DNA from: Auricularia sp. M13 | Taxonomy: Eukaryota; Basidiomycota; Agaricomycetes; Auriculariales; Auriculariaceae | Reading direction: 5' to 3' | NCBI GenBank assembly: GCA_037042915.1 | Contig: CM073193.1 | Coordinates: 6,324,001-6,388,000 of the forward strand | Length of the DNA: 64,000 nucleotides | Shown here: one piece after another, positions 1 to 64,000 of the stretch | Position numbering within the stretch: the first letter of the stretch is position 1 | Layout of the letters: each line of letters opens with the position of its first letter | The notes under the pieces: model-generated | Seen by the model: only the letters and a program-made list of their open reading frames with translations | Databases searched by the model: none | Told to the model about the DNA's origin: nothing | Made by a program: the position numbers and the translations under genes

Positions 1-45
1 TCAGACACCTAACAACGCCGCACCGCAGCGCCAGCCTTAACACAC

Positions 46-620
46 CTCAACAAAGGACGCGGCGTAGATGATTTCGCCCTAAATCGCATGGTATCAGTTT
101 GCATTATCAGCCAGTAACAGGTCGCACCTTCGCTTCCGCGAAGACCTTGCCATTCTCCAACGTGACGATGCGCGCGAGGTCGTCGATATTCTCTAGGATC
201 AGCTTGTGCAACTGCAGCGCATTGAGTCTCCAGAAATTGATCTGCACAATACTAACCTTCATGAGAAGATCATGCCTGTGGCGCGCCGTCGTCTGAGACC
301 ACGTCTTGAACGCGGCGTTGGCCGCGCCAATGGCCTCCTTCGCCCCCGCGACGTCCATGTCGGCCACAGCGGCGAGCGTCTCATCCGTTGCGGGATCTTG
401 ACAGTCGCAGTGAGTGCATACTAAAATGGACGTCAATGCGCACTCACTCGTCACATCGAACGTTTCCCCTCCCTTTGTGTCCTTCGCGTCGAGCCACTTG
501 CCATTGATGTAGCCATTGGTGTGGACGAGGCCCGAGTCGTTGAGACCGAACTGAAGACAACCACAAGTCAATTTTCACGGGTGGGGACACGACCTTGGGA
601 CCTACAGCTGCTGCTACCAT
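46..620 (-). CDS. Succinate-semialdehyde dehydrogenase (NAD(P)-dependent aldehyde dehydrogenase), N-terminal part, cut by the window edge
   Basis: Aldehyde dehydrogenase of the succinate-semialdehyde type, which oxidises succinic semialdehyde to succinate in the GABA shunt. The family start is visible: a segment reading NGYINGKWLDA, then FDVTNPATDETLAAVADM after splicing, then DLARIVTLENGKVFAEAK and GEIIYAASFVE. I read exons 620..606, about 550..455, about 397..292, about 240..136 and 78..46, with short GT-AG introns between them. The ATG at 620 opens a 15-nt first exon (MVAAA). An upstream in-frame ATG at 656 is possible. The next donor follows position 46 and the continuation, including the catalytic Glu and Cys, lies outside the window. 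Family assignment is firm; substrate is inferred from the LENGK and GEIIYAASFVE pattern. Confidence 0.82.
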
Positions 621-1879
621 AGTGTGGATTGAAGGGAATGGCGGAAGAGTGGAGTGCATCCCAGCAGGTCGTATGCCCCTCATAAATAATGTCGTGCTTC
701 GGGCTTCAAACGGGAGACGCAATTCAATAGCTGAACGGGAAGGGATCGACTTTGCGGCAACTGTTGGCGTCAAGCGCCACGGTTTCGACATGTGTGGGCG
801 TACCATGTGAGTTTGTTGACTGTCCACAAGGTCCGCGAGAGTGCGGTACGATAGTCAGGAGGTGTGTTCGGTCGAATGCCAGATAATTATATCAAACGGC
901 GCACCCCAGAGAATAAAGGATATTTGTGCGCGTTGCTCGCATCCTAACGCGACTGTGAGCGCCTCAGACCAGAGCTTCGCGAACGCAGACTTGGCCCAGC
1001 GAGAAGAGTGCGTGCCGTTATCATCCCAGCCAACCAGCCAACCGATGGTCAGGCGCTGAGTCCAGCGGCAAGGTGGTCGCAATAGCTCCCAAAGTGTAAG
1101 ACAGCGACTTGCCAGATGACATGACAGGCGAGAATCTCGATAGATGACCCCACTGTTTAGCTCGTCAGGGTGGTCGCTGCGGAATTCTGAGCACCACAGG
1201 ACTTGCAGAAAGGCCGCCTACAAGCTCGTGAAGTGGGATAGGCGCCAGGTTCAGCCGTGAGCCCTGTTCGCCAGTAGAGACATCCGGTCTAAAGCTGATA
1301 CGGACGCAGGGCCGCACAGAAGTCTGCACAAATCCAAGCAGAGGGAGGCCCATCGAGCTCCACAGCCATCCCTCAAGGGAAGTCAGCGCTTCAAGGAAAT
1401 ACTGAACAGGCCGCGGTGCAAACAACGGCGATTATCCAAGTTCGTCATGTGTTTATAGCAAAAAATTGGCAGGACGACTTCTGGCCTATATCATGGCAAT
1501 CTGGTAAAGCACGGCTCAGTCGATCACTCAAAGAGCATGAGTAGGTGCCAAGTGAATACGCACTTGACGCACTGGTCGGCATTACAGCTTCGCTTGCAAC
1601 AGTGTAAGGCTCGGGAAGCACTGTAAGGTTCAGCGGCATGTATTGGACGGGCGAACTGACGCCGGACAAAGATGCGGATACGCTACATCGAGGAAGACTG
1701 TACATCGCACGCACCGGTCGGCAGGCAGTCTCGGGTTCGGTTTGGTTCGGTTCGAGTCAATTCAAATCAGGATCGGGTCGCAAAAATACTGGGACGGATG
1801 ATGGAGGACAAAACAAAGGGAGCAGGGTGCTTGAGCTAGATCTTCGAACAACAAGTCCACGCCTGCAGGCTGAGAGAGT
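621..1879. other. Intergenic region with no gene I can support
   Basis: Only short unsupported reading frames are present. A small stretch near 1732-1760 repeats GGTTCGG-like words. I see no conserved motif, RNA gene or transposon end. Confidence 0.5.
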
Positions 1880-3756
1880 TCACTCTTGCTTGGGTGGCTC
1901 GGCCTGCGCAGGCGGTGGGGCGCCGAAGTGGCCCATGGCAGGCGGGGCGCCTCCGCGACGTGGTCCTCCGCCACCGCCACGCCAGCCGCCGAACGCGCCC
2001 ATGCCGGGCCCGAACGCGCCAGGAGGGCCGCTGGCCGGCAGGCCGCCCGTAGACGGCGGCGTGAAGTTGTTGAACGCCTGCCCTGCGGGGTAGTTGGGCG
2101 AATTCGCCTCGGACACCGGCGAGAATGCGTTGTTCCTACAGATAGACGACGTCAAATGGGGTTCCAAAAAGGGAGCAGGACGACGGACCCTTGCGAGCCG
2201 CTGTGGTTGTGATACGACGCGCGGTAGTTCGTCTGCGCATACGGCGCCTGGATGGCGAGGAACTTCTGCGGCGGCGGGCGGTCATCCGTGTTGTACTGGA
2301 ACTCGAGCCCGATGCCGTCCGCTTCAGACACCTCGAGCAGCTTCACGAGCTTCTTGCCAATGGAGTTGATCTTCTCGACGTCCTCCTTGCCCCTGATCCA
2401 GAGCTGGATGCGATCCTGTTTCGACCGCAGCGACACCACTGCAGCGACGAACCGTCAACGCCTGCATAGTTCATATCGTGAAAGCACGTACCCGCGCCGC
2501 AAATTTCGTCGCCGTCGTCCAGGTCCTCGCCAATGAGTGCAAACACAAGCCAGTTCCAGCAACGATCCAGTAATTGCGGATTATTGCGCATCGTCAATAC
2601 CCAGCGACCGCCCTTCATCAGAGTCAGTAACTGTGACTAGATGATATGCGCCGAGCTGTGGAGCTGCAAGCCAGTCCAGCAGCGAGTGCAGGACCAGTCA
2701 TGGAAACTATCGGCAGGTCTGCGACCCTGAGCTCGCGCAGTGCGAAGAAAGCAACCGCGGGATCCCAGACTGACACAGTCATAGCAGAGTATGATGCGCA
2801 CGGCACCGTTTCACCAGTAGGTTTGCAGCCCTGACGCAAGAGGACGTACATTGGCGTTCGCCTTGTCCTCCCACATCGGTTTGATCCCCTTCTTAAATAA
2901 ATGATAGTTCGAGTTACGCTCGAGCTTCGACGGAGGCTTGAGCCAGTTGAAGTATCGACAAAATGCCTCAACCTAGGGGTCATGTTGGTCAATCAGGAGC
3001 TTCAACCAGCATGCTGTGCCGAAAGCGCAAGAGATGAAACGCACGGTAGCAAACTCGCCGATGACACTCAGACCGGCCTCGTAAACACCAGACTCTGTCG
3101 ACTGAGGAATGAAAGGCGTGGGAGGCTCCTGGGCCGCAGGAGCGCCAGGCTGGATGAATTTGGCTTTTGTGTCGTAATACAGAATCCTGAACATATGAAT
3201 ACACATCGTCAGCGATCAACGCGACATCGGCGAAGCGAGCTGCTGACCATTGGTTCTGCAGGGGATGCTCCTTGCTCTTCTCTGTAGCAGGGGGGTCCTT
3301 TCGCGGGGCGTTCGCAGACGGGACCTGGAGCATTGCCTCCTCCTTCGTGCGCTCCCTGTCCGGCGTTTGCGATCTCGAGGGCTTGTTCTGGAAGCGCTTG
3401 GTGATGGCCTCGAGCGTGGGCACGTTCTTGTAGCCACGAGCAGCCTTGCGCTGGGGGTCGGTGAGGTCGAGTTTGTCGAGTTGCTCGACGACATTGGCTT
3501 CGTCCGCGGAGCCGGTGCCGCTGTTGCTGGTGGGCGAGTCGGGCGGATTGACCGCAGTGGAGTCTCCAGAGCCAGCGGTAGCGCTGGACGCTGTCGTCTG
3601 CACGGAGCTGCTGGACCGGCTAAGCAACGAGGCCGCCAGCCGCGGCCGGACACCGCTTGCAGGGCTCGGGGCGGACTGCGCCGGCGCTATCTTGGCGGCG
3701 AGCTGGTCGAGCGACGGCAGAGGCAGCCTGCGAGCGGGCGAGGTCGCTGCTGACAT
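1880..3756 (-). CDS. Cap-binding protein of the eIF4E family, 4EHP (class II) type, with long N- and C-terminal extensions
   Basis: Binds the mRNA 5' cap; 4EHP-type members usually act as translational regulators rather than in eIF4F. I read six exons: 3756..3248, 3186..3045, 2972..2850, 2612..2492, 2438..2189 and 2135..1880, giving about 466 aa. The core starts around residue 165 with HPLQNQW, then YYDTKAKF, YEAGL..IGEFATVEAF, NSNYHLFKKGIKPMWED, GGRWVLTM and DDGDEICGAVVS. A Tyr in the YEAGL context stands where canonical eIF4E has its first cap-stacking Trp, as in 4EHP. The Trp of MWED is kept. The N-terminal 160 residues are Ser/Ala/Pro-rich and the C-terminus is Gly/Pro-rich with a GGGGGPRRGG stretch. 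The third intron is 237 nt, far longer than its neighbours. The start was chosen at the first ATG of the long first exon. Confidence 0.88.
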
Positions 3757-5251
3757 CGGGCTGTCCTTGCTGGCCGCCGCAGAGTCTAATTGAGCATAGT
3801 AACAGACGGTCCGTAAACACCGTTGCAATCGTAACCAGGGCGACTGCACGCACCGTTCACTGTCGTTATGGGCGGGGCTGACATGGCGCGAGGGAATGTG
3901 GGCGTGCGCGGGTCCGAGGATTGGGTGTAGATGGAGGGCGCCGCAGAGAGGCACCGCCGTCACCGCCCATTGCCGTTCGGAGCCTCTTGACCACGAACCA
4001 CCACGACCATAAGAACCCTGGCGACGAGATTCTTCCCACGGAACCACAGCATCATGCCAATCAGCAGAGAACCAGCATCCTAAACTCATTACGGCCTCGA
4101 ATTCCTCATCTACCAGCTTCCAGAGCAATCTGGGGATATGCCCCTGCAGTCTCTCACCTCTCAGAGGCCTTTATCGCCGTGAATACGGCGCTTGATATTT
4201 TCTCTGACTTTTCAGAGTGAGTCGCTACCCATGGCCACAACTATCATTCTCACGAAGGTTTCAGATTGCGTCCACTGGCACAACTCTCACTTCAAAATAT
4301 GCTGCGCCAAATGCAATTGCTTCTGGTGTCTCTTCGTTGACGGTCTGGCCAAGAATACGTTTTACGGATTGTCAAGCGAGGGTCCATCAAGAACCACGGG
4401 CCGCCCCGGATGCATATTGGGCATGATGTGTTCACTTCGAAGTTCGCGACGGTCCCGCGGATATCACGACTTGCCCATACCGTCAAGACTCCTGCAGTAA
4501 CCAACTGGACGTACAACGAATGAGAGACGCCACCGATCAACAGTAACCCTCGAGAACGGGCCAGTTGGCACAAGAAATCGCGCACGTTGGCGCCGGCTTG
4601 AACCAGAAGGCAGTGAGTGGCGACATTGCATCAGGTTTATCAGTGGGCATGGCTGGGACGTTTGCAAGATGTGCAATAAGAGACACCGTCTCCGAGACTG
4701 CGTGCAATTATAGACCTTTCACTGTCTGTCAGTTGCATGTGGAATCGCGCACTAGAAATGGAATATATGAAGACATGCAACGTCGAAAGACTCACAGAAA
4801 TCTGTTGGCAGATTGGTTTACGGACAGTGAAGCTCGACACCGGCGCCAATTGACTGCGGACGTCGACGAGAGCAAAATCGCGGCTTCTCCGGATACTCGA
4901 CGTTCAACGTCCTAGGGCCAAAGCAACACCCTCTCACAGCCTGCAAGCAGTATAAAGACAAACTCTCGCCCACGGCGGTATCTCTTCTGCCGCGTGGTCG
5001 CGGTCATGGTCCTATGGTCGTGGCGACGACGTGTGGTGGACTAAATATCCTGGATCGGCGCACAATCGCGAGTCTTTCCCTAGCCATCGCACCTGTAGGG
5101 CAAACCTTCTCGTGCCAGGATCTCCATATCAGCAAACTACCCATCCCAGCGGAGTTCAGAGGCGGTCTTTTGCTGCTCCAGTTCCCGCATCCGCTCTGGC
5201 CCGCCCCCTTCGCCCCGACCTCCTACCAGTCACCACGCCACGACACAGAAA
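3757..5251. other. Intergenic region between divergent genes
   Basis: Shared upstream region of the eIF4E-like gene (minus) and the F-box gene (plus). TATAAAGA at 4951-4958 lies 300 bp before the F-box start and could serve a long 5' UTR. Nothing else is supported. Confidence 0.4.
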
Positions 5252-6571
5252 ATGACGAAGCGCCAGTTCCTGCTCGTTAACATGACGAAGGGTTGGTGCC
5301 TGCCGCTCAAGGGCGGCTCTGACGGCCTGCTCGCGGCGGAGATGGAGCGTCTCCTTCTAGGCGACGTTCACGAGCTCCTGACAATCAGGCAAGTTAACGA
5401 GTTCAGAACTAAGTACGTCTGACTGTTCTTAACGTCCTCGCCCAATCTAATACCATTTTTAAGTCGTGGCAAGCTTGGTCGGTGCCCGGTTCGACTGCTC
5501 ACGCCCATGCCGCAACCGAAGACCCGCTTGACCAACCTATCTCTCGAGACCTTCGCAGAGATCATGTCCCACCTTTCCGACGCCCACGTACTTGGAAAGC
5601 TTACGACTCTCGTGGCACTGGCAATGAGCTGCCAGTCGCTCTACGAAAAATTACGCCCGCTTCTCCGGGCCGCCTTGGACGCCGCCTCGCGCTGGGAGGG
5701 CGACGAGCTGGTCATCCTTGGTCCTCGCTCAGAATTCCATCTTCTTCCCCAGCAAGTGCAGCGCTGGTGCATCACGCCCGGACTCTTGTTCATCGTCGAC
5801 GATTGTCCGAAGCGAATGGTGCAGGCGGCACAGATTATATTTGCGATCAAGTCGAACGGCCTACTCTCCCGCAAGGCTGTTTACCGCGCAGCTATGGATG
5901 CCCAGGTATTCGTGCGGAACTTCCTCCTGGACGACACTCCCTACCGACCTTACGAGACGTCTCAGTTCCGCGCCAAGCCGCCGATAGACAAGCGCGCGCT
6001 GGCGAGGATTTGGCTTGAATTGACGTCAGCGCAACAGGCGACTTTTGATCACGCAGACGCGCGCGAGCGTTTCCTCTGCAACTATGCGACCAACGAATTT
6101 ATCCGGCAGTCCGCCTTCCAGAACGATTTTTTATCTCTCACGCGCGCGCACACGGTCTCTTCGAACCTCGGATTGGGCGACATCGTTGCGCTCCTCATCG
6201 CATGCTCTGCGAAATCCAAGGACCTCGATTTTTCATCTTCCAATGGGATCGACATCTGGAACGGGCCATGGGCTGGCGACGCTTTCGTGTTTCGCTCCAA
6301 GGAGGCGCAGCTCGCGGGTTGCAAGGACGTTTCCGATGCGATTACGGACTTTCTTCTCGAGGTGCGCGCCGGAGATATCATGATCACGGCGCGCAACGAC
6401 GATGCAGAGGCCAGTATTTGCACTTCCGATACCGACAACGCGCATGAGCCGGAGTGCAACGACGACTCGGAGGGCGACCTGGCGGGCGAGGAGAATGCGA
6501 CACCCCCGACAACGGTCTCACCACTCCCGACGATCTGCGTTACGGCGCCGGTCGGCGACGCACGGCAGTAG
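5252..6571 (+). CDS. F-box-type protein with a short N-terminal exon
   Basis: F-box proteins are usually substrate adaptors of SCF ubiquitin ligases. Two exons join in frame: 5252..5412 and 5464..6571, around a 51-nt GT-AG intron (donor GTACGT, acceptor TTTTTAAG), giving about 422 aa. The first exon encodes a 53-residue lead beginning MTKRQFLLVN. The F-box-like stretch lies at about residues 75-115: LTNLSLETFAEIMSHLSD followed by LGKLTTLVALAMSCQSLYEKLR, matching the leucine spacing of F-boxes. The middle is of unknown fold. The last 60 residues are acidic and low-complexity. An alternative start at the ATG of 5507 would skip the first exon, but the in-frame splice and coding-like composition favour the longer form. 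No partner can be inferred. Confidence 0.68.
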
Positions 6572-7101
6572 CAGATTCCAACGCAAGTCAGTGCTGCGTA
6601 AGTACCAGCTTACGCGGAGGTTCTGCAACGACCTGCTTTCGTTTGTCCGCTTTTCAGGACTCAATACACGATGTACGCTTTGACTCAACAAATCTCAACA
6701 AATGTATGTACCAATAACGGAGACCAACACGCAATGATACATTCGTACGCCTGCTTGTTCTCGTTCCGGCCTGCAACACTTCAACTCAACGGCTATATTT
6801 CCCCGGGGTCGGGGGCCGGGCTCATCTTCATTCCACATCGGCCATGACAAAATGGCCGAGTCCCACGGTTCAGGTCTTTTGCCGTAGGTCCCCAAGAACA
6901 TGCTATACGGTTACCCGTTCGCAAGGTCATGACATCCGAGCCCCTTTGCCAGTCTGGATTTCGAGAGCCATGCGCCGCGGCCTTGGCACACAGGGGCGCA
7001 CCTTGGTCCGGAATATCGTATTTTCTGCTCGGCGCGTCATCTTTGCTCGGCATGAAAGCTCTGTAGATCAGCTTAGGGGATCAAATGCCGGGATTGGAGG
7101 G
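6572..7101. other. Intergenic region
   Basis: No gene is visible between the F-box stop and the promoter of the small secreted protein gene. Confidence 0.5.
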
Positions 7102-7108
7102 TATATAG
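7102..7108 (+). promoter_or_regulatory. TATA-box-like element of the small secreted protein gene
   Basis: TATATAG sits about 70 bp before the ATG at 7179, a plausible fungal core-promoter distance. Confidence 0.4.
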
Positions 7109-7178
7109 CCCGAGCATGGCGCCGAGAGACAGAGCGGCAGCAGCAGCCTCGCCTCAGCTCGTTCTCGGTCTCACCACG

Positions 7179-7491
7179 ATGCGCACTGCATCCTTGGTCG
7201 CTCCCTCGTTCGTCCTCATAGTCCTGTGCATGCTGCAGGTCGTAGCTGCGTGGCCGACTGGTGCGGGGCGCTTTGTCGCCAAACATCCGAAGGCTGTTGC
7301 TAGACCAGTTGCGGACTCGTACGCCCTGAAGACGAATGCTGAGCGGTTTGCGTTGTACGTGGCCGCTTCAAGTGCCACAGCATTAATTCTAACAGATTCA
7401 CAGTGGCCTGCCTCCTCTCCCGCCGCGTCGTCGCTATGGTACATCACGACGTGAACGTTCAATTGTCATCAGCGCAGATGATAGACTGTGA
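7179..7491 (+). CDS. Small secreted protein with a GLPPLPPRRR motif
   Basis: Two exons, 7179..7354 and 7404..7491, are joined over a 49-nt intron (GTACGT...TTCACAG) to give about 87 aa. Residues 1-23 form a signal peptide: a basic start, the hydrophobic run FVLIVLCMLQVVA, then a likely cleavage before WPTG. After splicing the sequence reads NAERFALGLPPLPPRRRYG and ends in a basic stretch. As I recall, the N-A-x-R-x-A-x-GLPP-x-x-P-RR pattern recurs in small secreted proteins of Agaricomycetes with no known function. The motif exists only in the spliced reading frame, which is strong support for the intron. The upstream TATATAG and the short 5' leader suit a highly expressed secreted product. 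Confidence 0.72.
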
Positions 7492-7701
7492 AGTACGAAT
7501 TGTGCGTTTCTGATGTTCGTTCTGCGCTCATCACATACCGACTGAGTCCAGACAGGAATAGTCTCAATTCCTTCTCTCTTTTGGCCCTCGGACCTCGCAC
7601 GGACTCCCTTACACGAACACACCTTCCTTCCCTTGATTGCATGTACCTATCTTGCTATCTGAAGGCCTCTCTCTACCTCTTTCAGCATCAAGTCTGAATC
7701 A

Positions 7702-8157
7702 CTACGCCCTCTCTTCCTTGCGAACCTCTGTCCACAATGAGACAATGTTTTGTATGACTTCGCCGTTCGCCATCGGACTCGGAGGCTGGCCGTCGACTTC
7801 ATACTGAGAAATAATCATCTTATTGTAGAACTCATGAGCCCCATGTACTCTTTGGACGTCACAAATTATAGTTCTAAGTATCAAATCTCCGGAAAGACAA
7901 CATGCTCTTCTCTGCGGCGTTCATTGTAAGGTGTGGCAAAAGCGCCGAGCTGTCGGAAAGCGGACTTTGAGGCCGTGAAGCCGATGCTTCAGCTTGAACT
8001 TGAAGTTTGCGCGTTGAAGGAACGCAGCCGTATCTTCTTCGTTGACCTCGCTGTCCTTCTCCCATCTTGGCCTTGCGGTGGCTTCTAAATGGTCAAGCAT
8101 ATAGCCACCCAGCCCCGAATGGCGCACGGCCTCGCCCAGTGTTTTCACGCATAACAC
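7702..8157 (-). CDS. Hypothetical protein, structure uncertain
   Basis: Two coding-like stretches lie on the minus strand. The first, 8157..7921, reads a charged sequence with EATARPRWEKDSEVNEEDTA and a basic KLKHRLHGLK. The second, 7884..7702, reads VHGAHEFYNKMIISQYEVDG and ends in TEVRKEERA. I cannot fix the splice between them or the start. No family is recognised. It could be a small gene or the remnant of a larger one. Confidence 0.25.
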
Positions 8158-8746
8158 GAATCTTCTGCGCCTCCCCGTTCTTGGCTCCAGTCAACACCGT
8201 GCAGCGCGCAACTGCATGCTGGTCTCCAGCGCCGTCGTCTGTGGACGTACCCTGCCTGCACCTTGTTGGTCATTAGCAGCCGTCGCTGTCGCCCTTTCCT
8301 GGAACAGGATTGACACGCCCAAGATGGGATCCCACGCGAGCTTGGATGCGCGCAAAACACGAGGCTAGCCCTGTTTCATGCGCAGCTCACACACTGTTCT
8401 GGCTACTAGCAGGCAGATGCGAGCTCTCACTCTCTTACTCTCCTCGTATCTCGGAATATTGGCCGGCTGTCTTTGATCTACGGCTTCAACGCGTTTTGAC
8501 TCGTCGCTTGTCTTCACGGAGGCCTCCGATTGGCTGAACTGCGGGCGCTCGCCAATGCTCCTGACGCCAATATTGCTGGCTCATCTCAGTTCGCTTGCAT
8601 TATGCGCCGCCGGCCGGATCGAGTGCTTAAACAATCGAAGACCCACCGGAATCTGCCTTGCCCTGGCACGTTGAGGGTGACCACTCTCTTCATAAGAGTG
8701 CCACTTGTCTCAGCTTCTCTGCAACTCTCTCCTCACCCAGCTACAC

Positions 8747-11700
8747 ATGTCAGGACGCGGACGCGGACAACAAAGAGGCGGCCGTGGAGGTCGTGGGGCA
8801 CCCGATGCAGGCCGCGGTCGCGGGGCGGGAGCCGGTGGCCGCGATACACCTGTCAGTCGCTCCTCAGATACTGGTGCGCACGGTGGCTTCGACAATCGCG
8901 GTGCAGCACGCGGCGGCGCAGGACCTGGACGCGGCGGCGGCGGCGGATTTCCTCGCGGTGGCGGTATGCCTCGCGGAGGTGCCCCTCGGGGACGCGGCGG
9001 TGGAACGTTTGGGAACGTCCCAAACATCTACAATCCAACTCCAAACCAACCCGCCACCGTTGACCAACGCGCCCTCGCGCAGGCCGACCAGATTCTGCGC
9101 GATCTACAAGGCAAGCGCACAGGTCCTGAGCGGCCGATTCGCCCCGCGTATGGTAAGGTGAGTATCATAGTTCGCGCTTGCTTTCGTGTATAATCAGCTC
9201 ACTCACATTGTCTTCAAGGCCGGCACCCCAATCGTGCTGCGCGCCAACTTCTTCCCAATCCGGCTGGAGAAAGACAAGTTCTACGAATACAGTATCGAGA
9301 TTAAGCCGGAACCGAAGTCGCAGAAGGCGCGAGTGAGGCGTCGGATCCTGGATCTGTTCGAGAAGGACAGCGCGGGCAGCTCTCTTACGGGTTATATTGC
9401 TCACGACGGCGCTGGAAGGCTCGTATCCGCCCGCCTTCTTCCTCAGCCTCTGTCTGGGACGGTTGCATATTACGAAGCGGGCGACAACAAGGCTGGGCGC
9501 AACCCGGATCATTATGAAGTCACCGTCACCTTCGTGAAGGAGCTATTGACTGCGCCATTGAAGAAGTGTGCCCTCTGCCCTTCCAGAGGTTGAGTTTATG
9601 CTGACTATCTCATAGATATCTCGACGGCGATGTCACCGCTGTGGACGAGGACGCGGAGGTCAAGCCTGTTATATCAGCTCTCAATCTTGTCTTGCAACGC
9701 CAGGCATCGCAGGCAGGGTTTCGCGTCGGCCGCAATAGGTTCTTCTTCAGGGACGAAGAGCAGGGGTCACTCGGACCTGGCCTTGTTGCCTACATGGGCT
9801 TCTATTCGTCGGTTCGCCCTGTCTTCCGCCAACTCATGGTCAACGTCAACGTTTGCATGACTGCATTCCACGAGCCCGGCCTACTCTCAGACGCCATGAT
9901 GGCATTCAGCCGCGGCTCCTTCGGCGGATATCCGCGCGAGTTCATGCTTAAAGTCAAGGTTACGACGCAGCACCTTGGGTACAGGCGCAAGTACACGATC
10001 AAGAGGATCGCGGACGGCGGCACCGCGAACAGCCAGAAATTCAAGTGCGACGAGTACGGCGGTGCCATGATTTCTGTCAAGGATTACTTCCAACGCAGTA
10101 CGTTATTTTCTGCTCGGTATCTTCGCTAAGTTATTGATAACTAATTTCCGGCCATAGAGTATAATATCAGACTTCAGCATCCCGATTTGCCGCTGGTGGA
10201 CGTCGGCTCGAGCAAGCCCACCTATCTCCCTGCAGAAATATGCACCATAGAGCCGGGAGAGCCGCATTTCGGCAAGCTCTCGCCAAACGAGACGCAGAAC
10301 ATGTTGGGCCTTGCAAGTCGTCGACCAGCCGTCAACGCGCATCACATCGTCCAGCAGGGCCTGCAGAAACTTGCTCTCTCCGGTGCCAATACTGCTTCAG
10401 TCCTCAAGGAGTTCGGTGTCGCTGTGTCGGGGGAGATGACGGTCATCCCTGCGCGTCGGCTTCCGCCGCCCCGAATCATGTACTTGCGGGGACCGGCGAA
10501 CGTGAACGAAGGGTCGTGGAACATCGTGGATGTCAAGTTCCACCGCGGTGCCAAGGTCCAGACGTGGCACGTTCTCTACGTCAACGACGAGTCGAAGAGG
10601 ACGCCCGCTTTCAATCCGCCTGTCGACGGCAAGCCCGACGCCAGGCTTCTTTCGTTATTGGACACCTTCCAGCGAAAGTGCAGCTCGAGTGGCATGCAGA
10701 TTCCCAAGTATACCAAGCTTCTCCCGGTCAGGCTTGCACCCCAGTCACAGGCCGACCCGAGGCGAGTGGCAGCCATGGCCGCCATCGAAGCGAGGTTTCG
10801 AGACCTGGTCCAGAGTCCGGCGGCCGCGAAGTCTGTGAGCTTCATCCTCATTCTCCTCCAGCACCGAGACGACTTCATCTACCCCTGCATCAAGCGGCTC
10901 GCCGCTGTCAAGTTCGGCGTTCACACGCAGTGCCTTCAGCTCGAGAAGGCCATGCCCATCAATCGCGCCGACGGCGGCATCGATGTGCGGCGCCAGGACC
11001 AGTATATGAGCAATGTCGCGCTGAAGGTCAACACCAAGCTCGGTGGTATCAACCACAAGCTCGACGCGCCGGCGATGCAATGGCTGACTGGCAAGCGGAC
11101 GATGATGGTCGGCATCGACGTCACCCATCCTGGACCTGGCAGTGTCCCCGGGACGCCTTCCATTGCGGGTGTTGTTGCAAGTGTGGACGCCGACTTCGTT
11201 CAATTTCCCGCGAGCCTACGACTGCAGAAATCCAAGCAGGAGGTGCGCTTTTGGATTGAGTGCGATGCGCAGCGACTAAACCCATGAATGCAGGGCATTG
11301 CTGAACTGGCGGAGATGATGCTCGAACGCTTGGTCGCCTACAGAAATGCAACGAAGTTCCTTCCCGAGCGAGTCCTTGTCTTCCGCGATGGTGTTTCTGA
11401 GGTGTGTCGCGTCAATCAGTTCTTTCACCGTATTATCTTACCGCTTTCTTCTAGGGTCAATACGACAAAGTAATCCGCGAGGAAGTGCCGCAATTTCTCG
11501 TCGCATTCAAGCGTATTGACCCCAAGAACCCTCACTATCGCCCCGCGTTGAGCGTCATCGTATGCGGGAAACGTCATCATGCCCGTTTCCCTGCGACGGC
11601 GGAGCAAGACGCTGACAAGACAGGCAACACGCGCCCCGGCACTGTGGTCGATCGCGGTATCACCTCAGTCGTCGACTTCGACTTCTATCTCCAGGCGCAC

Positions 11701-12081
11701 GCTGGGCTGCAGGGCACCGTGCGGCCCACGCACTACATCGTCATTTATGACGAGCGTGCACCAGGCCTCGGCGCGGACGAGATACAGACCGGCATCCACG
11801 CGACTAGCTACCTTTACGCCCGTGCTACCAAGGCCGTCTCGCTTGTGCCGCCGGCCTACTATGCCGACGTTGTCTGCGAGCAGGCGAGGTACTGGATCCA
11901 AGGGTTCTTGAACCAGGCTCACGAGGGCTCCACGACGAGCGGCGGTCATGCTTCCGAGACCGGCAGCGCGCGCGCAAAGCGCAAGCGCGAGGAAGAAGAG
12001 GCTCAAGTATATGACGCGGCCCAGAAAATGTGGGGCCAAGGTTTGCATGAAAATTTGAAGAACAGTATGTTTTACTTGTAA
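8747..12081 (+). CDS. Argonaute (PAZ and PIWI domains, RGG-rich N-terminus)
   Basis: Core protein of RNA silencing: binds a small guide RNA and cleaves or represses matching RNA. Six exons (8747..9157, 9219..9565, 9616..10097, 10158..11242, 11294..11401, 11455..12081) give about 1019 aa with consistent phases. Residues 1-95 are Arg/Gly-rich (GRGRGQQRGGRGGRG), a segment that in other Argonautes carries methylarginines. The N domain begins at about 138 (GTPIVLRANFFPI). The PAZ region ends near YNIRLQHPDLPLVDVG, followed by the linker and MID. In PIWI the DVTHPGPG (Asp 734), the glutamate before GIAELAEMM (Glu 775), FRDGVSEG (Asp 807) and PPAYYADVVCEQARYW (Asp 949) give a complete D-E-D-D tetrad, so slicing is possible. 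The fourth residue is Asp rather than His. The C-terminus carries a lysine-rich insertion near 970. The start ATG opens the RGG segment directly. Confidence 0.95.
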
Positions 12082-13042
12082 TTGCTGCCCATCTGCGTCT
12101 CTCCCTAGCCCACGTCGATGCATGTACATAATTGTAGTTGTCTTCAGTATGTCGCCAGCGCTGTCTGTGATTCACGAATAATAGACAAGCGCCGGTAATG
12201 AATGCAGAGTTAACTGGATCATGAACGGTTCGACGTTCAATGTCCGCCTGAAACTCTCTCCTGAATTTGTAGCCTGAACTCCAAAGTCATGACCAGCATG
12301 TCGTATTGGCGCTGTCAGGCATATGCCTTGGGGGCCTCCCCAAGGCTATACTAGGCGATCTATCTGCCACCGCCCGTCGTAGGTATCCGCTTGAGCTTGA
12401 CTGGTGACGGCGGCATTCAGACGGTGACAACAGGGGTCTGATGACGGACTCTAAAAGCTTTACCTGCCAGCCAACCCCCGCCGCCTTGTCTGAAGCTCTG
12501 ATGCATGATGACCGGCTCTCAGCTGTACGTGCTCGGCTTTTATTAACTGCGTCCTTGGATGCTCATGTTGGCCGCCCAGTGACCCGCTGAGTAGTTATTC
12601 CACCATTGAATGGTTTTCTGCTGAACTACTTGTCGAGTGCGTGCAGTGATTGGACCAGGCTCCCTTCGACTGGTACGAAGGGGCAAGCAAGGACCATACA
12701 CATGCTTCCCAGGTGTCGAAAATGTGGCGCAGTACCCTTGTCGCCGCTCCTCACCTCTGGACCACCATTGATCAATCATTAACTCAAGTCGTCTCTCTCA
12801 TTCGACAGCCGTCAATTGGCTGATGACTTCGTCGGAACTGTCTGCGAGCCATTTTCGTGTCGGCCTCGCTGGCGCAGACTGCTGATAAAATAAAGGCCAA
12901 CATCACTCGCTTCGCGTCCTTGCGACTGAAATGGCGCTTGGAACCAGAGGAGGCGCATTTGACCTTGAAATGACCTCGTCTTCGTAGGCTCGATTGCCAG
13001 AACGGCATCATCTACTTTCCAGAAGACTGGGGTGGTGATCAT
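12082..13042. other. Intergenic region
   Basis: No supported gene lies between the Argonaute stop and the decayed F-box/LRR-like locus. Only short reading frames without family features are present. Confidence 0.5.
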
Positions 13043-13970
13043 ATGCGCCTTCTCGAGGAAGTCGCCCTTCGTTCATCCGTATTGCCCGACTCGGAGAACA
13101 TCGTCCCACTACCGCATTACACACCTTTCACGCGCAAATGGGCCTTTTCGATGGGGAATACTCAGATGCCCGTCGACTGGTCATCTTCTAGCTCCGATCT
13201 TCTTCCTCAAGGCGACGTGTCCAGAACTTTGCGAGACGTTCGGCTGATGATCTACTACGGCTAAGTCATCGATCTCTCAGACTACCTACATGGGGCGACT
13301 AAGAGCAGACTGCTCATCGAAACGGCGCTGGAGGTCGTGACATCCCTCTCTGTATTTGCCCATATTGAGCCTCATCTCTCGCGTCTTACAGTACTAATGC
13401 TTTCTGGCTTCCCAGTCCTGGCCTGCGTCCGCGCCGGCCTGACCCTACAATCTCTCTTGGAGCTCACGCACAGCGACAGAGCAGCATTCGAGTACAGCGA
13501 CGTTCGCATGGCGCAAAACTTGGAGCAGCCCCATCAGACTATCATTCGGCTTCCCAGCTTACGGTATCTCACATGCGACTTCACATGGACATGGTTCGAC
13601 GAGGAGGAGGGGAGCACGACTCTGAGACGTTCAACCCCGCAGAACTGTCACAATTCACTGCCGCTCATCCAGAGTCGTACATCTCTGGCAGCATTTCGTA
13701 CGAAGCGCCGCGGCTCGACACCCTGACGGTGATTGGGTACACGGAGAACACGCTGCGTTGGGTAGGGCTACATGCCCTGGCGACGCTCGCGATTTCTGTT
13801 TGCTGGAAACGCATGGTTTCGGATGCAAAGGTGCAGTTGGTACGAATAGCGCTGCGCGTCGGCGGGCAGTTTGTGATGTTAGCAACGTGCATCTTCTCAA
13901 CGTTCTGTCACAAGCGGTCAATCAAGTCGCACCCTCCATATATCGGCACAGGTGTGCAAGAAGATAATCG
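13043..13970 (+). pseudogene. Decayed F-box/leucine-rich-like locus
   Basis: Three plus-strand stretches look coding but are in different frames. They start around 13043 (LLEEVALRSSVLPDSENIV), 13337 (HIEPHLSRLTVLMLSGFPVL and LPSLRYLTCDF) and 13573 (PRLDTLTVIGYTENTLRWVG). The repeated L-x-x-L spacing resembles the LRR-like part of basidiomycete F-box proteins. A frame change falls near 13600-13640 inside a GGAGGAGGGG tract, and a stop at 13262 separates the first piece. I found no intron that restores one frame. A badly modelled multi-exon gene is the alternative. Confidence 0.3.
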
Positions 13971-13986
13971 CTATTCCAGACGCTGT

Positions 13987-15192
13987 TCAGCATGTGAAAA
14001 CGGCTACAGTACGATGAGCACTCAGGTGATGTGCAAGCTTGAAGATGGGGCTTACATGGTCCTGGGATCGTGTATGTTGTTTGGCCACTGTACAGATTGT
14101 ATGTGCTGAAAGTCTTTGAGGAACGAATGCATGCGGACCACCAACATCACATACATGCCGGGGTCGGATGACTTGTAAGCTACAATGGGAAGACTTGAGC
14201 TGCGACCGGGTGGTACGGTAACTCGTCGCGCACCTCCTGGAATGGATACAGTGGCCGGAGACTTACTTCCTCCTCCAGTTACTTGCAGGTTTCCGCACTC
14301 CATGTAGAGCTGGGCACTAGGGCAGCTTATAAGCCTTCAAAGGCTGACGATAACGGATTAGCGTTGCAGCACATACCCGGGGTAAGAGCTGGCCGCATGC
14401 AGCGCGATGATTTCGCCCTGCAGGTGCGTTTAATCGTGCTGCCATGATCTATATACCTGATCACGTACTCGAATGAGGTACTGACCCGCGGGAATGCAGC
14501 TCGGAATTGTGACCGTGAGCTTGCCGCCGTTAGCGATGAGATCGTCAACGCTTGGAGCATACATCAATCGGCCAGTTCAGACGACTTCCGGTCTGACAGA
14601 ACTTACGCCCATCGGCCGTTGCTGAGACCCGCATGGTAAACCGCAAGAAGAATCAGAACTTCGTCCGCATGTTGGCCAATTTTCTGTGAGACGCACTTTT
14701 GAACCAACCAGACGTAGGCGGTGTACCAGTTGCAGCGTTGGAGACTTTCGCCATGTAGACAAGAAGCGGACCCTTGTGAGAAGCGTCGATCACATCCTCT
14801 GGGCCGCTGGTCAAAGTGTGGCCCCAGCGGAGAGTAATCTTGGAGCCAGCAGCAACAGAGCACACGTTGGTCGAGATAGTGTTGAGATCGTTGGGCGGAC
14901 CGTTGCAGGTCATCGAGGAACTGGTCACATCCGTGATCGGACCATCGTAGCTCTGCGAGAGGATTACCGGTTTACCAGTCAGAATTATGGTCACGCTGAA
15001 ATGCCGACAACCTACAGGAAGCCTGCGGAAATGTGGTTAACTCTAGCCAAGGTGTCAGTGAAAACAAAGGCACACGTACCGAAGACAGTTGTGTAACCCG
15101 AAAGAGGTTCCGTTGGCTGCGTAGAGTTCGTCAAGAATCGTGTGCGCCATGGCTGCCGTTGCCAAGGCGAGGACAGAAAATATGGTCTTCAT
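13987..15192 (-). CDS. AA9 lytic polysaccharide monooxygenase (GH61)
   Basis: Copper enzyme that oxidatively cleaves cellulose or related glucans outside the cell. Ten exons on the minus strand: 15192..15080, 15022..15016, 14952..14697, 14640..14607, 14550..14469, 14417..14377, 14316..14234, 14179..14146, 14105..14056 and 14003..13987, giving about 238 aa with all phases consistent. A 16-residue signal peptide (MKTIFSVLALATAAMA) is followed by HTILDELY, placing His 17 as the copper-binding N-terminus. The second copper His is His 99 in DASHKGP; the axial Tyr is in QLYMEC; the protein ends with the family's TIPGPSVFTC. Exon 2 is only 7 nt (GCTTCCT), yet it restores the typical NCLRLPSYDGPI. 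The third intron (14641..14696) ends in GCGG where the family frame demands the acceptor, so it lacks a canonical AG; see findings. A TATA-like element lies 60 bp upstream. Confidence 0.9.
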
Positions 15193-15250
15193 GGCCAGAG
15201 CGAGTTGGTCCTCAGGAAGGGTTCAAGCGTTTTATCCTGGCGCGCTTGAG

Positions 15251-15258
15251 CTTTATAG
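15251..15258 (-). promoter_or_regulatory. TATA-box-like element of the AA9 gene
   Basis: CTATAAAG on the minus strand, about 60 bp before the ATG at 15192. Confidence 0.45.
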
Positions 15259-16004
15259 CTTCCAAATCTCGGAGTGTGCGGGGAAACAGCCTGCGGCTCC
15301 TACCACGGCAAGCAATTTGAGACTCATGACGCTCTGCAAGAATGCTATCTCTGACCATATTGGTGTCTTTCGAGGCAAAACATCGGGAGAAGTAAACCGG
15401 TTGCACCGACAAACCCACTTCAGTTGCACGGTGGCCTCAACGGTGCGCGCGTTGCTACATGAGGATCGCGAAGCCGTGCCTAACGAGCCGTCAGCAGATC
15501 GCTGATGCAAGTTTCCGAAATACCCTGCGAGTACTGTGCTGAGAGAGAACATACGGAGCACCTTGACCACTGTTTTGTGACGTGTCGAAGAAGACGGCGT
15601 TACCGACTTCGCGACAATAGTTTGATAGATCGGAGTGGAGTAAATTTCCGCCAGATCAATGCTGAGTTACGATGGCATGTAACGCAAGGAGGAGGTGCTA
15701 GAGAAGCTTTATCGCTACGGCGGGAGCGGGGGATATGTATGCTGTTGAGAGCGATGATTCATTGAGAAATCACCGAAGCCGCAGGATACCAAACAACGAT
15801 TATCAATCTGTCCGTTTGCCCGCGCTCTGGACGTCTGGGAGTCAGGGCACAATCACTGAAGGCAAGTGGATGAGTCATTATCGACAAAGTGAGACTGCGT
15901 AAAAGATTAGTTATCGTGTTACAAATGCAAAGTGAGCACAATAAAAGCGTCCATACCGGATAGAAAGGCTCTTAGTTGCACTTGCAGCCATACATATAAC
16001 TTCC
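15259..16004. other. Intergenic region between divergent genes
   Basis: Upstream region of the AA9 gene (minus) and the NmrA-like gene (plus). No further gene is supported. Confidence 0.5.
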
Positions 16005-16940
16005 ATGACTGCATCGTCCTCTTATCTTGTTACGGGAGCGACTGGAAACCAAGGCGGCTCAGTCGCTCGAGAGCTGCTTGGAGCCGGGCAGCGTGTTCAC
16101 GCTCTTGTGCGCGATCCGACGAAACCTCAGGCGAAAGAGCTACAGTCACTCGGCGCTGTTCTGTTCGTAGGAGACTACGACAACGCGGAGGCTATCAAAC
16201 AGGCGGCCAAGGGCGTCAAGGGCGTCTTCATCCTTCCAATACCCTCGCCTGATCCGGAGGGCGAGGCAACGCAGGTGCGGCGTTGCGTCGATGCGGCGCT
16301 CGCTGCGGGAACGGTCGAGTCTCTGGTCCTCAGTTCCGCAGTCCATGCAGAGAAGCACGCGCAATGGCTCGCGGAGACGCCCGACTATCCGATGAAGCAA
16401 TATTATCACGCAAAGTCATCCGCTGAGGAAGCTGTGCGCACGAGCGGCATCAAGCACTGGACCATCTTTCGGGCGCCGTACCTCGACCAGAATTTTGTAC
16501 TCCCCCACTCCGCTTACCAATACCCGAAGCTGCACTCTGAGCGCAAGCTCACGACGGCCCTCAGACGCGATCTCCCACTCGCACACCTCGACGCGCACGA
16601 TATCGGACGCTGGGCGACCGCCGCGTTTCTGAACCCTACCAAGTTCGCGGGGAAGGCGTTCTTGTTGGCCGCCGAGAATATCACGATGGAGCAAATCGTG
16701 GCCAAGCTCGGCAAGATCGCTGGCGGAGAAATTACGGCCGAGTTCCTCGAGCCCGACGAGCTGGTGAAGGATACGACTAACCCGTTGGCGCCGAGACTGG
16801 CCGCAATCGCCTCGTGGTTCAACAAGGTCGGTTGTGAGATTTCCGACGCGGAACTCGCAGAGCTGAAAAGCTATGGGATCCCCTTGACGTCGTTTGACGA
16901 GTTTTTGGAGAAGAACAAGGACGCCGCATTCGCGGTCTAA
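16005..16940 (+). CDS. NmrA-like/HSCARG-type NAD(P)-binding protein
   Basis: Atypical short-chain dehydrogenase of the NmrA family. Members bind NAD(P) and act as redox sensors or reductases. One exon, 311 aa, unusual in this intron-rich window. The dinucleotide motif VTGATGNQGGSVARELL lies at residues 9-25, followed by VHALVRDPTKPQA and the second strand LGAVLFVGDYDN. Further family marks are GVFILPIP, VESLVLSSAVHAEKHA and WTIFRAPYLDQNF, and the C-terminal substrate-side region GKAFLLAAENITMEQIV. The length is normal for the family. A decayed relative is found at 45529..46411. The physiological substrate cannot be told from sequence. Confidence 0.88.
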   Translation: MTASSSYLVTGATGNQGGSVARELLGAGQRVHALVRDPTKPQAKELQSLGAVLFVGDYDNAEAIKQAAKGVKGVFILPIPSPDPEGEATQVRRCVDAALAAGTVESLVLSSAVHAEKHAQWLAETPDYPMKQYYHAKSSAEEAVRTSGIKHWTIFRAPYLDQNFVLPHSAYQYPKLHSERKLTTALRRDLPLAHLDAHDIGRWATAAFLNPTKFAGKAFLLAAENITMEQIVAKLGKIAGGEITAEFLEPDELVKDTTNPLAPRLAAIASWFNKVGCEISDAELAELKSYGIPLTSFDEFLEKNKDAAFAV

Positions 16941-17169
16941 TTGTGTGCAGATGATGTACGATACTGATAGCGTGCGAAGTCCGAAAGAGAGAGACTGCTA
17001 TGTTACAGCTTCGTGCAAGATGAGATGTCCGGGCTGCCGCAGAAAGATAAAAAGGTTCCACGCAGCATCGAGCAATAGCCAGGCGGTTTCCAGATTGCGA
17101 GAGCATGGTGTGCACATATCGACAGCACATAGCCAAGCAATGGTCAGAGAGGCGCCTCAAAAGCCCGGC

Positions 17170-18044
17170 CTACGATAATAAATCGTCGATGAACTCCTGC
17201 ATCGCAGCCTGGGACGAATCGTCTTTCTTTGTTGTCAGATCCGGTACCAGTGGAGGCGGCACTAAAGCACATTGATCAAGGCATTCGTCATTTTAAAAGG
17301 AAGGTCTACGCACTTGAGGGTTCATGTTTCTTCCCTGGTCGACTAGACTTGAGCGGTTTGGGGGCAGCCGCTTGTTTCTTCAAGCGTGCCTTCAAATCTA
17401 GTGGAAAGGGTCACAATATGCTGTTCTTTCACAAATGCGAGCTTACCTGAAAGTGCCTCCGCTTCTGCTTTATCGCGAGCCATCTGGTCCAAGCCAGCAT
17501 CCCATTCGATAACCACAGTTTTACCCTTCTTGGAATTCGCATCCTCCGCAGCTGGTCTTCGAGCTGAAGACTTGGACTTTGCAAGAATGGACGAATCGAC
17601 ATCGGAGTCATCGTCATACTTCCGCGAAGCTGGCTGCGTTGTTTCGCGTTCAGCTATTGCCAGCTGCTTCGCTGTGAGGGCGGAGAGGTCGACTTCAGGT
17701 TCAGGTTCTGCCTCAGCTTCAACTGCCCAACCGTGAAATCAGACGAAGATGGCATGCACATAGACAACGGTCGTACGGTGTGGATCTGGTTCTGGTTCTC
17801 TGTAGCGATCTTCGTTGCTAGTCAGAGCGCGTCTGGAATATCTTGCACGTTCGGCGCGTTCCTCCTCGCTGTCGACTTCCTCGTCTTCGTCGCCGCCGCC
17901 GGCATCTTGCTTGCGGAAGTCTGCGCGTAACGCGGGACCGCGCTTGCCCCGTGCACGCAGATACTTTCCCAAGCCACCGCGGTTGCCTCGTCCTCGTCCG
18001 CGGCCCCTTGTGGTGGATGAGCTTGCTGAGTCGTGACCGTCCAT
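17170..18044 (-). CDS. RGG-rich acidic protein of unknown function
   Basis: Four exons (18044..17777, 17722..17447, 17397..17314, 17261..17170) join in frame to about 239 aa. The N-terminus has RGRGRGRGNRGGLGKYLRARG, an RGG-type RNA-binding-like segment. Then come an acidic stretch (DEDEEVDSEEE), a run rich in Glu-Pro, the segment DLSALTAKQLAIAERE, and a conserved-looking TVVIEWDAGLDQMARDKAEA. It ends QEFIDDLLS. The clean splice phases and charged, low-complexity design argue for a real gene. I recognise no named family; a role with RNA is only suggested by the RGG segment. Confidence 0.68.
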
Positions 18045-19559
18045 TTGTGGCTGATGTAATGCAAATGATGAGCTATAAGTTTCGCATTAGCTCAACATTG
18101 ACTAGCGCATACCACAGTCGGGATGGCGTTTAAACAGATAGTCAATTACAGTGTGCAAATGTGCAGGAAAGAGAGTAACCGCACCCGGTCGGAGCGGACC
18201 GAACTGTAACCGCTCTTGTCCTCCTCGACCAACATCGAGACGACGACTCATTGCAATGCTACCTTTCAATACTGCCCGAGCTCAGTCCGATGCTATGCGC
18301 CGATGCAACTGAGTTTTAAGGCATGTCCGACCGCGATTACGCCCATTTCCGATGATTCGCACGGAAAAACGAAGTTCACGCCTGAAGCGTGGTCACACCC
18401 ATTGACTGTGCTAGCGGCTCACATTCCCTGAAACTGTGTACCCCGTTCTCTGGCGGCCTTTGGGATGTTCGAAGTCACCCTGGTGTCACTTCCGAGGAAT
18501 TCGTCGCTCGTCTTACGGGACTTGAATTCCGCGCAGTTTGCGGCGGCCTTCGGGCTGCGATGAAGGCTCGCAAAGATTCCCGCGGAACGTGCGGTTGCGG
18601 CCACTCTTGCGCCCTCTCGGCTGTCGCGACGCAAAGCCGTATAACCCGCACGTTCACGTATGAGCCGCTATAAAGAGCAATGCCGCCTTCGAAGATTGTA
18701 GTTTCATATCGTCCTCGTGATGATGCAAAACACTGTCGTTGCATTCCAGGAGCATAGCACACACCTCTCTGCCATGCGGTACCTGACGGGTAGGTCCATG
18801 TTCGATTCGCGGAACGCTGCTGAAGAGAACACCAGCAGCAGGTCTTATGGTCGTTCTGCACGACTATATCGCATCATTTCCAAAAGAGCTAGACCTCATA
18901 TGGCGGGGCCGCAAAGGATGTGAACGCGTTCTTTTCCTCGTTCACCGCCACCTCAGCGTTGCTGGTCTCATATGCGCTGCGCAAAGTTGGTCTGTCCTGC
19001 CTATCACGAGGTTTCTAGCTCATAGATCATCGCAGTGACAGCGGGTTTCACGGAAATGTCGGATCTAGTACGTGCAGACTGCCGGTGATGCCCTCCAGTA
19101 CATTGACCAAGGTAATCTAGGCGTAAAACCGATATCCTTCGTCTTTCCCACAATTTCCTCATGGCCTTCAGATGCCACAGCCTATTTGGATGCATCGGAG
19201 CCTTGATGATGATCAGTATCTGTTGTGCAGACGGTGCGTCTAGTTGTTGCTACCCAAATCTCATTCAATGACGTAGACCAGCCTTGGTCTCACTGGAGGT
19301 CTGGATTCTTTGGGATTTTAATTCGAAGTTCGGACGCGTAGATATCTCATCATTTACAGCTGGTGTTCGTCTGATCAAGTGTGCCAGTTGATATCTATCC
19401 CATACACATTACAGTGCTCGGCAACAGTGATTTGTGCGTCGTTGACCTTGAAATCATCTTTTGGTGGGGGACTTCTGCAATTAGGCCCAGTCTAATGATG
19501 TGCTCACACTCGTTCCAGATGGCGCCCTTTCCTACGATTTTTACTCGAATTCTTGCGTC
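18045..19559. other. Intergenic region
   Basis: No supported gene. The region just upstream of 18044 contains the promoter of the RGG-rich gene. Other reading frames are short and without motifs. Confidence 0.45.
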
Positions 19560-20200
19560 TTCCTTTTGTCTCCTCGCGCTTACATCGGATGTTGGGCGTC
19601 TGGGGCAAGCGTCTTCCAGCATACATACGCCTCCGCAAACTGACAAGCTCCTCGAAGATGGCCTTCGAGATAATTATCCTCGTCTCGATTCTCTGCAATA
19701 TTCTCCACAAGCCGCGCGCGTTCGATATTTCCATCTGCAGGCTTCTCTTTCGAGACTCATGTCACCTAATGGTATGTCGGTGGTACGTGCCTGTGAAGGG
19801 ACTAACACCTCCCTCCAGGTCATATTAGGTCCCGCGCTTCCGAATTGTCCAATTACCCATACTAACTATAATCCCGCATCAGTAGGTCTCAGATTGATCA
19901 ACCTGGTCTTAACAACTCTGCGAGATCCGGCTACGTTCTTCATACCTGCCTTGTATGTCAGACGGCAATGACGATGGCGAAATACTGATGACCGAAACCA
20001 GCCTTACATGGGCCCTCGTCTCAGTTCTCGTGAACAGATTTGTTCTTGGCCAGTCGCGTGCACGCCGTCGTTGGACGAATCTTGTCACAGCACGGGATCT
20101 GACCGATGTGGAGGCGACAACGCCCGTTTCAGCTGAGGGTGAAAAATACTACAAAGTATCTGTAGAGATTTTCAAAGGTGTCGATATTGCCATAGTGTAA
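19560..20200 (+). pseudogene. Remnant of a DUF6533/DUF6534-type serpentine membrane protein
   Basis: Three membrane-like pieces occur in the order expected for the C-terminal half of these basidiomycete proteins. The first is MAFEIIILVSILCNILHKPR then DISICRLLFRDSCHLM (from 19658). The second is LRLINLVLTTLRDPATFFIPAL (about 19882-19950). The third is LTWALVSVLVNRFVLGQSRARRRW with a polar tail ending at 20200. Plausible donors (GTATGT near 19772 and 19952) and acceptors lie between them, so part of it may still be spliced. The N-terminal helices are not found upstream, so I call it a fragment. An intact relative is encoded at 25081..26390. Confidence 0.45.
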
Positions 20201-20332
20201 CAATGGGAATCAACGCTGAGAATTGCGGGTGATCGCAAAAAAGAGTCTAACAGCTGATGTGCATCCGATCGCGAGGCTCAGCGCGTCTCGGAAACAGCCT
20301 TCGCACGCCTGCATGCGTCGACGTCGAACATC

Positions 20333-22101
20333 ATGACTACGCTGCCGAATCCGACGCCTTCAGCAGAACAGGACGACTCCCTGGAACTGGACAGACCGTG
20401 CTCAGAGCACGCTGCGGCCTTTCTGGCCAAAACGTCGCCGAATGAACGGTTCACGCTGGCGCTTACGAACGTTTTACCTCGCTTGAACGAAGCTGGCAAG
20501 CCAGCTGAAAAGATTTTGGCAGCTTATCTGCTGCATTCTATGTACCATACGGTCGATATCGAGCTCAATCCGTTCCGTGGCGCCCTAGCCGAGGCATTTG
20601 CGAGAGAACAGGCTGCCGGCGCTCACCACCAGCTCGTATGGGTGCTGTGGAAGATCGTACGCGGCCAAGGACAAGATGTCAGTCAATCAGAGCTTTCAGT
20701 TCGTTGGCTTAAGGCTCATTGATATGTAGCTGGCAGAACTGTCGCCTAACCAGCTCGCCACATCGCCCCTCGCCGACGAATGCCACCCAACTCAGCTTCG
20801 CATTTCGAACCAACCACCCAGGGCATCGACGAACGCTCGGAGTCGTCCGCCAATGGGCACGCCACTCATGTCTGATGAAGTCGGCTTGACGCACAGCACC
20901 AGCCTGGTCGACCCGGATGACTCGTTCGTAGCCGAGCATAATGAGCCTCGGATACACGATGCCGTTGGTGTCATAGGCTCTGGAAAGGCTCTTGTCGAAC
21001 GACCAAGCTCTGTTGCAACAACCAGGCCTGAGGACACTCCTGTAGCGCAACCGACGAACGACGTCGCCGGACTGATGCTGCCTGGTCTCGTGTCTCCTCC
21101 GCAAAATGATGACCAAGAAAGGCAGGTCAAGACATATGCGAGTGCGTTGGAACTGCTGGCGAGTGCATGCTGTCGCGTGCTCAATCTGGCTGAGCAACGA
21201 GTAAGTTGTCCTCTTCATCCTGCACCATCGTTCGCCGTCTAACGCATAACAGACACTGAAACCACTACTTCCTAACTTCGCTTATCCTGTCCCCGTTTTG
21301 TCGCCATCGGACCTCTCGTCGCTCATCGCCTACAATCCTGCTGTCGCTGCTTCGTACCTGTCCTGCATAATTTCTCGTTCTTCTGCATTGACCATCGACC
21401 CAGCGACTGACTCTTCGCTATGGCTCGCCGTGACTACTCGCCTCCCACCCACGCTCGCCAGCTTTGACTTTTTTGGACGAATGCTCCGCGATGAATCGCC
21501 TGTTGTCAAATCATCGGCTGTCGAAACGCCGCTGGCATCGGGCTTCATGTCTTTGGGCAGCGCATCTGCTGTCGCAAGCTCGCATAACGGCCAGGTCGAT
21601 CTCTTACCCGCTGGTTTACTTTCTCCTGATCTTGCACCGCCGCCTTCGACGTCCCGCGCGGCAGCATCTGCCGCCCCGTCAGGCTCCAATACGGCGACCG
21701 CATCTGGATACGGTCTGGGCTTTGGTGGACAGGGCTCGTCGAAGCGGACGCAGACCGTGTCGGACGTAGTGCGTGACACGGCCCTTGGCGCGTTCGTCAG
21801 CGGCTGTATTGCCTGGGTCGAGAATGCGGAACAAGAGGAACGCGAGGGATTGGTGGCGGACGATCGTGTTCTGCGTGGCATTCAAGGGGTGCGCGCGTCG
21901 TGTCGCATCGTGTTTCCATCATCCTCACGCATCCTTCCATAACAGCTGTGCCGCTTCTTCTCATCGCTGCTCAAACTGCAACTCATCGACCCACGAAGCG
22001 ACGCAGACACGGCCGAGATGGCGTCTTTTGCTCTCGCCCATTCCAGATTTGAGGATGCTCTCGGCGTTTATCGTTTGCTCGCGAGCGCGCGTAGTGGCTG
22101 A
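20333..22101 (+). CDS. CCR4-NOT transcription complex subunit 11 (CNOT11-like)
   Basis: Subunit of the CCR4-NOT deadenylase complex, where CNOT11 binds the N-terminal part of the NOT1 scaffold. Four exons, 20333..20677, 20730..21200, 21253..21888 and 21946..22101, give about 535 aa with introns of 52-57 nt. The N-terminal half has the family pattern AEKILAAYLLHSMYHTVDIELNPF. The C-terminal half has LSSLIAYNPAVAASYLSCII, a helical stretch with FDFFGRMLRD, and ends LCRFFSSLLKLQLID then SRFEDALGVYRLLASAR, matching the CNOT11 C-terminal domain. The centre (about residues 150-260) and a Ser/Ala/Gly insert near 390-430 are low-complexity. Start at the first ATG of the exon. Confidence 0.85.
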
Positions 22102-22512
22102 ATCTGTACTTTTGTCTTCTGTGCTCTGACTGTCTCTCGCACGTTCTCGCTTTGCTACCATGACTGCTGCAACTGAACCTGTGCAACCAATTTCCGTTAC
22201 TGCACCTCTCCCTGTTGTCTTCTTTGCGCTTTCGAAGCGCGGATAATGAAGCTTTTCTGTTATCCTGGGACTGGCCTCTTCTCATTGAGTCGTAAACGTA
22301 TGGAGGATTGCGTCCATTACTGAAAGAATGCTGGAAGGTCATTGCTAAGTTCGTACCAGCATTATAGCACTGTCAGCTGCACCGATTACTAATCATGCTG
22401 CGGTCGAACCGTGCGGACGAACCGTGCGGACGAACCTAACGGGTGTTGACTAAGCATTACATTTATATTTCGCGCAGGACCTTGAGCCTCCCATAGCACA
22501 GACTTGGACGCC
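22102..22512. other. Intergenic region
   Basis: A 411-bp gap. It contains two adjacent copies of a 10-bp word (CGTGCGGACG) near 22410-22435 but no gene. Confidence 0.4.
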
Positions 22513-23670
22513 ATGAGCTTCTGCAAGGACTGCATCGTTGCTGTCACCCATGAGGGCACGCCTACAGGTTGGACGTTCTTGTGGATATGGATTAGTCACT
22601 GAAACCGATTAGGAAAGATCGAGAAAATTGGGGTGTCGACACATACGTCGCGCTCCCTGAGGGCGATTACCCCAAGGACAAGGCTATCCTCTACCTCACT
22701 GGTATGTATGGATTCGCTGGCGGGCTTTGTTGATTCACGCCTCATGCAGATATATTTGGCATGACGTTCAAGAACAACCAGGTACGTCTCAGTCACTTTT
22801 CTTACCAATCGCTCATGCTAGAAATGGATAGCTTCTCGTGCGCATACTTGAGATACTGCAGCATCGGCAACTGATCTTGCTGCTCACTAGGCGGATGATT
22901 TTGCCCGCAACGGGTTCCAGGTTTACATACCCGACTATCTTCATGGAGATCCTGTCAACGATGGTCTGTTCGCGAACCCGAAGGTGCGACATATGCCCAA
23001 TACTCCATCTCTTTCGCTAATACATTGGGAAGTGGGACATCATGCGCGACTGGTTCCCCACCCACACAAAGGAATTCACTCGTCCTCTGCTAGATAAAGT
23101 CATCAATGGCCTCAAGGAGAAGGGCATCACAATATTTGGCGCCACAGGTGTGCTCCCAGCCACTCGCGCAGTGCTATCCTAACCGTGGATGACGTTCAGG
23201 TTACTGCTTTGGAGGTGATCGAATCATGCTCTCTGTTTCGCGAGATCCCTGAGCTGAGACTGTTCAGCCCGCTACTGCGTCGACCTCGCGCACGAGAACG
23301 GCGTTCAGTCCATCGCCATCAGCCACCCGTCTCATCTCGAGGTGCCTGCGGACTGGGAGAAACTCCTCCAAGTGTCGAACGTGCCGCTCCTCATCAACTC
23401 CTGCGAGACCGACATCATGTTCCCGCCCGAGCAGGCTGAGGAGACTGACAAGATCCTCGGGGACGGAAAGTATAAGCCCGGCTACAAGCGCACCTACTGG
23501 CCCGGTTGTACTCACGGCTTTGCTGTGAGTGAACAGCACTGTTTAGTGCGTCGATGTTTGATCTTTCTTACATCGAACAGGTACGCGGAGACATGACCAA
23601 CCCGCTCATCAAGGCTGGAAAGGAAGGCGCGTTCAAGGCTACAGTAGATTGGTTTATTAAAACCTTGTAA
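22513..23670 (+). CDS. Dienelactone hydrolase family protein
   Basis: Alpha/beta-hydrolase of the dienelactone hydrolase type. Nine exons: 22513..22567, 22618 (or 22613)..22701, 22750..22781, 22832..22837, 22891..22983, 23033..23147, 23200..23214, 23268..23524 and 23581..23670, about 248 aa. The family's catalytic residues are present: Cys in GYCFGARY, carried by a 15-nt exon; Asp in ETDIMFPPEQ; and His in GCTHGFA. The protein ends AFKATVDWFIKTL. Exon 4 is 6 nt (CTTCTC, Leu-Leu) and is needed to read NNQLLADDFARNGF. Exon 2 is problematic. With the expected acceptor at 22612 the frame fails by one base, while an acceptor five bases later keeps the frame but changes the expected GKIEKIGGVD. Natural substrate unknown. 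Confidence 0.85.
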
Positions 23671-24252
23671 TTTGCGGCATGTCCACTGAGGCGTGTGGGG
23701 TCATCATCGATTGCAATCAGCTTAAGGTTACTTTTACCCGCTAATGACAGGAGATGCTTGCCCCCGAGACTCGTGTTAATGTTGTAGCGATGCGCAAGAT
23801 ACTGTTTTGAACGCGGCCGGGGGGTATTTGCATTGCGTTGGCTTGACAAACCATCGTGCTACCACTTCCTCGCATGATGCTACTCGTGCTGTACCCTGTG
23901 TTGGAGGTGCGGGAATCTTTTTTAAACGACGAGCAACCAACGGGAGTTGAATGGTTAAAACTCCGACACACTGCTTCAGTTCTTTTCTTCGTTTTCAGCG
24001 CTGATCGACGCATTTACCAAGCATCATTGCGCTCCATTGATACTTATGATCAAGCAGCTATCTTTGGGCACGCAGCGTCTTCCGCGGCTTCCTCTTGTAA
24101 CGCGCGATCTGCCCGGCGCTGCAGACGCTGGTTTGCCGCTGGCTGCTTTGAGCTGACTTGGCTGCTCCTTCACTGCCCGTAGAGACGCCCTTGCGACCAT
24201 TTCTGACGACAAGGCGCTGTCAGCTTTGATTCGAACAAGAATACGGGCCTGA

Positions 24253-24588
24253 CTAACTCTCCAGCTGTTGGTTGAGCTCTGGCCGCTGAACTCGGAGCGC
24301 TGGGAGTTGGTCGAGGATCTCCTTATGCCCTTGGCTGCGCTCCAACAGCGCTCTCTTGTTGCGGCGCGACGGTAGCAATCAACGGTCTGTGCCCATTTGC
24401 AACAGTGACAGGCTTGACTGAAGGCGTGCGACGATTGCGTGCAACATTTTGCCTCGATGTCTGTCCTCCGCTCTTGGGGCGCAGGGTGGGGTGGGAATAT
24501 CTTGTTGCATTGACCCGTTTGGCGTGATGAACGAATTGTTTCTCGCATCCTGCCCAAGTCTGACATCGTCTGCCATGGCCAGCTCCAT
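24253..24588 (-). CDS. Hypothetical charged protein, reading frame interrupted by one TGA
   Basis: From the ATG at 24588 (MELAMADDVRLGQ) the minus strand is open to a TGA at 24381..24379. It then continues in the same frame for 41 further codons to a TAG at 24253. The second part (RNKRALLERSQGHKEILDQL then RPELNQQLES) looks helical and coiled-coil-like. A 29-nt GT-AG segment spans the TGA but would be unusually short for an intron here. No family is recognised. It may be a decaying gene. Confidence 0.25.
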
Positions 24589-24884
24589 CCCATTTGAAGC
24601 CTTGCGACGATCATACGGAGTTACGTTCAATTATTCTGTTTCATGTCAGCGCTCCGATGGGGCGCACCCAGTTCCCACGAGTTCGCATCGAAGTACACTA
24701 CCGTCCGCCAGTGGGCGGCGCATGCTGCTGCTTCAGGCCTGCGCTGCGCAACGATTCTCGAAAGGAATGATGGTCTCCTGGTATTGCACAACAAACTACC
24801 ACAATAACGTTACAAATGGCTGCCCGTAGGCAAATACAGCACATTGCTCAGCAAAGGCGGTGGTGCATTCTCCGTGAGCACCAG

Positions 24885-24990
24885 CTCAGTAATATCCGCG
24901 TTGCCTTTCGATCGCGGACTCCTGCAATCTCTCAGTAATAGCCACGTCGCTTTTCGCTCGCGGGTTCCTGCAAGCGCTCAGTATAGGCGT
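24885..24990. repeat. Imperfect 46-bp tandem repeat, two units plus a partial third
   Basis: Units begin CTCAGTA at 24885, 24931 and 24977. Units 1 and 2 align over 46 bp with roughly a fifth of positions different; the third is a stub of about 14 bp. It lies just downstream of the DUF6534 gene's stop on the opposite strand. Confidence 0.7.
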
Positions 24991-25080
24991 TACTGCTGCA
25001 GATCACGGCTCACGCGGAAAGTTTCGGTATGGGTGGCGAGTTCTATCTCTGTTGCCGTTGCTGCACCTCGCTATCGCGAC

Positions 25081-26390
25081 TCAGTCAGGTCGAGCAATGC
25101 GGAGGCAGCGCGATGAGGCAGCGCTCACCCGCTCGATGTCCATGCGCGTCCCTGTTGTTGGGACGCTGCTAGTGCCCACGCTGTAGCTCATCAGCGATTT
25201 CGTGTTGACCGCCCTTTCGTTCAAGGAGGCAAACAGCGAGTTGGTGAATAGCTTGGAGAGTACGCCGTGGAAGAGAAGGAAGACAACTATAACGACGCGT
25301 GATTGGCAATCAGCGGGGCGGGTAAGAATAGCGTCTTACAGTTATTCATGCTGAGGTACTGCGCAATGTCAGGTCTCAGGACGCCCTGGCAGGTGTGACT
25401 CTCCACTCACTGTTATCGCAAGGACTACGGCTGTAACGCTGGTCAACAGTCCCGAACCTATTCGTTGTCAGCAAGCTTGGGGCAGGACAAGACTAACGCG
25501 TACCGACGGTGAATGCAACAATCTTATCCACGAGCTTGTTGGTGGATGCGAAGCCAGACCGACTGCGAAGTAACGCCATACAAATGCAGAATGCAATGAA
25601 GACATCAGAGGCAGCCCCCACGGTCATTAAAGACGTGATCTGCCACTTAAACTTCGGGGTTTGCGTGACTACAAACTTGTTCGATTCAAGGATAGTCGCA
25701 ATCAGGCAGAGATTCATGACCAGGCGAAACGCGGACAATATGGCGCAGCCGATCGTGAGGATGATGCTGCCTGTCATGCGATGAACTCGCTGGCAATAAT
25801 ATCCCTTTCGCAAGCGGGTGAGCTTCGAAACGCGTGCACCAAAGGGATAGGATAGGATAGGATAGGGGAACTTACCTGCACGGCAAACGCAATAATTCCT
25901 GTCATGAAGACTGATGCTACAAGACTCCAGACGGCGTCTGCGAGGGCGGCGTAGTTCCCGAACGAGGTGATACTGTAATGATAAGTCGTATGCATCAAGA
26001 ATGCCGAGTGAAGCGTGTCCGCAATCCTGCAAAGACCATAAAGACGCCGTCTGGAGCCTCATTCTGTGACATACAATACGAAGACAACCTTCAGAATGGT
26101 TAGTAACAATACCTGCTTCGATGGGGACCTACCAAGCCCTTGATCTTGAGGTTATCGTCAGGAAAGGTCCGGAAGTACTGAGACGCGATATTAGCTCTGA
26201 GAGATCGTACAAAGGGGGCCTGAAACTCACATTCCAGGCTTGCAGGAGACCAACACCGAGAAGACTGCAAAGGCGTTGGCGTCAAGGCCGATCTTCGCAG
26301 GGATAGTGCCTACAGCATCGAGAACGATGTTCCCAGCTCAACAACTCCGAACGTCAGATCCAGGGATGGAGGGGCAGCATGGGCGGACAT
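25081..26390 (-). CDS. DUF6534-type seven-helix membrane protein
   Basis: Basidiomycete-specific multi-pass membrane protein family of unknown function. Nine exons (26390..26326, 26264..26231, 26177..26133, 26088..26075, 26026..25876, 25804..25504, 25457..25411, 25358..25340, 25286..25081) keep phase throughout and give about 293 aa. Hydrophobic helices include LGVGLLQAWNYF, GLVVFVLIADTLHSAFLMHT, VWSLVASVFMTGIIAFAVQ, SIILTIGCAILSAFRLVMNL, ITSLMTVGAASDVFIAFCIC, SGLLTSVTAVVLAI and MNNFVFLLFHGVLSKLF. The loop GFASTNKLVDKIVAFTVGSGLLTS and the ending SKLFTNSLFASLNER are hallmarks of the family. Exons of 14 and 19 nt are used. The fifth intron contains a GGATA microsatellite. The start is the first ATG before the first helix. 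Confidence 0.87.
25845..25866. repeat. (GGATA)n microsatellite in an intron
   Basis: Four consecutive GGATA units lie within the 71-nt fifth intron of the DUF6534 gene and account for its greater length compared with the 44-61 nt of the other introns. Confidence 0.85.
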
Positions 26391-27825
26391 TATGACGGTT
26401 GGGGAGCGCGTATGCTGGTGAGCGCGGGACAGAAACTGGTGTGAGTATTTGTAACACCCGAAGAGCCGCTGGGCATCAGCAGATGTGATCCCGCCCGGAA
26501 AGGAAGCCCATGGCCGAACCAGTGTCTGCTTTCTGTCAACAACCGTATTTTGCTTCACATCGCGTGTCACCGAGCTATCTATCAGCTTACTATCATGTAT
26601 GATTTCCCGGAACCGCTACTTATGCCGGCGCCGAGGGCCGGCGATGATGTGAGTGAATATCATTACAGAAATCATAGCCCACTGCACATAATGCCTCAGG
26701 TGCCTTTGAGGAATGAATGAAGTCGAAAAAATAGGACCAAAATCAGGAATCATGTCATATGTGATGTCAGCCACACCTGGAGCAAGTACTGTAGTATTGA
26801 GAGATGCAATATGCATGAAAGCGTCTGTCTAGGGTCGCAATAGATCCCGAAGCATAGCCAAAATCAATCGGCGCCTTCTGCCCGTTCCGCATGCACTCGC
26901 AGAGATGCGGAGATAGACTTGTCACATCCAATGGCTCATTGGCTGTGACCTGGGTGTAGTACGCGGTGTTTGAGTGTGGACTTTCACACGGGAAGTCTGC
27001 GTGCGCCATCTTGCGCCGCGTTTGACACCCCTATCGATGCCAGTACCCCGCGACGGGAGTCAAAATAGAATGCAACGGGTTCGTCGGCAGTCACGATGAC
27101 GCAACGATCAACTGCGGCCTGCTCAATCGCTCAGCGCAGAACGCTGACTTTCCGGACAGGTATCCGGCGCAGTCGTTTGCTGACGGTGTTTAGGAAGCAT
27201 AGGACCATGGATGTTGATGTCGCCCGCCGCGAGACCAGGCGACCACAGGCGGGGTCTGAGCAGCGTTATAGTCGCCAAGAATCTTCAGATACATCATCTC
27301 CACTGAGTCCGTATCGTTGGTTAACATTATTGGGCACCTGAGACGGTACACATGTTTCCCTACTCCGTGACGAACACTCAACGTCCGAGTTAGACCATGG
27401 GAACGCATGGACACTTGACTGACAGCAGACTTGCACCGCTGCGAGATTGAGATGTCGAATGGACTTTCCCAGGGAGCGGCGATCATTCAGCATTTCTGCT
27501 AGGAAACCCACAAGCTATAGCAAGCAAGCAAGCAGTGCCCTTCAGGCGTGGGCACGGCGCTAGGTACCAGCGGCTCAGCTTATCGGATACCATCCTCTTC
27601 ACCCGCTTCAACCATCCAATTGTCCAATGTATGCAGCCAACTGTAAGTCAATCGGTTCTTTTTAGTGTGGCAGATTCTGCGCCTGAGGATCTTCGACCAG
27701 AGCGGTATGGTCGTGTTACTGATTCTAATCTACCCGAAGCCATCAGTCATCAGGGGTTGACAGCTGAGGCACATGCACTGTCCGGGAGGATCAATGCAGT
27801 GCAGTGATCCACGCGGAGTACTGTA
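26391..27825. other. Gene-poor region upstream of the DUF6534 gene
   Basis: No gene supported. A short GCAA tetranucleotide run (four units) lies near 27519-27534. Confidence 0.45.
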
Positions 27826-28393
27826 CAGTCGAAGCCCTTATAACCCATAGCATTTGGGACCACCCCAAAGCTATGGGTTATGGCGACTATGGCCGAAGAG
27901 GATGGGCGCTTATCCGGCGCCTATGAATAGATCCCGAAGCTTGCTCATATGTTGGAAGGTTGTTGAAATATTGTACATGCATAGGCTCAAGTCAATCATG
28001 CACTAGGTCTATCCCGTGGCCCTGGGATGGGAAATACATGCGGGACTGCTGAAATTTGTCTCCATGGCCTCGAGGCGGCATGCAGATCTTGTGCAGATCC
28101 GAATGGAACTCGTAACGCAGTGCCATTGGCGACAGACCAAAGTAGATCACCAGTGGTTGTGACCATGTCCAATTCTTCCAGGCCTACTGGGAGTGATATC
28201 TTATACTCAGAAGAACAATATCCGGCATGGGACTGCCATATGATGTATGGCTTTCGGCCCTGACAACCTATGGGTTATGGGATATAAGAAATGTATGGGT
28301 TTTGTATATCTCCCGAGTCGGGAGACGGCCAAAAGCTATGGGTTTTAGGGATTTATGGCTTAATAGGGCTATGGCTTATAAGGGCTTCGACTG
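27826..28393. mobile_element. MITE-like non-autonomous DNA transposon with TA target-site duplication
   Basis: A 568-bp element with terminal inverted repeats. The left end reads CAGTCGAAGCCCTTATAA from 27826. The right end, read on the minus strand from 28393, starts with the same 18 bases and continues to about 26 bp with one difference. TA dinucleotides flank both ends (27824-27825 and 28394-28395), and a CAGT-type terminus with TA is characteristic of the Tc1/mariner superfamily. No transposase reading frame lies inside. The interior repeats a CTATGGGTT word several times on either strand and contains a strong hairpin. Confidence 0.82.
27839..27883. repeat. Long imperfect hairpin inside the left end of the MITE
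   Basis: ATAACCCATAGC is followed by TTTGGG, a short loop, CCCAAA and GCTATGGGTTAT. This gives an 18-bp stem with one unpaired base. Confidence 0.75.
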
Positions 28394-29265
28394 TATTACT
28401 CACACGATGGAAGTGACTTGTCCTCGTCGAATTTCCGAAGCATCGTCACCATGCGGCGAACTGAGCCCGGAGCAGATGATGTCGAGTGCAGCATCCGTAC
28501 CGCGGTCTAGATAGTTTGGACCAAAAAGCTACTGTGAAGCAAAGAGAATACGGCGTGGACAACAATCGGCAGTGATTTTGAGGCTCGTCAAGCGCGCGAC
28601 ACCCAGGTCCGTTATGTGTGAACTTCAAGGAAAGCAAAGATACTGCAGCGGATTTGTATCTCGCAGCTATCAGATCCTAAGGGTCTCACCAAGTCCCCGG
28701 TCACAGGGTTGGTCGAAGTCTCCGAAGACCGGAGAAGACTGTGGCGACGACTGGGCGCGCTCCGCATTTGAAACTTTTGTTGTACAAGAGACATAGGAGA
28801 GATCTTGGAGAGGCATGGCAAACGAGCAGAGACTGCTGTAAAAATCACGAGGGGCGGGTTATGCGCTTCAGACTTGCTCCCGCACGTGAAATGAGCAAGT
28901 CTTCCCAAAGTCTTCCTCAGAAAGTAAACATCTCACTCTTATGTGCGGTTCCGGCGACCTGTACGGAATGCGATTGATTTCAAAATACCAGATCTTCAAA
29001 GGTGGCAGGCAGGTCACGCGGCTGGAGACGTCGCCGCAAGTTTTACGGGGCCGCAAAGCTTCTAAGAACTCTCAGGCTGGACCGTGGAGAGTATCAGTAT
29101 CTCAACCATGCGGGCCGGCCAAAGGTTGGAGCTTATCCGTCGATTATGAAGAGCCGGATGTGCTGCAGAGTATCTTGGGCTTGAGATTTATCCGTAGGTC
29201 GCTCCGACCGCGCAGGACGGTGTCACATTCCTATTGATCCATGCTGGCGTGCTGTGGGCGCATTA
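28394..29265. other. Gene-poor region between two MITEs
   Basis: No gene is supported. Longer reading frames on both strands show no family features and use no convincing start. Confidence 0.4.
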
Positions 29266-29805
29266 CAGCTGTTCCCATACCGGATGGCGCCGGCCGAAAC
29301 GCTACTACTCGGCCAGCCGCGACGGGAACGCTTATTTCTCGCCATCCGCTGCAGCTATCAATGCGCGGTGAACTGCATCTTAACGGGGGGATGTAGTGCT
29401 TCTGCAACATGTACTTATATAATCGAAATTCGACGCTTTAAAATACAGCATTTCTGGCGGTCGGGAACGGCAGCGGCGGCCGAAGGACATGTGCAGGCGC
29501 CGATACAAACACACAGGGCGATGCAGGGATACCTGTGCTCCTGCAAGGGGCCAATGCTAACTACTTGCACGGTGTGAACAGACCAGTAGACTCTAGAAAC
29601 CCTCCTGAGGGCCAGAAAAGTCAAATTTTGGACGTCTGAATTCCGCTAATCTAATCACACCTTGCAGAAGCCCTCTATCTCACAGTCAAGACACAGGTGG
29701 CCGCGCATCAAAAGCTGAAGCGGTTGTCGAGAAAATCGTGTTCCCGTCGTCGGTCGGCGGAGTAGTAGTACTTCCGGCCGGCGCCATCCGGTATGGGAAC
29801 AGCTG
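29266..29805. mobile_element. MITE-like element with long terminal inverted repeats and TA duplication
   Basis: A 540-bp element. The left end (29266-29331) and the reverse complement of the right end (29739-29805) share about 66 bp, starting CAGCTGTTCCCATACCGG and continuing through the GGCGCCGGCCG segment with a few differences and small gaps. TA flanks both sides (29264-29265, 29806-29807), pointing to a Tc1/mariner-like mobiliser. There is no transposase frame. It differs in sequence from the 27.8-kb element, so two separate families inserted 0.9 kb apart. Confidence 0.82.
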
Positions 29806-29951
29806 TAATAACCTATGAGGTTCTGTGCTGCAAGGCGAAGCTCGAATTCGAGGGACGCTGAATGGGGAACTTGATCCGACCTACAGTGGCTCCGGCGCGA
29901 GGTTGTATACCCGATCTGCTTCCCTGAGGGCTTGTGTACGTTCCGAAAGAT

Positions 29952-30180
29952 TTAAGCCATTCCAGCCTCCAGCTCAATTCGTCTACCTCTGAGCGCCTCG
30001 CGAAGTACGTGGGTGAATCGACAGCAAAGCACTCTGCTCACTATCTTCGCGCCGCGGCTGCATGTTCTGAAGCCCAACGGCTTTGACTTGCACGTCCTCT
30101 TGCGCCGGGTCGCGCGGTGTTCCGGCAGCTGCAGCTTGCACTCGCGGCAAAATCTCATCGAAATATCAGGCATGGAGACA
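29952..30180 (-). pseudogene. Diverged C-terminal copy of the proline-rich zinc-finger gene
   Basis: The minus strand reads FCRECKLQLPEH, then a basic KRTCKSKPLGF, a diverged version of the Cys/His segment of the intact gene at 37470. Beyond it the ending equivalent to PTFFARR is recognisable as PTYFARR, but in a shifted frame. It lies in tandem with the better-preserved copy at 30190..30870. No start codon or N-terminal part belongs to it. Confidence 0.6.
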
Positions 30181-30189
30181 GGTGCATAT

Positions 30190-30870
30190 AGTCTTCAGCG
30201 CCTCGCGAAGAACGTGGGCGCGGTCGTGACGGTCCTCGACACGAACCGCCCCAGCCCCCGCGCCGCGTCTGGATGTCTCCAAAGCCCAACCCAATTGGCT
30301 TGGGCTTACAGGTCCTCTTGTGCTCTGCCGCGAGGTGGTCGGGCACCTGCAGCCGGCAGGTGCGGCAAAAGTACCCTTCGACGGGGTTATAGGCCGGCGG
30401 CCTTACCCCCGGCATGGCCTGGGGCGCACTGCGTGTGTATCCCGCGGGGAGCGGGGGCGTCACGTAGGGGCCGGCATGCGGCGGTGTCGGCGGGGTTGGA
30501 TGGGCGGACGCGGGCTGGTAGGGCGACGGGACATCCCCCGGGATGGGGCTCATCTCGAACATCCCCTGCTCGGACGTGCTATGGCCTCCCGCGTACACGG
30601 TGTTCGCGTAATGCCCTTGCGTCGGTTGTGCACCGCCGCGCTGCTGCTCCGGGATCGGCGAGTGGCCATGCGCGTGTCCCGGGTAAGGCGCATGGCCCTG
30701 CTGAGGCGACTGCACACACAACCCGCCGGAGCGGAGGCGTGGTGTAAGTAGCCTGCCAGACCGGCGAGCTGTACTGACTAGGCGGAGTCGGGCGTGCTAA
30801 GGCTGACTGGTATGGAGAGGGTTGCTCTCCGGGTAGGGTAGTTGGGGCTGCTCTGACGAGGGTCGGCCAT
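30190..30870 (-). pseudogene. Disrupted copy of the proline-rich zinc-finger gene
   Basis: Between about 30713 and 30240 the minus strand is nearly identical to 37584..38050 of the intact gene, through the whole proline-rich part and the C-x2-C...H-x4-H-x3-C segment. Upstream, from an ATG at 30870, a much more diverged N-terminus follows (MADPRQSSPNYPTR, later PSPYQSALARPTPP) in a different frame. Downstream, a small deletion shifts the frame so that the family ending is read through. The sharp change in similarity within one locus suggests a gene-conversion tract laid onto an older paralogue. It cannot encode the full protein as it stands. Confidence 0.7.
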
Positions 30871-31711
30871 ATTTGTAGAGCGGGCAGCGCATGCGTTCGT
30901 CCTGACCAGCGCAATACCACCATCGCGCAGAGTGGTGGATATCCCGACCAGTCGTGAGGTGGGCACGACAACGCTGAGCACCGGCTCATCTTCGCGAAGC
31001 GCTGCGTACCGCAGGGGGCTACCGCGGTCGAGCATCCAGTCGTTGATGACGGGAGGAGTGGCGAGCTTGCCTATGGTGCGCCGAGTGGTATTCACAAGGC
31101 GCGCAAGCTGTCGAGAGCGCCGCGGATGCGGCGTCACTGCGTGAAAAGTCCCCGGACTCCTACAATCGTGAGCACAGTTCGCAGAGATACAGACTGAACG
31201 TACAGGTTGCAGCAGCGGCATCCAGAGCCGTCCTGGGTTTCGGTGAAGAGGAGGCCGCCTGAATCAAGGGGATTATTTTCCGCGTAAGAATTTGGCGACG
31301 GAGTGGGGTGCATAGAGCACGACCAGGTTGCGATGGATACGAAGACAGTAGAGAGAGGAGAGTCCGTGGCGTCCAGGTCTGTAGATGACGCGCCATTTAT
31401 GGCCTGCAGTGAAGAATGTTAACGGCGTGCCTTACGATACATCTCCAGCGCTCTGCTCTTGTCTTTCGGACAATGAGTAGGTGTGGATCAGACGACTTGA
31501 ATGCGGAGGGCACGGGCACTTCCCGTAGAACGCTGACAATCGAACTGGACCATTCCTTCCTATGTGGGCCGAGCGTCAGATAATGGTAGACAGCCTGCAT
31601 TGGATAGCTTGAAGCTTGATAGATTGATGCTGACGAGGCACAGGGATGCGTGCAGTCTGAAGATGCAAACTAGGTCGCATTCGTGCAGGAGCATACAAAA
31701 AAAGAAAGTGA
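30871..31711. other. Intergenic region
   Basis: No gene supported between the zinc-finger pseudogene and the eIF3g stop. Confidence 0.45.
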
Positions 31712-32939
31712 TTACGCGCCGGGGCGTGCCTCCCGCGGTTCTGAAAGTAGACAAGGCCGTCGTCAGCACAGCTAGATAAAAAAAGCAAGTAACCAACAAA
31801 ATGTACGCACGACTCCATTGGCAGTTGAGGATGAGGTTATCGTATCCCATGCCGTGCACCTTCTGCATAGCGCGCTCGGCGACCGCCTTATCCTCGAAGC
31901 TTACGAACGCGTAGCCCTTGCCGACGCCGGTCTCGCGGTCGCGGCCGATGTAGACGCGCGCAACACGGCCGAAGCGCGAGAAGAGGTCGCGCAGGTCGTT
32001 GTCGGACGTGTCCTCAGATACGTTCGTCACGCGCAGCGTCGGCAGGTCGTCGCGGTTTCCGCCTGGGCGGTACATTGACTCGCCCGCCCCGCGCCCTGCG
32101 CCCGCGCGCATCGACGGCGGCACGTACTTGCCACCAAGGCCACCGCCACCGCCAGACGCAGCTGGCGGTCCGCCGGCTGCGAGCGCTGCGTCCGCGACGC
32201 CCTCTTCGCCTTCCACCGGTTCTGGGGTTCATGTGAATACTCTGAGCGGTAATAAAAGCGTGTGCTCGCGTACCTGCGCCTGTAAGGCCACCCAGAGAGT
32301 CCTTGTATGGACATTTTGCGGTGTAATGGTCGCCGTGGCATATGCGGCAGGAGATTTTGGACAATTTCTGGACCTTGGCCTGTTGCTCAGGCTCGGGTTC
32401 CGCAGCCTGGCTCTGCTGTGGAAGGTTAGGGAACACAATAAGATGGCCTGTAACGCCAGTGCACACCTTGTTGCCTGCGGAGAGCTTGAGGGGGACCTCT
32501 TCGCCAATTGTTGTCGTTGCGCGGTCCGGGCCAGGCTTGTTGCCCTTCTCGGCGCCGAACTTTGCCCATTGCTTTCGCTCTGCGACAGTGTGGTTCACAA
32601 TGACCTTCTGCAGCACCCGCTTGATCTTTTTCGTAACCTGACAGAGCTCGTCAGCTGCGGACTTAGTGGCTCTAAGCTGAACGCACCTTGACGGTCTTGC
32701 CCTCGTCGTTCTTGTAATACTCGACAATAGTCCGTACACCGTTTTCGTCGACCGTTTCCACGGGCTTAGGCGGGACTGCGTGCCGTGGTCAGCGCGGAAA
32801 GTCGGTACAAAGTGCTGGGACTCACAGGACTCGTCGTCGTCCTCCACGTCGTCTGCCCAGGATGTTTTAGGAATCCTGAGTGGTAATATAAGCGGGGTAT
32901 CCCGCCAGGCAGCAGTTCAGCGTACGTTTCAGAAGCCAT
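31712..32939 (-). CDS. TIF35: Eukaryotic translation initiation factor 3 subunit G (eIF3g/TIF35)
   Basis: RNA-binding subunit of eIF3, working in scanning and re-initiation in the cytoplasm. Seven exons: 32939..32926, 32875..32826, 32775..32687, 32637..32467, 32415..32274, 32221..31811 and 31740..31712, about 301 aa. The first exon is only 14 nt but gives the family start MASETIPKTSWADDVE. Next come ENGVRTIVEYYKNDEGKTVK, WAKFGAEKGNKPGPD and the zinc-knuckle-like CRICHGDHYTAKCPYKD at about 140-156. The C-terminal half carries GGKYVPPSMR and an RRM with LRVTNVSED (RNP2) and KGYAFVSFED (RNP1). It ends LNCQWSQPREARPGA. The glycine-rich hinge near 185 is normal. Confidence 0.94.
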
Positions 32940-33073
32940 CGTGCGCGTTCAGAGTCAAAGCAGCGGCGAGCGGAGCTCGGAAGCGTCCCGCCGGACTCTT
33001 TCTCACCCAACGCGTCCGGCGTCAATTGACCCATGCGACGTCGAACGTGCGCCGCGACTTCTCTCCCACACCA

Positions 33074-33081
33074 AATATAAA
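33074..33081 (+). promoter_or_regulatory. TATA-box-like element of the metallophosphatase gene
   Basis: AATATAAA about 45 bp before the ATG at 33122. Confidence 0.35.
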
Positions 33082-33121
33082 TGCTAGTACCAGGGCGAAG
33101 AAGCCAGTGCCAGCACTCATC

Positions 33122-34881
33122 ATGCTGCTCCCCGTCGGTCTTCTCGTCCTCGCCGTGCAGGCTGCTCCGAGTCGTACGCTGCCCGGCTCTCCTGCGCAAC
33201 CACTATCCCAGGGCTCAGACAGTCATATTATGATAGAAGAGCCGCTGTTGCGGCCGATCGTGCTGGACCCATATCCCGGCAAGCCCAAGGTGACCTTTGC
33301 GCGCGACGGCTCGTTCAAGCTACTTGTCTTCTCCGATCTGCATTTCGGCGAGAATCCCTGGGACTGGTGGGGCCCAGAGCAGGACGCGAACAGCACTCGT
33401 ATCATGCGACGCGTCCTGGCTGATGAACGCCCTGACTATGCGTGCGCCTCGCAATCACCTACACCCGTCGTTCTCTCCGCCTGACGTCGACGATGCCCAG
33501 TGTCATCAACGGCGACCTCATCACCGGAGAAAGTATGCTATCACCATGACTTACTATCTATATTCACCAGGGATGCGAAGACACCTTCAAGGAAAACGCG
33601 ACGAGACTGATCGATGAGATCGTGGCGCCCTTGAATGAAGCCCGTGTCCCGTTCTCCTCCGTGCATGGGTGCGTTTGCATCTTAATTCACGCTCCTGTGC
33701 AGCCTTGACCTCATCTCCTGCAGAAACCATGACAACAACATCAATATTACCCACGCCGAAGAGATAGCGCGGGAGCAGAAAGTCGCGCCGAGAAGTTACA
33801 CCCGCAGCGCGCCACCAGGAGTTGGTGGGCCACAAGGCCCCGGAAACTACTGGGTGCCAGTTCAGTATTACCGTTTCCCACATGGTGTCGCGGGTCTCAT
33901 CATTCTCTCAGGTCTACAGGAAAGCTGCAGGTAACGGGGCATTTACTTACGTCGAGCCGTCGTGCAACAATTTTGACGGAGCACAGACCGCACTCCCGCT
34001 CTCATCATCTGGTTCTTTGACTCACAAGGTATAGCACAAACCCCATCTGCAGTGTTACTCACTCCCTCGTGCATAGCGGGCATAACTTCAAATAGCACAC
34101 TTGAGGATCAGACGCCGCTCCCCGACTGGGTCGATGAGTCCGTGGTTCCCTGGCTCAAATCCGAGCTTGCAGCACAGGAGCGTGCATGGGGACCGCCCAC
34201 GTCGCGTGGCGCGCTCGCATTCGTGCATATCCCTCCGTACGCGATGCATTCCATCCTGCTCCGTTATGTCACCCCGACTAATTTGCATGCTTATGAAACG
34301 GCAGACACATTGCGGAGAGCCTGCAGCATCAGCTGAACAGCACACAAGATCCCGGTCTAAATGGTAAGTCTTGCCTACCCTCAATCGTATCGAGCCCCTT
34401 CTACCCATTCTGCCATTCGCCCATCAGCCTCTCCCCTTTTTCTTTGCGATTGACGATGGACTTGCCAGCGGACGAGCTCGGCACAGGCTCGACACAGTCC
34501 ACCCTGCGCACCGACCTCTTCGGCACCGACCGCGACGCGCCCTTCTGGTCCGCGCTCTCCACGTCCATCCCGAACCTGCACGCCGTCGTCTCCGGTCACG
34601 ACCACGGCAACGAATGGTGCAAGCGCTCCGGGCCCTCCTCGCGCGACCTTGTGTTTTGCTTTGCAAAACATAGTGGCTATGGCGGGTACGGGCAGCACGA
34701 GTGGGGGTCAGTACTGGCAGTGGGGTGCGTATGAATGCTGACGATCGCTTTGCGTAGGTATGGCGTGCGGATGTTCAGGTTCGCTAGCGCCAGGAGCGTC
34801 ACAAAGAGCGTCGAGACGTGGATCCGGCTCGAGGAGGGCGAGGTGCGCGCCCGAGTGCGGCTCGACGACAAGTTTCAGTGA
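33122..34881 (+). CDS. Secreted metallophosphoesterase (DCR2/purple-acid-phosphatase-related)
   Basis: Calcineurin-like phosphoesterase of the DCR2-like group. Ten exons (33122..33441, 33501..33532, 33581..33668, 33724..33859, 33912..33930, 33987..34028, 34077..34236, 34305..34363, 34469..34706, 34758..34881) give about 405 aa with consistent phases. Residues 1-15 form a signal peptide (MLLPVGLLVLAVQAA). Metal-binding motifs run in order: SDLHFGE (about 72), NGDLITGE, GNHDNN, FVHIPPH and GHDHGNEWC. The loop WGPEQDANSTR is typical of the group. Exon 5 is a 19-nt microexon that links NYWVPV to YRKAADRTPALIIWFFDS. It is likely extracellular or vacuolar. The substrate is unknown. Confidence 0.85.
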
Positions 34882-35111
34882 GAGGTGTCCTTTTGTCCTG
34901 TTCCTGCCCTGCGATTTGTTTGCTCGTGCGATTATTCTCCTGAAGCTTCAATCAGAATCATCCACATGCATCCCCGGCCGTGCTTCCAACACTGGGCCCT
35001 GGCGTTAGATTTCCTCAAGCATTCGTTAATGGCCTACGGCGCGACCTGCAGTGTCCAAGCCCGGAACCACAGCATTACTTCCATTACCCTCGCGTCTACT
35101 AAGTACTAACA

Positions 35112-36350
35112 TTAGGGAGTGACTAACGTTGGCGTATGCAGCTTGTCAATGAACGACTTATTTCTCTGGTCGTCCACAGCCGGATCGTAGCTAGCCATCT
35201 CGACGAACTCAGCTTGGGGCTCTGCTGCAGCCGTATCGTTTCGACTCTGGCTGCGCCTCGCTTTCAGCTTTTTGGCCTTCGCTACCTGCTTCCTCCGCGC
35301 CTCCTCCTCTACGGTGCCCAGACCAAACGTCGTGCGCGCGTCGGGGACGACCAGCATGGCCGTCGCGACGAGTTCCGGCAGGCAGTGCAGGACGTAGAAG
35401 AGCGTCTTGTCCACAGTCGATTCGAGAGCGCCTGGGCCGGTGTAGAGGAGTGAGGGGATGGTGTTGTGCATGACGGCGAGGCGGTAAACATCTATGATTA
35501 TCTATCGAGATGGGGAACGTCAACACCGCAGAGCGGGTAAGTAAGGACAAATGGGCGACTCACAACGAGGACGAGCACTGAGAGGATGCGCAGGCACGCG
35601 GAGCGGTCGATGTCGGGAAAGCGCGTGTAGCCGTACAAGACGACGGCGGACATGGCGACGAAGAGGAGCAGAGCAAAGCTGGCTGCAGCGTACCTTCAGC
35701 ACAAATATGAAAGGTAAGTAATTGAAGAAATTGCCTGCTGTGAGAGCGTACCGCAGGCCTGCGACCCCGTTGGCAGAGCTCTGTCTCGTCGGCGCCGTCT
35801 TGAACTTGATGCCTTGGGCAGCACTGAAGCTTCCCGGGAGAATCACGAACGGCAGGAGTACAAGCCTCACGACTCGATGCACCGCGCTTTCCTTCTGCTC
35901 TTCCAATCGTGCCTGGGACTCGGGATTCAATGTGTTGCGAGGCGTCTTCGCATTGGTGATGATGGTGCGTAGGAGGATGATACTGTCGACTGCGAGAGTG
36001 ATATATCCGGCGGAGAACGTCGTCTGGAGGTAAGACAGCATGTCCCTGTTAGCTCGTTGTTGTGGCTGGGATGCCTGGACAGCGCGGACAATGAACGATG
36101 CCAGCTTCAACAGCATCAGCCTGAGACGCTGCGATAACGAGTCGGGCGTGCCGCTCACCCTGTCGGCTACGATGAAGCACACTCCCAGGAGCAGGTAATG
36201 GCGTCTGCGCCGGACGACGAAGCGTCTGACGACAAACGGGAGAAGCGCTGCATATGCGACGCCGAACACGATGCTGGGAATCTTGTCCGCCTCGATGGGG
36301 ATCCCGCCCACAGGCGTTGGGATGCGACTGGGAGCCGGATTGCTAGCCAT
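35112..36350 (-). CDS. Multi-pass membrane protein of unknown function
   Basis: Three exons, 36350..35752, 35693..35564 and 35501..35112, give about 372 aa. About seven hydrophobic stretches are seen: KIPSIVFGVAYAALLPFVV, HYLLLGVCFIVA, LRLMLLKLASFIVRAV, FSAGYITLAVDSIILL, RLVLLPFVILPGSF, SFALLLFVAMSAVVLYGY and LRILSVLVLVIIIDV. A weaker one lies near ELVATAMLVVP. The cytoplasmic-looking loop KTPRNTLNPESQARLEEQKE and a lysine-rich C-terminus are charged. The topology resembles fungal GPCR-like proteins, but I cannot assign a family. The first intron has the same GTACGCT word at both splice junctions. The stop precedes the metallophosphatase stop tail-to-tail by 230 bp. Confidence 0.75.
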
Positions 36351-37391
36351 TCTGCAAATGGACAGATGACTTTGCACTCGCTCTATTTGAGTCTCTCACT
36401 ACAGACTCGTAGATTCGCATGTGCTGCGGAACGCGGTGACAATCTAGCTGCGGATCCCGTTCAGCTACAAATGTAGTTGCTCCGCGGGCAGATTCGGCAA
36501 GTCATGTAGTACAAGACTCTGTGTCATGGAGCGCTGCTCTAGCACGGTACTGGTCTACGGACACGTAAAAAGCCTAAAAACTGATCTACATCCTAGTCCT
36601 ACTTTTCTCATTACCATCTGCGAGAGATGGAATATGCCAGGAATATGGGCCACCACAGAGACAGGACTTGAAGCACCCCGCTCTTTTTCAATGCCCGGAA
36701 AAGAGGCACATACATTGATGTCCAGGAGTAACCTGAGAAATCTCACTTTTCCAGCATGCTGAGCAGAAAACGTGGTGCGAGACTGCTTACGACTATTTGG
36801 TGCAGTTCCAGAAAAGTTGACTGCTGAATCTTTGTTCTATGTGCGTGTCTATCGATCTTGCCGGGTGTCCAGAACCCTTATCGTCCCGCGAGGAGGTCAT
36901 GAGACTGGGTATCACCGCTACGGTCGGAACATTGGACCACGCTCATGGACATGGAGGGCTCGGCGCTGGACCAGTAGTTTATTGTTTCGGCCCGATTTGA
37001 AAAATTCTCACCAGGGCCAGGGCAAGGCTGGAAGTCGGAGACGCTTCGCGGCGTGATTTTTCGGATTCGTGAAGCGCTGACCGATAGCTGTGTGGTGTGG
37101 CCGCAGGCAGGATTCGACCAACTTCGTCGGCACCAAGGCCTACTTTGCACTACAAAGTCATACGCATCGTCCGATCCTAGAGCCCTGCCTGCTCTCAGTA
37201 CTCAAAGGAAATGTATCTCAAACTTCCTCAAGTATGTCATCTGATTTTATCGTGAAGCGTTCTGAACCACGCTCAGACGCAAATGGAATTCCTTGTTATC
37301 AGCTCGGCTATCGATGTGGTCCTCCCACGCTGCTCTGGCCCATAGCACATGAGCTCTCTCACCACGCAGGCCGCATTTATTGTTCTCAGCG
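36351..37391. other. Intergenic region between divergent genes
   Basis: About 1 kb between the membrane-protein gene and the zinc-finger gene. No further gene is supported. Confidence 0.45.
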
Positions 37392-37400
37392 TATAAAAGG
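37392..37400 (+). promoter_or_regulatory. Strong TATA box of the proline-rich zinc-finger gene
   Basis: TATAAAAGG, followed by a purine-rich stretch, 78 bp before the ATG at 37470. It is the best TATA match noticed in the window. Confidence 0.6.
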
Positions 37401-37469
37401 AGGAGGGGAAACTGACATCCTACTGCACTCCCTCCAGATCTTCAGCGCTTCATCCTTCCGCGACCTCAG

Positions 37470-38132
37470 ATGAACGACCCGTACCGCAACGACCCATACA
37501 ACAACGACCCCAACTACCCGCCCCGCTACTGGTCGCGGCAGCCGCCGCTGGGCGCAACCGCCTACACCACCGGCCATCAGGCTGCGACGCAGCCGCCTCA
37601 GCAGGGCCATGCGCCTTACCCGGGACACGCGCATGGCCACTCGCCGATCCCGGAGCAGCAGCGCGGCGGTGCACAACCGACGCAAGGGCATTACGCGAAC
37701 ACCGTGTACGCGGGAGGCCATAGCACGTCCGAGCAGGGGATGTTCGAGATGAGCCCCATCCCGGGGGATGTCCCGTCGCCCTACCAGCCCGCGTCCGCCC
37801 ATCCGACCCCGCCGACACCGCCGCATGCCGGCCCCTACGTGACGCCCCCGCTCCCCGCGGGCTACACACGCAGTGCGCCCCAGGCCATGCCGGGGGTAAG
37901 GCCGCCAGCCTATAACCCCGTCCAAGGGTATTTCTGCCGCACCTGCCGGCTGCAGGTGCCCGACCACCTCGCGGCAGAGCACAAGAGGTCCTGTAAGCCC
38001 AAACCAATCGGATTGGGCTTCGGAGATATCCAGCCGCGGCGCGACAAGAGCGGGGGTCAAGGGGGCCAGGGGGGCCAGAGCGGTTCGTCGTCGAGCACCG
38101 TGCCCGCGCCCACGTTCTTCGCGAGGCGCTAA
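37470..38132 (+). CDS. Proline-rich protein with a single C2HHC zinc-finger-like motif (intact copy)
   Basis: One exon, 220 aa, no intron. The N-terminal 145 residues are rich in Pro, Tyr, Gln, Gly and His (for example MNDPYRNDPYNNDPNYPPR, QQGHAPYPGHAHGH), suggesting disorder. Residues about 152-173 read YFCRTCRLQVPDHLAAEHKR then SCK: Cys-x2-Cys-x6-His-x4-His-x3-Cys, a plausible small metal site. The C-terminus is Gly/Ser-rich (GGQGGQGGQSG) and ends PTFFARR. Two decayed copies lie inverted at 29952..30870. I do not recognise the family. Nucleic-acid binding is a guess from the motif only. The TATA box upstream and the complete frame suggest it is expressed. Confidence 0.75.
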   Translation: MNDPYRNDPYNNDPNYPPRYWSRQPPLGATAYTTGHQAATQPPQQGHAPYPGHAHGHSPIPEQQRGGAQPTQGHYANTVYAGGHSTSEQGMFEMSPIPGDVPSPYQPASAHPTPPTPPHAGPYVTPPLPAGYTRSAPQAMPGVRPPAYNPVQGYFCRTCRLQVPDHLAAEHKRSCKPKPIGLGFGDIQPRRDKSGGQGGQGGQSGSSSSTVPAPTFFARR

Positions 38133-38307
38133 CAACGACACCGACCTGCCTCCTTTTTGATGAGATCTTTACGTTCCTGTAATCCGTACCTGTGTTTACC
38201 TTTGTCTTCCGGAGTTTTTGGCAATCGAGTGGTTTTTTGGGTCAAAAACTCGTGGAAGCGCGCGGAATCGAATGTGTTCGGACCGGGACCAGACCGAAGC
38301 CGAGTCG

Positions 38308-39068
38308 ATGATGACACCGCACGCGAGCGTCGCTCGAGTTTTGCTCCCTGTCCTTGTCCGCCGCCCCTTCGTACAGCGAACAGCTAGACTCTCCACCCTG
38401 GGTTCCTCAGCGTCAAGACCATCCGATATGTCCGTAAAGGCTTCGGTCGAGGTGCGCACCTAGCCAGGCTGAGCTCACCACCGTGGCTGACGAGCAGCAC
38501 GTTAGGTGAGCGGCACCTTTGCCCAAGCTCCGCGAGCTTAACCACCGTGAAATGGGCGTAGGACATCATCGCGAAGAACGACATCGCCGTGTTCTCGAAG
38601 AGCAGGTGCCCGTACTGCCGCAAGGCCAAGACAATCATCGACTCGCTCAACACTCAGGGCAAGTCGATCAAGATACTCGAGTGCGTACATGAGCTGTATT
38701 TAGGTCTGAATGCGCACTTACTGTATACCGCAGGCTTGACCAACTTGACGAAGGCTCGGCCATCCAGCAGTACTTGCTAGAGAAGGTGCGTCAATTTCGC
38801 CGACCGGAATTCACATCGTCCGCTTACAACCACGTTGACTCGCAGACTGGCCAACGGTAAGAAATTTTTTTTTTTGCTCAATACTTTGATTGCCTATTGA
38901 CTTCTGCTGCTCAGCACGGTCCCCAATATCTTCATCAGTACGTCCTTTCGGCACCCGTGCCTATTAGAAGGCTTAACCTGCACAGATCAGCAGCACATCG
39001 GAGGCTGCGATGACATCTCCGCAAAGCGCGATGAAGGCGTGCTTCAGAGCCTCGTAGATGCGAAATAA
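38308..39068 (+). CDS. Dithiol glutaredoxin, possibly with an optional mitochondrial presequence
   Basis: Glutathione-dependent thiol-disulfide oxidoreductase. Six exons, 38308..38451, 38562..38680, 38734..38785, 38846..38856, 38915..38937 and 38986..39068. The active site reads FSKSRCPYCRKAK, with the dithiol CPYC. The glutathione-binding parts TGQRTVPNIFINQQHIGG and CDD follow. From the ATG at 38428 the product is 103 aa, a normal cytosolic size. An in-frame ATG at 38308 adds 40 residues rich in Arg, Ser and Ala with no acid (MMTPHASVARVLLPVLVRRP), as in a mitochondrial presequence. Exon 4 is 11 nt. Yeast Grx2 makes two forms from two starts in the same way. Which start is used here is not known. 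Confidence 0.85.
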
Positions 39069-39326
39069 ACTCCATGATCCTCCCATTTGCTTATTTCGGT
39101 GCGATCTTCGCTACGATTCTTTCCCTACCTACTCCGTCAACTCCGGATATCGTATTCAGTCTGCCATTCTTATATAATAACCGCTCCGCCTCGACTCCCA
39201 GCGGACCCGTTTATGACTCTGTCAGTTTCCGAACTTAAGCGCGCAGCATATAAGAAGAGCGTCTGCATTCGCCTTCTACCGAACTTGATACTCGAGCTCA
39301 CTTTCACCAGCACTACTATCACTGTT

Positions 39327-40458
39327 ATGCTTACTCTACACGGCGGCTGCCACTGTGGTGCGGTGCGGTACACGGTCACGCTCGACGACGGCCAGCGACT
39401 CCAGGCAGAGTACTGCCACTGCAACGACTGCCGGTTGACGATCGGCTTCTTCTGCGGCCTTTACGCTACCGCGCCCTCGAGCGCATTCACGCTTACCGCC
39501 AACCCCGCAGACGCCGCGGTGCGCTATAACGCCAGCGCGGCCTTCGGACGAACGCACTGCGGTAAATGCGGCACCAGCCTCGGGTGCGCGTTCGACCAGG
39601 AGCTCGTGTTCATCACTGCGTCGACGCTTGAGCTTCCCGCCGACACCCCGCGCGGCCTGGCTGCGTTCGTCGACGTCCGATCGCATATCTTTGCCGATAG
39701 CCCGCCTGAGGGCGGTATTGGGTGCATCATGGACGATGGGCTCCCGCGCTTCGCTCAGCGCGAGGGCGCTTGGACGGCGCCACCGGCTGACTCAGAGCTC
39801 GTGAAGCGCATTGCGGATGTTGCTGACGGCGTGAAGACTTGGGGAGAGGAGCTGAAAGGATCCTGCCACTGCAGGGGCATTGAGTTCGTCATACGTCGCC
39901 CGCCGGAAGATTACGCGGACGACCCATTGCTGAAACCTAGGATTAAGGAGTGAGTCTTTCGTGCTCTCACCTGTGCCGTCCCATCTCACATACTGTACCC
40001 TACCTAGGGGACGCCGCTTCATGGCTATGCACTGCATGTGCGACACCTGCCGCAGGGTCAGCGGCGCGCCGTTCTTCACGTGGACGTTCGTCCCCACGAA
40101 GCTGCTTAGCTTCAGCGGGAACGCAACGGAGCGCACATACCAGTCGAGTCCGTACGTTAACAGACGCTTCTGTGGTACGTGCGGCTGCACTGTGGGCTAC
40201 ACCATCGTCGGGCGGGACGACATGTGGGGCCTCAGCGCAAGCATTCTCGAGCAACCGAGGGCGGAGGGGTGGATTGCGTTCGAGCCCGCGCCCAGCCCGG
40301 AAGGCACTGGGGACGCCGCGCGGGACAAATGGCTCAAGGAACGGATCGACGCGACTCGCATCGAGAAGCCTCTCAGTCATCCAAAGGATGCTGAGAAATA
40401 CAACCCAGAGCTACTGGAGGCTGTGAGGCGCGGGAGAGAAAAATGCGGGAGGTTTTGA
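39327..40458 (+). CDS. Tandem GFA-domain (glutathione-dependent formaldehyde-activating/CENP-V type) protein
   Basis: Two exons, 39327..39949 and 40008..40458, about 357 aa, joined over a 58-nt intron. It has two GFA-like zinc modules. The first has HGGCHCGAVRYTV, CHCNDCRLTIGFFCGL and HCGKCGTSLG. The second has GSCHCRGIEFVIRRPPEDY, MHCMCDTCRRVSGAPFFTW and FCGTCGCTVGY. The intron falls between the first two zinc segments of module 2. It ends NPELLEAVRRGREKCGRF. Family members bind zinc and some use glutathione, but for fungal double-domain forms the reaction is not established. A close paralogue lies at 61994..63133 in reverse orientation. The start is the ATG before HGGCHCG; longer upstream frames lack support. 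Confidence 0.88.
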
Positions 40459-40812
40459 CTCTGTAATTCCTCCTGAAGTAAGTCGACGAGTCGAATGCAT
40501 TGCCACGCGCTTTCCTCCTCTTTAAATACTATGTGCTAGTGGTATTCCAGGACATCAGCAAGCTTCGACCGGTCTTCGCTGGATGTTACATTGGGTGGAA
40601 GTGACAGGATGGCAAGCGGTAGCGCTCGCCCGACATTCTAAGATTTGGTCGTGAGGACGAGAGTGTGTGCGGCTGCAATTAGAGTTGCGCAGCAGCCATG
40701 TGAACTTCAACCAGTGAAGAAGCGCCCGGTGTTCGCCGAAGACAGGTTGGACGTTGGACCCTGCAGCACCGGCCCGTTCTCACGTCCGTTTCGCAAGACA
40801 GCACCAGCCACC
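40459..40812. other. Intergenic region
   Basis: 354 bp between the GFA stop and the AKR start, on the same strand. It must hold the AKR promoter. No motif is clear. Confidence 0.4.
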
Positions 40813-42071
40813 ATGTCCGAACTGACCCTCAGCTCTACGGCCCGACTGTTGTCTGGTAGATTTCATCTCCATACACTTGGTTACAAGCTCTGATCGATAC
40901 ACTGTAGGCCATACTATCCCAAGAATCGGCCTCGGTGTCTTCCAGAACAGGGACGCCTGTGTGCCAGCATGCCTGTGGGCGTTCAAAGCGGGATATAGGT
41001 AACGATTGTAGCAGCGCATGACCGTGTCGATGTTAACCACATAGTCAGGCACATCGACTCTGCTCAGGTATATAGAAACGAGGACCAAGTCGGCGAGGCG
41101 ATCAGGCAGTCAAACCTCGATCGCAAGGAGCTCTTCATCAGTAATTAACCATCATCCTACGCCTTCGAAATTATCTTACACAATCCATGCAGCGTCCAAG
41201 GTAGTGAGCCAGAATCAGGGCTACGATCTCACCATCTCTGGCGTGAACGAGTCGCTTGCGCGTTTCGGGCTTGGTAAGCAGCCCGTCATCTGCGTCCGAG
41301 CTTAATCATAGATGCGAAAAATAGACTACCTCGACCTTTTCCTCATCCACGATCCGCTTGGTGGAAAGGAGAAGCGCCTGGCAACCTGGCGCGCGCTCAT
41401 CAAGCTTCGCGACGAGGGCAAGCTCAAGAGTATCGGCGTCTCTAACTAGTCAGTGTCTCAGCGGGACTTTTCCAGGTGGTTGACGCATTTTTTGGTATGG
41501 CAGTGGAGTGCACCATCTCGAGGAAATCAAGGCCGAGGGACTCGAGACGCCCTCTGTCAACCAGATCGAGGTTTGAAGTCTTCGTCTGGCCAGAACGGGA
41601 CTGATCGTGGGTTGCAGCTTCACCCGTGGTGCCAGCAGAAGCCTATCGTGGAATATTGCAACAAGAATGGAATCGTTATTGAAGCATATACGCCACTCGC
41701 GCAGGCCAAACCCGGATACTTGACCAACCCCGTCGTCGTGGACGTCGCGAAGAAGGTGAGAACGTCCCTGTTGGGCATTCCATCGAAATCTCATAGAAGC
41801 ACTGCAGCACAACAAGGAGCCCGCTCAAGTCCTCATCAGATGGTCGCTGCAAACCGGGTACGAATGCCGCTTTTTCTCAGAGTAATACTTACTGAAATCT
41901 GCGATTTTCTCCAGTCACGTAGTGCTCCCGAAGTCTGCGACCGAATCCCGCATTTATTCCAATGCGAATGTATACGACTTCAACCTTGACGCGGAGGATA
42001 TGGGCAAGCTGAACGCTCTCGACAAGGGCGACAAAGGCGCAGTCACGTGGAATCCCGTTAATGCGCCTTGA
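40813..42071 (+). CDS. Aldo-keto reductase
   Basis: NAD(P)H-dependent carbonyl reductase with a TIM-barrel fold. Nine exons: 40813..40855, 40908..40998, 41049..41140, 41193..41273, 41325..41448, 41504..41570, 41618..41755, 41808..41857 and 41915..42071, about 280 aa, phases consistent. The catalytic tetrad is visible: Asp and Tyr in HIDSAQVYRNEDQVGEAI, Lys in LFITSKV, His in DYLDLFLIHDPLGG. Family segments KSIGVSNYGVHHLEEI, PSVNQIELHPWCQQ and VVLPKSATESRI follow. The NADPH phosphate-side KSATESR is kept. Length is slightly short for the family (usually 290-330). A copy of the last exon plus about 90 bp of 3' flank recurs at 63343..63612. Substrate unknown. Confidence 0.9.
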
Positions 42072-42429
42072 GGACTGATTTGCTCTGGTGGAGACATGTA
42101 GGATGAGTTATCGCTGTATTTCGAAGAATTATATTGCCTACAGACATGGCACTTTCCCTCTACTTCACCTGTTTGTGGTTTCGACCTCCCGGCTGGAACC
42201 TGTGGTCTCGGATGAAGCCCCTCGATCGCCTCAGGTCGTTTCTTCCCTCTCGCCGCTCCGCCCGGTTCACACCGCCCGTGCCAGACAAAAGCTGGATGTT
42301 CATATCGCGTTATCGTTCTCTCGACTCATTACTCGTGCCTGGCAGCAAACCTGTGATTATAGGGGTACGTAGTGCGTGGCGCTTTATAGTCGCTCGGAGC
42401 TCACCTGCCTCCCTCAGTATCGCGACCTC
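42072..42429. other. 3' flank of the AKR gene and promoter of the next gene
   Basis: The first 90 bp are shared with 63343..63435 (minus). The rest shows no feature. Confidence 0.45.
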
Positions 42430-43797
42430 ATGGCAACCAAACGCTCTACCAGTGGCAACGGCACCGCCGACCGCGGCCTCGCGGGCCTCGTGGGCTCCGA
42501 GCATTCGTCGCGCTCGCCCTACAATACAGGCCCTCGTGCCAGTCCTCCTATCCTGGTGCGGCTGCCAGCGTTCAGCTCGCTGTTCTGGGCAGTATTAACT
42601 TGCGATGGCTCATAGCACTTACCGCACGACTTGATATCTGATCACGCCTCTACGGTCGACTCTGCGGATCTGGGCACGCCCGTGGTACGAACCCTCATAC
42701 GGTGCTCTATTCATATCGCTCATTTCTGGCGCAGTCAAGGTTGCATCCGCCCAGCAGTGGCCGCCATATTTACGATACCGAGCCTCTCGTGCGTCATTGT
42801 CAGTTACGGCGAGCCACTGAAGCTAAGATGCGCAGACGCCGGACGGTGCAACGCCGACTGCGTATTCGCCGCCCATCGCCTCGCGCCATGTCGAAAAGTG
42901 GAGGGCAGGCGCACCGGTGCGTGCGATTCTGCCCCCGTCCGCGGAAAGATGTGATCCGTTCTAACACCGTCGTCGTACATCTCAGACCGCGGTACTCATG
43001 CCGAGCGACCATCCGATGATCCAGAGCCAGGCGCCCGCCGAGGCGCGCACTCCTGTAAGGACCCATATTAGGCTTGGCGAGTTCCCATCTGACCCCGTCA
43101 CTCTATAACAGAAATTTCTCGCCGTGTACGAGCCACCGTTGTTCTCTGACGGCCCTGATCTACGCCTCGCCGGGCGTCGCTCGTCGCGCGATCACACGGC
43201 GCCAGAGGACTACTTTCTCCACCGCCGTAGCTCTTACCAAAGCAATGGAACGTCACCCTCAAGGGATCCCGTGAGAAACGCGCCAAGGTCTAGCATGGGC
43301 TCTGCTTCTGCGGGTCGCTTCCTAGGCGTGGTCGTCCGCTTCTTCCTACTTCCTCTGCTGTCAGTGACGCACCTCATCGCACGCGCGATTGTCGACTCGT
43401 CTGCACGCGCGATCGAGACCGGCCGCGTCTTCGTCGCCGTGGATGATGAAGCCAAGTTTGAACTGGTGTTCCCCGACAGCTACATCAATGTGCGTCGCGC
43501 CATGTTGCCTCTTTGCTTATCTCAGTTTATATCCAGCGTGCCGTGCTTTTCGTTTGGAACTTTTCCATATTCACTGTCCTCTTCGTACCACTCACGATTA
43601 CCCGCTCTATCGCACGAGCTGCGAGTGCAGTGAGGAAACTGCCACATACCGTCTCGCGTGCCGTTGTGTCACGCATCGAGAATACCGACGGCGCTTGGAG
43701 GCAGTTCGTCGACCCGCTTATCTACGCCGACACTCTGCAGGAGAAGCTGTGCGGCGTCTGGCGCGCGTGGGAAAGGTATGCCTGGAAGGACCTATGA
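42430..43797 (+). CDS. Conserved-looking membrane-associated hypothetical protein
   Basis: A multi-exon gene read from MATKRSTSGNGTADRGL at 42430 to a TGA at 43795-43797. Exons can be traced through DLISDHASTVDSADLGTPV, SRLHPPSSGRHIYDTEPL, YSPPIASRHVEKWRAGAP, MPSDHPMIQSQAPAEARTP and KFLAVYEPPLFSDG. Then comes a long exon with the hydrophobic segment GRFLGVVVRFFLLPLLSVTHLIA, and a final exon with RAVLFVWNFSIFTVLFVPLTI. The last intron is 47 nt and ends TATATCCAG. The 150-residue N-terminal part is polar and disordered; two membrane helices follow, separated by an acidic loop (VAVDDEAKFELVFPDS). The splice near 42800-42835 is uncertain. No family is recognised. Confidence 0.6.
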
Positions 43798-43939
43798 GTG
43801 ATGTCCCAAAGCTTGTCGTCACTGTACTCTATGTTCTCAAGAATTGTATTCCATAGTACCCCGGTACCCCAGATGCATGTACAGTATTAGTATGCTAGCA
43901 TTCGTGTGCTTCTAGCCCAGACAGATGATTGACTTTGTA

Positions 43940-44682
43940 TCAGACACGGCGCAGCGTCTGCACGAGCGATTCGCCCTTTCCTCGCGAGACGGGTTCCACC
44001 ACCAGCCATGTGAGCAGAATCTGGTCGATGATTGGCATTCCGCGATCTTTGATGCGCAGCATGGGCGTTCGCTCGTTCAGCTGTCCGGGAGACTTCTCTG
44101 CTCGATGGTATGACGCGACGAGCTTTCCATCGCTGCGGTAAAGCTGTTACGAAGGTTGAGACCATGAGGGATACCTGATTCCTGCATCGTCGACGCACCC
44201 GTAATTCGGTGTTATTTTCTAGCTTCCAGAGATATGTCTGCCTATCGTCGCCTGTGAATTCTCGCGTCCTAGAACACCGATCGAGGTGAGCGCATGATAT
44301 CAATATTATGAGAACAAATCACAGCCAGAACAACATACCAGCGGCCCTCATTCTCGCGGTCCGTCTTGCGCAGGTAGCGCTTGAGCAGCTCGGGCAGACG
44401 CTCCTTCCCGCCGAGAAACTCGAGCGTGGACGACTTGAGGATGCCCCAGCGCACGACGTACTCGTTCGGCTCCGCATGCGGGTCGCGGCTGCGCGAGCGC
44501 GAGCGCGCGCGCGAGACGACCGGGCGGCACACGCGCCGCAGCGCCGTCGCCTCGACGCTGAAGACGCCCGGCTGCTCGACGATCTCGTAGAACAGCACCG
44601 GCTCGCCGTTCAGCCCCGGCTGGCTGCTGCAGACTGTGCGGCGGCGCAGGTTGTCGCGGTCGGTGAGGATTTGCAGGTCCAT
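43940..44682 (-). CDS. DUF6593-like basidiomycete protein
   Basis: Three exons, 44682..44339, 44268..44199 and 44143..43940, give about 205 aa. The N-terminal part (MDLQILTDRDNLRRRTVC, VLFYEIVEQPG) is followed by an Arg/Ser-rich insert coded by a GC-rich GAGCGCGAGCGCG tract. Then come the domain features YVVRWGILKSSTLEFLGG, EFTGDDRQTYLWKLENNTE, LYRSDGKLVASYHR and a hydrophobic end IDQILLTWLVVEPVSRG. These resemble the DUF6593 arrangement (a D-x-Y-x-W-K core and a closing hydrophobic strand) known mainly from mushrooms. The function of the family is unknown, and the assignment is by pattern only. Confidence 0.62.
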
Positions 44683-44958
44683 TGTGTGAGTATGAGGAGG
44701 ATGCGGTGGGAGAGAGAAGGAGAGTGCTAGTACAGGTAGGCTTCTGCGGTCCGGATTTCAGGCTGTCGAGAGAGACGCCGAAGCTGTCACCGGAGCCTTC
44801 AGACCCCAGACGTCGGCGTGCAGGACGCGAGTGTGATCGGCGCTGAAAGTGATTCACCCGTTGGCCGTTAAGGCTCTCTCACATGGACTGCAGCCTTTCA
44901 AGCTCGCGGAGAATGCCTAGCAGCCTGAGGAACACGGTTGAGGGATACCAATCAGACA

Positions 44959-45154
44959 TCAGACATTCATGGTTATATGATGGCTATCATACCCGCCGAT
45001 GAAGCCATATGCTGAGATGTTCGTCTTGTGAAGGGATATGGCGGAGATGCCGCCGGAACCAGGGAAATTGAATTCGCTATGCGGGTTGACATGAAGCCAA
45101 GAGTAACTCTTGGCCTCGTGAAGATCACTTCCACCTTTGATGTGAGATCTCCTG
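44959..45154 (-). CDS. Terminal exon of an unidentified gene
   Basis: After an acceptor TACTTGCAG the minus strand reads GGSDLHEAKSYSWLHVNPHS, then EFNFPGSGGISAISLHKTNI and SAYGFIGGYDSHHITMNV, and stops at 44959. The composition is protein-like and the frame is clean, but the preceding exon (perhaps around 45160-45240, with CQ before a GTCGAT donor) and the start are not secure. The family is not recognised. It lies downstream of the NmrA pseudogene's start on the opposite strand. Confidence 0.3.
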
Positions 45155-45528
45155 CAAGTATTGACATGAATGCAGGCGGCCCACCATCGACTTGGCAGAG
45201 GAGGTAGATTACTGTACTATGCATTTTTTGCCACATCAACTCAGGTAAACGTTCAAATATCGCACATGGCAATAGCACCATGATTAACTTACGTGACAGT
45301 TAGGCACGCCCAGACTCAGACTCATGTTTGACTGTCTCCCAGCGGCCTGGCGCGCTCCAGGGCTTACTATCGGGTTTAGCCGGCGTAATGGAACTTATCC
45401 CCGATGCCATGCGCATTCTCCCACGACAGCACTGACAAAGGCCTCTTCGCGGCTTATAGACCGCCTAAAACTCCCTGGTATGAAGGGGAGAGGTTGTTTC
45501 GCGAGCAGCGCACAATCGCAAAGCAGCA

Positions 45529-46411
45529 ATGACCCTCTCAACCCCTCCGCTCCTCTCGCGGCACCGGATTCCAGGGCGGCTCCGTCATAGACAACCTCAT
45601 CGAGTCCGACAAGCCGTACGGCCTGGTGCAAGGCTGCTGCGCTGGCGCGGCGTAGAGGTCAACATCGCCGTGGGGAACGAGACGGCCGCCAATGTGGTAT
45701 TCGTGCGTATTCTATCGTATCCCGCGCTGCCAGTGAGACACTAGTTGCGTTGGCCTTTGGTGGCACGCGGTGACCAACTTCTAGAACTGGGAGCACGGCG
45801 ACAACGGACAGCGTCGGCGCGCGCCCGCTCGTGTGGCCCGGGCTCGAGAGCTACACGCACGTCGCGCACTTCGTACGCGTTCGCCCAGGACCAGTCGCAG
45901 ATCATGATGCCCACGCGTCGACGTCCACTGGCAGGCTGGATTGTGCATCCCATTTTCACCTAGGAGTTTGAGTTTGATGATGTGCGGACTGGTCCAGGCA
46001 GTTACATGACGAACCCGGGCGCGCCATTCCTGCCGGACGGAGCGTACGTGTGGGCCTTCTCGCTCGCGGGCAGCGCGCGTTCCCGATCATAGACGCAGCG
46101 CGCGACTACGGCCTCTTCGTGCGCCACGCAATCGAGAAAGGCCGTCTACACCGCCGTACGGCGAGCGGCTCATCAACGCAGAAGCCGCGAAGATCATCGA
46201 GCGAGGTGCGCCGTCCAGTCCGCGCGACTCGAACACTACTGCGCGGCGTAAAGATCGCCATCGAGACCTACCTCGCGCAGCTGCAGACGGGCGCGCGCGG
46301 AGGGGTGCGGCGGGTACTACTTCGGCAAGGAAATGTCCGACTCGGACGAGCAGCTGCTGCCCCGGCGTTCGAGGAGTCTCTACAGGCTAACCCGGACTTT
46401 TTCAAGGTGTG
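45529..46411 (+). pseudogene. NmrA-like pseudogene
   Basis: Recognisable NmrA-family pieces follow one another in changing frames. They are TGFQGGSVIDNLIESDKPYG (lacking the usual IGA before it), RGVEVNIAVGNETAANVV, the NFWEHGDN segment, PLVWPGLESYTHVAHF, PGSYMTNPGAPFLPDGAYVWAF, PIIDAARDYGLFVRHAIEKG, YGERLINAEAAKI and GGYYFGKEMSDSDEQ. At least five frame changes and several stops are needed to connect them, and the expected lengths between motifs are shortened. No intron set repairs this. It is unrelated in orientation to the intact gene at 16005 and looks closer to the HSCARG-like subgroup. Confidence 0.75.
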
Positions 46412-47808
46412 AGCCGTGACTGGGTGATTTGGGAGAAACAAGAGTCGGAGTACATAGTGTTTCTAGCGCTCGTTACAGACGACTCGAATATATCGTAGCG
46501 TGTGTCATCGCATGAGTTTATCAAACCCGGGCCGGGTTGAGTGCAACGACGATGAAGCCCTGAGTATAGCAGCAGTCGATAGCCAGCCGAGTGAGACGGC
46601 AGATGGATAGAGACACAGAATCTGAGTCGCCAGCAGACTCCGTGGTAACCCTGGAAGAAAGATGTGTGGCAAACTACAGTGCACGGCGACAAGGCAGAGC
46701 AACAGATATGAAAAGATTCGGTTGCCTGGACGTTCTGCTCATGTCTCCATCGGAGCGCTTTTAGGGCGTATGTAGTCTGCGGCGCGACCCTGGACTGCCA
46801 GCAGTGGAGCACACAGGAGTTAATGACCCTTATTTTGTGCAAAACTCGAGCCAGTGAATTTTTTGAAGCGCGGAGAGGTGACCAGCGGGCCGTACGAAAG
46901 ACACCGAGTGGGAGAGGATGGCGCGACCGGGAAGCCCAAAGGGCAGTTCGGCCGGCTCCGGTCTGCTTCCGGAACTTTCCCTCTTCACGCCATCATCGAA
47001 TCAGAAAAAAGTCGCCGCGGACGTCTCTTAGCTCATGCGACAGGCTGCTACTGTAGTTTTTTTCTCGACGCGTGTGCATCAAGTTGTCCAAGGCGCAAGG
47101 TTCAAGGTTCAAGATGCAAGATGCAAGATAAAAGCAAGATGCAGGGTTGTGGCGCCCTTTTTTGTGCTTTGTGCTGTGTGTGCTATGGCGGACAAGACGC
47201 CTCAAGAGTCGAGCTGCAAGACGCAAGATGTGTGTGCTGCAAGAGCCAAGACGCTGCGTGCCATGAAGCTGCCTGAAGTTGTGCCTTCAAGAAGAACGGT
47301 TTCGAAAAGATTTTCCTGTGCTGGTCGTCGGACATGCTATCGGCTCTGATAGACTGGGGATGCAGCAACTCTGTCTCGCAGGACAATGGGGGCTCCCTGG
47401 AATGCAGGCTGGCTCGACAATGGATGCTCGCTCTCGACGACGGTGGTGATGGGGAGCACGTGCCGCAGCGGGATGATATATAGCGACGGTGTCTGATCTC
47501 CGACGTTTCTCTCTCTGCTCTCTTTGCGCATGTCCTTCCTGGAAGCTGACGACGGAGGCTGTTGCCGGTGCGGCATGGTTGCGGAAAACGGCCGACCGGC
47601 AGGATGGATAGGCAGGATCGGAAGAATGCGGTGCGTGTCCACTGGTGTCCACACTCGTACATACCACTCTGCCCCCCGAGTGCGTTGAGCGACGAGCTGC
47701 CCCCCCGTTCATTTAAAGGGCGCCCCCGTGCCGTGCTCTGGCTCTTCCCCCATCCATCCCCACCACCGCTGCCCCCGTCGCCGCCGCCCTTTTGCTAAAA
47801 CCAGCGCC
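46412..47808. other. Intergenic region upstream of the Clp1-like gene
   Basis: No gene supported. It includes the short heptamer repeat at 47090..47140 and a GC-rich stretch that leads into the Clp1-like promoter. Confidence 0.45.
47090..47140. repeat. Short tandem heptamers (AGGTTCA, GCAAGAT)
   Basis: Consecutive AGGTTCA and GCAAGAT units, with related CAAGA words continuing to about 47240. A simple-sequence tract, not coding. Confidence 0.65.
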
Positions 47809-49337
47809 ATGCTCCATTGCAGCACCAACAGCCCCCAGCCGGCCTTTGCCCCCGTCGCCGCCCACGACAAGGAGAACGCCAGCCATGTGCTCGACGCGAA
47901 CGAGAACGCTGCAGCGCCCGTCGCGTCCTCGTCCCTGCCCCCCGCGACGGCCGCAGCCAGCAGCCCTGGCCCGGCCAGCGCGGAGGGCAAGAAGCGCCGG
48001 CGCATTGACACCGACGCCCGCCGGGCCCAGAAGCGCCCCGCGGGCCTCTCGCTGTTCGAGCAGCGCCAGTCCGAAAAGCGCAAGCGCACGCTCGGCGACG
48101 AGCCCGGCTCTGACCGCATCGCCATCACCACCCAGGGCGCAAAGGTCATCTTCCCCCGCCGACTCGCCCGTCCGGAGCCTGCCGCCATCTCCCGCGACGC
48201 CCTCGCCGAAATCGACCCGTCTTTGGCGGATGTTGCGCCCTCGTATGTCCAGGACAAGCTGCAGCCCCTGGGCCCTCAGTGCGTACCACCACAATTTTTT
48301 TAGAATATTTTTGAGCTGACAATCACCCCAGGCTCGTCGGCATGCTCACAAAGTCCAAGGCAGCGCCCTGCTCCGGTCTCCCCCAGGACATCGATGTCCT
48401 CCTGCCCGCCTCGGAGGCAGACAACCGGGCGCAGTTCCCCACCCACATGCTGGCCGTGCACTCCAAGCAGCCACGCCTGCAGGCGAATGCCCGCACAGGC
48501 GCCCCGCAGCTCAAGCGCAAGGTCACGCTCTTCCCGGCCCACGACCTCGTCCTTGTCGCCAACTGCGCCCATCTGCCGCCGTTCCCGCCCTCGGGCTCCC
48601 AACTGCTCGCAGACCGCCAGCAACCACCGCAGCCGGATCCGGATGCGTCCGAGCCACCGTCATCGCCCATCAGCATCAAGCTGCCCGTCGTGCCCATGTG
48701 CCTGCCCTCGCCGCCGACCTTCCCCATCCTGCAATCATTCATCTACACCAAGCGCGGCGACACGCTGCTCGCCCGCCTGCTGCCGCCCGTGCCCGGCACC
48801 CCGGCGAACCCGTCCCAACCCGCAACCGTCACGCCCGGCGAGCGGCCCCAGATTACCTCCGACCGGTCCGAGACGATGCGCAATCTCGTCTCCGCGCTCA
48901 GCGACGCCTACAAGCCGAATACGCTCCTCACCCACGCCCTGACGGCGCACGGGCTCTGGAGCAACGTCTGCGTGCTCGGCGTGCACGACGAGAAGCTCTG
49001 GCGCGTGCTCGACCTCGCCTGGGAGGTGCTCATCGGCGCGCTCGAGGCCTCCGCCCAGAAGCACCCCGACGACGCCGTCTTCGGGCCCGCTCTGCCCGCG
49101 GGCCCATCGGTCGCCATGCAAGCGCAAGCGCAAGCAGCAGCGCCCGCTGCGTCCGATATGGAGGTCGAGCTGTCCGGCAGCGCGCCGCACTCGCCCACCT
49201 CGCCCAACACGCCGACAACCCCGCGGACAGACTCCGCATCCGACGCGAGCGCGAGCTCCAGTCGCACCTCGCTTTCCGCCGCCTCGGACGAGCCGCCGTC
49301 GAGCGGCTCGGAGGACACCCCTATGCAGACGTGCTAG
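47809..49337 (+). CDS. clp1: Clp1-like (clampless) developmental protein
   Basis: Clp1 is needed for clamp-cell formation and dikaryon development in Coprinopsis and for pathogenic development in Ustilago, downstream of the mating-type homeodomain proteins. Two exons, 47809..48278 and 48332..49337, give about 491 aa. The N-terminal 120 residues are disordered with basic patches (KKRRRIDTDARRAQKR). The conserved centre reads LPVVPMCLPSPPTFPILQSF then IYTKRGDTLLARLLPPVPG. The family's helical part NTLLTHALTAHGLWSNVCVL then GVHDEKLWRVLDLAWEVLIGA lies at about 345-395. The Ser/Thr/Pro tail (SPTSPNTPTTPRTDSASD) is typical of phosphorylated disorder. Third-codon positions are very GC-rich, giving long shadow reading frames. 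The assignment rests on recall of the Clp1 pattern. Confidence 0.8.
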
Positions 49338-49585
49338 ACGTGCTAGAGCAGCACTCGCACTTTTTTCCCGTCATTCCTGCGGCCTGCCCTGTTGTACACT
49401 TCGATGTTCGCTGTTTCATTTCTCGACTCGACTCGACTCTTCGTTCCACCTGTCTATGCTACTCTCACCCCATATGCCCCTCTCCTCTCCTCTCTGCTCT
49501 CGCATCTAGTTTCTTAGGGTTCGCGCTATCATTCGTCATAGCTTGCAATTGTCGGAAATGAAACACACATGCTCTCACTACTACA

Positions 49586-49785
49586 AAGTACAACGTTGTT
49601 CCGACGGCTCTCATGAAATCGTTGTTCTCGCATGCGCACCCTGTCCGGGCCTCGCCTTGTGAATGCGCATGAGCGCTACCGTTGTTCTTTCAACGTCCGC
49701 GTCTAGATCTTGTGAATACGCAGCGTTGTTCTCCGCTGGCCCTCCCCCGCCGTCACGGGCTTGTCTCTGTGAATGATGGTCGAGC
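49586..49785. repeat. Imperfect repeat units downstream of the Clp1-like gene
   Basis: CGTTGTTC begins units at about 49586, 49618, 49680 and 49724, and three of these units contain TGTGAAT near their end. Unit length varies between about 32 and 60 bp. The copies are degenerate, so this is a weak tandem family within or beyond the 3' UTR. Confidence 0.5.
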
Positions 49786-52387
49786 CTCGGAATGAAAAGA
49801 AGCAGACCGGAACGTGTAGAAAACGCATTCAGTTACCCTGAGAGCTGGTCGGCGGCGCGCAAAGGAAGCGTCTCGCTAAGGTTTGGAGGCGGATTCCCGA
49901 GGAGACATCTGAGAGTTACATACACGTACACTAACATTGGCAGCGCGGGCTATTGCACGCGATTTTGCATGCATGCACTGGGAGGGGGAGACCGGAGATG
50001 AAATATGCATGCTTGACGCTTGACTCTGGAGGTGACAGGCTGGCGCGCGCAGGATGGTGTAAGTGTGCATGGCTTGTTGCAGAGTGGACGTCGGCGGGAG
50101 GAGTCGAACGCCGACTCTGCGCGCGAGCTGCTGAGAATCATCGAAGACCGTGCTGCCTGGCTTGTTGTGCATCTGTATCAAGTTATGGACGGACGGGCGA
50201 GAAGGAGATGTGCAGTCAGTATCAGTATGCGCAGTTGACTCAGTCGCAGTACTGTACATATCAGGATCGCTCAGCTTCGCAGCCGAGACGAGACACAGCA
50301 GGTACTTGCATGGCGACTCACTGGCAGATCTACCTCGCTAACACTGATATCAAGGCGAACCTGGTCGAACACAATTGCACTGCAGCCGCGGCGGCGCACG
50401 AGGAGGACGAAAACCTGACCAGGACGCAAGAGGCAACGCGGGACCGACGCAGCGGGCGGGCATGACGACATCACATATGGCTGTGATAGCAGCAGCATGA
50501 TTCAGATGCTGGTCCTGAGTATCGCCGCTCCGCGGTCCGTCGAGGGAGCATTCCCAACGCGGGAACTTTTGACGCCGTATAGGGGCCCTGGGCGATCGCA
50601 ATCGCAGGAGGTTGCGTTCGGACGCGTCTGTCGGTGTCGCGGCGGGAACAGTGCGGTATCAGTGCTCGTTCTTCAAGTTGTGCGTGGATGGATTCTTCTG
50701 AACTTTAATCTGGGCGCTGAGATTCAGGCCACGGCCTCCAAGGGGATGGAGATCTCAGGATCTGGATGGATCTCGACGCGAAATGAACTTCACCGGGGTA
50801 GCTATTGTTTGTCCTGGTATGGATTAGACTTGAAGGACAATAACGTCGCGCGCGCGCGGGAGGATATCGTGGATCATGCTGTAAGGCACATTCTGCGGTG
50901 ATAACGCAGCTCTCTCAGGCGTTTTTGTGCGTGGAGAGGCCACTGCTTTTGAGATCCTGCCGGTGGGACCCCGGGGAGCGTCCTAGTCCCGACACTTGCA
51001 GAGATCCGGGATATGCTGCAGTGCCCCAGATAGGCTCAATTGCAAGAGTGCTCAGCGCTCATCTGTGCCTGTGTGTGGGGAGGCGATGCCAGTCGCCGGC
51101 GTGCACATGGCAGTCGGTTTACATTGTCTTGATCACGTGACCCTGCCTCTGGCAAGTTCGACACGCTTGTGGAGCTCATGGTCGGTATCATAGGGGAAAA
51201 GAGAACATTCATCAAGGCAATTGTGAACCATAACCAGAGAATCAGAGGAATACAGCAAGCACCTGGAGAGCCATGCCTTCCCGATGAGAGCAGCTCGCGC
51301 GGGGAGCCGCCGCGAAGCTTCAAGTTGATTAAGATTGAGATTGAGAATCGCACACTGGCAGATGATCCAGATCCAGCAGCGCGGTCCAATGAAGGTAGCT
51401 ACATGGGAAGACTGCCCCCGGACGCGAAGCATTCGCACGTGCTCGCGAGGACAACGATGCACCGCCACCCCTTTGTTCCGAAAAAGGCAGGAATCCCACG
51501 CGAGCGGCGCGTGCACAAGTGAGAAATGAACCGCTGGAGCGCGGGACGCCCTGCTCTATCAGAGTGCGATCGGAAGTGCCGCCAGAGCGATTGGGCTCGA
51601 CGGTGCGTGCTAAAGCGAGAGGGCTTCGGAACCTGAGGCAATGAGTCTCATGCGACTCACACTGCGTTGCACTGTCAGAAATCTTGGGCGGTTGCACGGC
51701 TTTTACGGGAGCCAGAGCACGCGTCGACCACTGTGCGAGCAAATTGCATTGTACTGGGATCGGTTGACCGCCAACAGCCAGTTTTATCAATGGAGACTCC
51801 TGGAGGTCAAATAGGCCCTGAGAATCTCGAGCTCTGAACTCATTGATGTACTTCACAACTATCGAAATAGTAATCCCACGTCTTTCTCATATTCGCAAAT
51901 GCAAGGCAGCCCCGTCGCAAAGGCTGAGGACGGCAGTCGATTTTAATTGGGATATGTAGGTAGCTTCCTCCGGACTGCACGTACAGTAGCGAGATTTCAA
52001 CCTGGTCCATCTCAAGCCCATTCTGCTTCAAGCTCTAGCGCACGGTTTGAGGAGCACTCTGATTATGCGACATGCCGTGCCGACCAGGAAGGGCATGTAG
52101 TTTGCATTTTACGAATGTCGGTTCCATGTGCGTTCGACAATCATTATACTCAAAATTACAGCAGTTCAACAGTTTTAAATTGGGTCCCGGACAGGTTGGT
52201 AATGTGGGAGCCACCAGGAAGCGAAAATGCACTTCCCGGTCCGGCACGGTTTTACTGTAGGTGCGGCCGATTGACCAACCACCATTTGTCAGCCAGTGCG
52301 ATGTACAGTGCCTTCCGAACGAGTGTCCTATAAAGCGACGACCTGAGGCTTTACTGTGAGTCTCACTCCGATCGATAACAGCTCGCA
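49786..52387. other. Gene-poor region
   Basis: 2.6 kb with no gene I can support. Several reading frames of 60-170 codons occur on both strands but none shows family motifs, consistent splice sites or biased composition. Confidence 0.4.
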
Positions 52388-53327
52388 ATGGCTCACCCGT
52401 GGGAGACAGACTATACCAAAATCTACCACCACCACACGTACCCTGCCATCTCTCCGACGCGCCCCGAGCTCTCAGCGTCCGGAAAGACCATTGTCATCAG
52501 CGGAGGGGGGCGTGGTCTGGGTACTGGCATCGTCGATGCCTTTGCCCAGGCTGGAGCTGCGCATATCTTCGTCACTGGGCGCAACGCCGCGAATCTGCAG
52601 GCGGTCGCATCGAAGACCGAGGCCGCGCATCCGTCAAGTAAGATCGCGGTGGTGCCTGGCGACGTTTCGCGTGAAGAGGATGTGAGCCGCCTGTTCGCCG
52701 AGGTCAAGAAGGTGGCGCCCGGGGGCGTCGACGTCTTCGTCGCGAACGCAGGTTATATGGCCGACACGGTTCCCGTCGCACAGGCACAGGTGGACGACTG
52801 GTGGCGCGCATTCGAGGTCAACATCAAGGGCGTCTTCTTCCAGGCGCGCCACTTCCTCGCCGCGGCAGCGCCCAATGCTGCATTCGTCAACATTTCCGCC
52901 GGCGCGGCCCACCTCGCCCCGCCGCTCTTCGGCTTCTCAGCATACGCCAGCGCGAAGCTTGCAGCGGCACGAGTGGTCGAGACGCTGCAGGTCGAGAACC
53001 CGGCGCTGAGATTCTTCAACGTGCAGCCTGGCGTCGTCAAGACGGACATGTTGACCAAATCGGGCTTCGAGGGCTTCAACCCGCCACCTCCAACTGATGA
53101 TCGTGAGTTTATGCTATGGACTGCGCATGCTTAGTCATCAGAGACTCACCTGTGCTGCAGTTGACCTGTGTGGCGAATTTTGCGTGTGGCTGGTCAGTCC
53201 CGAGGCCGAGTTCCTGAAGGGCAAGTTCCTGTGGGTCAACTGGGATGTCGAAGAGCTCAAGGCCAGGAAGGAGGAGATACTGACAGGGAGTAATCTGGTC
53301 ACTGGCCTGGTTGGCTGGGTCGTTTGA
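52388..53327 (+). CDS. Short-chain dehydrogenase/reductase
   Basis: Classical SDR that transfers hydride between NAD(P) and a hydroxyl or carbonyl. Two exons, 52388..53102 and 53161..53327, give about 293 aa. The cofactor motif is present as ISGGGRGLGTGIVDAF (about 38-53), then GDVSREEDV, VFVANAGYM (the NNAG-like motif), NIKGVFFQARHFL, and the catalytic Ser in VNISAGAAH with Tyr and Lys in SAYASAKLAAARV. The adenine-side VQPGVVKTDML follows. The C-terminal exon (FCVWLVSPEAEFLKGKFLWV NWDVEELKAR) matches fungal SDRs where this region closes the substrate pocket. Substrate unknown. Confidence 0.92.
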
Positions 53328-53597
53328 GATCGTTCAGAGTCAAAGAAAGATGTCTGTACCCCGTTATCGACTGTTGCGAATACCAGAGTGAAACTTGTGA
53401 GCAGTTCAACTCTCTGCAAGGATTGATACTGTACCGGCTCAGCGCTCACCACCTTGCAAATGAATTTTTCTGGCTGAAGCACGGAGGCACGTTCGTCGCC
53501 ACGTGAAATGATGTGCCGGGTTACGTCACGCGTTTTTCAAGTTTGCACGCTTGGCTCTCGCGCGGAGCCGGGCCGCCCCGATCCTGTACCTGCTACG

Positions 53598-55369
53598 ATG
53601 AGCTCGCGAACACCCCGGTACATACCACAGCGCTCGCTGTCCCAGCTCAAGACTTACAGCTACAAGGGCGTAGACAAGTGAGTGCCTGCGTAGTTGCGCC
53701 TGCTCAGACAGCTTATCGTCGAGGCCTGGACAGGTCTATAACGTCCAAGTACATCCTCAACCCGTTCTGGAACAAGTTCGTAACAATATGGCCGACATGG
53801 GTGGCCCCCAATACAGTCAGTTTCACTACGAAATATTGTTAAAAATTCTAAGTTCTGTTCAGATTACCTTCATCGGCCTATGCACGATTTTCTTCAATTT
53901 TGCGACGCTCATATATTACGACCCAGCATACCTCGCGGAGAGCGCAGGCGCAACGGGCCCGCCGAAATGGGTGTACTACACCTGGGCAGCCGGCCTGTTC
54001 TTCTACCAAAGCATGGATGCCATAGACGGGCAAGTTTTCGCTCTCATACTGCCATTGCCAAGCTGAAATCGACGCCAGGAAGCAAGCGCGACGAACGGGC
54101 ATGGCAGGCCCGCTGGGCGAGATGTTCGATCACGGTGCGACCTTCAGTCAACCATGACTTCGTCTTCTTATCCGCGCTGCAGGATGTGATGCTATAAACA
54201 CGACCGTGAGCAGTGACTGGATCAGTTGTACTCGCGAAGACTGACCCCACGGCTCCAGCTCGAGGTCATACTCTGCGCACGCGCTCTGAACCTCGGCCGC
54301 TCCTGGTGGACTGTCGCCTCGCAGGTGGCGAGCCTCATGAATTTTTACTTGACGACCTGGGAAGAATATCATACCGGTACTGTCAGTTTCTATCCTCGCG
54401 CATGTTATGCTCACGTTGCGTTGACCAGGCCAATTGTATCTTGGACAATTTTCTGGCCCTGTGGAGGGTATTCTTATAATTGTTGTAATCTATATCATAA
54501 CTGGACATTACGGTTCGTATGCTTCTCCAATTCTCTAGTCATCTGCATGCCAATGGTCCTCGCAGGCACGGCGTTCTGGGACCAAGGCACACTGGCCTCC
54601 CTCGGCGTCAAGAACATATCAATTCTCAGGGACCTGCCCGACCTGCCGCTAAACGAAGCGTTCATGGTCTTCGGCGCGTTCGGGCTGGCCTTCAACATCC
54701 TGACGTCCTACTCGAACGTCTACAAAACCTGCAAGCAGACGGGCCAGTCCGTGACGAAGCCGCTGGCGTATCTGCTTCCCTACGTCTTCACCGTCGGCCT
54801 GTACCTCTCTTGGCTCACGCCGTGGCAGCCCGTGCCGCTCCCGAGCGGCTCGGCGAACCCGCTCAACCCGGACGCAACGCTCGAGCAGAAGGTCACGCCC
54901 GCGCCGCCCGGGCTGGAGAGCATCCTCAACTCGGAGCTGTTCATGCCGTTCCTGTGCTCGTGGGGCCTGCAGTTCGCGCACCAGGTCGGCAAGATGATCC
55001 TCGCGCACGTCACCAAGGGCCGCTTCCCCGTATGGGACTGGATGTGGGTCTGGCTGGGCGTCTGCTCGCTCGACTGGAACGCTCGGACGCTCTTTGGCCG
55101 GTGCGTATCTCTCTTTACCTACCATCCTTTGTGATTTGCTGACTGCGGTACACTGCAGGGCGCCGCTCATCCAGACATCGCCGGACCGCACGCGCCTGCT
55201 CATCTACGTGACACTCGTCTTGACCGTCGCGTCCTACGTGCGCTTCTGCACGTACGTCATCGGCGACATCACCAACTACCTCGGCATCGCGTGCTTCACC
55301 GTGCGGAAGAAGGACGAGCACGGCGACTGGGTCGACGCGGGCGAGGTGAACGCCAAAAAGCAGCAATGA
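53598..55369 (+). CDS. CDP-alcohol phosphotransferase (cholinephosphotransferase/ethanolaminephosphotransferase)
   Basis: Last step of the Kennedy pathway: transfers phosphocholine or phosphoethanolamine from CDP to diacylglycerol in ER/Golgi membranes. Nine exons (53598..53677, 53734..53815, 53863..54029, 54079..54134, 54183..54205, 54259..54376, 54429..54512, 54566..55100, 55159..55369) give about 451 aa. The family signature DG-x2-AR-x8-G-x3-D-x3-D is complete: DGKQARRTGMAGPLGEMFDH continuing GCD. It is assembled from three exons. The third intron begins GCAAGT, a GC-AG intron splitting Asp-Gly from Lys-Gln-Ala-Arg. The start (YIPQRSLSQLKTYSYKGVDK), NPFWNKFVTIWP, FSGPVEGILIIVVIYIITGH and seven or more hydrophobic helices are all as in CPT1/EPT1. 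Choline versus ethanolamine preference cannot be decided. Confidence 0.93.
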
Positions 55370-55610
55370 GGCTTTCCAGAGTAATGCTCTTGACGATCTT
55401 ATCGAATGTCATGACTGAATAATCTAGACTCCGTTTGGTCTGAACGTGCAACAGCCAGGCAACCGCTTTCTCTGGAACTTTCAGTTTTCTAGCTTTACGT
55501 CTGTCCAAGACCCCACAGTAACTGACGTTCCACGAAAACAATAGATAAATACTTGCAGAAATAAATGAATGCGCTCGTACACCAAACACCGCACTTCCCC
55601 TTTCCTACAC

Positions 55611-57042
55611 TCAGCTGCTCTTGTAGTTCTTGCCCAATGCATTCGGTGTGCCGTCCGCCTTGACCAGCGAGTTGGCGTTCGATACGCCTCCCGGCATCTT
55701 CGGCCACATTCCTAGCAGCAGGGGAGAATGAGATCAGTTCACGCCAAGGAAAGAGTTGCGATGAAAGGGTCTCACCAAACCAGAAGTAACCAGCGATGTA
55801 GTCCTGCTTGTTCATCCAGTCGGTGAGGTTGTCCATGAAGCGCTTCGCGCGTGCTGCATCACACTTCGTCCGTCCCGAGAAATCCTAGAAATCGAGATGT
55901 TTCAGTGGGAAATTCTCCAGAGTAGATGGGGCGCGCTATGGCGTACGTGGCAGGCAAACTCGGTGACGATGAGGGGCTTCTTGACTGCAGCATGGAAGTT
56001 TTTCTGATCGTCCCGTCAGCACAGCGCCCCCAGTGCACCGTGACGATGGCCATCGACCGACCCCTCACCATGTACTTCTTGAAGGCATTGACGTCCGTGC
56101 CGTACCAGTGGACGGCGTAGTAGTTGATGGACTTGTGGCACGACGGGCACTTCTTCATGAACGACTTGTGCCACTTGAGGCCGTCGGGAGACTGGTTCGT
56201 CGAGTGCGAGATGAGCTTGTAGCCCTGCTTCTTGAGCGGCTGCAGGTACTTCTTCCAGATTTGCACGCCGCGGTCGACGGTCATCTTGGCCTGGCCGGCC
56301 TGGTTGACCCTGTGTCATCATTGCGAGGTGAGAAACGTCACGGAAGATGAAAGCGACGGTGAGACCGTGACGCACTCGTTGCAGCCCATGGCGTGTGTGG
56401 CGTAGCCCTTCTTGACGTGCCCCCAGTCTTTGATGCTCTGCTCTCCCCAAAGCATCGGCCTAAGCACAGTGAGACCTCCGAACGGCAAGACCCAGGCAGT
56501 GATGAAGGGGACGCACCAGAAGTTGGAGTTCTTCGGGTACCAATCGGGACGGTACGGCGACCAATTGTAGGTGCTGCAGAGTGTGAGCATACCGCACCTC
56601 AACCGCCGGACAAAAAAAAGCTGTGTGCGCCGTACCCTACGGTATTGTTGTTCCTGAAGTGCTTGAAGGCAGCTTTGGGCGAGCTCCAGTCCGCGGCGAT
56701 GCCGATCTTGTGGCGGTTGTTCTTGCGCTTCGCCAGCACGGATCCGATGACATCCTCTTCCCCGTCCTCCTCAAAATCGTCATCCCCCTCTTCGTCCGAT
56801 TTGGCTTCAACGGCATCCTCCGCCTCCTCGTGCATCGCTAGACGCTCGGCGCGCGACTTGGCGCGGCGGTTCACGGCAGGCACGCCGTGACCCTCTGGCT
56901 TCGGCGCACGCGCATGGACGACGTTGTCCTGGGCAACAACGGCAGCAGTGGAAATATTCATGCGCGAGGTAGCCTCGGCGCCGATGGAGCAGGCGACGAA
57001 CGCACACGCCACGGCGGCAGCGAGTTTGGTGAGGCGAGCCAT
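55611..57042 (-). CDS. Secreted GH128-like glycoside hydrolase (Asl1-type)
   Basis: Putative extracellular or cell-wall beta-1,3-glucan-active hydrolase. Six exons (57042..56636, 56573..56376, 56309..56069, 56003..55947, 55884..55776, 55711..55611) give about 370 aa. A signal peptide at residues 1-22 (MARLTKLAAAVACAFVACSI) is followed by a charged, acidic region (EAEDAVEAKSDEEGDDDFEE) ending at VLAKR, a possible dibasic processing site, just before KIGIAADWSS, where the catalytic domain starts. Domain features: YNWSPYRPDWYP, PMLWGEQSIKDW, HAMGCNEVNQAGQAKM (acid/base Glu), YKLISHSTNQSPDGLKWH, YYAVHWYGTD and KKPLIVTEFACHDF (nucleophile Glu). These match the Asl1-like domain. The linker length is unusual. 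Confidence 0.87.
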
Positions 57043-58078
57043 TCAAAAGAAAAGACGAAAGGTCGAAGAGAAAAAAAAATGGCCTCGCAAGTGCGGGACG
57101 TGCGAAAAGATAAATACGAAGTGGAACGGGCGCTGGGGGTTGAAAGGCTGAGAATTGGGAAGGTGCGATCTCGCGCTGGCTTTTGGGCGCGGGCGCGAGA
57201 CTCGTGCAGTGCGTCGATCATGATTTGCATCGGCCATTCTTGAACATCACCAATCAGCAAGAGTCATTCATGATGGCCTGAGATATTGGATGAGTTCCAG
57301 GGACCAGGGTGTCGCAGTTGCTGCTTGTGTGCGTTACGCACCACGTAGATACTCAGGAGTCAGTCTGAGCCGCCGAAATGGGTGCGCAGGGAATCTCTGC
57401 GCCCAGCGCCCAGTTCTTAGGGGTAGCCGATGAACCAGAGGTTGATTCATGATCGCTGCCAAGTGAACACACGTGGCAATGTGTATGACTGCTGTAGTAA
57501 TAGCCTGTAGGCGTGAGCAACAACTGTGCAAGAGCTTAGCTGTGCTCAAGGTACAGCACGTGGAGTTCGGCAGTTCAGTTCAGTCGAGATAAATCAGTTT
57601 CGATACGTGGTCCACGGCGAATAGGGGGCGCTCCTTCAGTCAGAGCAGTCTCGGTCCTCGGAGAGCAGGAGAGGAAGTGGATTTCGCGCTCCGACCGCCT
57701 CCTCCTGACCAGTGACCACCGCTGCGCACGATCCTTCCTTTATCGTATTACGCGCATTACGATCAGATACGCAATACACGCGATTCCATTAAATATCTTG
57801 TTCGAAGGCAGCATTCATGTTTGTAACCCCGCTGTGGAGCCCAAGGCTGTCACCTCCCGGCATGGCGCGATTCGACACCTGCCTTCATCATGCTTGACTC
57901 TGAGTCTCAGCCGCAGCATTTTCTTTGCATGCAGTCGTCGCTAGGCATGCCGCTCACAGGGCCGCTCACGCCTCCAGATGTACGCCAGCATCTGAGCATC
58001 GAGCGCCAGCATTCACGCAACTGACTGCTGCAATAGACACCGAACGATGACCGTCATACCGCATTTGGCGCATCTTAT
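57043..58078. other. Intergenic region between divergent genes
   Basis: Upstream of the GH128-like gene (minus) and the first BTB gene (plus). No gene is supported. Confidence 0.45.
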
Positions 58079-58975
58079 ATGGCCGTTTCGCCTTTGTTCT
58101 GCCCAGAGGCCCAGCTAGACCCGTCCTGCGCACCCGATCTCGTCGTCATCTCGTCAGACTGCATGCTGTTCTATGTTCACTCCAAATTTCTGCTTTCTGT
58201 CTCAACGAACGCGTTCTCTGGGCTCCTCCCAGCGCCTTCGGGCGCGGACCTTGGCCTTACTACGCCCGTGGTACGAGTGCAGAGCGACAGCATCGTGCTC
58301 GACCTCGCGCGCGATTTACGGCCTCGACATGGCGGCAGGCAAGCCGTCGCTGGACATGCTGTCCCTCGCCGTCGATGCGCTGCTCGTGTGCTACGCCATC
58401 CCGCCGCTCTTCGTGCTCTCGCCAGGCCGGTCCTTGTTTGAAGCGATCCTCGCGCACGCCGCCGTGCACCCGCTGCACGTCTACACGCTCGCCGCGCGCT
58501 ACGCCGGCGCCGACGCGCTCGCGGCGACCGCGAGCGCGCACATGCTCTCGTATCCGCTCGCGCTGCTGACGGACGCCGAGGCGCACGCGATGGGCGCCGT
58601 GTACCTTCGCCAGCTGTTCTTCATGCAGATGGGCCGCGTCGCGGCGCTCAAGCGTCTCCTCCTCGTCCCGCCCGCCGCCCACGCGCCCACCGCCCAGTGC
58701 GACACTGTGAATCACCAGCCCAAGGTGCAGCGTGCCTGGGCGCTTGCCAGTGCCGCGATTCTGCTCGATGCGAGGGCCGACACGCCCGCGCATGCGCTGG
58801 AGGGCGCGCTCCGGCCGCTTCTGACCCACATATGGTGCAGCGACTGCCGCCGCATGCTCAGCGAGCGCACCCATAAGCTTGTCGCCGAATGGTCTGCCAT
58901 AAAAGTGCGTGCTTCGCGTCGGTTCGCGGTCCCCCTCCGTCGGCTGACCCTGTCCATTCTCAGAAGACCATCTGA
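58079..58975 (+). CDS. BTB/POZ-domain protein, frameshifted in the N-terminal third
   Basis: Agaricomycete BTB/POZ-type protein, sister of the gene at 60194. The start reads APDLVVISSDCMLFYVHSKF, a BTB core, then RVQSDSIVLDL. The frame then changes by one base inside a CGCGCGCG run at about 58308-58316 and continues as AIYGLDMAAGKPSLDMLSLA, FEAILAHAAVHPLHVYTLAARYAG, MGAVYLRQLFFMQMGRVAALKRL and a Cys-containing IWCSDCRRMLSERTHKLVAEW. An intron (58903..58963) precedes the three final codons KTI, exactly as in the sister gene (RTI). I found no intron able to absorb the frame change. It is either a two-base loss from the CG run, making a pseudogene, or a sequence error. Confidence 0.65.
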
Positions 58976-60193
58976 TGGGCTTTCCCGCCGAAACCGTACG
59001 AGCTCCGTTCTCTTCGCCAGAAAGGTGACTATGCGCTTGCGTCGCCAGTGTTAATCTTCGGTTCTCCGCCAGACGTTTGCCCACGCTGTTAGATATTGTA
59101 CATCACCGCACAGCCCGAGTGTCGAGGCATGTGCACTAATTGTATTTGTAGGAAGATTGTATCGTTCGCCATTTTCTGTATGAGTTGCACCAATACACGA
59201 GAATATACACGGTAGTGAGAGTGGCAAGGCCTTGTTCACCGCGGAGCCTTTTCGCGTTGAGAGAGTGCGACCCTGGAAGTATCTTGTAAACATTTGCTGA
59301 ACACTGGCTAAAGTGCTAGAGAATCGCATGTGATAATGCATACATTGTCGGAGAGAAGGTTCAAGGGGACAAGACTGAATGATCTCGCGGTTGTTAGCCA
59401 ATTGGATTGACTTCAGGGCAGGTCAAGGATAAGTCCCCAGCGTTGCAACTCAGTTGCCAACTGCGCGTCGACGGCCGATGGTCCGAAGGAATACCGTAGA
59501 ATGCGGCCTATGGCATCTGAGAGGTCCGTTCCGAAGAACAGCGTAAATTGCGTCGCGAGATGGGTGTGCCGCTTGTTGAGAGCGGCTCGGATCCCACGAG
59601 TTAAGAGTTAAGTACTCCTCAGTGGTGTCGGCGGTGCCTTACTCGCGTCTCAGCCTGTCGAGAGAGCCTTCGGTAGGAAGGTCGGACCTTCCGTCTACAC
59701 CACCGTGACCGACGCGATGATGACGATGACCACCGATGATGCTGATGATGCTCGTTCTCCATCGCATTTTCTGTTACCAGCACAGCGTTTAACCTTGCCT
59801 TCTGTTGTTGCATTCACTACAGTATTACAGTGTCCGGGAATTTTGCGAAATTCCGCGTTCGTACTGACACGATCACGTGACGTTTTGCAAGACTGGCTTG
59901 TCGCCGCGTCTCCACAGCGCAACACCTTGACGGGGAACGATGTAAGGTAGTTTCAAGGCCATAGGCATAACTTTTGGAGATGAGCTGAGCTTGTTTCCGG
60001 GTTGTTTAGGTGCGGATTGTACTGAGCCAAATATACAACAACAAAAGTCGCTGCGGAAATTCAAAGGCGCCGGGACCGGTTGCGACAACAAGGACAAATA
60101 AGGACCGGCGGGGGGAGAGTAGGACCGAGTCCGTCGGAAGGCCTTGCCCTCCCACCTTGCTCCAAAACCAAGGCAGGTAGAAATTCTTCTGGG
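58976..60193. other. Intergenic region between the BTB paralogues
   Basis: No gene supported. A short GAT/GATGCT simple repeat lies at 59705-59750. Confidence 0.45.
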
Positions 60194-61243
60194 ATGTGTT
60201 CTGCTGCCCCTTCTGCTTACAGAGGCGGTCTCTCTGCAGGCCTACATGACATCTTCGGTACGTGGGACGGTGTCCTGCGGGCCCGCCCTATCGCTCACAA
60301 TCTTGTTCCCCAGGCCGTCAGAACTCGTCTCACCTCCGCGACGTTCAGTCCAGATGCCCGTTTCAGCGCTGCGAATGAGGCGGCGCCGGACCAGACCCTT
60401 CTTTCGTCCGACAACGTGCTCTTCCACGTCCACGCCGCCGTCGTCCGCCAGGCCTCCGCGAACGCACTGGCCGGGCTCATCGTGCGGCCCAGCGCGTCGG
60501 CTATCCAGGTCCCAGAGGATTCATCCGTTCTCACCATCGTGCTGTGCAAAATCTACGGTCTGGCACTGCCGGAGGCATACGTCTGGTCGACACTCGCCCG
60601 CGCCGTCACGGCCATCGGCCCCGCACGTTACGCCCTGGCGCCGCTCGCGGCAGGCGAGCCACTGTATAGTGCCGTGCTGGCGCACGTAAACCGTGTGGGC
60701 GGGGCAAAGGACGTGTTCGGGCTTGCCGCACGCCACGCACTGGAGCCGCTCGCCGTCGCCGCCAGCGCCCACCTTCTCTCGCTCAACCTCAACACCATCG
60801 ACGATGCCTGGGCGCGTATGATTGGGCCCGTATACCTGCGCCGCCTGTTCCTCCTGCACGTCGGCCGCGTCGACGCCCTCAAGCGCATCGTCGCCGTCCC
60901 GCCGCCGCCGGCGCACGCACCTACGGCGGCATGCGGCCCCTCACAGCGCGAGAGAAACATGCTGGTGCCGTGGACGCTCAAGGGCGCGGAGCTCGTCGCT
61001 GTGGCCAGGTGCGTAGCCCGTAGAGGCCGCCGGCGCTGTCTGACATCCCCGCAGGCCCGACACGCCCAACTCCCAGATCGAAGCCACCCTCAATGCCGTT
61101 GCAAACCAGTGCCCGTGCGTCGAGTGCAGCAATGCAATCAGAGCACGGATTCAAGCCGTGCTACAGGAGTGGTCGGCTGTCAAGGTGCGTCTCTACGCCG
61201 GCGATCCTGGGCTCGCTGAGACCGTGATCAGCGAACTATCTGA
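60194..61243 (+). CDS. BTB/POZ-domain protein (intact paralogue)
   Basis: Three exons, 60194..61008, 61055..61184 and 61232..61243, give about 318 aa. The BTB-like part contains DQTLLSSDNVLFHVHAAVVRQASANALAGLI and VPEDSSVLTIVLCKIYGL (residues about 60-125). The C-terminal helical part reads LYSAVLAHVNRV, LAARHALEPLAVAASAHLLS, MIGPVYLRRLFLLHVGRVDALKRI and ends with CPCVECSNAIRARIQAVLQEWSAVKRTI. The tiny last exon (CGA ACT ATC TGA) and its position are shared with the sister gene at 58079, good evidence for common descent by tandem duplication. The exact start is uncertain: the ATG at 60194 is the first in frame near the BTB part. BTB proteins mediate dimerisation or Cul3 binding; no partner domain is visible. 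Confidence 0.72.
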
Positions 61244-61993
61244 AGGCGGCCATGGAGTGTGCCCAGTCGAGGTCGTTGGAGAGATGGCAGTGTGGCCGGT
61301 GCAATGTGGCATCGTGTGTACTAACAGTTTGTTGTCTATGAACACGGAATCTTTGTCTCGTCCATCCGCACCCATGAGCAGGGCCATACGCAAGCTGGGT
61401 TGCACTCGTGTTAAAGCTTGCCCATGATCAACACGATTGAATGAGTATGCTTTGGTGGATACGCTGGGTTGACGTTTCACTCGCACGCAGAACCCTTGCG
61501 GATTGCAATGCCGCTTCGTACTTGTTCAGAAGGAAGGTACTGCTTCTAGTTTGGCTGGGACATACGATAGACCCATGTTGCCAGCGAGTACATCGCAGTG
61601 GCTGACAATGCAACTTATGCCGACCAGCCGCCAGCTTCTCTGCGAATGCAGCCGGGATCGACTCTTCTTCGGGCTCATGTCTGCGTCCAGGCTGCCACGG
61701 CGCGTCACTGTCGAGCTGGGAGCAGTAGGAGCCGAGACACTCTCGGTCGTCTTTTGCGCCGTCAAGTGCTCGTTTCTCTCGCCATCTCGCTGCTGGCCTC
61801 GCCCCTCGCGATTGAACCCATTTAGGCCTTCACGCATCACGCCCGCAAAGTCGTGAAGCCATCATATACTCTGAGCGTTGCTTGGTTCATCTCCTGACTC
61901 GAATTTGACGACGTACAAGCACCTGCCGACGATCACAGTCCGGGAAAGTGGTGTGAGATACCACCCTCGCCCCCACATTGAGAGATATGGAGA
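61244..61993. other. Intergenic region between convergent genes
   Basis: No gene supported. Confidence 0.5.
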
Positions 61994-63133
61994 TCAAAAG
62001 CGTCCACATTTCGCCCTCCCGCGACGAACGGCCTGCACCAATTCGGGATTGTATCTTTCTCCATCCTGCGCGTAGCTGAGCGGGCGTTCCGTCGCGGTAG
62101 ACTCACTCTCGCCGAGCCAGCCGTGGATATACGTCGCCAACGCGGCATCTGCGGGGTCCTTCCCATCCGGCGTCGGAGCGAAGGTCAGCCATCCCTCGGC
62201 CTGCGGCTGGTCCAGCGTCGCGGCGCTGATGTCCCACATGTCCTCGCGCGCGGCGTAGGAGAAGGTGCAGCCGCAGCGCCCGCAGAAGCGGCGCTCGATC
62301 GGCCTCGTCGGATGCGAGCGGTACACGCGCTCAGTCGCGTTCGCGGTGAACGTGAGCAGTTTGCGCGGGGTGAAGACCCACGTCCAGAACGGCGCGCCGC
62401 TCGCTTTGCGGCAGGTGTCGCAGAAACAGTGGATCGCAGCGAGCCGCCGCCCGCTGAGCAGAGTGAGCGCCAGCAGAAGTCGGGCTTGGAGAGAAGCTCA
62501 CAGCTTTGTCCAGTCCTTCAGCACGGGGTCTTGCACGTAGTCTTCGGGCGGCCGGCGGATGACAAACTGGATGCCCTTGCAGCGGCACGAGCCACGAAGC
62601 TCCTCTCCCCATAGCTTCTCAGCGTTCTCGACCTCAAGTCCGAGGTCGTGCTCAAGTTCAGCAGCGTCGGCCTGTAGCACCCACTCCGGGGACTCCTCGG
62701 ACTCGACCCAGCGAGGGAGACCATCGTCGATAATACGCGTGATGCCACCAACGGGAGGACTGCCGACGTAGATATGGCCCTCAACGTGGATGAAATCAGT
62801 CATATAGCACGGCGCGGCCTGAGGCAGATCGAGCGTTGAGGCCAGAACGCCCACATATTGCTCGTCGAGTGAACTGCCGAGGCTCGTGCCGCAAATGCCG
62901 CAGTGCGTGCGCTTGAAGGCCGCGGTCGCGTTGTAGTGGACCATAGCGTCTTTGGGGTTTGCGGTGAGCGTGAACGCGGACTCTGACGCCAGCGCGGATA
63001 GGCCACAGAAGAATCCGATCGTCAGGCGACAGTCGCTACAATGGCAATAGGTCGCTCTGAGGCGCTCGCCTTCGTCAATAACGACGCTGTAACGCAGTGC
63101 ACCGCAGTGGCAACCGCCCTGCAGTGTTGGCAT
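61994..63133 (-). CDS. Tandem GFA-domain protein, second paralogue
   Basis: Two exons, 63133..62502 and 62453..61994, about 363 aa. Module 1: MPTLQGGCHCGALRYSV, CHCSDCRLTIGFFCGL and HCGICGTSLGSS. Module 2: GSCRCKGIQFVIRRPPEDYV, HCFCDTCRKASGAPFWTW and FCGRCGCTFSYA. It ends NPELVQAVRRGRAKCGRF. Intron position and phase are the same as in the gene at 39327, and the two proteins align end to end, so they are duplicates now in opposite orientations about 22 kb apart. Zinc-binding cysteines are all present. The start ATG is directly before PTLQGGCHCG, matching its paralogue. Confidence 0.88.
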
Positions 63134-63342
63134 GATCAACGAGGGAACAGTGTGGCGGGATTCGCAATTCTGCCGATCTTGCGCTTTTAAACCGTTGAGC
63201 TCCCCGCATTGTCGCCGCTCATTGTCAACGCGTTCCTGATGATGCATTTAGTTTGTGCACTGCGCAGGCCCAGTGGCGTGGGCCGGGACGAAAACAGCGG
63301 AGCACGGTTCCACCGTGCCGCTACAACTTGAGGGGAGGAGTG

Positions 63343-63612
63343 GACGTGACGTCTGTAGGTCGCATAGTTCTTCGAAATACGGCAATAAATCATCCTACAC
63401 GTTTCCAATCGAGCAAATCAGCCCTCAAGACGCGTTGAGAGGGTTCCAGGTAACCGCGCCTTTGTCGCCTCCGTCGAGAGCGTTCAGCTTGCCCATGTCC
63501 TCCGCATCGAGGCTGAAGTCGTATACGTTTGCATTGAGGTAGTTGCGATGCGGGATTCGGTCGCGGACTTCGGGAGTACTACGTGTCTGGGAAAATATTG
63601 TACAATTGAGGA
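63343..63612 (-). pseudogene. Orphan last exon and 3' flank of an aldo-keto reductase
   Basis: On the minus strand a CCCAG acceptor is followed by a sequence closely matching the last exon of the AKR gene at 40813 (VVLPKSATESRI, then VYDFSLDAEDMGKLNALDGG and VTWNPLNAS), with a stop at 63436. A five-base insertion after ESRI breaks the frame. Similarity continues for about 90 bp past the stop. The preceding AKR exons are absent between 63612 and 64000, where the LIRWSLQTG exon should stand. Confidence 0.75.
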
Positions 63613-64000
63613 AAAGCGGGCACACTCACGTCATTTGTCGTCGTTGTTCCACGCTCATATCACACGCGTCCCGTGCTCCGATACGCGTCGCGGGTTCTCG
63701 ATATCGGTATCTGCGCGTACTCCGTTACGTACTCTACATTCGAACGAGGAGCCTGCTGGCCGACTTGCTTCAAGCTTGCAGTCATTGCAGACCGGGATCG
63801 TTCAAGGCGTGCAACAGTGTGTGCCGCCGACTGTGCGCTCCGGCACAAACCCCTTTAACCTTTGACAGACCTTCGAAGAAGCGATGCACTGTACCGACGT
63901 TCCCATGCCCAGGCAATAGAGCGGGAGGTTCGTACCCGGTTTGGAGGGACATCTGATGAGGATTTGAGCGGGCTCCTTGTTATGCTAGGTTCGTTGTGAG
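63613..64000. other. Right edge, no gene recognised
   Basis: No continuation of the AKR exons and no other supported gene is seen up to the window end. Confidence 0.4.

Follow-up and report, generated by a model that had tools for sequence, protein, structure and literature searches.

The window, a 64,000-nt stretch of DNA from Auricularia sp. M13, carries on its minus strand a gene whose product is predicted to be an AA9 (GH61) lytic polysaccharide monooxygenase (LPMO) performing copper-dependent cellulose cleavage (Table 1). Its N-terminal part matched Pfam family PF03443 with 59.4 bits (cut-off 27.8, E 5.9e-16), which bears out the AA9 assignment made in an earlier note on this DNA. A PF03443 search of the whole genome also hit this place, and the C-terminal piece of the gene product matched AA9 structures. 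The exons beyond intron 3 encode WAVDDLIANGG, GAQLYMEC (containing the Q-x-Y motif) and PGPSVFTC, and the aligned part stops at 13990.

Other frames in the window also gave matches. One for an NmrA-like NAD(P)-binding protein (15945-16937, plus strand) lies opposite in strand to the AA9 gene and shortly upstream of it. The frame at 10145-11284 (plus strand) has matches to Argonaute PAZ, linker 2, Mid and Piwi domains, with Mid below the Pfam cut-off, and an eIF3g frame lies at 32017-32916 (minus strand).

Table 1 Features of the AA9 gene in the window and small exons of two paralogs
Feature	Position	Strand	Description
Exon 1	15080..15192	-	ATG at 15192, 16-residue signal-peptide-like leader, His1, ...HNCL, then CG of an Arg codon
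His1 codon	15144-15142	-	Within exon 1
Intron 1	15023..15079	-	57 nt, phase 2, GTACGT...GCAG, CTGAC and TTAAC branch-like motifs
Microexon GCTTCCT	15016..15022	-	7 nt; last base of the Arg22 codon, Leu23, Pro24
Intron 2	14953..15015	-	63 nt, phase 0, GTAGGT...GCAG, CTGAC branch-like motif
Exon 3	14697..14952	-	SYDGPITDV..., His83 at 14778-14776, ends with WFK plus one base
Intron 3	14641..14696	-	56 nt, GTGCGT...GCGG, no AG at the alignment-required site
Remaining exons	13990..14640	-	Six GT-AG introns of 49-60 nt in between
L052 exon CTCTAT	G000:C2:2315200-2317400, 1434-1439	reverse-complement	6 nt, between introns of 60 and 49 nt
L039 exon	G000:C7:537000-538900, 1142-1156	reverse-complement	15 nt, near Q-x-Y; weak, unproven

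The leader and the start of the mature protein read MKTIFSVLALATAAMA|HTIL, with the cleavage site placed by eye and by where the AA9 protein of solved structure 5foh starts. The second His, in DASHKGP (His83), and the Q-x-Y in GAQLYMEC are both present. We take the copper ligands to be His1, His83 and the Tyr of QLY.

We use the term microexon for a segment of at most 15 nt that is bounded by AG and GT and restores both the frame and conserved residues, and GCTTCCT is such a segment. Inspection of the sequence reproduced the earlier note's coordinates and intron lengths exactly, as well as its reading of the 7 nt as the last base of an Arg codon followed by Leu and Pro. The note had also placed these residues next to the copper-site region. 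This does not hold in the sequence, where Leu23 and Pro24 (mature numbering) are neither in nor beside His1, His83 or the QLY Tyr, and the microexon is predicted to encode no copper ligand. Joining exon 1, GCTTCCT and exon 3 gives the protein HNCLRLPSYDGPITDVTSSSMTCNG. Skipping GCTTCCT results in a frameshift and an early stop. Intron 2 is divisible by three in length and stop-free, so its retention would add 21 amino acids in frame.

Fit of the 7-nt exon to related proteins

We enumerated GT-AG models with one or two introns of at least 40 nt and found 39 with an open frame into exon 3. Keeping the frame is therefore no proof by itself, and it is the motif that singles out the 7-nt exon. Among the 39 open models, only the GCTTCCT splice pair yields LRLPSYDGPI, as the earlier note had claimed.

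A splice-aware protein-to-DNA aligner was written for this purpose and run with the N-terminal halves of AA9 proteins as queries. With 5foh, 5tkf and 4d7u alike, the aligner placed introns 1 and 2 with the 7-nt exon GCTTCCT between them, and all three spliced alignments gave a gap-free R-L-P-S-Y-D-G-P-I. With the 7-nt exon spliced in, the protein reads HNCLRLPSYDGPITDV, and 5foh reads IRTPSYDGPITDVTS, with S-to-S identity and a gap at neither junction. These AA9 proteins of solved structure are alike in the N-terminal half, which aligns from His1 to WFK with 54% (5foh), 47% (5tkf) and 44% (4d7u) identity; the comparison is one of protein records. All five aligned sequences share Arg22 and Pro24. 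When one splice base of the microexon was masked, the best score changed by -13.5 (5foh), -14.5 (5tkf), -11 (4d7u) and -4.5 (paralog L051).

In a separate comparison, six spliced models were aligned by plain alignment with the first 112 residues of six proteins, namely four of solved structure and the paralogs L051 and L046. The microexon model ranked first against all six proteins, above four open rivals, and its narrowest lead was one point (over a 3-nt exon, rival E, with L051). The exon-skipping model runs into a stop and was left unscored.

As a null, the intron interiors were dinucleotide-shuffled with the outer splice sites kept, in 1000 trials per query. The observed score was reached in 2 (5foh), 0 (5tkf), 4 (4d7u) and 2 (6rs6) of 1000 shuffles, and once per 1000 in a separate run with 5foh. 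Some exon of at most 15 nt was nevertheless chosen by the aligner in 50-123 of 1000 shuffles per query, and in 157 of 1000 in the separate 5foh run. A microexon call is cheap by itself; the fit of GCTTCCT is not. Since exons this short are picked so often in shuffled sequence, homology-based microexon calls need a null of this kind.

Splice signals and competing readings

The PF03443 search of the genome (52 Mb, 14 contigs) gave 47 exon-level matches, which fall into 24 loci including the window gene. Intron statistics were taken from 18 of the 23 other AA9 loci, with the window gene excluded. L043 and L044 were excluded because they nearly duplicate other loci, and L038, L050 and L053 for alignment scores below 270. 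Two of the loci used, L031 and L032, showed no intron. When introns of 42-130 nt were allowed, the 18 loci yielded 72 GT-AG introns of 46-102 nt, only one of which reaches 100 nt. Allowing 35-300 nt gave 78 GT-AG introns, among them one of 39 nt and six of at least 100 nt (121-291 nt); several of these six lie at alignment ends, and some are probably spurious. Two further introns, of 94 and 118 nt with GC donors, were modelled and left out of both counts. The 57 and 63 nt of introns 1 and 2 are thus in the middle of the distribution, whereas a length of 123 or 129 nt is in its tail. The wider range weakens this length argument somewhat and leaves the protein fit untouched.

Splice-site matrices were built from the AA9 introns of 45-75 nt. 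In this local set, donor 1 scored at the 86th percentile, acceptor 1 at the 88th, acceptor 2 at the 94th and donor 2 (CCT|GTAGGT) at the 12th. Both flanking introns contain CTGAC, and a CTRAY motif was found in 23 of the 72 AA9 introns.

The weak donor 2 bears on the reading that intron 2 is not an intron at all, so that 15022-14697 forms one exon with a 21-residue insert, VGCRHFSVTIILTGKPVILSQ, after R-L-P. A gene finder could choose this model, as the 63 nt are stop-free in frame, and the local Pfam score is still 57.4 bits, against 59.4 for the microexon model, since the match simply leaves out its start. However, the insert sits within the conserved motif and lowers the alignment scores by 30-32 points against all six proteins. 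Acceptor 2 is at the 94th percentile, intron 2 has a CTGAC motif, and a stop-free length divisible by three is ordinary in this family (6 of the 72 other AA9 introns). We therefore regard a retained intron 2 as very unlikely.

GCTTCCT could also be intronic, inside a single long intron at 15075-14953 (123 nt) or 15079-14951 (129 nt), with the products CLRYSYDGPI and CLRYDGPI, respectively. Both are GT-AG introns that leave the frame open, the donor at 15075 scores as high as the donor of intron 2, and introns of at least 100 nt may occur in this family (6 of 78 with up to 300 nt allowed, plus the modelled GC-donor intron of 118 nt). Such lengths are a minority, though, and neither product keeps the Pro shared by all five aligned sequences. 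Their scores were 11-24 points lower for the 123-nt intron and 21-25 points lower for the 129-nt intron, whose acceptor at 14951 is at the 3rd percentile. A single long intron is, in our judgement, highly improbable.

After masking of one splice base in GCTTCCT, the best remaining gap-free alignment for three of the four queries used a 3-nt exon, GTT (15011-15009), between introns 15075-15012 and 15008-14953, giving CLRYVSYDGPI. We give this exon almost no credence. It also loses the Pro, the second donor that it requires (GTCGGC) ranks at the 1st percentile, and it scored 10-14 points lower than the 7-nt exon against five of the six proteins and 1 point lower against L051.

Intron 3 appears anomalous. 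In the family alignment, the required join 14696/14640 produces WFK-IYHAGLSNGRW, and the intron there (GTGCGT...TTGCGG) appears to end in GG. The GT-AG alternatives that the aligner returned are costly: one is a 38-nt intron that leaves six extra residues, and the other, of 71 nt, loses IYHAGL and uses a donor that scores at the 0th percentile. Possible causes of the GG end are a non-canonical acceptor, a recent lesion and an error in the assembly. A 15-nt exon at 14621-14607 of the window gene was rejected as a by-product of forbidding both the GG acceptor and introns shorter than 42 nt. The anomaly speaks for the gene being a recent pseudogene or misassembled, with the microexon an ancestral relic out of current use. 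Against this, the exons are open, and the leader, His1, His83, Q-x-Y and the C-terminal FTC are intact. We consider this reading unlikely. It overlaps with a functional 7-nt exon, as both can hold if the latter is said of the ancestor.

Paralogs and other small exons in the genome

The intron pair that flanks GCTTCCT was found in none of the 18 paralogs, out of 23, with an alignment over this stretch (several of these alignments are weak, and those of L031 and L053 are poor). The highest-scoring paralogs, L051 and L052, each carry a single phase-0 intron four codons downstream (YDG|PI). The N-terminal half of the window protein is 54% identical to 5foh and 48% identical to L051. Because it is nearer to 5foh than to L051, it may represent an older lineage that has orthologs in other genomes. 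The search for relatives gave 10 pattern matches in prokaryotic genome contigs and 56 in viral contigs, none of which was confirmed, and the search of the own genome for a second DNA copy of the window AA9 gene returned only the gene itself.

Some of the other AA9 loci are near copies of each other. Two AA9 genes at the start of contig C9 are copied at the end of C12 with order and strand inverse (pairs L041/L043 and L042/L044, with 92% and 94% identity over about 2 kb), which suggests a duplicated or haplotypic end segment. L049 and L050, on C2, lie about 63 kb apart on opposite strands and share stretches of 93-94% identity; in L050 the AA9 alignment covers the C-terminal part only.

The kept loci, with the window gene included, have 66 internal exons, four of them of at most 15 nt: the 7-nt exon and the 15-nt by-product in the window gene, the 6-nt exon of L052 and a 15-nt exon of L039. 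The L052 model needs CTCTAT to supply the Leu-Tyr of GAQ|LY|MEC, the Q-x-Y motif, and for each of three queries none of 1000 shuffles reached its score. In AA9 enzymes, the Tyr of Q-x-Y occupies the axial position at the copper. Of the two introns around CTCTAT, L051 shares the downstream one in position and lacks the upstream one, so the L052 microexon looks like the product of an intron added beside an old one. The L039 exon is a weak candidate: shuffles reached its score in 0 of 1000 cases with L051 as the query and in 345 of 1000 with 5foh.

Proposed splicing and comparison with known microexons

GCTTCCT is very probably a constitutive 7-nt coding exon of the AA9 gene, judging from its sequence context, with each of the flanking introns recognized as an intron unit. 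Where fungal introns are short, the spliceosome probably pairs splice sites across the intron. With the sites paired in this way (intron definition), two ordinary short introns would each be recognized as a unit and the 7-nt exon itself would need no recognition as an exon. A donor, a branch-like motif and an acceptor are present in each of the flanking introns, which makes constitutive inclusion the simplest reading. Removal of both introns would give an mRNA encoding R-L-P-S-Y-D-G-P-I, a normal AA9 sequence about 22 residues past His1. We infer that the transcript is spliced in this manner and that the exon arose when a pair of introns in this intron-dense family ended up with seven bases between them. 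The weak donor 2, the lack of the same introns in the paralogs aligned over the stretch, the one-point margin with L051 and the GG end of intron 3 are points against the microexon.

A 7-nt exon in an AA9 gene changes no known mechanism. It is easily overlooked, however, and a gene model without it would lose the frame, keep 21 intronic residues or drop the conserved Pro, and such faults would give the wrong protein for expression or modelling. Together, the window gene and L052 suggest that gene models of intron-rich fungal AA9 proteins should be checked for exons of at most 15 nt near R-x-P and Q-x-Y. One could speculate further that exons of 6-7 nt with essential residues (R-x-P in the window gene, the Leu-Tyr of Q-x-Y in L052) have formed repeatedly in intron-dense AA9 genes and that incomplete splicing at these exons acts as a switch of LPMO output. 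We rate the chance of this as very small. If it were true, skipping the 7 nt would cause a frameshift, keeping intron 2 would add 21 residues in the conserved motif, and skipping the 6 nt of L052 would leave an in-frame enzyme without the motif tyrosine.

The terms "lytic polysaccharide monooxygenase" and "microexon" occurred together in none of the open-licence papers searched. Among the matches listed there, the titles and the beginnings of the abstracts contained no report of an AA9 microexon. Two genome papers use "microexon" solely for an aligner option, and the portion of PMC4101180 that we consulted gives AA9 counts and no AA9 exon structure. Two splice variants are described for a Gloeophyllum AA9 gene, and these differ at the C-terminal end (PMC5086550). 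In plants, exons of at most 15 nt are described as widely misannotated (PMC8831610).

GCTTCCT is probably real, and fungal exons this small are already known from P450 genes. In Phanerochaete chrysosporium, nearly one in three P450 genes is reported to contain microexons of 2-10 codons, with a minimum exon size of 6 bp (PMC1184071). This is likewise a basidiomycete with small introns and microexons, and the difference is that the genes encode P450s and not AA9 proteins. A regulated 20-nt microexon is described in Trichoderma Xlr2 (PMC11121469). It is also fungal and not a multiple of three in length, and it was absent from the annotated gene model; it differs in that Xlr2 is a transcription factor gene and that inclusion of the exon is regulated by glucose. 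A further parallel is the 1-nt exon of Fusarium CYP621A, which is reported to be confirmed by SRA reads and present in 20 orthologs (PMC12940212). Like GCTTCCT, this exon is not a multiple of three, joins phases inside a conserved motif and was inferred from homology, and in both cases a model without the exon makes the region resemble one over-long intron. CYP621A differs in being an ascomycete P450 gene whose exon has support from reads.
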